Positions 1 through 64,000 of a DNA stretch of 64,000 bases are shown one piece after another. Source of the DNA: Sabellastarte sp. h YS-2021 (lineage: Eukaryota; Annelida; Polychaeta; Sabellida; Sabellidae); NCBI GenBank assembly GCA_964017235.1, contig OZ024938.1, positions 46,784,332 through 46,848,331 of the forward strand, in the 5' to 3' direction. Below the pieces are notes generated by a model. It saw nothing but the letters and a program-made list of their open reading frames with translations. It ran no database searches and was not told the origin of the DNA. The position numbers were made by a program, and so were the translations under genes. Numbering within the stretch: position 1 is the first letter of the stretch; each line of letters opens with the position of its first letter.

Positions 1-192
1 ACTGGTTGATATCAATCTGTTCCCAGTATATGGCTGATGTATTGTCTATGCTTAGATCCATAATGCTATGTAGAGTTCTGTTTGGCGACGAATGGACATC
101 AATGCCATCATCCTCTGTTGCTGCCAGGGCACTATTAAATTTGTTGTATGTCCTTGATGTGCTTCCTTTTTTGGCTGGAACTTTATCAGGTC
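1..192 (-). CDS. Possible internal exon, truncated by window edge
   Basis: The minus strand is open from about 192 to the window edge. It reads a normal-complexity hydrophilic peptide that includes RPDKVPAKKGSTSRTYNKFN near its start and SIDNTSAIYWEQIDINQ at the edge. Possible acceptors on the minus strand are the AG just before 192, or AGs near 221 and 231 after an A/T-rich tract. The AG near 231 would give phase 0, which fits the last exon of the kinase-like gene at 15,051-15,109, but a 15-kb intron would lie between. No domain is recognised. The plus-strand frame through the same bases is also open but reads as hydrophobic low-quality sequence. I infer an exon from composition and openness only. 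Confidence 0.4.
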
Positions 193-731
193 TTATCAAT
201 GGTAATATAAATAAATAAACTGTGTGGAACTGCATGTTTTTTTTACAAATTTAAAAGAAGAAAAACTGTTATAGTTGATCTGTGTTCAGCTTTAAATACA
301 GAAATATGTAAGTTGACACGGATACCTTATTTGGCTAAAGTTGCTATCCAATTAAAGTTACTGTGAGTTGATTGAATTAACTTTGATATTGGTATCCACA
401 TTCATCTAACAAACTGTAACTTGAGTAAACCAGGCAGCCTTCTGTAAGAGTCTTAAATCACTGCAGTCCACACATTTGAAATGACAATTGATAATACTCT
501 GTGTTTCAATAAGTTGAAATTCTAAACCTATAAATTTCTATGTGGACAGCAAATTGAAACAAATATGCGTGTTATAACCATTCTCCATAGAACTTTAAAA
601 TCATGGTTTTGATCATGATCTTTCCTAGTTACACACATAGACTGTACATTATAAATAAGATCTGTATTGCCGGTTACGCAAAAGAGATTTTGGTCTGACT
701 GTTTGTATGTGATCTTACACTTGGCTCTTAT
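193..731. other. A/T-rich non-coding stretch
   Basis: No open frame with protein-like composition, no repeat with recognisable ends and no RNA gene is visible. It is probably intron or intergenic DNA next to the exon-like frame at the left edge. Confidence 0.5.
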
Positions 732-957
732 GGCCATGGTGGCTCAGTGGCAATATACTCGCTTTGCACCACTGTGGTATGTGGTTCAAACCCTGGGCCC
801 TATGTGCAAAAGTTGGTAGCTTTTTTACCAATGATCATCAGTTTACAGTACAGAACCTTGTCCAACTCTATATACTGCTTTTCTCTGCCCATAAAACCAG
901 CTGTTATTATATGATCTATACAGTGTTAAAAGTGACTTAAAAACCCAAATAAAAAAT
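732..957 (+). repeat. Degraded tRNA-derived SINE (family 1)
   Basis: The head resembles an A box (ggtggctcagtggc) followed by a B-box-like tggttcaaaccc. Then comes the family body (cagtttacagtacagaacc) and the tail, where ctatacagtgtt precedes cccaaataaaa. It is clearly the same family as the copy at 1,033 but much more diverged, so it is an old insertion only about 75 bp away. Confidence 0.75.
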
Positions 958-1032
958 AATTAGACAAAGCTAGTTCTTGGCTCAGCACTGGTTTAGAATT
1001 AATTTTTTTTTTGTTCCTTCAATCTTTATTTA

Positions 1033-1267
1033 GGGCCCACGGTAGCAGAGTGGTAACACTCTCGCCTCCCACCTCTGAGGCCGGGGTTCGATTCCCGGCA
1101 CGGCCTCAAGTGGGAAAGCTGGTAGTTGCTTGCCGTTGATCGGCAGTTTACAGTACAGAACCCTAACAAACTGTATGTACTGGTTTCCTCTGCCCTTCCA
1201 ACTACCCATCGTGATATGACCTGTACAGTGTTGAAAGCGACGTAAAACCCCAAATAAACAAAATCAG
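1033..1267 (+). repeat. tRNA-derived SINE (family 1), near-complete, with target duplication
   Basis: The A box region is gcagagtggtaacactc and the B box is ggttcgattcc. A conserved body of about 110 bp follows, then the tail ttgaaagcgacgtaaaac and cccaaataaacaaa. A 10-bp direct repeat tctttattta flanks it (1023-1032 and 1268-1277), the expected mark of LINE-mediated insertion. Short frames on either strand here are SINE sequence, not genes. Related copies lie at 34.7, 40.8, 51.0, 53.0, 54.1, 62.7 and 62.9 kb. Confidence 0.9.
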
Positions 1268-1439
1268 TCTTTATTTACCTTTTTTCTCACAATGTGCAGA
1301 AGTTTGTAAGGGCGAAGGCAGAAACCCTCCATCAGACTTTTTACAAGTGCTGTTACATACCTATGCATTATACAAAATATACAATATGAGAAATATTTTC
1401 TTGATTAATACAAAGACCTAGTTATTAAACTCAGAATTA

Positions 1440-3330
1440 CTTTTCTTCAGTTTTCTTTCTTTTACAAAATTTATTTTACTTTATCCACTGAAAATCGGCT
1501 CCCATCTATTCCATATTTTATTAAAGCTAATTCAGTGCCATTGATGCAGTTTAACATTTGCTGTTCAATATAAATTTCTCGTGAGAGAGTACCATTTCTA
1601 TGTTGAGATTTTTTCTTTTATAGCAGCATCAAACATGCATTTTTTGGTTACTAGTAACATTGTGTTAACAGGGATTTGATTATGATCAGTTAAATTCTGA
1701 CCAAATATAATATTGAATACAGAGAAAGAAACAGTTAATCCTATTCCATTTTTTATACATTTTCAATGGCAACCCATAGTTACTTGACTGTAGGACATGT
1801 GACAAACATATGAAGTATTGTTTCATGTTCATTTTCACATCTTCTGCAAGTTGCATCTTCAATTTTATGTATCTTAACCAGGTATGACAGTGTCCCTTAT
1901 ATTCTGTATATTATTCACATTTGGAACCATATGTACTCATTGTTCTCTAAGGATTTATGGCACACCTAAAATATCTGTTTCCACATTTCATCGTTAATCA
2001 TTATGTTGAGATTTTTCCCGTGTAGCTTTGTTGATAGATGATATTGCTGCGTATTAAGTGCTAGATTGTAAAAATGTTTTTTTCATAATTACCAATTTTA
2101 GACATTTTTATAAACCCTTTCATCGTCCTACTTAACCTTAAAAAATTCAGAAAATTAACTGAATCCAATTTATAATGATCTTTAGTTCATTTCTTTCTAG
2201 GATATTTCCCTCTGTCTCTAGTACATCAGATATCATTACTATTCTCTTTTTATACCATACTGGAAAGTAAAGATATTTGTCAGCAAGCTCTTTTTGTACC
2301 AGATTGGACTAGAAGAAATTTGGAAATTTGATGAAACTGCTATTTTGTTATTTAATGTTTCCCACAAACTAAAAGTGTCTAAACAAAATGAGTATCATGT
2401 TTTTCTCTTTAGTAGGCTACCATATTCTGGTCCGAAATTTGTTATTTGTTGAAGGTCTCCCGGTATGTTTGTGAAATAGTCTCTTTATCCAAGATATTTT
2501 GATGACATTACGGCATATTCAAGTTTTAACATTTAAAGCCCACCTTTATGATAATCCAATAATGCAACATATCTTGTTGTTGGATCATATAAACTTGAAG
2601 AATCTGGATTAAGTAGTGGGATACTAATTTGCATATCTGTGTTACATTATTTGGAAAATTTAATTCCATCACCTCTGGTAGATTGACAGAGAACTTTATT
2701 CCAAGTAAATTAAACCTTGCAATATTCCAATCAAAATTTCTAGGAATAAGCTTATCTGTTGAAAACTTTTTTCCCTATCCAGATAAATTTTTTTCTGTAT
2801 TAGTTTTAATACTGATAATGTACCAAAATGTTCAAAAGTTTATGAAACCTTCAGTGAAACCCATTAGAGATAGTGTCTTATATATAAAGCTCCAAGATAT
2901 AGAATCAAATGCTTTGTGGAAATCTAATATCATTAGCAGTCCTGGGATTTGGATTTTCTCTGTGTAGTGCATTAAATCATAAATAAATCGTGTCAATTCA
3001 CCTATAAATCTACCAGGTATGAAACCAGTTTGTTCGTTACTTATTAATTGGTCTAAATGGGGCTATATTCTTTTGGCTATAGATGTTGAGGCCAATTTAT
3101 ATATTAGACCCAGCACTGAAAGAGCCTGCCAATTACCCAATAGCTCTTTTGGTTTTTCTGGTTCGGGGAGACAGGTTATAATACATGACTTAGACTCAAA
3201 ATAAATATTGGGTGAATGCTGATCATTATTCTTTCTATATTTGAATCATTTGTAAGAAGTGGTCTTTAAAACCAAAAATATTAACAGGATGCTGAGTCTT
3301 TTAAAGCACAGTTTAGCATTTATTCACTTG
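1440..3330 (-). pseudogene. Relic of L1/Tx1-like LINE ORF2 (RT to C-terminal zinc motif)
   Basis: Read on the minus strand, 3,200-2,890 gives RT motifs in order: a NW-x-ALSVLGLIYKLA stretch, EQTGFIPGRFIG, then HYTEKIQIPGLLM and KAFDSISW. Near 1,880-1,810 lies the LINE C-terminal motif C-x2-C-x7-H-x4-C within RRCENEHETILHMFVTC. Frame then runs through stretches such as INGTELALIKYGIDGSRFS to a stop near 1,460. Stops and frameshifts interrupt it throughout, so it is dead. The endonuclease and ORF1 are not seen; the 5' limit near 3.33 kb is approximate. The plus-strand frames at 2,629-3,204 are its reverse-strand shadow. Confidence 0.8.
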
Positions 3331-4350
3331 ACTTAACCTATGTAATTTGTCTGTTTTCTTGTTGAACAAGACTACCATTACATATTCAGAATTTGGGAAG
3401 AATGTAGTAGTATTTAAACAAATAAGTAATTTCCATTAGAGTAACACCAGGCCAGAAACTATGATCTTAAAAGCTCTGAAAATTATGACCAATCACAGCA
3501 ATGGTAAATAAAGTGTTTTGAATAGCTTGCTTAGAAAACTCTGACACGTATACTATAAGTAATATGGTAATGTACACGAAGGTAAAACCTACTTGGACCA
3601 AACTACATAATTGGGCAAACTATACACTGTCTCAAATCCAATGTTGCAGAATGTCAGTGATAAGTGTCAAGCAAATGTTGTTTTTGTTTAATTTTTCTTG
3701 TTCTTCCCCTTGCCCTCCTGAAGAGAGGTGGTAATTGTATTGTAACCACTTTCACTTGTTTGTCCATCAGTATAACTGAAAAACTATTCTTTGGCTCGAT
3801 GTCATATTTTCAGATAAGGTTAGGTCTGTTCATGACTTGGTTCTCCTCAAAGATCATTTCCATCTTAACCGAAATTATTTTTGGGATCATTAACTTTGGA
3901 GATTCTTGAACAACAGCTGCTCAAAATAAAAAAAAACAAAAGCTATTAACTGCAATGGCGTCTCGGGTTCTGACAAAAGGCTGGTCTACCCATGGCCAAG
4001 TTCTGCTTCAACATGATGTGGATTCACTAGAGACTCCATTATCTTTATATGAATTTTTCGTCAATATCTAGTCCAGGATTCCAAGGCAGGGATTGTCTCA
4101 GGGACTTCTTGTTTTAAGTAGTTTTCTGGCACTGTCTTCTATTTCCCCTTGGTAGTCTTCTTAGCAATTGATTTGTTTATTAAAAGTTTGATTTGTGGGT
4201 ACAATTTCTATTCAAAATATATTTAATAAAATCATAAAATGGTCAGGTTGGAGCTAGATGATTTCCACTTTTAACAGCATTGTGACACAATGCGCTAAAC
4301 TTATCTTCTCTCTCTTCTCCCTGTGTTGTTTGTGTTGTTCGATTGTTTCT
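3330..4350. other. Unassigned stretch with possible degraded coding block
   Basis: Mostly A/T-rich. Between about 3,650 and 4,170 both strands show longer than expected interrupted frames: minus, about 70 codons with stretches such as VVTIQLPPLFRRARGR; plus, a run from ATG near 3,957. Codon texture suggests an old transposon or exon remnant, but no family is recognised and no splice structure is convincing. Confidence 0.25.
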
Positions 4351-5665
4351 GAATTAGGGTTGCATGTGCTGCATTTTTTAAACATTAGGATGTTGGATAT
4401 CAGTCCGAGTTGTTACAGTCTGTGGAATGTCAGAGAAATTAGTTTGCAACATAACAATGATTTAACCTCGTATTTAACTTTTTGAAGGGCTTAAATATAA
4501 TTTCTATCTGGAAACCTGAGCCCAAAACTGAAACAAAATTCAAAAGTCTTCAATGAAAAATTTTCCAAAATACCTAATTTATGCCCATTATCACTTTGAC
4601 TACAATTGCCTTGGCCTTGTATGGTGTGCTGCAAAATTGCAGTAGCTAAAAATGCTAATCGTATATTTATATCTTCTATTGCTTCAAACAACTTCTGTCT
4701 CCACTATGCCAATTTTACTTTGGCATTATGAGGAAATATAAATCAATTATTTAAATATATAAAAGTATTATTAATTATACAAATATACTATGAGATCAAT
4801 ACATCACTTCAATGAATTTACACAACCTATTTGATACCTTAACTACAACTTAGGTAAGGACAATTTTGATAAGTTTACTTTCAGCCTGAGGTCACCCTAA
4901 CTTCGGGGTTCAAAACCAAACAAATGACATCATATATTATATGCTGGCCCCATAAAGGTTTGCAGAGAACCATGTCTACCAGCTGCAAGGTTGTAATGTT
5001 TCTTGTTGATAAAATATACACAAGTAGACATTTTTAAATGTAAAATGCCATATCAATGAGGAGTTGCATTTATTACAGAAAAAAATTGATCTTGATTGAT
5101 TAGCATTTTTAACCAATTGTCTTTGCCTTTTCTGTTAAGTAACATGAAATTTTAGTCATTATGCAAAGTGATTTGTCATTGTAAACAATGAATAAAACTT
5201 TAATTTTAGACGTCTTTAAAAACAACATTGGCTACACCATTCCATGTCAATTGTTATTTACACAAACTGATACTACAAAAACATTTGTGAAGTCTTAAAT
5301 GTATATTATTTGCAAAAGTTTATATACATAAGAAAGTGTTTTATTTGATTGTTCAAGTCCCAATTCTTCGTGTTACTTTTCTGCACAGTATGTAGTAGTG
5401 TTTGAAACCATTTGAAAATATATTGAAGTCACCATGATCCATAATTTTTTACCTTTCAATAAACACATGCCAAGTGGATAAGCACAGAAATCAATGACTG
5501 GATTATGAGAACTAACATTTTATATCTCTAGAGAAAAAAACAAAAATGTAAAATTTTGGCACCGGTGTTTTGAATTCCTCTACAATTACATGGCTCATAA
5601 AAATACGACAAATTACACTTTATCACTGCAGGATTAATGCTAGGTAAAATTTATGTAAAATACCT

Positions 5666-5686
5666 GGGGGGGGGGGGGGGGGGGGG
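5666..5686 (+). repeat. Poly-G run (21 G)
   Basis: Uninterrupted run of 21 G, followed by a G-rich tail (gaggtgggggtggtgatgg). It lies in the part of the left duplication that is missing from the right copy. The length is probably unreliable in sequencing. Confidence 0.9.
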
Positions 5687-7261
5687 ATTATGAGGTGGGG
5701 GTGGTGATGGAGCTGAAGTTAAACAAAGAAACAAATAAGTGCGTCCAGAAACATAACCATCCAATTGATATAATTAAAGGATCATTTGATAGTTCGCTTT
5801 TTCATTAAAAATCCTATTGGAATATTTGCTCTGATTATTATTCAATGTATATCTTTGCATGCTTTTAACGCATTTCTCTGAAAATAAATTCAATTTTAAT
5901 GAAACAGATACTTTTTCCATCTTTGACAAGTAACATTTTATTTAACCATTTTTTTCCAAATTATGTAATTTTAAGTGACCAATTTAACAATTTACACAAT
6001 CCTTTGAAGATTTATCTTTTGTTAGTTACTTTCTATTGTATTCAGTATTAATAAATTAATTTAAATGCCTTAAAGAATTAAATATCTGACAGGTGGTGTT
6101 AAGCTAGCAATGTTAAAGTGCAAAAATATTCAACAAACTTCTGCTGTAGTTTTTGCTACCATAAGCACATCTTATAAATGTATACTGCTGACTTTAGCTA
6201 CATGGACTTTGGTTTCTTTTCACCTACAAAAATCAAACAAACATTTCAAAAGCAGTTCTGGGGCCAGATGCTCAAAGTGTATCAATTATTATACTTGAAC
6301 CTTTTTCCTTAAATGTAAGACTCAGCTTTGCCATTTACCAATATTCCTGTTCTACTATCACAAATTTGCCACACTGTAGCCCCAATAATGGAGTCCTAAA
6401 TATCACCTTATTAGTTTGTATGACTTATCTCTTCTGTCCTAATCTCCATCTACATGCTTGTCCTATTTTTGAACAAGTTAAAAAATACTTTTGTGTAAGC
6501 ATTTCTGTTGTAATTATTCAAGACTCATATTTCCTGACGATAAGTTTCTTGCGATTTGCCTTTGTAGAACTATGAAGTTATGACTAATCGTGTGTACTCT
6601 TCCATTAAAATTGACCCGAGTGATCTTGTCACATGGCATAAGTCATAGGAGTCCATCAACTAAGGTAGTTATTGGGGTTGTTACTCTGACTTATCTTTAC
6701 GAATTCTATCAGTCAGATGTAGGTCATTTCTGCCATGAAACTCATCATTCCACTTGAAACTGATCTCATGTTTTACTAGTTTTCCCTCTTTTTACAACAG
6801 ACAAGTCTTCTTAGTGCCTGAAGTACAAATAGGTCTATGATAAGGTAAGGAAATTAATACAAAATTTAGGATTAACTTAGGATCTTAAGTTGGGCTAGCT
6901 CTAATCTTAAGATTGGCCCTGACCTCAAGTTTCCTTCAGCACATATATATAGCTGGTGTATAAATGATTCACAATAAGCAAAACATAGTTTTTGACTTAA
7001 ATTTTAGACTTTTAAGAAGGCGATGTCCTTCTGTGATATTATGAAAGAGAGTATATTTAAACAATTTGTACAATTTCAATTTACAGGTAAATTATTTGTT
7101 TGTATTTCTCATTATAGATAAATTATATTTTTGTATTTCTTATTATAACTTTATCACAAACTGAACCGAGTTTATATTAACATGTCAGAAAGGGAATCAT
7201 TCTTGTACTATTAAAATCATCACTATTTAAATTCTATGTGCCTCCATAAAAAAACAAAAGA

Positions 7262-7475
7262 GGCCATACTGGCCTCATGCTTCATACGTTTAGCATAATC
7301 ACTTGGCTCATACATCTGTGGCCATGGGTTTGAGTCCAGATCATGACAACATGTGGGGTGCACTCGGGGTATGTACTAATATGATACTAATATTTGCTTT
7401 TGAATGTGATGTTAATCATCAACTTTGTCCCTTCAAATGAAGAGGTAAATGGCAATATATAGCTCAAGTGCTGAA
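7262..7475 (+). repeat. SINE-like element, second type
   Basis: A B-box-like gggtttgagtccag lies near 7,327-7,340 after an A-box-like head. The tail gatgttaatcatcaactttg is shared with 17,710-17,740 in the other duplicate copy. It is old and boundaries are approximate. Confidence 0.45.
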
Positions 7476-7669
7476 ATCTCAGCAATAAACAATACAGAGT
7501 TTTTACAAATGTATAAATTAACATTTTTTAGTCAAAACAATGGTTAAGTCAACCTTACATTTTTGTCTATCCTGTTCAAAGGTTTGTTTAAGTTAAAGTT
7601 ATAACACACAGTTTATTAGCATCAATACCAATATAGCAAATATTTGAGGCAATTATACAGGTTTATAAT

Positions 7670-10600
7670 GATATTTTTCCATACTGACCATTTTCTCCCA
7701 AAATAAATGCTTTTATTATTTAGCTTTGATAGCATCTCTTGTTCAGCATATTTTTTCTTAATTAAATTTTGGAGGTGATAAATATTTAGTTGGTCTTAAA
7801 TATTTAGTTTGGTCTTGTTCTATAAAGCCTAAGATTTTATTAATTTTGTTTAGATATATTCTGATATTTATACTTGACTGGATCCAAAAAAAGAAAGATT
7901 TTCACACAGACTGATTGATTTTTGTACATTCAGATAATAAATGGGTAATTGTTTCAGAGTGTTCACCACACAGTCTACAATTGTCTGTATTACGAACGCC
8001 AAGGATTCTATGTAAAATACGGTATTTAAACCATATATACTCATTATATTCTATTGAATAGAAGCAAAGTTTATACACAGTCTTCCAAGGGATATAACTA
8101 CATTCTAGAGATAAATTTAAATTCCACTTTAATTCATTTTTTGATGTCGCAATATGACTTTGTTGAACTACCTGGTAGATATTTTTACTACCAGCATCAG
8201 AACCTAGCAGAACTTTAATATACAGTGGTATGTATGGTCTTTGAAACTAAGAGTCAGTGCCAATACAATTTTTTCCATGAATTTTTTGACAAGGCCACTT
8301 ACAATAAAATAGTTCAAGTAATTTACTTTAAATTTAATTGAGCTTTTACTTCCTCTAATGTCAGAATTAGACAGTCAGAGTTTATAATGTCCCCAATAAC
8401 ATGTATCCCATTGTGAAACCAATCTGCAAAATATTTTTTTTCAGTTCCTACAGGTTTATTCAACCAGATACTTGAGCTTAAGAGGTCATAATTTGTTTTA
8501 AACTTTACTTGGTGACAAAAATTGTTATAGTATGTAAATACTATTTTCCAAAATTGGTTCAGTTTTGCTAACTTTGATAAACACCATTGGCTTCCGAAAG
8601 AAGAAAAATAAGAAAGATTAATATTATTTAACAGCAGGTCAAGCCAACTCTTTTTATTTCCAATAAATATTTGCTTTAACCACCTCAGTTTTATAGACTT
8701 TTCAAATTTGTGTATATTTATCATTTTAAGACCCCCATTCAACTGGGTGGTACAAATTCTGTCCCTGCTAATTTTGTCTGGCTTTCCATCCCGCATAAAG
8801 TTAAACAACAATTTATTTATTTTGACTAATATTTCTACAGGGGTCGGTAGTGCCATAAAGAAATTGGTAAATATAGAAAGGATTAGTGTTTTTATAACTA
8901 TAATTTTCCCAATAGGTGTTAAATGTCTAAATTTCCAGGTATTTATAGTTTTCTTGGCCTTTGCTAAAGTATTTAGATAGTTCAAACTTGGTAGCTTTGT
9001 CAGGTCACTTGAGAAATGTATCCCTAGTAGATTAAACTGTGTATCTACCCAACATAATTTATGCGATACTTTTAGCATTCTTTTTGAAGTTACCTCACTT
9101 CCAATCCAAATTAGCTTGGTCTTTTCACTATTGATTTTGAGCCCTGAAATCTCACCAATTATCTCTAAAATGTTCAGTGCTGCTTGCAAAGACTATGGAC
9201 TGCCATCTAAAATAATGCTAGTGTCATCTACAAATTGTGTGAGCTTTAAACATGGGGTTACCAATTCCAATCCTCAAATATCTGGAGATCTTTTAATAAG
9301 ACAACATAAAACTTCTGCTATGAGCAAAAACAAATATGGAGCAATTTGGTCACCCTGTCTGCAACCATGCTCAACACGAATAGGGGCGTACAAAAAAACC
9401 ACATTGGGTTACATATGCCATAATATCGGTATTGAACAATGTTATCCATTTAAGAAAGTTGTCGTCAAAACCATATGCTTCTAGTACATTGTACAAGAAT
9501 TTCCAGGATACCGAGTTAAAAGCTTTCTCAAAGTCTATTTGCATGAGTAGCCCAGGGGTATTGTATTTCTCAGTGTAAAACATTAAATCATATATTAATC
9601 TTGTGCAGTCACCAATACACCTGCCAGGTAGAAACCAGATTGATGTTCACTGATATTATTCAAAAATGGTTTTATTCTTTCTGTAATAGCTGAAGATGCT
9701 AATTTAAAAATGACACTAAGAAGTGATATTGGTCTCCAATTTTTAATAAGCTTACGGTCCTTATTGATTTTAGGTATGCAGGTAATAATATCTGGGCTCA
9801 TAGAAGTACTTAAAATTCCCTTGAAATAACAGCTGTTTATGGCATTGGCAATAACAAATTTAATTTTCCCCAGAATACTTTCACAAAATAAGCTGAGATG
9901 CCATCTATGCCAGGTGATTTATTATTAAGGACAGCATCCAGCTCTGTAGCAGATATTTAGTGTCCCAACTGAACTTTGGGAATGCATTTTAAGTTTGCAT
10001 GGGCAATCTCTCCTTTTGATTATAGTTTTTAATATTGCAATCTCTTGATTTGAACAGATTGTGGTTAAAATTTTGGACCTCTTTTAGAATAGTTTTTTGG
10101 TCAGATATTACCACACCAAATTTGTCTTGAACTTTTTTCATTGTTTTTTTTTCAGTATAATATTTTTTTCAACTTACAGAAAAAAGAGACAAAATTACTT
10201 ATAGACACTTTTATTTCAAGTTGCATTTTTATCTCCCGCTGGCCCAAGTTAGGAGATTAGGAAATGTCTTCTATGCATGTGTGCATTTGTAATTTCTTGA
10301 ATGATCAGACCGGTAACTCGGTTTAATATTACATGAATCAATCATATCTATCATTGTATGTGAAGTGAGAAAATAATCAAGCCTAGCTTGCTTTAACGGA
10401 TTTTTTTTTCTCCGTGAGAAATGTTTAACATTATTATTCAGATAGCGAAATGAATCAGTTAAATTCAAGTCATTCATCATTTGAATAACCTTTGATCTTG
10501 CTCTTGGGTTATTAATGTTTGTATAATTATGACAGTCAATAGAATGGTTAAGGACCAGGTTAAAATCACCACATATCATCAGATAGTCAGCAGTTTTATT

Positions 10601-11013
10601 CTGTGATAACTGCAAAATATTCTCAAAGAAGTTTGGACTATCTCTGTTTGGAGCATAGATATTAAGTTTAAAAGTGCCAAAGTTAATCAAGAGCTGAAGT
10701 ATATTTCCGTCTTCATCCTTGAAAGTATCTAACATGTCATATTCAAAATTATTATTAATGAGGGTTATTACACCACAAGAGTTTGTTTTGCAACCATTTA
10801 GATAGCAATCAGGCCAAATTTGCCTGATAGAGGAAATATCGCTTTCTAATAGGTATCTTGCAGGCACACAACAGATGCTTTAGTATTCTTAAGGTAACTC
10901 AATACATCAATTCTTTTATCATAACTTCGAAGCCCCTGACAATTTGCAGATAACACAGTGATTTTGTCTGGCAATAGTGTTTTTGATTTATTATTCATAA
11001 GCACTGAGTCCAT
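7670..11013 (-). pseudogene. L1/Tx1-like LINE ORF2, nearly full length but broken
   Basis: On the minus strand a start at 11,013 leads into an APE-type endonuclease: ANCQGLRSYDKRIDVLSYLK, then after a frameshift near 10,865 GVITLINNN, YAPNRDSP, CGDFNLVLN, ARLDYFL and a final SDHS. A linker NNKSPGIDGIS lies near 9.9 kb. RT motifs follow: IPKINKDRKLIKNWRPISLL, IDFEKAFNSVSW, a GQGDQIAPYLFLL stretch and catalytic FVDD near 9,230. The thumb/C-terminal part (288 codons) runs 9,189-8,323. The C-terminal zinc motif CRLCGEHSETITHLLSEC is near 7,940-7,990. Several stops (for example around 9,205 and 9,285) and frameshifts make it inactive. It is the same clade as the relic at 1.44-3.33 kb but better preserved. 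Confidence 0.88.
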
Positions 11014-11235
11014 AATAATTAAGAAATCTTTGAACAGAAATGACTCTAGTAAAGCTCAAGGAAGTTAAGATTTGCATTACTGATATTTCTGCTACTGAAC
11101 ACCTCACTACATAAAAGAAACAGGAAAATAAGCTTTTAATAGTGTTGTAAATGCAACAAAAGAAGAGTGTATCCAAAACCATTGTTGACATTTCCAAATA
11201 TTTCACAACATAAAAGTATACACAAATGATTAACC

Positions 11236-12120
11236 TATTGTAATTCTAATTCTAATTAGACTGTTATAGCGCTTAATCTCCCCAAACAAGAGGACTCTAA
11301 GGCAAGACAAAACAAAAAGCAGCCAACAAAATTTCTGTATCCAGGGACATAAGAGGGGTCAAGCACCACGGTCTACACCAGGGGAATGATCCAGACTAAG
11401 GTGGGTATGCTTTGATGTACAGGTAGGTCTTAGGCTGCTTTCTGAAGGAGGCCAGGGAGGGAGAGGCACGAATCTTATCAGGAAGAGCATTCCACACAGT
11501 GGGAGAATCAAAAGCAAAAACTATTACCAAACTGTTTGACAGATTTATTAACAGAAGGGCAAAACCTTGACTGTGAAAATTACCACCACTTTGACTGTGC
11601 CTGCTACTATAAGAACTGCTGTAGGAAGAAAGATATGGAGCAAAATACCTGGGAAAACCTGTGTGAAGATACTTATAAACAAGTGTGGTTGTCTTGAACA
11701 ATGTACGCTATTCAACAGGAAGCCAATGCAGTTTCTTTAGCACAGGAGTTATACTGGTGTATTGACTGGTGTTTGATACAATTCTGGCTGCACTATTTTG
11801 GATGCACTGTAATTTGCGTAGATTGAACTTGGAGAGGCTCCTGAAAAGTGAGTTGCAGTAATCCAAATGACTACTAACCAGAGCATTAGCCACAAGCACA
11901 GAAACATCAAGAGTAAGAAACCGCCTGACATGTCTGAAATCACGGAGTTTAACAAAACAACTTTTGCAGACATTCTGAACATGCTTGGACAAAGAAAAGT
12001 CTAAATCGAACCACACACCCAGATTTTTTACTGAATCAGCAGGGCAGAGTGAATTGCCCAAGAAATCAATTGGAAAGCATGCTTTCAACTTGTCCCTCTG
12101 TCTCTATAAATTTACCAAAT
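11236..12120 (-). pseudogene. 3' fragment of CR1/L2-like (Jockey superfamily) LINE
   Basis: Two consecutive minus frames, 12,088-11,708 and 11,701-11,396, are in the same register and separated by one UAG. They read the C-terminal RT region typical of CR1/L2/Jockey-type LINEs: VKNLGVWFDLDFSLSKHVQN, SSHLDYCNSLF, LRKLQCIQNSAARIV, LHWLPVE, then VYKYLH and PTVWNALPDKIR ending in ASFRKQPKTYL. A 3' UTR follows with gggagattaagcgctataa and a short (ATTCTA) tail at 11,240-11,260. It is 5' truncated, as usual for LINEs, with only one in-frame stop, so younger than the neighbouring L1/Tx1 relics. Confidence 0.85.
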
Positions 12121-13060
12121 AAAAGCAAGAAAAAATTATATACATAACGGAAATAATGAAAAAGAGAAGAGCGATCATCCGGAGACAGAAATCAAACATT
12201 TTTTTTTAAAATCCAAAACATTTGTACACTTTAATAGATAAGTGAGAGATAAGTTAAAACTGGTGATTTGATGGAAAAAAATATATGATACCAATACATA
12301 AACACAAGGACATAAGGAAAGAAAAAACAATCACAGGAATTTATCAGTGGCTAGTAAAGGAAAAATATTGGAATAAGAGAAACAATTATAAAAGGTATAA
12401 TTCTATAACAGAAATAATGTTTTACTGTCAATGACACATTATTATAGCAATTTTATGCACTTGTTATTTCTAGTTGTTAAAACATTTTATTGGTTTAAAA
12501 AAAGTGACAAATAACAATTCAGAAATTAGGCATACCTTGGAAAGTCTTTACATTAACTACAAGAATTTAGCAAAATAGTAATTCTTCATTCATAAAAAGT
12601 TTTTACAATGGCATAATAGAAATATTGTGATGTCAAATTAACAACTGAAATTTGTTTTAAATAAACAGAGCTTTAATAATTCCACCATTTAATTGTGCAT
12701 TTTTAATAAATAATAAGGTTTTTTTAAAATTCTCAATATCATTTTCAACAGCTACCATTTTTAATTAATTAGATAGCTCATATAGCAAAATCCTCAGTGC
12801 AGATTGTTTCAAGGCAAAGGGCTAACTATTTTGCTTGTCACTGTCATAATATCTGTAGCTGGATAAAAGCCTGTAGAAAGTTAATGATTTTAATAAACAT
12901 TACAACTGAATTAAAATATTAAAACTGCAGTTTTGTAAACTATTGCTCCTTTTAACTAGTGAATTAACTGACCATGAATAGAATTCCCTTTTATGAAAAT
13001 GAACCTATTGATGAGCTTTAAACCTCTTATTATTTTTTAAATCTACACAAGTGAGACCCC
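12121..13060. other. A/T-rich stretch without recognised features
   Basis: Strongly A/T rich with many short A or T runs. No open frame, RNA gene or clear repeat boundary was recognised. Confidence 0.5.
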
Positions 13061-14060
13061 ATAAAATTGACAAGAAGCATATGAGAACACATAAAATAGA
13101 CAATTACTCTGGTTAACACAGTGTACATATATTGCATTCAGCTAAAAATTCTACCCCAATACGCATGACAATAAATTACACACAGTTAAATTAGTAATAG
13201 CTTTGAATAGTCATGACATTAGTATATCCTTTAATCCAGAGACCTTCAAAAGGCATAGTTTTCAAATGGTATTATATTTCTAAACATTTGAATATTTTTA
13301 GCATTTCAGATTAGAAATATTAACAAAGGTTAAACCTGCTGTAGAACAATATACACAAATACGAACACATTAAATTAACAAGAAATGCATAGAACCACAT
13401 GAAATAGACTATTACACTTGTTAGGACAGTATTTAATGCATTCAACTGAAAAAAATTCTGTACACATGGCACATACTGACACATTACAAAAGTACTGTCA
13501 CTTGGCAATTTAAAAAAATGTATACATTTAAGTTTATAACTGATTTTAATAGCTTTGATATTAAAACACAACTTTTCTCATAGAAATCTTCAAAAACTAT
13601 GTTTACTTCAGATTTGAACTTTTAACAAAGGTTAAACATGTGTCATTCAGCAAGGCAATGGAAAAAAATTTAATAATCATAAATATAAATATTGTTTCTT
13701 GTAATATTCAAATCAAGTTTAATGTCTAACTAGAAGAAAATTTTGATATTTTTGTAAAATTTAACCTGGACAAGTAAGAACATAAAATTAACAAGAAACA
13801 CATAAGACCACATGAAATATACTATTAGACAATAGGAAAGTATGTGACCATTTAACTGGAAATTTCACTAGATACACATACTGACACATTACAAATTGAC
13901 TGTTACTATTGGCAATTAAACAAAAAACAAATTTGAATCATTTCTTTCCTAGAAATCTTCAAAAAGTATATTTTCAAATTTTATTGTATTTCTAAATATT
14001 TGAAATATTTTAGCATTTCAGATTAAGTTTTTAACAAAGGTTAAACATGCATCTTACAAG
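13061..14060 (+). repeat. Three-unit diverged tandem repeat
   Basis: Two landmark strings recur in order. One is the group around ataaaattaacaagaaacac followed by acatgaaatataactat-like sequence, starting near 13,061, 13,371 and 13,782. The other is ttaacaaaggttaaac, near 13,320, 13,622 and 14,032. Spacing is about 310 and 410 bp. Copies are diverged by substitutions and indels and have no coding potential. Confidence 0.7.
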
Positions 14061-14449
14061 ACAAAAATAATTTTACATTGTAAAGGTAAATATTGTTACT
14101 TGTACTACTCAAGTTTAATATCTAAATAGAAGTAAATTCTCCAATTTTTATAAAAGTTGCTTTTTTTTGCATATTGGATATAAATGCTTCAAAAAGTATG
14201 TCATAGTGGATATAATAAAAAAAATTTGCACCAACAAGAGCTGTGTTATATAATTTTTAAATATATATACATTTTGATTTTTATCCAAACACTATACAAC
14301 ACTTATTTTTGCATATTGGGATAAGTGTTTGAACAAGTATGTTATAATTTCAACAAGTATGTCTATACTACACTATACAACATATAAAACATCAATGTAA
14401 ATTTTAATTTAATTCTCATATCTAAAGAATTTTAACATTTTATATTTAC

Positions 14450-14941
14450 ATGTTTTTAGCCAAGCTGTCCTCAGCCAAGATGTTCTCAATAGTCAAGTAT
14501 GGTTAATAGAGATTGGATCTATTTAAGAGTATCTCGAACCTTCATGAGAGCTATACCCAGTTCAGTTATGCCTTAATTGGTAATGGTGAACAACTTGTCT
14601 GTGGCTACTTATGCTTATAAATCCCTCAAGTTTCAATAGTTGCTGTCTTAAGAGTTTAATCTCAGCTTTAACCTCATCACATTCTTCTTTAAGGTTTGAG
14701 ATAGCTTAGGAATTTTCCTCTTGCCTTGCTTCAGATTTACTTTTCAACTTAGCAAAGTCATTCGTAATTAACTTTAGGTGCTCCTCAAATTTTTGATCCA
14801 GTATATCACTAAGGACATCTCTCAAATTTGAAGCGTCTATTGCTGCCTTATCATCTGGTGAAATAGAAACTTCAAAGAAAGATCTTTTCTTCTTTGGTGT
14901 TGCAGTGTCATGATTATCCATTTTTGCATTTTCATCCACTA
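14450..14941 (-). pseudogene. Coiled-coil ORF, possibly LINE ORF1 N-terminus
   Basis: A minus frame from ATG at 14,939 reads 77 codons to a UAG at 14,706. It continues in the same register with a heptad-like LKEECDEVKAEIKLLRQQLL stretch before decaying. Composition is a basic patch (ATPKKKRSFF), then long amphipathic Glu/Lys/Leu helices, as in L1/Tx1 ORF1 proteins that begin with a coiled coil. It lies on the same strand as, and upstream of, the LINE ORF2 at 7.67-11.01 kb, so it could belong to it with other repeats inserted between; that link is inference. A splice-acceptor-like ctctgtatag directly precedes it, but the reading phase does not fit the kinase-gene exon at 15,051. Confidence 0.45.
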
Positions 14942-15050
14942 TACAGAGATAAATGACTTAATGAAACCAGAGTCTTGGATAAACAGTACTATAAAAACAA
15001 CTTCATAAGTTTTTCTAATACTGAAATGGCTTTAGTATTTCTAGTATTAC

Positions 15051-18000
15051 CGTAAAGTCAACAAGGTCCACAGGTGTAAACAGATCCAAAAGGCTTTTCA
15101 GGACATGTACTGAAATGTCCAACAGTCAGAGTTTTTTTTCAATACAAATTATTCCAAATTGCTCACTTTGCAGTGTTTTCTACATTTCCAGGCATGGAAC
15201 TTAATGTTAATATAAACTTAATCCTGTAGTGTATCATTCAGCAATTAAAAAATACAGCCCGATTGATGTCTTAAGATTATATCTTTGTAAATAACAGCAA
15301 ATATTTATTTGCCTTCTGGACTATTTATATGTTATTTGAAGAGTTAAATAATATGCTAAAATTAAATATTCACATAAATGTGGTAAATTCTAAATTTTAA
15401 AAGTTTACAATTGTGCACTTTATACAATAAAACAAATATTAACTGGCCTAGATAATACATGATACTGCAGATTCAGGTTGCATGTGCTGCATTTTTGTGT
15501 GAAACATTGGAATGCCAGAGATCAGTCCCACTTGTTACAATCTTTGGAACATCAAAGGAATTGGATAATAACATGAAAATGAATTTAACCCACATATATA
15601 ACTTTTAGATGGGCAATTATATAATTTCTACCTGAAAACCAGAGCCCCAAAATGGAACAAAATTCAAATGTTTGCACTGAAAAATTTTTTAAAAACATCT
15701 TATTTGTACTTTTGTATTGGCTTTCGATGGTATACTGCATTAATGCTGTAGCGTATGTATACATTTGTATATTTACACATCTTCCATTACTTTAAACACA
15801 TTCTATGGTCTCTATGCCAACTTTACTTTTGCATCGTGTGGAAATATAAATCAATTACTTAAATATGTAAACATAAAATTCATTATATAAATATACTCTG
15901 ATATCTATACAACACATACATCAATTCAGTGGATTTACACAACCTATTTGACATCTTAAATACACCTTGAGGTAAGGACAATTTTGATATGTTTGCTTTC
16001 AACTTGAGGTCACCCTAACTTGAGGGCTCATATCCAAACTAATGACATTATATATATTATATGCTAACCTTACAAAGATACATAATGCTAGAAAAATTGT
16101 TAAACCTGTTGTGATACAAAACCTGTTGGTTTACAGAAACCAAGTCTGCCAGCTCCCAGTATCTAATCTTTCTGATTGAAAATATACATAAGTAGACATT
16201 TTTAAAAGTGAAATACCATATTGACAAGAAGAGTTGCATCAAATATATACAAATTTTTTCTTGGTATTTTGAACCAGTTGTCTGCAGTGGCTGTTAAGAA
16301 AAGCAAATCCGAACAATTAATTACACAATTTGTGACTTTAAAAACAATTTTGGTTACAAAAATCAATTGGTATTTACACAAACTAATATTACAAAAATAT
16401 CTGTGAAGTCTTAAATATTTCTGAAAGTTTATACATATTACCAATTGTTCTATTTGAATGTTCAAATTATTACGTATGTTGTAAGAGCCAAATCTTCCTG
16501 TTACTCTTCTGCACAGCATGTAGTTGTGTTTGAAACCATCTGAAAATATAGCACAATATCACAAAATTCACTGAAAATAATTTCAATTTTAATAAAACAA
16601 AAGTTTTCCATATTTGACAAGTTATATTTTATAACACATTTTTTCTCAATTTGTGTAATTTATGTGACCAATTTATCAATATACACAATATTTATCTTTC
16701 AAAGCTTTCTATTGTTTTCAGTTTTCGTAAATTAATTTAATTGCTTTGAATTAAACACATGACCGGTGTTAAGCTGGCAATGATCAAGTGCCAAAATATT
16801 CATCATGCTTCTACTGTATTTCAAATAAATACTGCTGATTTTACCTGCAGTGCCTTCTGTCTCTTTTCACCTACAATAGTGCAAAAACAAAGTATATTAT
16901 TTTCAAAGTTTTTCTGGGGCTATATTCAAAACCTCAAGTGTCAAATCTGAGGGTTTTTCCTTAAATTTTAGATTGATCTGCAGTTGTCATTTACCAAGGT
17001 TCCTGTTCTGCTCTTTCTAGTTTGCCTGGCAACAACCCAGATAAGGTAGTCCTAATTATCATCTTATTGGTTGTATGACTTATGTTTTCTGTCCTAATTT
17101 CCATAATCACAGATACTTGTCATATTTTTCGATCAAGTTAAAATACTTTGTGGGTGAGCATTTCCTGAGCAATCATGACTCATCTTTCCCAACAGAAAGT
17201 TTTTTATGATTTACCTTTGTAGAACTATGAGGTTATGTGTACTTATCTGTTGCAATGGAGCTGAGTAACCTTGTAACATGGGATTAACCATTTGAATCCA
17301 CCAACTAAGACAGTTATTGGGGCTGTAATTATGACTGATCTGTATGAATTCTATCAGTCAGAAAAATATTGTAACGGAGTCACTTTTCCATCATAAAACT
17401 CATCTTTTCACTTGAAACAAATCTTATGTTTTACCAGTTTTTCCTCCTTTTTAAAACATGTCTAGTCATCTCAGCCTTTGGAGTAAGAATAGTTCTTATG
17501 ATAAGTTTTGATAACAGCTGCAAATTTTCTAACAATAATTAACCCATCTTAAGAAGGTCTGCAACAGAGCCAGTCCATCTTAAGATTTGTCAACTAATGT
17601 TAAGATTGGTAGCCAAACTTATGATCCTCTTATGATTAGAGAAATCAAATTTGTTTCCAACACATTTTTTTAGAACTGAAGTATACAAGGCTCAGAGTAA
17701 GCTTTACTTTTGAGTATGATGTTAAACATCAACTTTGTCTTTTCAAATTAAAAGATGGTTGGTATTGTGGGCTCAGGTGTAAGGATTGTAACTTACAAAA
17801 TATCTGTGTGGAGTTTTCCAGCATCCTCTGCCATCTTTCCTCACTGATTGGAACCTTATTTCCTTGAAAGAACTCATAAAATGCAAAGTCTCTCATTTCC
17901 AGTTTATGTTGCTGAAAGTAAAATTTGTCTCTAAACAATAAACAAATCTTGTAAGCTTATTAAAATTTATAAAGCTATTTAAAGACTAATGTAGTGTAAA

Positions 18001-21000
18001 AAATTACACTAACGGTTAACATAATACAACAACATCAGTCTTAGATCTATGCCAATGCTTTTGTTGGTATCTGGCCAAAGTGTAATAGTTTTATATCAGC
18101 TATGCTTCGGCCTCAGTTGGTATTCAGGAAAGAACATGAAAGTCACACTTATACCCTCATAACCAATGCTGTCTGAAAAAAATTGACTTTCCAAAACTGT
18201 ATGCAACTGAATATTGGAAGAATATTCAAGACATATCCGGACAATTATAAAGGTAATATCTGGTAAACACATATACATTTGAATTACTGAAGGAGGCTTT
18301 AAATCACCCTCAATAGCAGATCAATCTATGGCAAAAATTAAGTACCAAATGGATTTTAGGTCTGAGGTAAACTGTAGAAATATTTGAGCAAAATTTAGCT
18401 TATGCATAAGATTAAAACCTAAAGCATATCCCTGGTTTTAATTAATTAGTTCTTATTTACACATGATCCTTTCTTCAGCACAACCATAATGATAAAATAT
18501 TTTTCCTTAAATGAAGTCTTACAAGTATAATTTTGTAATTAATTTGAGTTTGCAAAAGAAAATTCAGGACACAAAAAGTCTTAATATGTATGCATCATTT
18601 ATTGTGTGGTATCTGTGGTCTTAGGGTGTTGAATTTCAGAGCTGTAGGTCTGGGGTTCAATCCTTGAAATAGATGATAGAGATAAAACGCTGGATATGTT
18701 ACTGTACATATGTGTCCCTCTTTACCCAGTAGTATAAATACAGACCAACAGAAGGTAGAGAGATAAACCTGCAACAGGCTGGCATCCTGTTCAGGGGATA
18801 AGAATCATTCTGAATTACATCATGCCAAAGAAATGAGGAAAAAAGAATAGGACACTCGGCCCAATGGACGACTTTACCGTTACCTTACAGCTTACATCTT
18901 AGTTAATTAACGTTTATGTTCAAAATTTTCTAATTGGTATCTATCTCATAAAATCTATATCTCCAGCAGATCTTCCATTTTACACTTTCTTTTGTCTTAC
19001 CTCTAATAGCATCGCCACAGCATCCCAAAGATGAATATATTTGATGACAGTACCATGTTGTAATGTCTCCCCCATATAAAGGGTCAGATCTACCCTCTCA
19101 TGCCCTAAAAATACATTAGCTGAAATGAAAGTTTGCAATTCGACAAGTTCATTTTCATTGTCATGTTGAATGTTGAATCATGTTGAGGATAGTCAATCAG
19201 TGCATCTAATGGCGGTGTTCCACTGGGGCTGTCTTGTTGGTAACAATGGATTTTTTGAGGATGACAGCAATGTTTACATAGTCAGTTAGAATCCCAGCTT
19301 TACGTGGTGAATCGGCAAATATCAAACATGTTTGATATTTCAACAACCCTCCATGACTCTTGATCCTGACTGTGGCTCCACCATCCCAGAAACCGTCCTG
19401 TCATGTGTCTGTACAGCTTGTCGTACACACTTCCAGTCATTCCCATCTTGACTGAAAGCATTTTCCAGCCTGTCGCGGTTCAGTACCTGTATGCCACTTC
19501 ATGACAGGCAGTAAACACAAACCGACCGTACTTGAAAGGAAATCGGCCAATCGTAAACATCCCTGATTTGACTTTGTGGCTTCCCCCAAGATGGATAGTT
19601 TCCAAGACTTTGACTGCAGAGTCGGTAACTTCTCAACAAGAAAAGCCATAAGGAGAAACCATCAAGGTGGTTACAGCAACAGACAAGCCAAAAAGTGTGA
19701 AGGACAGGACCGCTTCATTTTACCAACTCATGGCTTGTTGGTTATGGAATCTATCTCTATAACATGTCATATTTATATAGCACAATTGGATTAGGAATAA
19801 ACAATCATATGCTATTTTAAAATTATCTCGAAGATGTCCAATGGAAGTTTAATGTTCATTCCAGTAGTTTGGTGCCACAACACTGAAGGCACAATCACCC
19901 ATAGAAATGAGTCTGGCAGTGTTTAGATAGGTTTTGTTGTATTTTCTGACAAATTAACTTAGGTTTTAGTGTTCAGATACAAGTTGGGCTGCCTTGTTGA
20001 TAGGCTTTTGTTTTTTTCACAAAGGCTGCTTTTATTTGATTTATAACATGGGTCCTAAAAGGCCACCAAGAATGTGAGGAAGATAGAAGTCCCGAAAGAC
20101 ACACCTAAAGATTTTAAGTTGGGAGATACAGATGCTGATATACAGAGGAGGGAGGAAATAAGAGAGATAGAATAGGAAGAGCGAGGAAACCAGGAGGGCA
20201 GAGCTCCTCAGTCACATACAGACAAGGGAGTGGTCGAAAAGAGACCGAGAACTGAGAGGAGGGATGTTTAATTGGACACAGAGGGTGGAGGAAAGGCGGA
20301 TACATCTGAATCGCAATCCAGGTACAAAAAAGGACATATGACAAACATTTATTTAACGGACTCAGATGAGGAGGCTATTGTGGACTTTGTCAAAAATCAC
20401 GAGGAGCTCAACAACAAGACCAATGAGCACTTTAAGGACAATGCAAGAAAGGAATGCCTGTGGAAAAGGTTTGCCAGCAGCCGCATCCAGTCAGTCGAAG
20501 CGTGCAAGACTTGATTCGAATCCCAAAGGACCCCTCACTGGAAACTAAGGAAATCTTCAGCCTTCAAGTCCCTGGCATGAGGAGCCAGTGCAACGGCAGC
20601 CTCAGTATACAATATCTTCAGAGGTTTAACTGACATGGATAGTATGGAGATGAGCATGTGATAAGATACCACACAACAGCCATCAATTGCAAGCCCCAGC
20701 ATAGTTTCCCAACGTTCGACAGTAGACCAGCTTGTCATGGACCAGTTTGCATAGATGAAAACTGTGCTGTCATCATTTCTCTGGCCAAGGCAGGAGACCA
20801 CCAGAACAGCCTTCCGCAACTGCCTGGCATCTGCGGTTTAGGCTTTGGAAGAAAGAGACTTTCAAACATTCAAAAAAGTGGCTCTGAAATATTTAAGTGA
20901 CATCTAGAGTAGGAAGAGAAAAGGACCCAGCAACCTAAACTTTCTAGGAGCTCCGGTACCACTTCCACATATGTGCCACAGAGTTTTCATCAGTCACAGC

Positions 21001-24000
21001 AACCAGGACCAGCTGCCAATGAATCTGTCTTGCATATTCCTAAAACTCGGATGTCAGAAAGCCAGGCCATCCTACCAGCTCAGCAGATCCAAGTAGCATG
21101 TAGAGGACAGCAGCAGCCGAGAGGGCAGCAGACTTCCTACCTAGTTGTTCATGAGCAGCAACCCAGTATCTCAAGACAGCTACATTTACTATCACCCCTA
21201 CCAAGCACTTCAACCAACTGTCAGTAGCCTATGTCACAGGTGAAGAAAGCACACACAACATCTCATGATTCATTTTTGAGAATATAGAGTCAGTCATGAG
21301 ACATCCACAGATGGATACACCTCAACCATTAACACCAATTGACACACCCCAACAGCTTGCCTCTCCTCCAACCGCCACCTCATAGCAAGAGCATCTGCAG
21401 CAGCCAACCCAGCCCCAGTCCCCCAGTGGTGATCCGAGCCCAAGCAACAGCAGCAGAAGACCTACTGCACGTGCCTACAATCTGTCCTTTTCAGGATCAC
21501 TGCTGTAAAAGGTCCTTTTCAGGGTCTCTGCTGATTAATAGAGCCTTCTCAGGACCACCCGAATCTTGCAGGAACAATTAATAGATGCATGTTAAGCAAA
21601 AATCCAAAAAGAATAAACATTACACTACCCCACATGAAACAAATAACCCCCGAACACAAAAAATGAGTGAATTAGTGACGGATTAAAAATTTGAAGTTAG
21701 AGAACCTTCAAATAATTCAAATTTTAAATTTTAGAACATGAATTTGAAGAAAAAAAACTTTTACCAAAAAAATGGGCCAAAAAATGAAAGTTTGTGCAAC
21801 ACTTGCTAAAATAAAAGTTCTTGGTATAATTGGGTAGTCCTGAAAAGGACTGATAGATGCCAGCTGCCTCTGTCCTCAGGGTAGTTAGTTGACGCATCTC
21901 AGATCCTGTGCTCCAGCCCAACCAATGCACCAAGATGATTATAGCAATCTTTCAGTAGGTCTCGTTGATGTTTGGTCTCCCTCGGACGGTTACTGCAGTA
22001 GTGTTATCTGGCACATAAACTACTTGTTCATTTTGTAGGGCAACTTTGTCATCTGGTAGGTAGGTGCCCTGTCGGCTCCACTCTTGTGTGTCCTCAGCAT
22101 GTTGTGCAAAACCATACATGTTCAAACAATGTCTGTACCAACCTTCGGCCTTTGCTCCATTGTGCCCAGTAAGACCCTGAATCTGCTTGCCAGGATTTCA
22201 AGCATTCTCCACTACTCCCTGCCTTTGGAGATCTAGTTTGCTATTCTCTCTTCCTTGTGAGTTGTCCTCTACTGTAAGGTTTCAAAAACCATAGCATAAA
22301 GGCAAAGGCGTTGTCACAGAGGAAGAAATAGTGCAATTCTGGTCCTCCATTCCCCAGGGGTTCAGGTGGCGGAAGCCCAAGGTGCCATCCTCGATCTTCT
22401 TCCTCAACTTGCTGCTGTTAAAAGTTTGTGCATCTGATGAAGATCTACTTGCCTCAACATCTACCCAGAGGAATCTGTATTCTGCATGGAGCACGGCTAG
22501 CAGCACAAGGGAAAAGCAGCACTTGTAGTTGCTATGTTTACGCCCAGATTTTTTTGGTTTTATCATGACCATATGTTTGTCATCTAGTACCCCAAGAATG
22601 TGGACATTTCATCTGATTCTGATCTTCTCATTCACCTTTTTCTAGGATTGGTAGGGCAACTCAGATACTCTTCCAGGAATTCATCAAGGCTGACCCGGCA
22701 GAACTTGGGCACGAATTTACAGATGGTGGCTTGGCCGACCAGCCAGTGATACTGCAAGAATGTGTAGGTTTCTCTTGTGGCCAAGTGTGTCGGCGTTATT
22801 GCCAGTTTTAATCCTACTTCTAAGGGTTTCCAAAAATTGGTTACTGACTTCTTGATGTGGTGGTGTATGCATTCCTGAGGGAGATATAAATGCAGGTAGT
22901 ATCCTGACAAAATTCTGGTAGCCTGGGATATCAGTCTATATTAACTCAGTCAAGAAGGTTCTGTAGCATCCTCTTTCTTCTCTGCCTCTTTGAAGGATCC
23001 AGGTCATGGCCCAGGGGTTTGCTAGCTTTCTTCTTTTCCTGGGTGGTGCTTGTGATGAAGAGCTGGCTTTGGGCAGGTGATGGTCCGGGGTTAAGTTTTT
23101 CTTTTGCTGTCTGCAAATCATAATGAAAATGAAAATATTAAACTTAGCAAAGAGTAAAAGTAACATAAGCTTCTGTACAAAGTGTCTCTGATGTGTAGGT
23201 GGCATCTTTGCAGTGATAGTGTTGGTTTGATGTGGACTCGCGATCCTGATCCAGATATTAATCAGTCCAGTTGGGATGGGTCAGAAACTGCTGCAGTCGG
23301 TTTCTCAGTACGACTTGTTGGGGCCTGATACAACTTATCTGTTACGGGTTTACGGCTTGTCCTGGTAGTTTCTGTCTAGTTGTGGAGAAAAGCATCCCGA
23401 CCCAAGTCAGGTTGGGATGTAGATCCAGACAAGCTGGGATGTGCTATGTCCTGTCAGGCTGGTGAAACAAATCCAAAATTTGTGCTCTCTTTTTTCTGGA
23501 TTTTCCAGGTGATCCCCAACTTTTCAAACAAAACCTAGAGTCATAGAGTTGCTTTTAGGGTCGGCCCCAGTGGAACATCCCCATAACATGGTTTTCATGA
23601 TCCAAATTTTTGTTCACAACCAAGGTCTCAGTGGCTGGATGATAAACAAGATTTGCATTTGGTCACTTGCTTCCAGGCTTGTCTCCCTTAACCTTTAATA
23701 ATAAAATAATATCTCAACTTTTACGTTCACATGAGATATTAAATAATTTTTTTTTTCACTACCAAAAATAACATTATATAACATTATTATTTCTTTGTTG
23801 TTTTTAACCTGCAAATCAAGAGCATATATTTATGTGCACAATATTAGTTATCTTCTTCATATAATATGCGCCCTGTTTCTTAAATGCTGACCCATCTGAT
23901 AAACTTCATTGGGAAAATGTATATTCTTACGATAAGTTATTAATTGTAAGTGTATTTTCAAGAACTAATGATTTCTGCAAAGATTTATTGAAATTTACCA

Positions 24001-27000
24001 TTTTCTTTTCAAAGATTTTGAAAATGTGCTTAAACAAATGTTTCAATTGCTTGATTAATTTTGTAAATATAAATATGTTAAATACATTTATTGTATCTTT
24101 GTGTATACACGTACCTGTTTTACATGAGGAATAGCCACTACTTTCAATACTGCAGAAAGGCTGCAAAGTAAGCCAAATAAAATAAATGTTATTGAATACC
24201 ACAAATAGATTAAACGTAAATGTCATTCCACAATTAATTCACTTCATTCACATGCTGACTTCAATACTTTGCCAAAATGCTTGAATTCGGGTATATTACA
24301 TCTGTTAAATAAACCACATGTCATGCTAAAGTATATATACCATGCAAAAATAAGTTTCTAATTTATAGAATTAGATTTTGTGTAGAAAATAAGTCAACTA
24401 AAAATCTCTGTTTCAATATTGTTTTAAATTTTGGGAAAAAAGCTGGATTTACACTGATACACTATTCACACTGTACATGTTTACTTCAATTGTGTATACG
24501 GATGATTCATGGAGTGGTCATCAGTAACAATTGAACATAAGTCTTACTATACTACAAATACAGCAATATTAAAGTGTTTTTGAATTATTTATGTAGTTTT
24601 CAGCATTCTAAAAATGATGAATTTGTAAACAGCGTTCTGTTTTGTTTGCACTTTTACAATACAATTCATTCCATCTACAGACTGGGAAACCCATTTTGAT
24701 CAAAAGAGTAGTATTGTCAGGATCAACATCATCAGGTAACCCAGATTGGTGATACATATTTCACTATAAACGAGGGATAATTACAGTGAATCTATTAAAT
24801 AGATTTAATTAGATAAAATAAAATTGGGCTGTTGTAAAACGTATACATGGAAGCAAATAAGAATGGAAAATACTACCTCTCTTTTGTTTGCATCGTTCTC
24901 TTGTCTAAACTCTATAAAACACAATAATACATATAATATTTACCAATACGAGCACGAAGCATTTCACTCACATATTGTATAAATGAAAATTTCAGTGATC
25001 TTACAATGATAAGCTCACAATATCTCTGGTCTCCAGTGACCACAACTCCATGACTTCACTTTACTTATTGCTTAGCATTATAAATGTACTTATAAAAGTA
25101 AAAACATAGAGGAACTTATGGACACATGCAGGACTTCAGTGGTTGGTAATTATGTGGATAATAAAGTTAAGAAAAAAAAACTATTTCTCCTTCCATACTA
25201 CAACGCTTGGTGCCTAAAAACAGTACAACGCTTGGTGCCTAAAACAGTAGCAAGTATGAACATACTTTTAAAGATATCCCTTGTTATTGCTTCTTCAGCA
25301 CTCAGTCTATCATTTGGGTTGACAGCAACCAGAGCAAACAGCAAGTCAGCAAATTCGTATGATATCTTATTTTCCTCTGCAGCTTCTGTAATGCATGCCA
25401 ATACTTGTCTGTGCATCGTGTTTGATGATATCTAAAAAACAAAGTAATTGGCTTATGGGTAGAGTAACCCAATGAATTTTGCTGAATTTAGTATCTTTGA
25501 AAGTAAGGATGGAAAACTTTTCAGGACACCAAATATTATAGCTAGCAGAATAGATTTGGGAAAAGATTTATGGTGTGCTTTCCCAGTAAACATTCGAAAC
25601 GTTTCAAAATGATTTAAATGTTCAAAAAATGTTTCTAAAACCTATCTATTTAAACCCTATCTTATGGTTTTCTAAACATTTCCAAGTAAACGTTAATGCT
25701 GTAATGTTTAAAAGACGTTTTATAATCATTCTTTTTCAAATATTTTTACTGAAAACATTTAATAAACGTTTATAAAAAATCTCAAGAAACTAGGTTTGAG
25801 TGGAAACGTTTTTTAAACATTTGTAAAATAGCTCAAGAAATGAAAGTTATGCTGGAAATGTTTTTCAAACATTCAAAATGAAATGTTTGATAAACAGTAC
25901 ACATAAAATGTTTAAACAATACTGTTGATCAAATGATTTAAAAGCATTCTATCAAAAACGTTTCTTAAACCTCTATTTTCAGAATGCTTATTAAACCTGC
26001 ACCTTCAAACATGTCCAAACAAAGATGGCAGTGAGTAATAATAGGGAATTTTAGAGGACTTTGTCAAAAATTGCCTAACATGAAATCCCTAAAAGTGAGA
26101 ATTGAATGGGGACACAATTTCTAAGTCACTATTTTAAAATTTTAGATATAAAATAATATTTTTATTGTTGAGCAACCTAAAACGATATTGAATTGACCCT
26201 ATTATTATTCAGATATTATAATGTTCATGTGTAACATTTTTCTAACATTTATCAGTAAACATTTAAAAAACTGTATGTATAAAACGTTTTTAAAACATTC
26301 CATTATAAATGGTTTTTGTACGCATCATTTTTTAACCTTCGAAAAAAACGTTTTCTTTCAAACGTTTTTAAAACCCAAAAATGTTTACTGGGTTGATTGG
26401 TCAGAATTCGTTTTGCTTGTAGTGGTTACCATAAAGTGCCAATTATGACATCGCATATAACATTAAAACTATAAAGATTAAGTAAAATTATGAATAAGAA
26501 GATGAAAATAATGTTGTATAGCACAAGCAGATGGAAAAAGTGAAGTTGAAGCCTAAATTTTGTTTTTGTTCTACAAAGAATTTTTTGGAATATTTTTTAT
26601 TTTGTATGTACTCATGTGAAGAACAAACAAGCTATGATGGAACAAGCCATGGTATACAATACAACATACAAAGTGCCTAAGACAACATTGGTGGTTGTTA
26701 TAAAATATTCAACAAAATGAACTACATGAATTATATGTTTCAATATAAATATTCACAGCATCTATGTCAGTACTTCTGTTGAATGGAATGTAAAATCCCA
26801 AATTTAAACTTATATAAAGTGGCTTATATATTGTTGTTTCAACTTCACTGAAATCTTGAGGAATTTACCTGTAAGGACCCTTTTAATTTGATAATGTTTT
26901 TCACTATAGATTTGATAATGTTTTTCACTATAGATTTGCTTCTCCTATTGAAACAATGTATTTATTTTGTCATTTAAATTTTGAACAAATAGATTGCTGT

Positions 27001-30000
27001 GAATTCGTGGTAACATTTTTTTGTCCTATTTTGTTTTACATACAAAAACGTAATATATAGCTTTCAATATAACAAGAATCTTATATAACATTATAAAAGT
27101 TGAACTAAAACCCCATAATTACCCAATTTCATGCTACGAGAAATATTGTTGATTTTTTTTTTTGGCAAAAATCTGAAGCACTATATAAACGTTTCATATG
27201 GCAAATGGCAAACCAAGAATTTTATGTTCTAGATATTAGTGTATCAGATACATCTCACTGCTGTAAATGATCTCACCATATGAAGATCCACCCTTTGTTT
27301 GTCAACTCTCATTTTGGTTAATGGACTCCTACCAAAGATATGACGAAGTATGCAAATGGCTACAGCATATTCATCACACCTCTGTGGTGGCTGATCCTTA
27401 TGTTTTCTGTCCGGACTGAGGTAAGAAAGGGTCCAACCTAAAACACAGGCCAAAAGTTGACAGATCTTAACATATATTATTATAGGCAGCATTTCCCCAT
27501 AAAAATTGCACAATCATTTGTAAATTCAAATCTCATGCAATGTAATGGGGGTTAACTTCTCCAGGCAAAACTTTAGTTGAGTATTGCATGGGTTTATTAA
27601 GGCATGATGAGGCTCATTATTTGTCAAGAACACGGCAAGTTACGATAATACTATTGATAGCGGCAGATTAGATAACAAGTTTGTTATCAATGTTAATATT
27701 ATTGCTTAAGTTTAAGCATGATTATAATCAGATACAATCAATGTGCCCCTCATTTTTCCAGAATTTTTTATATTCTAAGAATTTTTTAACGAAAACTTCC
27801 TATGAGTAAGGATTTTGTGATAACGACCCTGTACAAACCAACAGCGATACCAAATAACATAATTCAATTTAATATGATACCAAAGTTGATACAGAGTTTA
27901 ATTTCCTTGTTTGCACTGAAAGTAAAACAATATAAAATGATTTTTTAAAGAATTTTACTATTTTTATCGGATCATTGGGTATCATCAGCATATATAATCA
28001 AATGCTTTCATAAAATGATCACAATTTTCTTAATTCCTAGTCAAGTGTTTATTCTTTCCAGTATTTTCCCAAGCTTGATGAGGGTCTGAGATTATCAAGT
28101 GATTTTGGTTTTGAAATTTTGTGCTGGCCTTTATGCAAGGCAACAAAGTAGGTCAGATTTAACAATTTCCTGAATCTACGAGATTCTGTCAGATGTAAGC
28201 ACTTTTAAGTAGTTGAAGTAGGGGAAACTTACATATTTTATTCGTTCATGATGTGAGGATTTTCATTTCATTACACAAAGGCATCTCTCAATTTAGATTA
28301 AAGCTATTATGAAACAACAGTTTCTCTAGCATAGGTACAGATATAAAAATACAACTGTACTAAAATGGGTTTAATAGTGTCCTTTTTAATAAAAAAACTT
28401 AAGACCAAATGATATTAAAAATATTACCCTGGCAATAACTATTGCCAAATACCCACCAAAACCTAAGCTGCTCTAGATCCTCTTAAATAACATATCCTGA
28501 AATCTGGAGAAACTTCATGTATGGATTTAAACTGTAGAGCACAGACAAAATTTAAGATCCTGAAATCTTAAAAACATTGCCATGGCAACAACTGTTGCCA
28601 ACAGCTCTATATCCTCTTCGGGTGAGAATATCCTGAATTTTTTTTTGAAAATCCATGTATGTGTTTAGGCTCTGGAACACCCACAATGTTTAAGATTCAA
28701 AAATCTTAAGAGTGTTCCCATGGTAACAATTTTCAGATATCACCAAAAACCTTATCAGCTCTAGTTCCTCTAGCTCTAGTTGGGGTAAATATATAATGAA
28801 AATTTGTTGAAAATACATTAATGCGTTTAGGCTATAGAACACCCACAGTCTGCCCAGACTGCCCTAGGGTCACAATAAAAATTAATCCAATGCAACAAAG
28901 AATCCTTTTTAAAATATCAATTACTTGCCTTTAAAGACCCAGTCTTCAAATATGAACCACACTGATCCCCAGTCCAAAATTAGGATTTCCTTCTCTCCAA
29001 GCCTGAGACACAGATGCTGATCTAAAAATGTATGATTAAATGAATGACAAAAATTAATGAGCATAACATAGTTTCTTTGGTGATGCCACAAACAGTGTCT
29101 CAGGATGCACAATTCCTCACAACTCAGTAGTACTGACAAAATGCAAGAATTATTTTATTTTTGATCCAGATTTGGACAATCTCTGAGAAGGACTGAACCA
29201 TGGGTAGACCCCACATGGTGTAAAAATAACGGCCCACTCTGATGAATCATTTTGGAGCAATACAGAGACCAGGGTTGGGGTCAAAGAGGATTGGATTTGA
29301 AGGATTTAAATCCTTTTTTCAAAGGATTTGAAAGGATGAGACATAAGTAACTACTTAAGCTTGAAAAAGCCCAAAAACAAAAAGAATTTAAAGCAATCCA
29401 AAATCCAAAATCCTCTTTTTGGCCAAAGGATTTGCAAGGTTTCAAAATCCTCTTTTTGCCAAAGGATTTGAAAGCATTTCGGATTTGGAATTGATTTAAA
29501 TCCTTTTGTTTTAGGGCATTATTCAAGCCTAAACAGTTACTAATGTCTAATGTTATGGATTGGAACAACCCAAGGTGTTCAAAGAATTTGACACCCCCAG
29601 GGTGTTGATTTGAATTTTAAAGCCAAATGCAAAGGATGAGAATTTTAAATGCTTAAACAAAGCAGAGTTGTATCTGTGTCCCTAGCTGCTTGTTTCTATA
29701 ATAAGCCTATTGTTTACATGCTTGTGGTAAATAGTATGTCTTTTGATACAAATGTTTGATTGAATGATTTTAATCCTTTTGAAAAAGAAAGGATTTGGAT
29801 TTGATTTGGATTTGACAAATTTCAAAGGATTTGGATCCAAACCCTTTTTCAAGGATATGACCCCAACCCTGACACAGACCAAGAAAAAACAGATCTGATT
29901 ACAATAGCCTTACCTATTCTGTTTGTGGAGTGAGAGCAATGAAATATGTTGAAAAGTTAATTAGTTTAAAAATTATTTGTGTGGCTACTCTTATAAACTG

Positions 30001-33000
30001 TCTCTGAGTCTGATTTTTATGTTCTTTATAACTGAATCATTACGGCCAGTTGACGTCTGAAACTAGAAACTGTGTTCTGTGACCTGGGAAGCTTATTCAA
30101 TTCACAACACCTATACATTCATAGTCTAGTAATCGTGAACTTCAATATAACCCTTTACAATAAATCTCAGGAATGATATTTGCCATTCTGTAGACATATG
30201 TCTGTTTAGACAATGTTATACCACATAACTACATTACTTAAACAGATATACTGCAACTGTGAAACTTTATAAAGTGGTGTACGAGCTTTTGTGGGTACTT
30301 CAATATATTGAGAAGCAAACTTACACTTAATATCACAGTTCTCCAGGCCTAATCTCTTATATTTTGCCACTGCTGATAGGGTCCGATATGCCATTTCTTC
30401 AGCTGGGAGAGTGCCCAATGGACCTTTTAAATATAAAACATGTACTTTTATAGGTGATAAGATATATTAATCCCAAAGTAGTTGTATAACAATCATTACT
30501 TTGTATTCTTATTTATCTTTGTGAATCAGTTTAAGCTTTTACATAAATACTACATTTTGTGGATATATTTTTCCTGGAACTTTTGTGAAAATTTTGTGAA
30601 AGCAGTACCATAATTATTGTTGCATTGAACCAAATATCCTGTTTTGTAGTAACTAAACCATCACCACTGAATCTTCATTACTTTCTGAAATTTTAACTAC
30701 AAAACATTATCCCTTTGATTTACAATACAATGTAAATAGTCCATTGTAAATAATTATAAATGCAACAACTTTTCTTACACAGCTTTTCCATGAGAAGAAA
30801 CACATGCCCGTACTTGAATACCACTGCATACAATTTTGCAGCAAATTTTCCATCACTCAGTAAATGTACTGCCGCTTCATCACTGTAAAATTTGTCTTGT
30901 TTCACCTATAACAATTTATACAAACTCCTGTTACAACTAATAACAAAAAAGAGAATATCAGTAACTTTTATATATCTAGAACAATAAACATATACCACTG
31001 GTAAAATTATGGTTGCATGGAAACACTCTTATATATAATAACTTTATATAACAATTATCTACATTTCAAAGTTGTAACACCAATTGAGTCAAGTAATAAC
31101 TGCCTTACATATAATCGGAAGTGAGTACTCAAAACAGAAATACTCACTGACTGTGGTTTCATACGTGTTTGAAAATGGGACAAACATCAAACTGTGCTCT
31201 TACAACCTTACTAGTGATACAAGTATTAAGATAGGCTTTTGACATCAGAGATAGTTGAATGGACTTTTATTTCTTGTTCAACAGCCAGCAGAATGGACTT
31301 GAGTGTAACACATATATTGGTTTCTCAAAGGACACCTTACAATTTTATTAAATTATATTTTCTGAAATAACAATTTTATTTTCTTTATATTTTATATTTA
31401 TTGCTATTTTTACCATAGTTTGGTAAATTGGTCTCAGTAAAATATTAATTGTCCCAAAACATTGTTCACTTACCAAAGTAAATTGAATTACATGAGACAA
31501 CTTATTTACCTCAAAATATTTTGCAAACAAAAAGGCAGTTTGCAGAATATTTTTATGTAGGGGAACCATGCCAAATCAATATATAATATATTTAGAAACC
31601 ATCTTGGTCATCACATCTGGTCTGTGATAAAAATATTAATAACCGGACTCCATTTTTAATATTCTGGTCAGATAATACATGATTATCTTTGACGATTATC
31701 TCATAGAATAGATAATAATCTGTTGCTAAATTGATAATCAAGACAAATTTTGTCATCATGTAAGAATTGGTGTTATTTTCCCATACCCTGTCCTTAACAT
31801 AACTACATCATTTCATATGTAGCAATCTATTTCTATCAGGCCAATACATATGAAGTGGTATATAGAATTTGAATAAATCTTACTACTCTTGTAAAAACCA
31901 TCAAAATTGAATCAGCCTTGACATGCTTAATATCGTTTATTCTTTACATAACCACACATTTACAGTCTGTTTCTCATTACAAATCTATATAATTTGAGAG
32001 CTGTGAATTAAGTCTGTTGTGTTTAAGTTTAATGTTTTAGTCAAATATTACAAACAACTCACAATTTTGCATACAATGCTACAGCCATTTGATTTACATT
32101 CGAAGACATCACCAAAACCACTTTTCGCAATTTGTGTAGAGAAGCAGATGTCATCCAACCTAATTTTCTCAGAATCCTGAAATGTATAAAAAAATCTTGA
32201 AGACTTAAAATTTACGAAATGGTTGTTGGTTGTTAAACATTGAGATAAGATATATCACATTTTATAAAATGCAAACAAATGCTTTCACTATCTGTCATTG
32301 TATCTAAAATATATCACAGATCAAAGTTATGATATACATATATACATATATAATGTATGCGAGAGTGCCATATATATAGAGCGTAAGATATTAACATTAA
32401 GTATACAGAAACAAATTTAAACTGTTCCCACTAACACTAAAAATACAGAACAGTTATCAATACATTAATATATTTAGTTGGTAGTTATCACTTAAAAGTC
32501 AAATTACTTACATTGTTCATACAAAAAAAAATAAAGCGTTTGTGTTAAATACTAAGTTCAGCAAGAATGTGAGCTGTGTTTTATTCATGCTTGTATGACT
32601 TTAGCATCAGGGAAAGCATCAGAGGAGAAATGGCAGTATATGCTTAACTTTGATACACTTGTGCTTTATTGATGCTTGTCAGACTCTAGATATGTTTACT
32701 TTATGAATTTTAAAGTATAAATTCATTAAAATACATAATTTTACTGATAGCATATGAAGCTTGTACAAGTTGCAATTTGTACAGGTCCAGAATATGTGCA
32801 TGTTGCAACCTGTACAAGTCAACCTGTGCAAGCAGTTTTTTACAAGTTGCAGCCTGTAAAGATTTCTTGTGCAAATTGCAGCTTGTACAAAATCTCAGCT
32901 TGTATATAACATATACATCTGCAAAATATGTTGAAAGTTATGTTGAATTCAAATCAATTGATCAATTACCTTCAATAGAAATGCACAGTCATTACTTGCA

Positions 33001-35636
33001 GATTTCAACCCATCTCTAAAGCGTATATAATCTCCCTTCACTTTGCATATATGTTTTACTTTGAGACATGGAAACACGGCATCCCCATGTACCAAGTCGC
33101 AAGCTTCACAATTCCCTGTCCAAGGTGATTTTGACACGTCTTCACGAGTTATATCATCTGAGGCATCTAGTTAATAATATTTAAAAGCACACAAGATACT
33201 TTTTAAGGATTGAAAAGTTGAGATTTGAAAACACATTTCATGTTTAAAATGTTACCATCATAACTATATAACCTTTAGAGAAAACCACTAATTTGGTGAC
33301 CAATTCTCCATTCCCTTCTTTTAATATATATTGTACACAAAGTGCTCTTGGGCATATGATTAAAATTTAAACTTTCTAAAAATGGCTTTTATTATTTTCA
33401 TCATGTCTACAGCAATTATTAGCAACAATTGAAAAACATACTTACTTTTAACTGGATGTTGAAATGGAACATTAACAGTGTTGGTCTTCAACTGGGACAC
33501 ATCTTTCTCACAACACTGAAATTCATTTACACCTGGTCTACTACCAGATGCCTCGTTTTCTGCAATTTCTTTGGCCTTCATCTTGGAAGGATCCTCGGGG
33601 CAGTCCTCCAATGCTGCATTACCTTGATCATGGCCTGATTTACTATTTACATATTCACCTGATGTGTGACGTTTTTCCCCAACACTTGCTTCCATCTGAC
33701 TGTAATCATGGCCCAAACCAGGATTAGAATTAATAGAAGTGCGACAATCTGTATGGACAGATAGATTATCACTTGATTTGGCATTTGTTTCTTTAGCTTG
33801 CAAGTGAAACTGGAACTCTTGGTTTTCGTCATCTGGAGGGCCCATTACAACCATACCAACTATCAATGGAACTAACGTTGGTTTGAAATGCTGCTGTGTG
33901 ATGTTGAGGGCTTGAAGATCCAGACATTCTTTGAGCCACTGAAATATATGTTGCTGTTTCTGAAAATAGTTATGTCTCCTGTCAAATGTCTCCTTTGTGG
34001 TTGAAATAAGACATAAGATATACTTTGGAAAACAACAAGCCTAGTATAATTATAACACTATTACATGGGTGAAGCAATTTCCATTTTGGTCAATGTAAAT
34101 GCAAAACAATATTTTTATGTTTTAAACTGTATGCAGCAACAAGTGACAAGAATGTCAAAACATACAATCGGTCAGAAATAAATACAAAAAAAACTTACCA
34201 TGGACATATCCCTTTGCGGAGCATTGGATGCTTCAGAAACAGTTGCCTCTGTCTCTGAAATTATTATGTAAGTGAACAATATGTGTTACACTTTGTTAGC
34301 AAATATTATATAGCTTTATGATTCAAAACTTTTTAAAAAATCTCAAATTGAACTTTATGCAAAAGTTTGTGGCACTGAGATATTTTTCTAACTGAAAAGC
34401 AATGTAACCATTTGAATGGCACGTATCTCCTTTACAGTACTAGTGCCTGTCCCAGCCAAAGTATCAGTATGAAATTTGGTACATCAGAATGAGCAGTGAA
34501 AATGATATATGGGAAGATAAAGGAGTTGTGACTCAAGCCTTGAGCTTCATCATGCCAAAGGTATATACAAATGATGTTAAACTATATGCTGACAGGTCAG
34601 ATGTATTTTGGTACCATTATCAAAGTATAAATACAAGTATTATTAATTTACACAACATCAGTGCATCACTTGGTACTCATGAAATTCAATCATGAACCAA
34701 TGTCACAAAAGTGTTGAGGGGTGGTAACACTCTCGCCTCCCACCTCTGAGGCCCGAGTTTAGTTCACGGCTCTACCTCAAGTGGGAAAGCTGGTAGTTGT
34801 TTGCCGTTGGTCTGCAGTTTACAGTACAGAACCTTGACCAACTGTATGTACTGGTTTCCTCTGCCCTTCCAACTACTCGTCGTGATATGACCTGTACAGT
34901 GTTGAAAGTAACGTAAAACCCCAAATAAACAAACAAACAAACACAAAAGTACTGGGTGCAATTGAGATTTTTGAATGAAATATAGGACAAATTTATTTGT
35001 TACAGAAAAAATAACTCAACAACATATGTCGTTTGCTACAAATACAAAATATTTATCATGTTCAGTTATATTCATTTAAGTATTTATATGTATTCCTTAC
35101 CTTCATTTGTGTGGTCGTCTTCAGGTACAGAGTTATGTATTGTTGTGCTTTCAACGACACTAGATGGATTGTCTTCATTGGCACAAGACAATAACCTGCA
35201 AAATGCATTGTTTAAGCTTCTTGGGTTTTTGGGTGACATCAAAGCACCAGATAGCGACCTGTGTGGCAATCCACTCTCCTGATTGATATACTTACCAGAA
35301 GAAGACCTGGAAACAGAATAAAGAAAGTCTTATTGATACAGATGTGTATATGCTATACTCTCTCTTTCTTGTTCTCTAAAAACTGGTGATTGTTAAGCAA
35401 ATATGTTTTGTAAACAACATATACACGGTTTCTTTGTCTTTGGAAATTTCAAAGGAGCAAAATGCAAAAGTCTGAGGGGAAAAATACTTGGCAGAAGATA
35501 AGTCAACAAGTTTATCATACACATTGCCATCGCCAGTGCTGTTCTCAGAAAAATCCATCTCACTCTCTTCAAATCCTTTGGTTGAATGCTGTCTGACGCT
35601 TGCAACAGATGTAAGTTTTATTTGTAGAATACTCAT
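15051..35636 (-). CDS. Divergent protein kinase-like gene, 17 coding exons, 3' end not found
   Basis: Exons on the minus strand, 5' to 3': 35488-35636 (ATG at 35636; exon acceptor at 35652), 35101-35306, 34199-34254, 33446-33992, 32970-33157, 32063-32176, 31474-31509, 30779-30905, 30325-30423, 28929-29021, 27277-27437, 25266-25431, 24877-24911, 24115-24160, 19001-19104, 17797-17911, 15051-15109. Coding length is 2301 nt, 767 codons, with every splice phase matching and no stop. All introns are GT-AG except the one after 28929, which is GC-AG. The product is probably an intracellular protein with a C-central kinase fold (about residues 388-650); no signal peptide is seen. The start is the first ATG of its exon and has an in-frame TAA upstream if the exon ending at 37,257 is used. 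The kinase family is not recognised and no symbol is given. The terminal exon was not found. Confidence 0.82.
15475..17790 (+). repeat. Right copy of the large diverged direct duplication
   Basis: Matches 4,352-7,475 in order and orientation from ggttgcatgtgctgca to the atgttaaacatcaactttgtc block. It lies inside the intron between exons 16 and 17 of the kinase-like gene. It is shorter than the left copy because it lacks two blocks of about 430-450 bp. Confidence 0.8.
18590..18893 (+). repeat. tRNA-derived SINE, third type
   Basis: A B-box-like ggggttcaatccttg lies near 18,650. Downstream are gcaacaggctggcatcctgt near 18,771 and the end cggcccaatggacgacttta with ccgttacctta. I recall this body and tail as a widespread animal SINE type, but cannot name the family. 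It lies in the intron between exons 15 and 16. Confidence 0.6.
20272..21229 (+). pseudogene. Harbinger MADF/Myb-like accessory protein, decayed
   Basis: The first open part (20,272-20,514) encodes a MADF/trihelix-like DNA-binding domain: DSDEEAIVDFVKNHEELNN, KECLWKRFASSRIQ, then VEACKT followed by UGA where Trp is expected, and FESQRTPHWKLRKSS in the same register. Further frames give MDQF and DFQTFKKVALKYLS. A Gln/Pro-rich tail (FHQSQQPGPAANES, SRGQQQPRGQ-like) runs to about 21,229. In the family this protein helps the transposase bind DNA. Several breaks are present. Confidence 0.75.
21960..23205 (-). pseudogene. HARBI1-type Harbinger transposase, decayed
   Basis: Minus frames give, in order: a basic, Ser-rich N-terminus with RKRRKLANPWAMTW; FWKPLEVGLKLAITPTHLAT and LQYHWLVGQATICKFVPKFC; the region LDDKHMVMIKPKKSGR with the first catalytic Asp; FSLVLLAVLHAEYRFLWVDV with the second; and then CDNAFAFMLWFLKPYSR, VVENA (the catalytic Glu region) and a C-terminal NEQVVYVPD stretch. 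Together these identify the DDE nuclease of PIF/Harbinger. Multiple frameshifts and stops, mainly at 22,560-22,650 and below 22,270, show loss of function. Confidence 0.85.
25197..25246 (+). repeat. Short tandem duplication next to exon 12
   Basis: The 20-mer tacaacgcttggtgcctaaa occurs twice, about 26 bp apart, just downstream of the exon 12 donor. Confidence 0.8.
25582..26392. mobile_element. MITE with terminal CCCAGTAAACATT and internal AAACGTTT palindromes
   Basis: The 13-bp left end cccagtaaacatt (25,582-25,594) is perfectly inverted at 26,380-26,392. The interior is non-coding and packed with AAACGTTT-like palindromes (near 25,597, 25,690, 25,768, 25,804, 25,958, 26,283, 26,347 and 26,360) plus many half sites. 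No target duplication is obvious. It lies in the intron between exons 11 and 12 of the kinase-like gene. The superfamily is not assigned. Confidence 0.7.
26889..26937 (+). repeat. 24-bp unit repeated twice
   Basis: The unit gataatgtttttcactata plus gatt occurs twice head to tail, then diverges. Confidence 0.85.
28424..28850 (+). repeat. Diverged tandem repeat carrying X-box-like palindromes
   Basis: Three units of roughly 130-160 bp share this order: a CCATGGYAAC-like palindrome region, accaaaacc/cagctctag(t/a)tcctct, gaaaatccatgta-like, tttaggctctggaacaccca-like and taagat. The second unit has attgccatggcaac (28,576-28,589) and the third gttcccatggtaac (28,714-28,727). The first has a degraded form. 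It lies in the intron between exons 10 and 11. Confidence 0.65.
29270..29871. mobile_element. hAT-like MITE with GGATTTG arrays
   Basis: The ends are inverted copies of cagggttggggtca (29,270 inward; 29,858-29,871). Flanking 8-bp sequences acagagac (29,262-29,269) and acacagac (29,872-29,879) differ at one base, fitting the 8-bp target duplication of hAT elements, as do the CAGGG termini. The interior has many ggatttg/caaatcc motifs in both orientations and no transposase. It lies in the intron between exons 9 and 10. Confidence 0.8.
32757..32910 (+). repeat. Degenerate cluster of TGTACAAG / TTGCAR motifs
   Basis: Within 150 bp there are about seven variants of cttgtacaag/cctgtacaag/cttgtgcaa interleaved with gttgca/attgca. 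It is a degenerate minisatellite or foldback remnant in the intron between exons 5 and 6. Confidence 0.55.
32970..35636 (-). other. N-terminal exons 1-5 of the kinase-like gene (residues 1-382)
   Basis: Residues 1-137 are polar and Ser/Asn/Glu-rich, likely disordered. Exon 4 (547 nt, residues 138-319) opens with an aromatic, possibly helical segment (RRHNYFQKQQHIFQWLKECL) and a hydrophobic run LVPLIVGMVVMG, then turns into a Ser/Asn/Glu/Lys-rich linker. Exon 5 holds a Cys/His-containing stretch (NCEACDLVHGDAVFPC, then KVKHIC) that could bind a metal, but it fits no standard zinc finger that I recognise. A family-1 SINE sits in the intron between exons 2 and 3. Confidence 0.7.
34713..34941 (+). 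repeat. tRNA-derived SINE (family 1), 5' truncated
   Basis: Begins within the A box (gtggtaacactc), has the family body and ends in ccccaaataaac with (AAAC)n. A 9-bp direct repeat cacaaaagt flanks it (34,704-34,712 and 34,942-34,950). The B box is mutated. It lies in the intron between exons 2 and 3 of the kinase-like gene. Confidence 0.88.
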
Positions 35637-36609
35637 TCTTACAGCAACTCTTCTGAAACAAAACCAAAAATGATTGTTTGTTCAAAATAATATATATGTT
35701 CTAATATCATGTAGAATATGTAAATATATTTCAAAGCAGCTTGAGCTTGAGTAAGATTTCAACACTGTCTATAGATATATAAATATATATCTATAATAAA
35801 ATAAATAAAACTGAAAATATATATAATTTTATCAGCAATGATACATTTTATGTAGAATCTATTGAAATATTACAACATTAAAATATGGTATAGCACCAAT
35901 ATTCTTAAATCTCATTCATTTTACAAAGCAGGGCATTAGAAGGATATTTTATGATTTTCAAAATATATATTTACCCAGAAAAGTTGTAGTAAACAGCTTA
36001 TCATGTTTATAAAAAAGTAAGGAAAAAGTTTAATGAATATAATCAATATTTATATCATTAGGATTATTGAATAGATTAAATTTGGGAAGGTTGAATACTA
36101 GATTATTGGCAGAAGATATTGGAAATGCACCTAAAGCACAAATGTGTCATGTAGGTTCTTTAAGACAAGATTTCCGTGAAAAAATTTGCCATAAGAATCT
36201 AGGTATGAATCAGATTCTATTAATTAATTTAATTAGAGTACATAATTACTTGGTTATGCATTTTTTGTTTGTCTATCTGTTTGTCATTACTCTAGAACTA
36301 AAGAACAGATCTTTTTGAAATTGTGTATGTTATATGTATGTTAACCAAAGAACAAAGTGATGAAATTTTGCAAAAGATCTGGAATGTATTCTGTATGCCA
36401 CAAATAACTCAACACTCAACATTTCCATTTGCACTGAATTCTAAACTGAATTCTTTTTTCTTTGTGTTCAACATTACTCTTAATATTTTTATGGCCATGC
36501 CATCCCATTATAAGGGTTAAAACTTAAAACAAACAATAACTTGGTCAAGTTACAACACTGGAATACTGGGCTGCCTTGGTGGAGATCTGCACTCTGTGAA
36601 TGCTTTCTA

Positions 36610-36645
36610 GTTGATTGATTGATTGATTAATTGATTGACTTAAGC
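36610..36645 (+). repeat. (TTGA)n microsatellite
   Basis: A run of ttgattgattgattgatta followed by an imperfect extension. Confidence 0.85.
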
Positions 36646-36824
36646 AGAGGAAAATAGTCAATGCATAGTATTGAATAAAATTAGTATGTTAATGAAAAAC
36701 AATATATCTTAATAATTAAGTATGGCATTACTGTTAGCAATTACTAATTAAATTGAACGTCTGAAGTTAAATTAAAATTCTTTTACATACATTACATTCA
36801 TAGAGTGGTATTCTACTTATCAGT

Positions 36825-37175
36825 TTTTTCACCTTTTACAGCCACTTTATTCTCTTCAAGCAAACGAGTATATGGTATTATGTACAATGTACCATAGAAG
36901 TATGAGTATGTATACAGTACACCATGGAAACATCCGGTTCCAAGCCTTCTTAAAACTAGGAGGACTTAATTAGTGAGTCTATAAGGCCACAATGAATATA
37001 TACAGGGTATCTTAATGTTACCTTATTAATAGGAAACTTATAATGAATATAGGAATAAATTCCAGTTATATCACCTTTTCCTTTTTCAATCACTTTATTC
37101 TGTTCATGAAGACGAAAATATGGCCTTATATTTATGTACAGTGTACCAAAAAAGTATGACTACATACTTAAATAT
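36825..37175 (+). repeat. Two diverged direct repeats about 245 bp apart
   Basis: Both copies share caccttt, cactttattct, gttc/cttca, aa(c/g)gaa and tatgg(t/c), then atgtacagtgtacca-like and agtatga blocks. The first starts near 36,828 and the second near 37,072. They are non-coding and upstream of the first coding exon of the kinase-like gene. Confidence 0.55.
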
Positions 37176-37256
37176 CGCCAATATATGGCCACTTCAGGTA
37201 GCTACTCTACAATTTATATACTACGCATATTTTATTGACTTAAAATAAGTACTTAC

Positions 37257-37330
37257 TGTTGGTTTTATCGTCTTATGTGTAAAAACTGCAATTCTTTATA
37301 TAGTTAACTTAAAATATGTGTTCCGTGTGT
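37257..37330 (-). other. Possible noncoding first exon of the kinase-like gene
   Basis: A strong donor on the minus strand (CCAACA then GTAAGTAC, exon end at 37,257) lies upstream of the first coding exon. Joined to the acceptor at 35,652 it puts an in-frame TAA before the ATG at 35,636, supporting that start. The 5' limit and promoter are not defined. Confidence 0.35.
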
Positions 37331-40300
37331 TACATAGGTAAAAAAACTGTAATTATTCCAGAATATAAAAAAGAGGAAGTATTTACGGCGACTGCTAAAA
37401 CGTAATCTACTCACACGAATGTTAAGGTTTGGTGTTTTAATTGTTAAATGTTCTAAAGTAATATACAAAACCCCTATTCTAAAGCTATTCAGTCCCACAG
37501 TCAAAAATCTAAAAAAAAACAAGGTGTGTTTACAGATTTATACAAAGCCCCTACAAAATTGTCAATGTATAATTTACTCTCATTTTTTTCAATCTCCGTA
37601 ATTCGTCAAAATGTATGGACTTTAGATATTTCTCATGTTGTTTTTTTTTAATTCATAAACTCATCAGGCTTTTGTAGATAGCTCTTTTGGTCCTTTCTTC
37701 AAGAACTACTTTGCTTTGAAATCATAGATATGTTGAGAAAAAGTTTTAATAAAAAAACAAACATAAATGAATGAAAAAGACAATGTTGACATCAATCTCA
37801 TTTTCTTTTATCACACCATTCAAACATTGGCTTCCTCTGTTGTGATCATTCTGTTGTCTTTTCAATCCCTTGCTCTTTGTTCATGGCGCCAGGTTTTAAG
37901 TTTCCCATCTGAATATTTTATTTCTTAGGATTTGTCTGAAACTTGATGTTTTTGTCTCAGTTGATGTCATTAAAGGTCAAAAACTATTTCTTATGAGATA
38001 TCTTTTATGATTCTCCGCTTGTGTAAAAATAATTCAGCTTATAAAAGCCAAGTTTTGCTTAAGACTTGAGACCAGCTAGGTTTTTGGCTTAGGCTAAATA
38101 CCTTGAGTAAATATAACACAAAACAGTCAAACACAAACTTGAGACCAGTTTCACAAAATTCAATGCTAAATTTTAAACTATAAATTCGTTCTTTGACACC
38201 TGTATCATCTGTGACGTTTAAGGATCATAAATAATGTAAGAACGTTTTGTAAAAGATATATATCTTGAAGGTATTCCATACGTCACGTAATCAGAGTCTG
38301 GTATCCTACCATTATCATTTATGTGTTTGCCACCGAATATATATCTATTTTTGTTCAGGCATTGTTCAATGCCATGGCAAGTTGACTACTGCAAATCATT
38401 AAAATGTGGTTTAAATAAAACAAACCTCACATACCTCCAAAGTCAAAATGTACTCTGCCCTGTTTATAAAGTTTTGTAGTTCAATTATGTTTCACTAAAT
38501 TTGACCAAAAAAACTTTATATTTGTACCCATAGAACCACAAGTATTTTTTAAATACAACTTAGAACCACAATAACCACAAGTACTTTCTAAACCATAGAA
38601 CCACAAGTATTTTTTATAAACAGAACTTCCTGGTGTTTAAATATGACAAACGAAATCGACATTCATATTTCCCTCGAGTTCACTCTTTTTACAGAAGAAC
38701 CCTTTGATAGGAAATCACAATTTGTTTCCTGGAATTTGACAAAACGAATAAAAACGTTTAACTCTAAATTTGCAGCTGTTACTCATTGGAATGACTATCA
38801 CCAGATTGTTAGGTTAGAGTATCTGAATTCCCAGATCATTGCATATCCCCTTTGTAGAAAGACCTACCCCAACCTGTTTTGTCTTTTCCAACTAATTGGA
38901 TGTTTTCTGATACTGGTGTATTTTCTTGGACTTTGAATATCAACAACACCCAGAGGATGTTCTCGCAAATTGGATGCCTTTCAGTTGTTTTTGTTACGTT
39001 TCACATGCTCTAGTCATGTCAGCACTGATTCGTCTTTTTGTGAATGCTTAAAAAGACATGTCAAGGTCATTTCAAAAGCTGTTGTTGCAGCATTCTTTTC
39101 TACCTACTGCTTTCTGGTTGGGGTTTATATTTTCAGGTTATGTCCTATGGGTATGTCATATGATGGGTCCATTTAACTTATACAGCTTAATGCATGTGGC
39201 TTCTTGTAGGCTTTGCCTGGTAGGCCCTGTTTTGTGCTGTGAACAGTGATCAATAGGAGCTGGGACTGTGATTAATAGCCTTCACCCTCTTTGGTGTTCT
39301 GGCCACTATTTAACATTTATTGAATGATTGACATGCTAAAATATTTGACTCCCTCTGTCAAAACACTCTTTAAATTTTGATTTCCTTTTAGGGTGTGTTA
39401 CTTGTCACAACATCTGTAGGCTAATAATTTATTGTAAGTAAAGTATTATTGGCAACCTCAGTGCTGAAAGGAGAAAAAACCCACCGTTGGCAAAGTTAAC
39501 AAATAAGCCATGTAAAACAATGTAATTTGGTGTATGATGCGAATTACTGATTAGTAATAATAAAATATATATAATGACATAGTTATTGAAACTTAATTTT
39601 GACATAGATAGTCTTATGTACCTTGAAGTACTTGTGTTGAAGCCTGTTTCAGTGGGGTAGTCATTTTAATAGCATTAATCCATTGAGGATGCATTGTTAC
39701 TCCTTTTATAATATTATAGCATGTGAATTACGGTTGGTACAATTTTATTATTTGAAATTCAGCATTTGTATTTTAACCATATATGCTAGTAACATGTTAA
39801 TAAAATGTCTTCAAACATATGTTACTGCTTAACTGCTCAGAAAAATCATGCAATACTTAGCTTAGATCAGTTGACTGTGTAACTTTCCTGTAGTTTGTAA
39901 TGCTATTTTATGGAGTTTTGGCTTATTCAATCTTTGTCACATCTTTCGCTGTTGGGATCACAAACTACAACTAAACAGGCTCATCTACCTTTGGTTGATG
40001 ATCACTGTGGTATGATCCGCTTTGTGTATTGGTGTTAAACATTCGACATAACTCTGTAGGATTTGCATTTGGGTAAGACATGAACGTGATTTGCCTTCAA
40101 AACCACATTGTTTAATTGTTTAAAAAGCTTGCAACATCCTCTTATGAGCTAATCTAAATTTTACACAGTGGATGGTGAGGGTGATGGGGATATACAGGGT
40201 GGTCTGTTTTGCAAAAGGTGTCAGACATACCCAGATATATACAAAGCTTCTTTTTGGAGCCATAGGAAGGAGGTCATGACATGGAAATCAAATACATACA

Positions 40301-40797
40301 GGACTCACTGCACAAAGATGTGTGACTTAAGCATTAAAGATTATTCTGTTTCTGTCTGAATATGACCCACAGTGTGGATTGAGATGTAAAACCCTAACAT
40401 TGAGCTACTGCAGAGGTCATACATTTTTGCACTTTGAATATATGTGAACAGCTTCTTGATGTACTGTAACTGTGTGCAATTCCAATAACTGAGGCAAATA
40501 CTTTGAGTTACTGTTAGAGGGTTGTATAAAGCCTAAGGAGAGACTAGTATGAAACATTCTTGGTTGTGTAAATATGTGATCACCTTCCAAAGAATGAAGG
40601 CATAAAAATAGGGATCAAAGTTCAACTAAGAAAAGAGGTTAAGAACATCTCACTCTAAACTCACACCAGCATACAAGGACAGTAGCCAATGAAACAAAGC
40701 ACAAAATGAAATAGGTTATTTCATTAAAATAAAGTATTTCAACTGTTCTGCCGATTTTATATGTTGTAAAGCAACAGTTACTGTATAGGCCACGTTA
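37331..40797. other. Intergenic stretch; only weak open frames
   Basis: A 97-codon plus frame at 38,643-38,936 and shorter ones at 38,970-39,249 have hydrophobic C-termini and no recognised motif. None has matched splice sites. Three copies of an agaaccacaagtatttttt-like unit occur at 38,529-38,615. A short plus frame at 40,168-40,359 follows an acceptor-like ttttacacag and is doubtful. No RNA gene is seen. Confidence 0.4.
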
Positions 40798-41015
40798 GGG
40801 GCCACAATGACGCAGTGGTAACATAGTCGCATCCCACCTCTGCGATCAGAGATTGAATCCCGGCCTGACCTCATGTGGGAAAGCCGGTAGTTGCTTTCCG
40901 CTGGTTGGCAGTTTACAGAACAGAACATTGACCAACTATATGTACTTGTTTCCTCTGGCCTTCCAACTAGCCATCACAATGTAACTAATAAGGTACTAGG
41001 CATGGCATCAAACAC
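40798..41015 (+). repeat. tRNA-derived SINE (family 1), variant subfamily
   Basis: Carries gcagtggtaacatagtc (A box region) and a B-box-like gattgaatcccgg, the common body, and a different 3' end (aataaggtactaggcatggc). The same 3' end occurs in the interrupted copy around 62.7-63.15 kb, which marks a subfamily. Confidence 0.8.
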
Positions 41016-41136
41016 TTCATAAATAAATTTAAAGGCCATGTCAGCTAGCCAAGTACAAGGTCTTGGTGCTTATTGCACTATGGTTTTCTGAGAGAATTTC
41101 CATCTGAAGTACTTACAGACCTCTTAACTTTATAGT

Positions 41137-41270
41137 ACGTTTGACCTCTTTTCTGTCCCTTGATACTGATACTAGTTGGCTGTTTTTGTGCTGTTGGGCT
41201 TTAGAGTCCCCTTTGAAGATGGGAGATTAAGCGCTATAAAAGTCCAATTATAATTGCATTAAGAATTACA
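41137..41270 (+). repeat. 3' tail of the CR1/L2-like LINE family
   Basis: Shares gttggctgttttt, ttagagtcc, and gggagattaagcgctataa with the LINE 3' UTR at 11,240-11,395, in the opposite orientation in this window. Only the 3' UTR is present, so it is a severely 5'-truncated insertion. Confidence 0.7.
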
Positions 41271-41444
41271 GTGAGAGTTTAAAATCCAGACTGTTATAAA
41301 ATGCACTCATTCATTGAGTCATAAAAATGCACTCATTCATTGACTCTTGCTTGGACTTGTAAGCAAGTCTAAGGCCATGGGTATTTGCACTTTGATACAT
41401 GTGAAAGAGCTACTGTTGTACTGTAACTGTGTACATCATAGATT

Positions 41445-41589
41445 CAGTTTCTAGAGGTCGTAGATTAAAGCCACAAGGTCAGAATAATGTAAGCTGCTGA
41501 GTGTTTGGGCATATTTTATTTTACATGTTAGTATATGTTTAAAATATAAAGTTTGCAGATTTTATGGATGAAATCTGAAAAACCACCAA
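41445..41589 (-). repeat. Split direct repeat B2 (3' terminus)
   Basis: 145-bp copy of B1. Its last bases on the minus strand (ctagaaactg) are followed by flanking DNA; this is the downstream end of the element. Confidence 0.9.
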
Positions 41590-41784
41590 TCACAATATGC
41601 TCTCTGATAAAATGAATACAACTCGTGTAAAAGAACCTGATATCACATAAAATAATAAAAAACTGTTACAACTAGTGAACATAAAAGAATTAATTTTATT
41701 TATTTGGCAACTAGTACCCAAACCCATGCACCCCATCATAATACAATCGTTTAGCCTGCTGGACGTGGGGGTGGGACTGGAGGG

Positions 41785-41988
41785 CTCTTTTTAACTTCTA
41801 TCTGTAACCTTGTATGTCCTTCGATTGCAGAATCCAATATGATGGACCCTATCGTTTCATACGCTTCATGAAGCGTGAAGTGACCTGCTATTGGTGGAGA
41901 ACTACGAACCAGAACAGCAATAGTAAATTCTATTAAGGTCGACCATAAACTGACTGGACAGGCCCCTATACAGGCCGTGTCGTACACA
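41785..41988 (-). repeat. Split direct repeat A2 (internal)
   Basis: 204-bp copy of A1, directly abutting B1 with a 2-bp overlap. The palindrome is at 41,861-41,876. The B1/A2 junction should equal the junction of a circular intermediate. Confidence 0.9.
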
Positions 41989-42131
41989 GTTTCTAGAGGT
42001 CGTAGATTAAAGCCACAAGGTCAGAATAATGTAAGCTGCTGAGTGTTTGGGCATATTTTATTTTACATGTTAGTATATGTTTAAAATATAAAGTTTGCAG
42101 ATTTTATGGATGAAATCTGAAAAACCACCAA
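41987..42131 (-). repeat. Split direct repeat B1 (internal)
   Basis: 145 bp, identical by eye to B2. It starts just after the recombinase stop and runs into A2. Confidence 0.9.
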
Positions 42132-42144
42132 GCGCCAATCCGAG

Positions 42145-43095
42145 CTAAGATGAAATGACCTTGGCAAAGGTGAGAGGGATAATGGAGGGGGCCACAGATG
42201 CGTTTTGCAAATACTGCCATACCGCCGAGCTCCGCCACAACCCGTGGGCCATAATGTGTTGGAGCTGAACATTATTATCAAATGCCATGGTAGCTCCAGA
42301 TCTTCTGAAGGAATGAAACCCATGCCCTCTAATAGGAATGTGTAAATGGGTAAGGACGGTTTTCAATGCCGCTCTGATGGTGGTGTCTATAACCACGGTA
42401 TAAGGAGAATTTTTGTGAACGAATAAGGGAGCTTGAGGATGGAGGGGTCTGGACTCAATCAATTCCTTGATAGCCCTGACAGGACATAGTCGGGGATTTT
42501 TAAGGTTTGGAATCTGAACAAAGTGATGGGCTGATCGATCTTGCAAGGTTTTTGTCCATTTCAACAGAATATGGGCCCCTGGATGAAGGAACAATACGTC
42601 CTGACGGAGAATGTGGCGGTATGGATCAAAAGCCGCCTTGGAATGGGGGGCAATGTTTGACATGCGCAGAAATGCAAAGAAAGCTATTAAAAAGGCAGCT
42701 CTGAAGAGGGGGGGGTCTGAGAGAATGTCGCAAGCCGCCGAAATAGAATGCATCATATTAATATCAAACACACCTCTGACTGTTGGGGAATAGGTGAAGT
42801 TAATTTTTATACTCCTAAGATACGCCCCCACCAGGGGGCTCTCTAAAGGGGCTACGTCCCAGTGATAATTTTTTGCCATGAATGTTAAAGATGACATGTA
42901 ATTTAACATGACCTTATGAGAAATCTGATTGATGAACAGATATTCAAGAAAAGTAATGATGGAGTGAATTGTGAATTCCAAGGGTAAATCCATAAATAAC
43001 ACAAATGCCAGGTAAGTGGAGAAGTGGACTCTATGAGAAGCCCTGGTGGATGGTCTGTATGCTATCCTGATTCTGTGAATTGCTGCTTCTGCCAA
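42145..43095 (-). CDS. Tyrosine recombinase ORF3 of the Ngaro-like element
   Basis: 316 codons counted from a TTG at 43,095; the frame is open 18 codons further upstream (to a UGA near 43,152) with no in-frame ATG before about residue 35. An N-terminal SAM-like core-binding region begins at AYRPSTRASHRVHFSTYLAF. Catalytic residues are all present: Arg144 in AFLRMSN, His261 and Arg264 in HGFHSFRRSGAT, His284 in AHGLW and Tyr295 in VWQYL. It would integrate a circular DNA form without target duplication. It lies in the -1 frame relative to ORF2 and overlaps its end by about 15 nt. Confidence 0.9.
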   Translation of the reverse strand: MAEAAIHRIRIAYRPSTRASHRVHFSTYLAFVLFMDLPLEFTIHSIITFLEYLFINQISHKVMLNYMSSLTFMAKNYHWDVAPLESPLVGAYLRSIKINFTYSPTVRGVFDINMMHSISAACDILSDPPLFRAAFLIAFFAFLRMSNIAPHSKAAFDPYRHILRQDVLFLHPGAHILLKWTKTLQDRSAHHFVQIPNLKNPRLCPVRAIKELIESRPLHPQAPLFVHKNSPYTVVIDTTIRAALKTVLTHLHIPIRGHGFHSFRRSGATMAFDNNVQLQHIMAHGLWRSSAVWQYLQNASVAPSIIPLTFAKVISS

Positions 43096-43130
43096 GGCAT
43101 TGGAAGGAGCTCCCAGATTTCGATCTACAA

Positions 43131-45830
43131 TTATATATGCAAGGTCAAGTCAAAATAAGAGTGGAAAATCGGTTCCCAATGATAATTTTTGACTAAATGC
43201 TTCAATATATTTTCATCCACCAATTTATTAGAATGTATGCGAGATAAAGTATCAGCAATCCTATTTTCTTTACCAGCAATGTGTTCAATGATTAAATGAA
43301 CATCATATATTGCTGTGTAAAGCCAAATATTCCTTATGCACAGTGCCAGAAAAGGGTCCCTAGTCTTGCCATTTTTGACCACCTGGACAACGCTGTGATT
43401 GTCACAAAAAATTTTGACGCTTGAATGACGCCAGTGTTGACCCCAAACCCTCAAGGCCAACAAGACATTGAACATCTCCAGATGTACGATTGTTAGAACA
43501 AAGCCTGGTATCTCCCTCACTGGAGTCGCATATACACGATCTCTCCAGACTGCACCCAACCCAGTAAGGGATGCATCCAGGAATAGTGACTGGGTGTCAT
43601 CGACCGCGTTCTTTTCAATGAAGGTGATCCCATTGAATGAAGGGAGAAACTTAATAAACCAGTCTATATCTGCGTGAAAGGCCTTGTTTAAATAAATTTT
43701 TTGTTTATGACTACCTTCCCTAAATGTGGCCAAAATCCTATTAATAAACACTCGAGCCGGTTTCACTATCTTCTGTATGTATAAAAGTTTCCCCATCAAC
43801 GCCTGAAACTTGTTTTTAGACAGGTATTTTTGACCCCTGACCTTAACACACTCTGCATAAATATCCTGTAATTTTTCTTCGTTTATGGCCATTGTGTTAC
43901 TATCAAGATCAATGTCAATGCCCAAATATGTGAGGCGTTTGGTGGGGGGGGTGAGCTTCGCAATATTCAAGGGGAGGCCCAGCTCTTGCAACAGTGAACA
44001 TAATTTATCAAAAGCTACGTCTGCTTTAATTTTAGGTAAAACCGCTACATAATCGTCTATGTAGCAGTGAAGATTACAATAATCTCTCATGAAGTAAGCT
44101 ATGGAGTCTGATAATAATTGGAACGAAGCTGTCCCGAAGATCCAGCCGAACGCGACCGACTTATCCAGATAAAAACTGCCCTCCCACTTAATCCCCAACT
44201 TAAGGGCATCGACTGGGTCTACAGGTAGATTCCTGAAGGCTCGGGCCACATCTATTTTAAACATAACTGGGTCTTCCTTGATACTAACAATGTCTTGAAC
44301 AAAGTCATCAATAGAAGGTAGTTTCAGTACTAAAGGAGTACCATCAAATTTTTCTTTAGTTACCTGATCATTTAATGCATTACCCTGGGGGAATGAGAGG
44401 TCCATGATGACCCTTCTACTATCCCCATCCTTGGGTCGTGACATTAAAGGTGAACAGTGGAAGTCTTTAGAATCCACGCTATCAACAGGACCCAGCATGG
44501 CCCCCAAACTAATTTCTTTGTTCAAGTACTTCTGTATATCTTGTGGATACTGTCGAGCCGAAAAATGATTGGATACCTCTTGGTTATGCAACCTGTCTGG
44601 AGATATCAGGGACAGAGGGAAGCCAAATTTTATGTATTGAATTAATCTGTCATCTGGATAACCCTGCAATTGTCGCTCCCAAGCTGGGATATTCAGGCCT
44701 GATATCAAAGGAATTCTTGCCATGCGATAGTTAGGTAAGTTTGTATTCCTTATGATTGTTCCTATTCTTAAGCACTTATCTATCGAATCTATGGCTACAG
44801 GCAAACGATCCGGACCAATGAATCGAAAATCTGTACTGTCCAATGCCAGATGACCCACCTTCTTGGTTCGTATATTATAATCCGACAGATCGTGGTTGTT
44901 ACGCGGATTAACCCGAACGCGCTCCCTAATACAAGTCCCCATCTTGTCCTCAACAATACCATCAGTCAATGGTTGTGATTCGACCTTTATACTTTCATCA
45001 TCACTTTGTACATTAATATTTTCCATCTGATGTATAAGACCATCAATTACATACTGCATATATTTCACATACGAGCAACCATGGCGCTCCCAAGCTATTT
45101 TTTCTCTCATATATTCCCAATAGGCTTGCTTTGCCTCCTGCTTCAAATCCTTTGTGATAAACTGGAATTTTGAATCAGTTCGTATTAAAAAATAACCCCT
45201 TCCTACGACTTCCATGTACTGTTCAATATCCCTGTGCAAAATTTGTAATCTTATATCTCCCTTCTCCTGAAACCACCAGAAGAAACCCTGGAGGTCAGAT
45301 CCCTCTTCTCCATCTATATGCAATAGCTGCCGGTGGCGTTCGCCATGGTTACTCACAATGCGAAGCACAGTGTATGGTATACTATCGAAGTTTACCATCT
45401 GACTCCCCCACACTTTTGTTAGTTCTTCCCATGGCCCGTCCATGGAGATGGCAGCAAAGGACAATCTCAACTCACCCCAGGCATCAAAAACCCGAAATTT
45501 TTTGAACTCTGGTGCCCGACCATCACTGCTGCCACCCCCCTGGACAGCCCCAGACAATATATCATGCTGTAAATATTTAGCATTGTTCATATTACCGTAA
45601 TACATATTTTCACAACCATTATCATAAGCATTAGTATCATTTTTACACTCTTGCTTATTAACTAAATGCATTCTGTTCATATAAACACCACTTAATTGTT
45701 CATTATTGTTATCTTCATTTAATTTAACTTTATTGTCTGTAACTTTATACACATAGCTCTGTTTTGTCCTTGATTGTTCATTATTGTTATCTTCATTTAA
45801 TTTAACTTTATTGTCTGTTACTTTATACAC
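43131..45830 (-). CDS. Reverse transcriptase-RNase H ORF2 of the Ngaro-like element
   Basis: Open for 899 codons from a GTG at 45,830 (first ATG 45,680) to UAA at 43,131. RT motifs: VIMDLSFPQGNALND, VMFKIDVARAFRNLPV, GTASFQLLSDS, and catalytic CYIDDYVAVL near residue 588. RNase H: LFLDASLTG (near 750), a Glu in VHLEMFNVLLAL, IFCDNHSVV, and the final Asp in NRIADTLSR (near 860). It ends 40 residues later with no methyltransferase or integrase. About 490 residues before RT have no recognised fold. Residues 1-45 include a tandem duplication of 26 codons. The real start is uncertain: the frame is open back to the gag UAG, only 17 codons before the GTG. Confidence 0.88.
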   Translation of the reverse strand: MYKVTDNKVKLNEDNNNEQSRTKQSYVYKVTDNKVKLNEDNNNEQLSGVYMNRMHLVNKQECKNDTNAYDNGCENMYYGNMNNAKYLQHDILSGAVQGGGSSDGRAPEFKKFRVFDAWGELRLSFAAISMDGPWEELTKVWGSQMVNFDSIPYTVLRIVSNHGERHRQLLHIDGEEGSDLQGFFWWFQEKGDIRLQILHRDIEQYMEVVGRGYFLIRTDSKFQFITKDLKQEAKQAYWEYMREKIAWERHGCSYVKYMQYVIDGLIHQMENINVQSDDESIKVESQPLTDGIVEDKMGTCIRERVRVNPRNNHDLSDYNIRTKKVGHLALDSTDFRFIGPDRLPVAIDSIDKCLRIGTIIRNTNLPNYRMARIPLISGLNIPAWERQLQGYPDDRLIQYIKFGFPLSLISPDRLHNQEVSNHFSARQYPQDIQKYLNKEISLGAMLGPVDSVDSKDFHCSPLMSRPKDGDSRRVIMDLSFPQGNALNDQVTKEKFDGTPLVLKLPSIDDFVQDIVSIKEDPVMFKIDVARAFRNLPVDPVDALKLGIKWEGSFYLDKSVAFGWIFGTASFQLLSDSIAYFMRDYCNLHCYIDDYVAVLPKIKADVAFDKLCSLLQELGLPLNIAKLTPPTKRLTYLGIDIDLDSNTMAINEEKLQDIYAECVKVRGQKYLSKNKFQALMGKLLYIQKIVKPARVFINRILATFREGSHKQKIYLNKAFHADIDWFIKFLPSFNGITFIEKNAVDDTQSLFLDASLTGLGAVWRDRVYATPVREIPGFVLTIVHLEMFNVLLALRVWGQHWRHSSVKIFCDNHSVVQVVKNGKTRDPFLALCIRNIWLYTAIYDVHLIIEHIAGKENRIADTLSRIHSNKLVDENILKHLVKNYHWEPIFHSYFDLTLHI

Positions 45831-45850
45831 ATAGCTCTGTTTTGTCCTTG
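45695..45850 (-). repeat. 78-bp tandem duplication at the gag/pol boundary
   Basis: Unit starts at 45,695 and 45,773, two copies differing at very few positions, each 26 codons (core DNKVKLNEDNNNEQ). It keeps the reading frame and lies between the gag UAG and the first pol ATG. Confidence 0.9.
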
Positions 45851-45878
45851 CAGGTTGTCCAGGTGATCCTGCTGGCTC

Positions 45879-47156
45879 CTACCTTGCTGACACTGCCTTG
45901 ACCTCTTGTGATCTGACGTTCACACGAAAACTACATTTAAATTCTGGATGTGATGAAGTACGACCTTGTTTGGAACACAAGGAACAAATATGTCTGTAGA
46001 TACCGTGGTTACCTTCATTGCTGCACGATCCCTCATTGTAAAATTTGCAAATACGACTCTTCTGTCCGAAGGAAGACACATTCTGACCATTCATGACTGC
46101 AATTTGAGAGGAACTGACACGATTCAGGGCCCATTGTGTGGTATCATGCCATTGAAGCCTACCTTCCTCAACCTCTGTCATTGAGACAGCCCAGGCGGCC
46201 CTCACGGCTGGCCACGGCAAGGCTACGGAATCGTTCAGTGCCAACATCATCTGCTTGAGCACATGTCGCAGCAAGGTGTTATCGTCGATTTGCAAAGCAT
46301 TATTGAGCTGACCTACCGCCCACTGTTGCAGGTTCATCTCATCAAATGCCGGTTTCTTGCTGTTTGAAGAGGACACAAAGCCCTCATTGGGCCACCTCAC
46401 CTCAGGTCTACCCACTGGCATATCTGTTATATTATATCTACCAGATTTTTTTCTATGTAGAAAGCCCTTACCTTGCAGAACATCATGGTGTGATTGTGTT
46501 TCAAACTGGGCCAGAAGGTCAGAAACCGTGGACGCCACGTGAGGCATTGCCCTCAACCGCTCCAAACTGGGGACAATCGCGTCCTTGTCGTAGCCTCGCC
46601 TCTGCTCCTGCTCTGCTGGTGGTTTATAATTCCCAGGATATCTACTGTCCCGTGACTGAGGATGCAGTGAAGTTGGTGCTGGCATTCCTTCCCTGGCTGG
46701 CCACTTATAAGCATTAAGTAGGCTCGCATGAGGAGTGAGATCTCCCAACTTCTGAGCGCCAGGCGATGTGACCTTGGTCTGTGGTAGTTTGAAGGTCACA
46801 TTGTCCCTAGGTCCCGACTGAGGAGATGATGCTGGGGTTGAGGTGATAGTATTGTTCCGCTCCAGTCTTTCCAACCGCTTCATAACTTCCGAGTTTGACT
46901 GCTCCAGCCGGGCCAACACACTCAGTACTGTGTGATCTACAGAAGTTGACGACGCTGCTACAGTATGGGGCGGACTTGCTACAGAAGCTAACATGGATTG
47001 ACTATCGTCATTAAGGTACGAACCGTCTTTGCTATTCACCAAGTCCTTACTCTTGCCCTTTTTCACAGCCCCATTCTTCTTATTCTTGCCTGGTACAGGA
47101 GTTGCCTTCTTTTTCTTAGTCGTAGTTAATGGTGACTTCTTACTAGAAGCAGGCAT
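45879..47156 (-). CDS. Gag-like ORF1 of the Ngaro-like element
   Basis: 425 codons from ATG at 47,156 to UAG at 45,879-45,881. The N-terminus is very basic (PLTTTKKKKATPVPGKNKK), followed by a Ser/Thr/Pro-rich region with a short Leu-containing segment (VLARLEQSNSEVMKRLERLE). A Cys/His cluster near residues 370-408 (C-x7-C, H-x3-H, C-x2-C, then H-x4-C) is a putative RNA-binding zinc knuckle. By family analogy the product would coat element RNA in a ribonucleoprotein particle. The next ORF continues in the same register after the single UAG. Confidence 0.85.
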   Translation of the reverse strand: MPASSKKSPLTTTKKKKATPVPGKNKKNGAVKKGKSKDLVNSKDGSYLNDDSQSMLASVASPPHTVAASSTSVDHTVLSVLARLEQSNSEVMKRLERLERNNTITSTPASSPQSGPRDNVTFKLPQTKVTSPGAQKLGDLTPHASLLNAYKWPAREGMPAPTSLHPQSRDSRYPGNYKPPAEQEQRRGYDKDAIVPSLERLRAMPHVASTVSDLLAQFETQSHHDVLQGKGFLHRKKSGRYNITDMPVGRPEVRWPNEGFVSSSNSKKPAFDEMNLQQWAVGQLNNALQIDDNTLLRHVLKQMMLALNDSVALPWPAVRAAWAVSMTEVEEGRLQWHDTTQWALNRVSSSQIAVMNGQNVSSFGQKSRICKFYNEGSCSNEGNHGIYRHICSLCSKQGRTSSHPEFKCSFRVNVRSQEVKAVSAR

Positions 47157-47217
47157 TCTTTTGATTTAAAAACAACTAAAACAACTAAAACCATAAAATA
47201 ATTTGATTTTTCATTCA

Positions 47218-47421
47218 CTCTTTTTAACTTCTATCTGTAACCTTGTATGTCCTTCGATTGCAGAATCCAATATGATGGACCCTATCGTTTCATACGCTTC
47301 ATGAAGCGTGAAGTGACCTGCTATTGGTGGAGAACTACGAACCAGAACAGCAATAGTAAATTCTATTAAGGTCGACCATAAACTGACTGGACAGGCCCCT
47401 ATACAGGCCGTGTCGTACACA
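47218..47421 (-). repeat. Split direct repeat A1 (5' terminus)
   Basis: 204 bp, identical by eye to A2. Starts (minus) with tgtgtacgacacggcctg. Contains the 16-bp perfect palindrome acgcttcatgaagcgt at 47,294-47,309. It is open in the register of gag, but begins at GTG and ends at UGA (47,211-47,213), so coding is doubtful. Confidence 0.9.
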
Positions 47422-50170
47422 CTTACCTAAGGACATTATAGCTATCGATCATACACACCCCCAAACTTTACAAATCATTATTTGTAACTGTACTTCAGCT
47501 CTTCTACATTTAGGAAGACATTTGTTTGTGTCTGTACCACTTTCCCTTGTGCAACAAAGTGAATAACATTACAGATTAAGGTTAAAGTGAATAACAATTG
47601 TAAAGGTGCTGTGTAACACCTCGTTTTTTCAAGCATCTTAAATTTTATCTTTACTTACTCACTTAAGGTGAATAATAAGATATACAGAATGTATTTTACA
47701 TGTTAGCTATGTATCTAATTTCTTTGGGAGAATACAAAGGTAAAATTGCATTCAAATATTTGTACTGCCCCACTCAGGAACCTTAGAACTTGTGTATCAT
47801 TATTCTGGCAATTGATGTCAATGTATAATTCTGCAGTGGCAGTATTTACAACAGCTAGTGTGTATCTTGTACATCTCAACATATCATGTACACATTTCAA
47901 TTAGTCAGCCAGTGCCACAATAGCTTTTTAATTGAATATATTTCTTTGTGTATAAAAAGTAACAGGAAAGCATGACACAAAAGTAGTGGGCTTACTGTGG
48001 AGGAGAGTAAACCCCGCCAAACAAGTACATTGACAATGGTAACTAATACTCATCAGTGTTAAGGTGGACCTGAATGACACGAGTATTTTTTTCTGCAGAC
48101 TTCCTCAACAATGATACCTTGAAAACTTTCTCTGTCGACATTAGTTTAAGTTCTCACTTAAGTTTTAAGCACTTTGAGCTTAAGTATGAGCCTACTAAGA
48201 GGGTGACTTAGAATTTGTTTTCACTTTATTGGTGTGTTTTTCTCAGAAATCTGAAAAAAAGTTTGTTTGACAGGTTAAAATCTCAAAAGGGTTTTCTTCT
48301 TTTTTGTAAGTCTCAGTCATCACAAAATCTCTCAGACATGAAGTAAAACTCAGCTGGTGTTTTGCCTGAGACTTTAAGACAAAGCCTGCAAATGAATAGC
48401 AAAATTTTTGTACCTAAGGACAATCCTTTACTATGGTCTTATGGATAAGAAGAGAGATTCATTTAAAGGGAAAAATAAAGTTTCTTTGAATTTTGATTGG
48501 GGTAAATCTAAATTAGTATTATTAAGAATTAATACTGACTCGGTTAAAATTACTCAAAAACAATATAAATAATGCTCTGGATAATGCTTAACTACAGCTT
48601 TAAAATTGACTCCTTTTGTTGAGATAATTACTCTGAAAAGTTTGGTACTGTCCAAATTTATTCATATTTTTAGCAACTCCCTGTCTTTTAAAAAAAAAAC
48701 ATTTATTCAAAGATTAAACCCCACATTTCATTCATTTTCTTTAAAATAACGACCAAGATTAAACAAGATACTGTCTGTTTTTGCTACTTTAAAGGTAGTT
48801 TAAAATGGTAAATATACATGAACTTATCAGATCATTGAAAATAGGTTCAATGGGAGAATCATTTTTCTCGGATTCAATTCCAGTGGTTGGTATTAAGAAA
48901 AAAAAAGTATGGTAAAATTGACAACTGCTGTTTTGAAAACCAATGGTAGGTCACCCTATTTTCAAAAATAACAAATATTTGTTGGATTGTTGTGATAAAA
49001 GATAGCAATTACTGTGTGGAAAACATCATTGTTGTAGACACCCTGATATTATAAATAATTGTCTTTGGTACAATGCCAAGATTTATAAAAGAACCTCTTT
49101 TCCTGCAAATGGTGTGAAAATGAAAAATGTCGGTTGGAGATACAAGTGAGGCAAGTGGTAAAGTAGGTCCCATTGAATATCTAAAAATGTTATATTTTCA
49201 ACATTAACATGTTACAATTGCAGGTGGCAATTATTCTGTGTGTATTTTTATCTTAAAGAATATCAAGAAAAAGAATGAACATTTGTAAATTTCAATGTCA
49301 GTGGCTCACTTTCTAGGGTATTCTCTCTTAATGAATCCACCGCCAGATTTATATTCCGTAAGTGTTGAGATTATTTCAAGTTTATTTATTTACAGCAAAT
49401 TACACTCATGTTTGATTCTAGATAGTTTTTTTTCCTTTGCAGACGTCAGCACCCTCTTAGTGTTCTTATTCACAGTTGTAAATAACAAACAACTTGTATC
49501 TATGATACAGTATTATTACCAGTAACACTTCTAACACCAAAACTGAGCACAGCAAAAATGCTGCTTGTGTCAAAACAATAAAAATCAAACAAGCCACAAG
49601 GGACACTTTTTTACAAGAACACTAAACAGCTAAACCCATTTCAGCCACCCTTGGTTCATTATATCACCCAGTGTTCACACTCGGATGCACAGGTGCACTT
49701 TGTAGTATTAATTTGAGCTATCGACACTGTGAACAGAAAAAAAAGCATTGGGCGATATTAAGGCACTCCTTGTTGTTGCTGCAGACGACATTTCTCCTTT
49801 AATGGCGCGTAAATGAATTCTCGCCACACAAACTTGAACTGTGGAGTGGCAGAATGGGTAAAAGGGGAGGGGGAGAAAGATGTATGGTGAAGGCTGTGGG
49901 TTTGTGTGTTAATGTTTGAGTGTTTTCTCTTTGGCCAATAAGCTCAACTCTTTTTGAGTGCTGGCAGAAGTGGGAAAAGGTGACTTTGACTGTGTTTGGT
50001 TTTTCTCACCCCTTCCTTCAATGGGCAGGGGATGGATAATAATACTAATAATTTACAACAACACAACTTGATAAATGTAGTGGTCAGGGAACTGTTATAA
50101 GATGTACAATATATTTATTGAATACATGTACTACAGAGGGTGCACATGATTATTTTAAAGTGAGTTGTTT
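47422..50170. other. Intergenic stretch without recognised gene
   Basis: A/T-rich with no protein-like frame over 80 codons. The part 49,670-50,030 is less A/T-rich and less repetitive (for example gcgatattaaggcactcc and aatggcgcgtaaatgaattc). It resembles conserved noncoding DNA in texture only. Confidence 0.4.
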
Positions 50171-50350
50171 AAGTGGATATGTTTATTATACACAATTAAT
50201 GGTTGAAATACAGTACTGTATATATGATGGTGTTAATTTTCATTCATATTATACACAATTAATGGTTGAAATTAAGTGGATATGTTTATTATACACAATT
50301 AATGGTTGAAATACAGTACTGTATATATGATGGTGTTAATTTCATTCAGT
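50171..50350 (+). repeat. 103-bp tandem repeat with inner 24-bp repeat
   Basis: A 103-bp unit starts at 50,171 and recurs at 50,274. A sub-unit ttatacacaattaatggttg occurs three times (near 50,185, 50,249 and 50,288). Confidence 0.85.
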
Positions 50351-50972
50351 ATATCTTAATTGCAGAAATGTAGAATATAATTTGAAACCAAATAGCAAAT
50401 ATTATTCAGAAATTACCATTTAATAGAATGTGGTGGCTGATAGAGAAAACTTGTGCAAAGTAACTGGATATATCATCTGATCAAAATAAAGGGAAATGCA
50501 GTGATATTTGAATTCCAAGTACTTCAGACTGGAACCATGGAAAAGAAGATACTCCAAATCTCATGTTATGTAATGTATTTCTACATAAGTTTTACTGGTA
50601 AGTCCCTTGTTTCACTCATTACTTAACCAGTGAAATTCGTCACCAAGTGAAGTTCCTCACCTGTCTTAAAACTTACAAGGAGAAGAGCTTAGTAATGTGT
50701 TTTACAGCAAAATGGAACAAGTACTTACAACAGTAATGTATAACTCTGCAGAGAATGTTAATTGCGAATAGGTTTTAATATTGTCACAAAAATGCAAGTG
50801 AAGAACTAGAGTGGGTGACAATGAACTTGGGTAGCTGACCAGTAAAATTCGTCATCTGGTACAACAGGATTGCTTTGTCAACACCGCAAGGACATGCAAT
50901 GTCTATTTTTAAATCAATTAAACAAATGCTATTGTATGTATACAGGTATATTATGAAGAACCTTTAGTATAA

Positions 50973-51213
50973 TTTTTATTTATTTATTTATTTGGGGTTT
51001 TACGTCGCTTTCAACACTGTACAGGTCATATCACGACGGGTAGTTGGAAGGGCAGAGGAAACCAGTAGATACAGTTTGTTAGGGTTCTGTACTGTAAACT
51101 GCCGACCAACGGCAAGCAACTACCAGCTTTCCCACTTGAGGCCGTGCCGGGAATCGAACCCCGGCCTCAGAGGTGGGAGGCGAGAGTGTTACCACTCTGC
51201 CACCGTGGCCCCT
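50973..51213 (-). repeat. tRNA-derived SINE (family 1), near-complete, with target duplication
   Basis: Reverse-oriented copy: tail (ATTT)n and ggggttttacgtcgctttca at left, body, then B box gaatcgaacccc and A box gttaccactctgcc at right. A 12-bp direct repeat cctttagtataa flanks it (50,961-50,972 and 51,214-51,225). Well preserved, so relatively young. Confidence 0.92.
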
Positions 51214-51371
51214 CCTTTAGTATAAAATGCAAGTACATGTATTGGACTTTGCTGAATGGTGAAACTCATCGGCAAAGCATTTGTGTAGCTTTGAAACAAC
51301 TTTGTGTCATGCTGTTATGATTTTTGTAATATTTTCTTATTCATATATTTGTCAAAGTTGGGTCAAAGTTG

Positions 51372-51480
51372 AGGTTGTACGTCGCTTTTAAAGCCTAAGA
51401 TCATATTAGAACGAGTCCACAATGGCTCCCACATAAAAACTGGATTCAAACTCATGACAATAGATACTGCAACCTAGTGG
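51372..51480 (-). repeat. SINE relic
   Basis: On the minus strand a B-box-like gagtttgaatccag is followed by tgggagccattgtggactcg and a tail aaaagcgacgtacaac close to the family-1 tail. Diverged; ends approximate. Confidence 0.5.
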
Positions 51481-51839
51481 AGAGATGCCAATTTTTTACA
51501 ATTCGGGCAATGAACGCTCTATGTTCAGATTGCAGCAATGGTGGGGCTGGTGTTAGCACATTGATTTTCATCTTTAGAGGTCGTGGACTTAAATTTTGGC
51601 ATAATGTTTTAGACAAATTTCAGGTACAATGTGATGCTTTGTGGTTTCTAGTGCAGAACCATAACCAACTAGTGGCTATTGTTACCCCAAACTCAGTTAC
51701 CCCAAAGGGCATTTATGATATGATTTATGATATAGTACACACAATCCGAATAGTTGATGGCAAATACTAAAATCTTTATTACAAGACAAATCAGCACAAA
51801 CCAAGTCTGAAGGACGATAATTGTATGTTTTAAAAAATG

Positions 51840-52190
51840 CACCAACAGGGTAGTTTCATTACCCACCATTGTCCAGTCAATATATTAATGCGACTTTCAC
51901 CCTACAGACGGTGTTCCCCAGGGTTTACTTGGCAGTGGAACCGCCTCGCAGGACTCATTATATGTTCCGAGATTTGGTGTATCCCTAAGGTATCACGTGC
52001 ATGGCCACTGATAGGACATTGTGTGTAATCGTCAATAACAGTAGGGCGACAGTAGTACAAACTTTGGTCAACGAAGGCAATCTCCACTCCATTAACCTCA
52101 ACTCACCTTCGGTAGCCATTAGATGAACATGCGCTACAGAAACGAGAACGAGTCACAACCTTATATAAACCACGGACCATGCCTTCAGTT
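51840..52190 (-). promoter_or_regulatory. TATA-containing GC-richer island, possible promoter and first exon, or solo LTR
   Basis: On the minus strand TATATAA (52,167-52,161) is followed about 42 bp later by ATGGCTACCGAAG (ATG at 52,119) and a good donor GTGAGT (exon end 52,107). Base composition is clearly richer in G+C than its surroundings. A minus frame to about 51,902 stays open but matches no known family. A solo LTR is an alternative, because LTRs also carry TATA boxes; I could not find matching target duplications. Confidence 0.35.
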
Positions 52191-53042
52191 ACTGAACTGA
52201 ATTTTAATGATAGGTATCACTTAGTAAATAATACTTAATGGCTGACAGGTATGTGTTGTAATGTGTTGAAATATTACCGATGGCTTTGCCGTGGTACAGA
52301 AGCTATACACATACATCGGGCACAGGGAATTGATGGTCTATATGATATTTGGTACAGTTCCTCTCTTCACATAATAAGAAATGTTTTACTTTTATTGTTT
52401 AGTATTACAGTGATTTCAAACTACAAGCAAGGCTGTTTTTTTCCACAGCAATCGAGTTGTTCTTTGCAAGTTTAAAACGATGATGCCTTTGAAAGTTATA
52501 AAACACTGTGGCCATATAAATTACCTAAGTATCGGTTTAATCAGTTTTTTTATGATGATTAATCTTTGGAATGCCAGATTCAAAGATGTAAAAGCACCAT
52601 AAATCATTCATATAGCAGTGGAGCAACCTATATGACCTTCACCACTGAGATACTGGATGGTTGAAGAAATTCAATTGGCAAAGAATTAGAGAGCAGATTG
52701 GCTTTTTGTGACTTTGTCTGATACAGGTTAAGGAGGTGTGAAATACTATCATCGTTGAATTTTGTTTGATAATTTTACACAATTTTTATAGTAGGAAGGT
52801 CTTGGTCTGACATAGATTTGATTTAATTTTGGAAATGATCCTCATCCAATTCGGAATTTAGGATTTTTGGAAGGACTTTTTTTTATCATTATAATTTTAG
52901 CAATGGTTGAGGTCTTGGGCCTTGTTGGAGACATTTGTCCTCCGAGTCATATTGTCTTGAATTGTATGAGCGAATGAGCGAATGAGGTGACGGAAATTAA
53001 TTTCAAGTGAAATTTCACATTTTTATTTATCTATTGTATTTG

Positions 53043-53247
53043 CTGCCACGGTGGTGCAGTGGCAACACACTCACCTCCCAACTCTGTAGTCAGTGGGTTT
53101 AAACCTTGGAACCTATGTGGAACAGTAGGTAGTTTCCTACTAGTGGAAAGAACAACTGTATGTATGCGTTTCCTCTGCCCAGAAGACTACCCATCGTGAC
53201 ATGACCTGTACAGTGTTGACATCAATGTAAAACCCCAAATAAATAAT
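53043..53247 (+). repeat. tRNA-derived SINE (family 1), diverged
   Basis: A box-like gtgcagtggcaacacactc, B-box-like gtgggtttaaacc, a shortened body, and the tail gacctgtacagtgttgacat then aaccccaaataaataa. Confidence 0.8.
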
Positions 53248-54102
53248 CTATTTTATCTAATGCCCTTCTTAAAATGCAATAAATCATAAAAGAACTATTA
53301 GATCCGATCATCCAAAGCCCAGAGTAGAATAAGGACCCTGAAGCAGACTTACCTTTTGTTCATGGTAAAATTCCACACTAAGCAGGTTTGACGATTGGAT
53401 GTTTTCAGATGTCATACGTTGACAGCTTTTATATGAATTTCAAACAATGGCTCTGCCCCTTTAATGAGTTTCAGTAGCTTGTGTTTTAGATTAGCCCCCA
53501 AACCAAAACAACCAGTTCCAAAAGAGGAACGAACCTTCACCTGCTAATATTTCGAATACATCACAAAAACAATTTTGGATTTATGACCCCAGATCCAGAC
53601 CATTTTGAAGAGGACTGAGGCACCACCTTGTGTAAATATATGACCCAGATCTCACGTATAGTTTTTGAATTATGCACACAGACACACTGACAAAATGGTC
53701 AAAAGAAACTAGCACCATTATTTTACAATCTCCCATTTTGGGGGCTCAATTAACACTTAAACTGTCGTGGCTTCTAATAATGCACCAAATAGAGCAAACT
53801 CTGTTGATTATTTGCATTAAATGACCCACTCTTGAAGAGGAAATAGTGTGTAATTAACAACTAAGTTGATGATACAGAAAGTTGCACAATTTTATAATGG
53901 AATCATCAATGACAACGATTTCATTGAAATATTTAGCAAATGGGAACTCTTTAATGTTGTTGATATGCTTAAAGTAAAATTATATACAAAATCCTATTCT
54001 TATTTCTAATTCAATCTGATATGCAACTGATATATAAAACAGCTTTTATACTTTTAATATATGTTGCAGTAAAAATTAAGAACTTTTTTCATAATAGAAA
54101 GC

Positions 54103-54321
54103 AGGGGCCACGGTGGCAGAGTGGTAACACTCTCGCCTCGCACCTCTGAGGCTGGGGTTCGATTCCCGGCATGGCCTCAAGTGGGATGCTGGTAGTTGCT
54201 TGCCGTTGGTCGGCAGTTTACAGTACAGAACCCTAACGAACTGTATGTACTGGTTTCCTCTGCCCTTCCAACTACGTGACCTGTACAATGTTGAAAGCGA
54301 CGTAAAACCCCAAATAAACAA
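54103..54321 (+). repeat. tRNA-derived SINE (family 1), near-complete, with target duplication
   Basis: Head ggggccacggtggcagagtg, B box ggttcgattcc, family body and tail aaccccaaataaac. A 14-bp direct repeat tcataatagaaagc flanks it (54,089-54,102 and 54,322-54,335). A small deletion lies before the tail. Confidence 0.92.
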
Positions 54322-54335
54322 TCATAATAGAAAGC

Positions 54336-56189
54336 CTTATATTCACTCAAATTTTATCCAGGCTTGTTTATGGCAAAGTTGTGTAAACAAAAATATAAAA
54401 ATCATTGTCTGTTACACATCTATGCTATCAAGAAACATAATCTACCCTTTTTAATAGTCAGTAAATCTAGTAACATCTTCACACAATATAATGGAAATGA
54501 GAAGGTTAAAAAGTTTCTGCATGACCCTGAAATTGTTCTCATCACTGCATCTTTTTTAAAAGTGCAAATTTTAACCAGATACTACCAGAAATGTTGTGTT
54601 GAAGTGTTCATTGTAGCTTATCAGCTTCTATTGGCTGGGTATTAAAATAACTGTATTGGTTAATACAATGTATAACAGGTGACACAAACTTCAAAAGAAA
54701 GTAATTAATATATTTATGTACCTATCATACTGTTTCTCTGTGTCCTTAACCAATTTCCAATGTGTAGAAACATAAGGATTTTATAGGAAGGTTTAACTTG
54801 ATCTGTAAACAATTGTTGAAACTTAACACTAGATAAATGTGTAATTACAATGAAGGGGCCAAGAAATTGTCTGATATATATTAATAATTTTGAGAGATGT
54901 GTATTTTGATACATTTTTATTTTCTTGTAGTCATAGAGTCCCATTTTGAAGAAAATTTAATGCTTTGAGGACCTAAAATCAAATGAAACTTTCAATTATC
55001 AAACAATTTTATTTACTTACAAAGCCAGTTGACAGGTTTAGTCACCAATTCACCGTTTTTCAACCTTTGTTGACATCTATGAAACTCAGTGCTTCACCAC
55101 TATTCTGCTAGTTCTGTAACATAAGACGTCAACTCAGGATAACTACAGTGTGGCTTTATGTATGGAAGTAAAGTCAGTGCAAAAACTCCATAGATCCCTA
55201 TGAAGTTGTCCATGGCTGGAATGACACTGTATTATGATGACCAGAGGCCATTGTAAATTCATTAAGTCAACGCCAAATATATCCGAATTTACGACCCAAT
55301 TTTGGACAGTCTAGCCATAAAATCTAGTTAACGTATAAGAAAAACCTTCTTTCTCTTAAAGGTCTGATATCCATTGGTTCGATTAGTTTTATTCAGCTGA
55401 AAGAATTTCTTTTGCTTGCCATTGTAAATAACAAGCTTTTTAGAAAGAGGGAAAGAAAATAGAAACTGTCTCCTCAAGAAGTTGAGGCCATGAAAGGAGA
55501 AAAAAGTTTATAATTCAAAGAGCCATTCAAATCAAGACTTATTCACTTCATTGAATGTCTTTCCCCTCTGTTAATGAAAGCTCTTCATTAGTCCAATTTG
55601 TGTGTGCAAATCCTTTTTCAGTGGCAGTAGAAGTTTTATGTTAGACAAAAAACTTTTATTGAGATTAGATGAACATCAAATGTGGGGACCTTGGTTTTAC
55701 AGTAAGTTGGATAAAGAAGTTTAATTGAGACAGAAATTGATTTCTTTCCCAACCCTTACATATGCCTCATATTTTCACAAACGATAACATGTGGATGTAT
55801 CATGGCCCAGACCTTAAGGCAATCTTGGTAGATTGATGAAAGATATCCAACTTTATGTTACAATTTTGAGGGGTGTATGTCATATTCTGAAGGTGGCCAT
55901 ACACAAAGTCGATGTGCCCATAGCATCAGTGGTTTTAGAGCTATAGTGACAAGACATGATGAGACCATTCTCGTCTATCAAAATTTTGATCAGTTTCCTT
56001 CATTAAGTAAATCTTTGATTCATTAATTGCATACTTTTTGTACAATTATGATGCCAAACAAGACAGAACTTTTCGCTCCCAGTTAAAGCCATGTGGATGC
56101 ATCACATGATTGATTATATTACCAGTTAGTTTAGTAATTATGCTAGAACCCTCTATAAAGAGCGAAGCCTTTTTGACCTTTTTGCTATT
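54336..56189. other. Intergenic stretch without recognised gene
   Basis: A plus frame of 93 codons (54,364-54,645) lacks motifs or splice context. The 55,380-55,700 part is purine-rich and non-repetitive with Sox/POU-like words (attcaaatcaa, ccattgtaaataacaa), possibly regulatory. Confidence 0.35.
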
Positions 56190-56352
56190 AGTTCAAAGTT
56201 CAATAGTGGTGTTTTATGTCCAATTCAACAGCCAGGGTCATATTAGGACAGGTCTTCAGCATTGCCACTTGTGGGAGTCAAACCCACAGTGTGTTCACAG
56301 TCTATGATTAGATGCCAAACTTGCTAACCCCTAGGACACTGAGACCCTCTGT
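56190..56352 (-). repeat. tRNA-derived SINE (family 2)
   Basis: On the minus strand: A-box-like cctaggggttagcaagtttg, B box gggtttgactcccac, then ctgaagacctgtcctaatat and gaccctggctgttga. It matches the copy at 56,925 in the other orientation. Confidence 0.75.
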
Positions 56353-56924
56353 TTGCTGGTAGCGAGTGTTATCAGTGGCATTTCCTCACTTATGGGAGAC
56401 TGAAAAGATATTTTGTGAAGCGTTAAACAAAGTTGCAGGGTTAAAAGAGGGGGTCATGGCATCAGTGCGACCTTTTTAGTGGCCACATTAACATTAGAAA
56501 CAAAGAATTAACATATGAAAATACAGAAGATGAATGAAATAAATGAGAAAGTACAAGAAATTCTGGCTTTTGGGATGTACCCGAGAACTCTTGTGTTGCC
56601 ACATTTTATGATTATCAATGGTCTAAAGACATAAACACGAAATGTACTGATAAGCTGACAATCATTTAGACTCATCAATTCCAGTTTTGTAGTAAGATAT
56701 GAACAAGTACATGCTTTAAGTCGCCATAACTTAAGGCATTGGGCTGTTTTGTAATGTACTTCTATAATTGTTTTCATATAATTAAAAGTGAAAATAAAAT
56801 ACCATTACAGTTGTGATCTCTCCAGATCTAAGGGGTAATTTTGCATGATTTTCTGAGTATTCCATGAGTTATATTGTTTGGTTTGGTGAGGTTAGAATAC
56901 TGACTTGTTAACATGGTCAGTTAG

Positions 56925-57075
56925 GTCTTCTGTGGCCTAGTGGTTAGTAAAGTTTGGCATCCAATCATAGGCTGTCACCTCTGTGTAGGTTTGACTCCCA
57001 CAAGTGAAAAATGCTGAGGACCTGCCCCAATATGACCCTGGCTGTTGATTAGGATGTTTATCCCAATTTTTACTT
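56925..57075 (+). repeat. tRNA-derived SINE (family 2), inverted relative to 56.19 kb copy
   Basis: A box gcctagtggttagtaaagtt, B box ggtttgactccca, body ctgaggacctgcccc and aatatgaccctggctgttga. With the copy about 600 bp away it forms an imperfect inverted pair. Confidence 0.75.
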
Positions 57076-60000
57076 TATCAGAAACACGTTTAATGCTTGA
57101 CTCCCATTCCTCTCCCTCGTTACTAAGAAGACGTCCTGAATAAACTTCCATGTAGGTTTAATTCCATTTTGGAGGAAAATAATTAAAATCGTGGCCATTA
57201 TATTTAGCTAGTATCTCCAGTTCCAAAGATACACCCACTATTATTATATCTAATGTGCTTTTAGTAAATTATGGAATGGAATGAAAAATGTACTTACCTG
57301 AAATCTGAACCTTTTCTGTAAATCTCTTTTTAACAGGGATATAACATTTGACTATGGTAAATGCAAAAATAAGCATGTACTGTATGGAAGTACCATTTTT
57401 ACAGCCAAGACTATAAAGTTATCATTGACGAATATACCACTTAACCTAACCCATACATTATTAACAATAATAACCATCAACTGAGTATGTGACAAGTGTA
57501 ATGAATAACAAGAATTTATGCTCTACCCAAACGTATTTATAAATTGATGTATCTTAGCCAAACAATTTTAGTTCTTTATTCTGTAACTAAAAATTCAGTT
57601 ATATCTGGATTGTTTATTCATTTGATGCTTTAAAATGCCTGATGGTTTACAAGTCTATACCAAAAAGTACAATTCAGACATGACTTATGTATTCAATTGT
57701 TGTTTGTATGACTGTTTTAAAATCATATATGCAAAAAGCATAATTTTAATGTACCTACATAGGATGAAAGTTCACTGAATATGAGGAAAATGTAAGGTCC
57801 TATTTACCTGTGTTGTCCCTCCTGTTGTTTTAACATGCAATTATTGTAACAATTTCCTCTTGAGTAACCCAACCCCTGGAACTAATGATGATGTGCAGTT
57901 TCTGATGACAGTTTAGTGAAACCTTAGATATTCCAGACAATTACAGAGTTTTTAGGTGGTGAGGTTTTTCTGGGAAGTGTTTGTGGCAGGCGGGATGGTG
58001 GCAGATAAAAATACCCCTAGCAGAACGGGTCAAGTTACAGTTTTCCACAATATGCCATGTGGATTGGTTTTAAACCAAAATTTTACTAAACACGATTGAA
58101 TTGAGTATCAAAACAATTTATATGTAAAGGTTTATATGCATTAACCAAGCCAGTATGATTGGATGTGATATACACTGGCTGGATGTAAAACTGCAAGTTT
58201 GAACTTTCAGATAAGATATAAACACAAACCCTCCTCAGTCTGAAAAATTGGTCCAGAAATAAAGAAGTTTTATTCAATTTAAGTAGAAGGTCCATACTAT
58301 AAGCTGATGATACTTTCTCATAGAATTATAGTTGGAGATTTTGTAAAAATAAAAAAGGTCATTTATATTGGCTAGTATAGTATAATTGTTGGTACAAATA
58401 GACCAGCTATATTATCGAATTCTAAATTTATTATTGGATCTTTTTATCACATTGATGCATTTAGAGTCTTTAGCTTCTGCTGTATATATACACATTTGGA
58501 AGCCTTTTGCCCATGTCAAAAGGTTTGCGGATTTTATTGGAGAGAACACTGCAATGTAGAATCATTGGCATCATCCACTGACCTTTTATGGTCTCGAAAC
58601 ATTCAGCCAGATAGTTTGTTGGTGGTCATTTCAAAGCCACGGTATATGACAAAGGTGTCAAACATTACAGAACCTTCATCAAGACTGTGTTGAATAAAGC
58701 CTTCACCTAAGAGGTTGAGAACAAGGGATTCAGGCTCAAAACTCGTGAACCTCTTTCAGGATCGTTTTTGCCGTATTTACCAAAATTAAGAGAAAACCCC
58801 CCTCTTACTATGAGAAATCATTTTCTCAACCAGGTCAAAAAAAATTGGCAGATTTCTTTTGCAGATACCATTGAGTGGAATAAGCGTCCCAAAACTGGCA
58901 GGTCACAGGGCAGCAACATTATTTTCAGATTATTATCTGAAGACCTATCCCATCAGACAAACCTATCCCCTTTTTACTTCCTCTCCTGCTAGGATGTTAT
59001 TTTGGAAACAATCTATTTTGGGGGGAAAGTATTCCTTTTTAGACATCTGCAATGTAGAGGATGTTCTTATCAACTAAAGACTTAATACATGCTTCTATTG
59101 TTAATATTACTTTTTTTCCTACGCCAAGGATGTATTATTTTCATAGCCATTTGTCTGCTTGCTTGTTGGCAGGGTTACGCAAATACTACTGATTGGATCT
59201 TCCTGACAAAAGAAATCAGAAGATGGGTCTTGTTCCAACTTAAATCCCACTAAATTTTGAGAGCAATCTTGATCACCAGCTGGATACACAAAATATCCGG
59301 ATTCTCGCATTTACGTATCATTACTTGTCTTGGTAAAGGTATATGCCCTTTGGGTGGTCTTGTTGATATTATCATTTTATTAAAGTTCATTTGAATGGGA
59401 CAAAAGGTATTCTGAGACTTTACAACGGGATAATACATTTTCAAACAAATCCTACTTATTAGTAAAACTATATCCAGAAATACCGATTATTTTCTCAGAA
59501 TAGGTATTTTTGTTGTGTGTGTGTTTTTAGTTATTTTTGTTGGGGTGGTGAATGGTTAATCAGTGCTTTGCAAACACAATCTAGTTTTTTACTGAAGGTG
59601 AGAATTTATACAAGTCATTAACCATTGAATCATTTCCATGCCCAGCCATTGATTTCTTTAAACTGCATTAAATGCACAACAATAATAAATGAGTGAAAAA
59701 TCATATTTGTTTATCCTGAGGCACCCTTTTACCTCCCAGAGTTTTGATCAAAAGGGGTCTTTATTCCACCCTTTTAATAACCAGCAATATAACAATTATT
59801 AATCCATCCTCCAGGGGCTTTACCAGAAAGAAATCAACAAAATAGTGTGTTTGCTATATTTTACATCTCTTTATTTTTAAATCTGCAAAAGGCCTTAAAA
59901 AGTAAACTATAAAACACGACACTACATTTTATACACTTTTTACAAGAAACGACAGAGAATAGTGTGACCACAATAAAAAGATTTACCTTGGATGTACTTA

Positions 60001-61390
60001 ACTTGAAGTGCTGCTATTTTGGAATCACAAATCCAACTTCCAGAGTTTACATGTATGGAATGAAAACAAGTGTCAATTAGATATTGATTTACCTTAGTTC
60101 TTATTGACACAGCCAGTGCCCCCCCCCATTACACCCCCTCTCCCTTCCAAAATAGAACCCTTGAATGCCTTTTCTCCTTTTTTTTCAGTCCATTTTATAT
60201 CATAACAAGGCGACCCTTTTGAATGTCAAAAAGGTACTTCTGGAAACAAGAGGCAGGGGTGAAAGAAACATTCTTGGAGGGGCTTTGATGGGGTAGAGGG
60301 GCGGGGGGCATACCTTTTCAACAGTATCCAAACTCTGACCCATCAATCATTTAAAATCCAATCAAACGTAGACTGGTCCCATCATTCATTTTCATTAGTT
60401 TCAGTGGAGCCAGTTCATTTACATTGATTTATTCAATAGTTCTGTTCTCCCAGATTATGCAGTTTTTGCTTGTTTTTTTCTCGAGCAAATAAAAATGATA
60501 TGTGTGTTTTTTGTCTTGAAATAATATACTCCTTAAACTGAGGCTAAACTTCTCTATTCTCAGAGAATGCAATTTTGTACTCGCACATCTGAAATAATTA
60601 TAAGTTAACAATTGTTTCTGTCGCCCAGAAGAATATTGTAGGATTTATTTTGTTGTTAACATTCAGAGTCTAGACGTCTATGAAGATTCAATTCAGCAGT
60701 TTGAGACTTAGACGTAATTTTACAATCCCAATGATTTGACACAGTAAGGGCGTTCTCTGTTACGTTCAGTAGAAACACAAGTATGCATGCAATAATACAA
60801 ATATACAAGACATCCTTGCTTAAGTCTTATTGGAGGGATTATAATATCATAAGGTATTGTGACAGCTTAATTAAATTCTTGAATTTATAATTACAGAGCA
60901 TAATTATAATACCAATATTCAACATTTATGATCTATCACACAAGATCTTCTTCTCTAATTCCGGGTGCTGCTACATCTTATGCTGACAAAAAAGATGGGG
61001 AAAAGTAGAATATCCGCCCCAACCCACCCATAAATAAGAAATACCATACCAACCACAGTGATACTTAAAGACAATTTGTAACACAAAGTCCTGGTCACTC
61101 TTACAAAGCAAAGAAGAGTATGCAATAACATTTTGACTAGCTCACTTGGATCTCTTTTATGGGCTGATTGACCATATTGTGAAAAGAGTAGCACAAGAAA
61201 GGCCATGCAAAGTAATGTAATTGGTCTAGGGGGAAAATGCTCACTGATAAAGGTGCATCTGTGATTGCTGCAATTATGCTCCTAAGTTTTATAAGTGAAC
61301 TAGAAATACTCGTAGAGTGCAGATCTCTGCCACGGTGCATTTCCAACAATCCAGGAGTTTTGCATCCAGGATATGATCCGGATCTTTCCC
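57076..61390. other. Intergenic stretch without recognised gene
   Basis: Short frames at 58,496-59,077 have no motif or splice support. The sequence at 59,840-60,000 and 60,100-60,420 is mixed-composition and non-repetitive. No RNA gene or mobile element was recognised. Confidence 0.4.
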
Positions 61391-61398
61391 AAATTTAA

Positions 61399-61411
61399 CC
61401 CCCCCCCCCCC
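61399..61411 (+). repeat. Poly-C run (13 C)
   Basis: Thirteen consecutive C, about 180 bp before the long poly-G run. Confidence 0.9.
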
Positions 61412-61590
61412 TTTCTTTGGCCAGGCCCTGCCCGCATAAAATTATATATGTAAAGATCCGTTCATTACTTTTGGAGTTTTGGTAAACACAAACAGAAGGA
61501 CAGACAAATGATACACCCCAAAACATGGTCTCCTTTGCGAGGTAAAAAGCGGGTTATGTGAGCAATAATATTATGGCCAGGACTAGATTT

Positions 61591-61618
61591 GGGGGGGGGG
61601 GGGGGGGGGGGGGGGGGG
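61591..61618 (+). repeat. Poly-G run (28 G)
   Basis: Twenty-eight consecutive G in the given sequence. The apparent proline- or glycine-rich frames through it are homopolymer artefacts. Confidence 0.9.
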
Positions 61619-61759
61619 CGCAGTCTGCAGGCAAGAGAGTGGAATTGGGGGACGTAATGTTGGGGTGTAAACTTTGTCGAGCAAACTGTAAACATCCAAT
61701 TACAAGCAAAATACAATCAACAAAGAATCATTTACGTGTTTTAATGTCAGCAATCAAAT

Positions 61760-62700
61760 AAAAACACTGCGGCCACAGTAACTCCCAAAAAGGCTTCAGA
61801 GCCCCACATCAAAACAGCCATCGATTAACCACTCAAACATTAATGGCTACCCCCTTTCAAGATCTTTCAATCAACCTATGCTTTATTGTATTGCCACCTT
61901 TTCTATGATTCACACATTGCTACCTATTTGTGCAGACCAGTTATTAAGCTGAGGTATCAAATAAAACATGTAAAAAGTCACCCAATTCTATTTGCTTGGA
62001 AAAAAGTCGTGCCACAGCCATAAATATAGGTTCACACAATCTGTCCCCCTCGTGTGTTAATTAATGTAAAAGGATAGCAAATTTGCCATCAAAATTGAAC
62101 CCAAATATCCAGAATGCCATGGCTGAAAGATGTTTATAAATACAATACAGTAGCATCAGTACCAGGGAGAAAGAAGTGTAATGCCCATGTAATCCATTAC
62201 TTTATTTGTTCTACTCTGGAAACATGGGGAATAAAGCATGGCTAAATGGCATGGAAAGATTGTCGGTAATGATGACCTATAATTTAGCTAAGAGGATATT
62301 ACCAAATTGCATGTCATTTTCATGTTTTAGGGGGGAGCTAGATGGAAGCAAAGGAAAGAGTATTTTGGAGGGGGGGTTGAGGTGGAGGGGAAGGCTGATT
62401 ATATCTTGATCCCCTTGTCTGCTGTTTGTATAAGCTCTTTTATGCCATAATAATGAGTTGGTGCTTTGGTGAAGCTTTGCTGGTCAATGATACATGTCAA
62501 TTATGATGACTTATGGCAAATTATTTCTCCGATAATGCTGTTGTCCTCCCGATGATTTGTACCCCTTGTATATTCTTCTATGGCAATCATGTGACCCAAC
62601 TGCCCCTTAATTCTTAAGGCTGTTCAATATGTTGGTGCATCTTGACTTCAGCTTAAATCTCATGTAGCACACATAGGAACAAGTGTTATCAATTGATGAA
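61760..62700. other. Non-repetitive noncoding stretch, possible regulatory DNA
   Basis: Balanced composition with few homopolymers and homeodomain-like words (gtgttaattaatg, tttatgccataataatg, ccataaatatagg). No coding frame is convincing. Regulatory function is inferred from texture only. Confidence 0.3.
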
Positions 62701-62712
62701 CATTATAATGTT

Positions 62713-63150
62713 TGGTTACACACTTGCCTCCCACCTCTGAGATCAGAGTTCAAATCCCGGCCTGACCTTATGTGGGAATGCTGGTAGTTGGTTGGCAGTT
62801 TAAAGTATAGAACCTTGACCAACTGTATGTACTGGTTTCCTTTGAGCTTCTAACCATACATCACAATATAATTGATAATTTATTTATTTATTTGGGGTTT
62901 TACGTTGCTTTCAACACTGTACAGGTCATATCACGACGGGTAGTTGGAAGGGCAGAGGAAAACAGTACATGCAGTTTGTCAGGGTTCTGTACTGTAAACT
63001 GCCGACCAACGGCAAGCAACTACCAGCTTTCCCACTTGAGGTAGGGCCAGGAACCAAACCAGGACCTCCGAGGTGGGAGGTGAGAGTGTTACCACTCTGC
63101 CACCGTGGCCCCAATATAATTGATAAGGTACTAGACATGATGTAAAACAG
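62713..63150 (+). repeat. Older family-1 SINE (variant subfamily), interrupted by a younger one
   Basis: The 5' part (62,713-62,878) has acacacttgcctcccacctc, a B-box-like gttcaaatcccgg and the body. After the inserted element it resumes with attgataaggtactagacatg, the same 3' end as the copy at 40.8 kb. Confidence 0.85.
62879..63112 (-). repeat. Younger family-1 SINE nested in an older copy
   Basis: Reverse-oriented, near-complete copy flanked by a 14-bp direct repeat aatataattgataa (62,865-62,878 and 63,113-63,126) that derives from the host SINE. Confidence 0.92.
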
Positions 63151-63623
63151 TAAAGGTCAAGTTCCACAAAGCCCATGTTAAGTTCAAGAATCAGGAAGAT
63201 GTCAAAGGTAAAAGCAAAGACCTGGAAGTTAGACAGAGGTCAAAAGCCGGATGACCCTAAAAGGCAAATTAAGTTGACAAAACGACAAATAAAGTTTGCC
63301 AAGGTGGATTGGGGCGCAAGATAGTGTATTTAAAAGCACCCATTACTAGTAAGGAATTCGTTAGCAGAAAATAATGAACACATTTAAATAAACCACCTCT
63401 GCTACTTATTAGGCCTACTATATCTATAACTAAAGTATTAAAACCCATGTGCAACAAATTCAAATTAATTTCAGATACAATTAAGAAATGTGTTGATGAG
63501 CAGTTTCATATTTTGCGACAAATATGTTCAGCATAAAATACATATATATATGTTTTATCAACTATATAACACTTAAGGGATTTCAAATGATGGGGGTTAA
63601 TACACATTAAACATTCAACATTC

Positions 63624-63769
63624 TGACAAAAAAGTGTCAGCCCTTATGCCCAAAACAATCTAGTGACTTTCAAGTCTTGCGTGTGGCATTAAAAGGAAGG
63701 CTTCTTTGTGGGCGAAAGCCCATGTGTCAAAATTGACAAATTAGATTACTCCTGACACAATATCTGTCA
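63624..63769. promoter_or_regulatory. Cluster of three inverted TGACA/TGTCA pairs
   Basis: Half sites at 63,624, 63,635, 63,725, 63,734, 63,753 and 63,765 form three closely spaced inverted pairs (gaps 6, 4 and 7 bp). TGACA is the core of Meis/TGIF-type TALE homeodomain sites. A homeodomain-like aaattagatta lies between. The function is inferred. Confidence 0.3.
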
Positions 63770-64000
63770 AACACTTGTAAACACAATTACCAGTAGAGTA
63801 ATCAACATTCACTCAAGCAGCACTTGCACAGCTGGGTAATGTTCCCCATCCAGATTCTTACTTGATGTGACTGAGAGAAATAGGATATGTATTAGAAAAA
63901 ATATGTGAGTGATGTATCAGTTTGCATATTATCAAGTGTAAAGACAAATCATATCTCATTTGAATCTGTAAGATAAGGAACCTGTGCTTTGTCTTTTCAA

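Follow-up and report, generated by a model that had tools for sequence, protein, structure and literature searches.

How does a retrotransposon that carries a tyrosine recombinase (YR) produce its polymerase and its recombinase? The cited literature, in the sections available, says little on this point, and the stretch of Sabellastarte sp. h YS-2021 DNA analysed here (the window, 64,000 nucleotides) contains an element that poses the question directly. A comparison of families within this one genome suggests that it is a recently active Ngaro-type element, which probably makes Gag, a Gag-Pol product by readthrough of a UAG codon, and YR by splicing. Our literature search returned no account of stop-codon readthrough in DIRS or Ngaro elements, or of same-frame or programmed-frameshift expression in Ngaro; the founding papers (Goodwin and Poulter 2004; Poulter and Goodwin 2005; Poulter and Butler 2015) lay outside its scope, and an earlier description is possible.

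By its anatomy the element is almost certainly a Ngaro, in agreement with the original prediction of a Ngaro-like family. The split direct repeat plan A1-ORFs-B1A2-B2 that had been proposed is complete, with identical copies of both repeats (A, 204/204; B, 145/145), and the parts follow each other as A1-gag-pol-YR-B1A2-spacer-B2 (Table 1). The proposed span of 41445..47421 does enclose a real element, but its last two bases are the TG core; since this core, 2 of the 204 bases of A, is also found in the circle junction, the element proper runs from 47419 to 41445 on the minus strand and A measures 202 bp. Beyond gag, pol and YR, the element holds no further open frame of more than 93 aa. The unique spacer between A2 and B2, which was absent from the earlier description, measures 189-199 bp in other copies.

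Table 1. Coordinates of the element and its parts within the window.
Feature	Position	Strand	Basis or remark
Whole element, 5975 bp, TGTACG...AAACTG	41445..47419	-	repeats and copy boundaries
A1 repeat, 202 bp (204 with TG core)	47218..47419	-	identical to A2
A2 repeat	41785..41986	-	repeat comparison
B1 repeat	41987..42131	-	repeat comparison
B2 repeat	41445..41589	-	identical to B1
Circle-junction sequence AAACTG/TGTACG, equal to B1/A2 border	41987/41986	-	
Unique A2-B2 spacer, 195 bp	41590..41784	-	AATAAA signals near 41700
TG core, 5' border (target/junction crossover)	47420..47421	.	copy boundaries and empty sites
gag, 425 aa	45882..47156	-	open in 21/21 copies
Single in-frame TAG, then G, at gag/pol border	45879..45881	-	21/21 copies
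pol, 915 aa, in gag's frame, first ATG at codon 67	43131..45878	-	
Reverse transcriptase domain RVT_1 (6.8e-9), with YIDD	43914..44384	-	Pfam
RNase H domain RVT_3 (1.7e-4)	43239..43478	-	Pfam
In-frame 78-bp tandem duplication, pol N-terminus	45691..45846	-	
YR open frame, 334 aa, first 52 residues without ATG	42145..43149	-	
Acceptor-like site ATATAATTGTAG/ATCG, end of pol, phase 1 for YR	43125..43143	-	
Candidate donor CTA/GTAAGA, 13 nt after gag ATG start	47138..47146	-	

The 1.79-Gb genome holds at least 40 scored matches, the window included, to the 3' end of the element and likewise at least 40 to the YR gene; a first look gave 139 and 722 candidates, respectively, so that these counts are lower bounds. 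Among the 39 other scored places, each of the best 20 matches along the element at 99.2-99.9%, and 19 of them have both ends, which excludes chance. Mean pairwise difference among 20 copies is 0.39%, and the repeats within these copies differ by two mismatches and one two-position gap over 6,940 bp, although this comparison drew on the top-scoring copies, and estimates of youth and intactness are accordingly skewed upward. Clean empty-site paralogues were recovered for two of 20 joined flanks, one within a SINE (L017) and one within a tandem repeat (L026), and both show insertion without target duplication, with the TG core alone being shared. The genome search for further copies and empty sites that had been suggested thus bears out the predicted youth, and recent activity of the element in its host genome is supported.

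The gag, reverse transcriptase-RNase H and recombinase frames are free of internal stops at their full lengths, and the YIDD, RNase H and recombinase R-H-R-H-Y residues are present, all as had been predicted; R162, H279, R282, H302 and Y313 of YR are invariant in eight aligned rows. PF00589 matches six of these eight rows (E up to 1, best 1e-6), and the window YR protein alone has no match to it at E up to 1. The gag product has a basic N-terminus, a C-terminal Cys/His motif that resembles a zinc finger by eye, and no Pfam match; a DDE integrase was likewise not matched by Pfam in the gag, pol or YR ORFs. The 78-bp unit that is duplicated at the pol N-terminus is single in six subfamily loci and, judged by length, also in L022. 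Neither pol nor YR matched any solved structure, the single match of the YR alignment (E 0.73) is meaningless, and an AlphaFold model of YR without alignment was useless (pLDDT 34.6). Nonsynonymous to synonymous counts of 15/17 (gag), 29/35 (pol) and 9/12 (YR), obtained after leaving out broken or shortened copies (two from pol, three from YR), signal purifying selection against a neutral N/S of 2.89.

The border between gag and pol is the first feature that points to a retrovirus-like mode of expression. Both genes share one frame and are separated by one TAG in 21/21 copies and in 6/6 loci of a 95-97% subfamily, and the same single-TAG border recurs in three further families (L049, L050 and L070). 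Identity to the window gag is about 37% for both L049 and L050; the window YR forms one clade (100/100) with L040 (YR gene of the L050 element) and L043 (YR gene of the L049 element). Some of these copies are decayed, since an in-frame TGA interrupts the L050 gag and the L049 pol shifts frame; L070 is closely related to L040 (71% over 70 YR residues) and counts as less than a fully independent case. Two of the three gag/pol loci of the blind test were unreadable (L071, L072). Pseudoknot-free folding of the RNA 3' of the TAG revealed nothing unusual (z from -0.57 to 0.93).

The second feature is an acceptor-like YAG at the start of the YR frame, found in 24/24 readable loci and in phase 1 in 23 of them; in the blind test, the acceptor of L068 was out of phase and its frame broken. 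The relation between the pol and YR frames varies (-1, 0 or disconnected). The acceptor border is the best of 326 codon borders for YA/G (6/8), and the YAG is kept at the nucleotide level while the encoded residues vary. On splice matrices, the window acceptor scores lowest of 13 and stands 22nd among 152 AGs. Two candidate donors were noted, one close to the gag ATG (Table 1) and a second at +106; the former was dropped as evidence of splicing, because phase-1 donors of equal strength arose in 981 of 2000 codon shuffles and such sites are thus common. Downstream of YR, L038 and L039 carry a gag in reverse orientation that looked like an unusual layout; it was not found in the sister copies L037, L047 and L048, and we therefore attribute it to a neighbouring or nested element.

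An ordinary Ngaro could also have its three ORFs translated independently, by internal initiation or reinitiation, in which case the common frame of gag and pol and the YAG of YR would be incidental. The window has ATGs inside pol and, at residue 53, inside YR, and seven relatives (L029, L037, L039, L043, L044, L047, L048) carry an early ATG in the YR frame, between residues 3 and 24, from which translation could start without splicing; moreover, Ngaro layouts are known to vary, with the YR ORF in the RT-RH frame or not (PMC3783388, in the part consulted). We nevertheless regard independent translation as unlikely, given that pol is open all the way from the TAG to its first ATG in the window, L049 and L050 (codons 67, 29 and 73, respectively), where a P-x-G motif also follows the TAG by eye, though not in L070. 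A YR start at residue 53 of the window would moreover cut the N-terminal domain, and the conservation of the YAG as nucleotides rather than as residues argues in the same direction.

It is very improbable that the gag stop acts as a 3' splice site and that pol, like YR, is translated from spliced RNA, even if gag ends in TAG in all TAG-type families read and in L058, L061 and L062 as well. As acceptors the gag TAGs are poor (ranks 66/114, 149/248 and 120/266), which makes pol an unlikely spliced product; the window TAG is weak and lacks a pyrimidine tract, splicing would need no common frame for gag and pol, and distant families display a frameshift-like signal instead. In these families of the same genome (L058-L063), an AAAAAAC slippery heptamer lies at the end of gag at 6/6 junctions, in gag phase at five, and is followed by a long open frame at -1, which we take as pol although the fetched piece gave no homology match. 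A hairpin accompanies the junctions of L061 (z -5.4) and L062 (z -3.3), not that of L060 (z 0.02); two covarying pairs occur in four stems, a level that 63 of 500 shuffles also reached. Relatives outside the clade of the window thus probably make Gag-Pol by -1 frameshifting.

Frameshifting by -1 at the end of pol could in principle also yield YR, which overlaps pol by 19 nt in that relation in the window, L037, L039, L040, L047 and L048. We give this reading scarcely any weight, as 65-105 nt separate the end of pol from the later opening of the YR frame in L041, L045, L030 and L029, YR of L038 lies in frame 0, and the constant feature is the phase of the YAG.

The reading that we favour, UAG readthrough together with a spliced YR, can be placed within the replication cycle known for Ngaro elements. 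The RNA would be reverse-transcribed, the split repeats would let a circle form with a B.A junction (AAACTG/TGTACG), and the recombinase would insert this circle at short core-like targets (A-C/G-T-G), duplicating none of the target apart from the TG crossover. Unspliced RNA would yield Gag and, through occasional UAG readthrough, Gag-Pol, while RNA spliced to the acceptor at the end of pol would yield the recombinase. The chances seem evenly balanced that Ngaro elements follow a full retrovirus-like programme, in which clade-specific recoding (UAG readthrough, or -1 at A_AAA_AAC with a hairpin) is combined with splicing of the mRNA that encodes the integrating enzyme, to which the basic N-terminal leader of Gag may be fused. 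With a young family of dozens of near-identical matches and its diverged relatives side by side in a single genome, this programme yields three concrete predictions: UAG readthrough, -1 frameshifting and spliced YR. If true, gag-pol recoding and splicing of a third gene arose or persisted in retroelements that use a recombinase and not an integrase.

How does the element compare with known systems? PAT elements share its split direct repeats and tyrosine recombinase and carry a methyltransferase domain; DIRS1-like elements share its RT-RH and tyrosine recombinase, and DIRS1 itself combines a methyltransferase with inverted terminal repeats. Neither feature was found here: inverted repeats of at least 30 nt are absent from 40500-48500, and, as predicted, no methyltransferase-like domain was matched, either by Pfam in the three ORFs or by the Dam model in the whole genome. 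Secondary loss of the methyltransferase in a PAT or DIRS lineage, as suggested for Caenorhabditis briggsae (PMC4157794, in part), is the least probable reading of all, given these absences and given that the pol and YR frames are at most 0.4 kb apart in all 17 loci (of 20 pattern loci) in which pol was found. As the methyltransferase was lost more than once according to the same portion of that source, the Ngaro name rests here on anatomy. A DIRS1-like sequence is inferred to have brought a splice acceptor and a polyadenylation signal into two mammalian genes (PMC4495291, in the part seen). Relatives were not confirmed in viral contigs (pol protein and YR alignment) or prokaryote contigs (YR alignment).

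Members of the Ngaro superfamily such as Xenopus DIRS-53_XT and the Cafeteria Ngaros have the same A1-ORFs-B1-A2-B2 order with gag, RT-RH and YR and without methyltransferase, and the Xenopus repeats (A 236, B 152) are similar in size to those of the window (204 and 145); unlike the window element, Xenopus families have an SGNH hydrolase ORF (PMC9210276, PMC8547959). The single-TAG gag/pol junction and the YR acceptor go unmentioned in the portions of these descriptions examined (PMC9210276, PMC8547959). The 195-bp A2-B2 spacer is a further difference from these Ngaro elements. In the gammaretrovirus type, gag and pol share one frame across a UAG that is read through, and a third gene is expressed from spliced RNA. 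That third gene is env, whereas in the window it is the recombinase, and no structure signal was detected 3' of the window UAG; without any relation being claimed, the two systems share gag-UAG-pol in one frame and, as proposed here, a third gene that would be expressed from spliced RNA.

Comparison of the Ngaro element with its relatives in the host genome suggests that it may express Gag-Pol by UAG readthrough and its tyrosine recombinase (YR) from a spliced RNA. The element is a Ngaro member by every anatomical test run. Its gag, pol and YR genes lie in that order between A1 and B1 on the minus strand, and, as the original prediction had it, the two A copies match at all bases and so do the two B copies; the 204 bp that it gave for A counts the two-base TG core. 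The pol product matches Pfam RVT_1 (6.8e-9) and RVT_3 (1.7e-4), gag has no Pfam match, and the window YR, searched alone, reached no Pfam recombinase family. Among eight aligned YR rows, PF00589 matches six and Phage_int_SAM_4 seven at E up to 1 (best 1e-6 and 8.2e-9, respectively), and the predicted R-H-R-H-Y residues (R162, H279, R282, H302, Y313) are unchanged in all eight. The claimed absence of a methyltransferase-like domain was borne out, as a Dam profile found no match in the ORFs or genome-wide (all 82 first-look candidates scored); the DIRS methyltransferase is detectable with this Pfam profile, according to the available part of one source (PMC3783388). The N-terminus of pol carries an in-frame 78-bp tandem duplication. 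The unit is single in the six loci read of a 95-97% identical subfamily, and one window-family copy, L022, is 26 codons shorter, so the duplication looks young or variable.

Features of the window and acceptor-like sites at the start of YR (slash, putative splice border)
Feature	Position, length or sequence	Strand	Basis
A1	47419-47218	minus	repeat comparison
B1	42131-41987	minus	repeat comparison
A2	41986-41785	minus	repeat comparison
Unique spacer between A2 and B2	195 bp	minus	
B2	41589-41445	minus	repeat comparison
78-bp tandem duplication in pol	45691-45846		
Decayed LINE endonuclease fragment	10271-10879	minus	Exo_endo_phos_2 match
Apparent further part of this LINE	8323-9192		by eye
71-bp direct repeat	50169-50239, 50272-50342		
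Apparent tRNA-derived SINE	1050-1262, 34721-34933, 40815-41027, 54120-54332		by eye
Apparent tRNA-derived SINE	50978-51212, 62878-63112	minus	by eye
Acceptor-like site, window	ATATAATTGTAG/AT		
Acceptor-like site, L040	ATATAATTTCAG/GA		
Acceptor-like site, L043	TTTAATTTCAG/GT		
Acceptor-like site, L044	TTTAATTGCAG/GT		
Acceptor-like site, L038	TTTTCTGTAG/GT		
Acceptor-like site, L041	TTTGTTGTAG/AT		

The host genome (647 contigs, 1.79 Gb) holds at least 40 places matching the element's 3' end, window included (40 of 139 first-look candidates scored), and at least 40 YR matches, with 40/40 scored at 98% or more (722 first-look candidates). The copies fetched were the best-scoring 20 of the 39 other places, which biases identity and intactness upward: over the longest aligned piece 19 are 99.4-99.9% identical to the window, while L022 aligns in two pieces (99.2 and 99.5%) and L020 lacks the first 224 bp, A1 included. 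With the window counted, the predicted open frames hold in 21/21 copies for gag, in 19/21 for pol at 915 aa (L023 is broken; L022, minus its 26 codons, stays open) and in 18/21 for YR at 334 aa. Mean pairwise difference among 20 copies is 0.39%, and within-copy comparison of A1/A2 and B1/B2, 6,940 bp in all over 20 copies, shows two mismatches and one two-position gap. Across the three frames we counted 53 nonsynonymous and 64 synonymous variants (two copies left out for pol, three for YR); N/S is 0.83 where 2.89 is expected (ratio 0.29), which argues that all three proteins were under selection in the ancestral lineages of the copies.

The element ends are TGTACG and AAACTG, and the B1/A2 border reads AAACTG/TGTACG. 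Targets resemble this junction core, given the preferences in the 5' flank for A at -4 (13/20 copies), C or G at -3 (18/20), T at -2 (19/20) and G at -1 (12/20). Of 20 joined flanks, searched against the window and the remaining flanks, two (L017, L026) aligned across the join. The L017 target is a tRNA-SINE, a member, elsewhere, of the family seen six times in the window; ten paralogues, seven within the window, read through the site, three with a single gap and one with a 10-nt gap 5 nt past the join. The L026 target is a tandem repeat, whose adjoining units on either side keep the site unbroken. Both sites read ...CTG/..., and apart from the TG core nothing is duplicated. Elsewhere in the window lie an identical 71-bp direct repeat (103 bp spacing) and the LINE fragment, whose endonuclease match (4.3e-5) is under the Pfam cut-off; its apparent further part has no Pfam match.

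A YR pattern, H-S-F-R-R-S-G-A-T with the window family's own codon excluded, matched 338 places in the host genome and none in the reversed control. All 20 loci read encode YR relatives, and 17 carry pol, with pol and YR frames at most 0.4 kb apart. The genome thus carries a large, diverse set of other tyrosine-recombinase retroelement families. By eye, distant-family gags (L061:36-998, L060, and the minus strand of L051) start with a Cys-Cys-His-Cys motif that the window-family gag lacks. Two relatives, L038 and L039, have a second, reversed gag ~650 nt downstream of YR; it did not turn up in the sister copies (L037, L047 and L048) and so probably belongs to a neighbouring or nested element.

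In the window family the gag stop is TAG, with pol in the same frame beyond it (21/21 copies). The 95-97% subfamily has this layout in 6/6 loci, as do the L049 and L050 families, whose gags are ~37% identical to the window's; L050 is decayed by an in-frame TGA within gag and L049 by frame shifts in pol. As a blind test, L070 was picked by its YR likeness (71% over 70 residues) to L040, the YR gene of L050, and it too has the in-frame layout; the other two blind loci were unreadable, L071 lacking gag and L072 ending short of the junction. In a midpoint-rooted YR tree, the window, L040 and L043 (the YR gene of L049) form a 100/100 group separate from seven other rows, among which the L038 junction is unread and that of the L039/L047 group is read only via its sister L037.

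Six distant-family junctions on one host contig (L058-L063, contig C1) all have AAAAAAC near the gag end; in five of them it is in phase with gag (A_AAA_AAC). L059 and L063 are decayed, and in L059 the gag stop lies directly 5' of AAAAAAC. In L058, L060, L061 and L062 a -1 frame of 196-323 aa, taken as the start of pol, runs without a stop as far as the fetched piece extends, and these pieces gave no pol homology match. A hairpin follows in L061 (z -5.4) and L062 (-3.3), weaker ones in L058 (-1.4), L059 (-0.6) and L063 (-1.7), and none in L060. In the four alignable stems 2/12 pairs change on both sides and 91.7% of cells pair; slid versions pair 52% at most, and 63/500 shuffles equal the real stems, so that covariation among four sequences is suggestive only. 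A_AAA_AAC and hairpin are likely to be -1 ribosomal frameshift signals. The simplest reading would be two recoding strategies, UAG readthrough in the window clade and -1 frameshifting in relatives, a reading weakened by RNA folding 3' of the TAG, where nothing unusual was found.

The window YR frame has no ATG ahead of residue 53; in seven relatives an ATG occurs between residues 3 and 24. YR, at -1 to pol, shares 19 nt with it in the window, L037, L039, L040, L047 and L048; the overlap is 55 nt in L043 and 118 nt in L044. Relative to pol, YR is in frame 0 in L038 and opens only past the pol stop in L041, L045, L030 and L029. The constant feature across loci is a T-rich YAG where the conserved region begins, relative to which YR is in phase 1. 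Among the window and 26 other loci (L031, L032 and L036 lack a readable YR start), YAG is at the aligned place in 24/24 and in phase 1 in 23/24, the exception being L068, whose frame is broken; six of the 24 were a blind test fetched once the idea was formed, and with near-duplicates the independent families are, by eye, perhaps fifteen. Across 326 codon borders of the eight-row alignment, this border ranks first for YA/G (6/8, one column off in the remaining two); the runner-up (5/8) is at an invariant aspartate. The 17 sites listed have no AG from -15 to -3, and T makes up 54% of positions -18 to -4. Acceptor scores at 13 sites are good, never top (2nd to 22nd among 135-184 AGs per locus), the window's being the weakest. 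Counted from the gag ATG, candidate phase-1 donors lie at +13 and +106, but a donor of equal strength arises in about half of codon shuffles.

In the parts of earlier accounts available, the YR ORF of fungal Ngaro elements can lie in the RT-RH frame or outside it (PMC3783388), and Xenopus Ngaro ORFs overlap (PMC9210276). The literature searched, in its available parts and outside the founding Ngaro papers, holds no statement of Ngaro UAG readthrough, frameshift signals or a spliced YR. Retroviruses use gag-UAG-pol readthrough or -1 frameshifting, plus a spliced third gene. Their expression is the nearest general parallel to the model proposed here.
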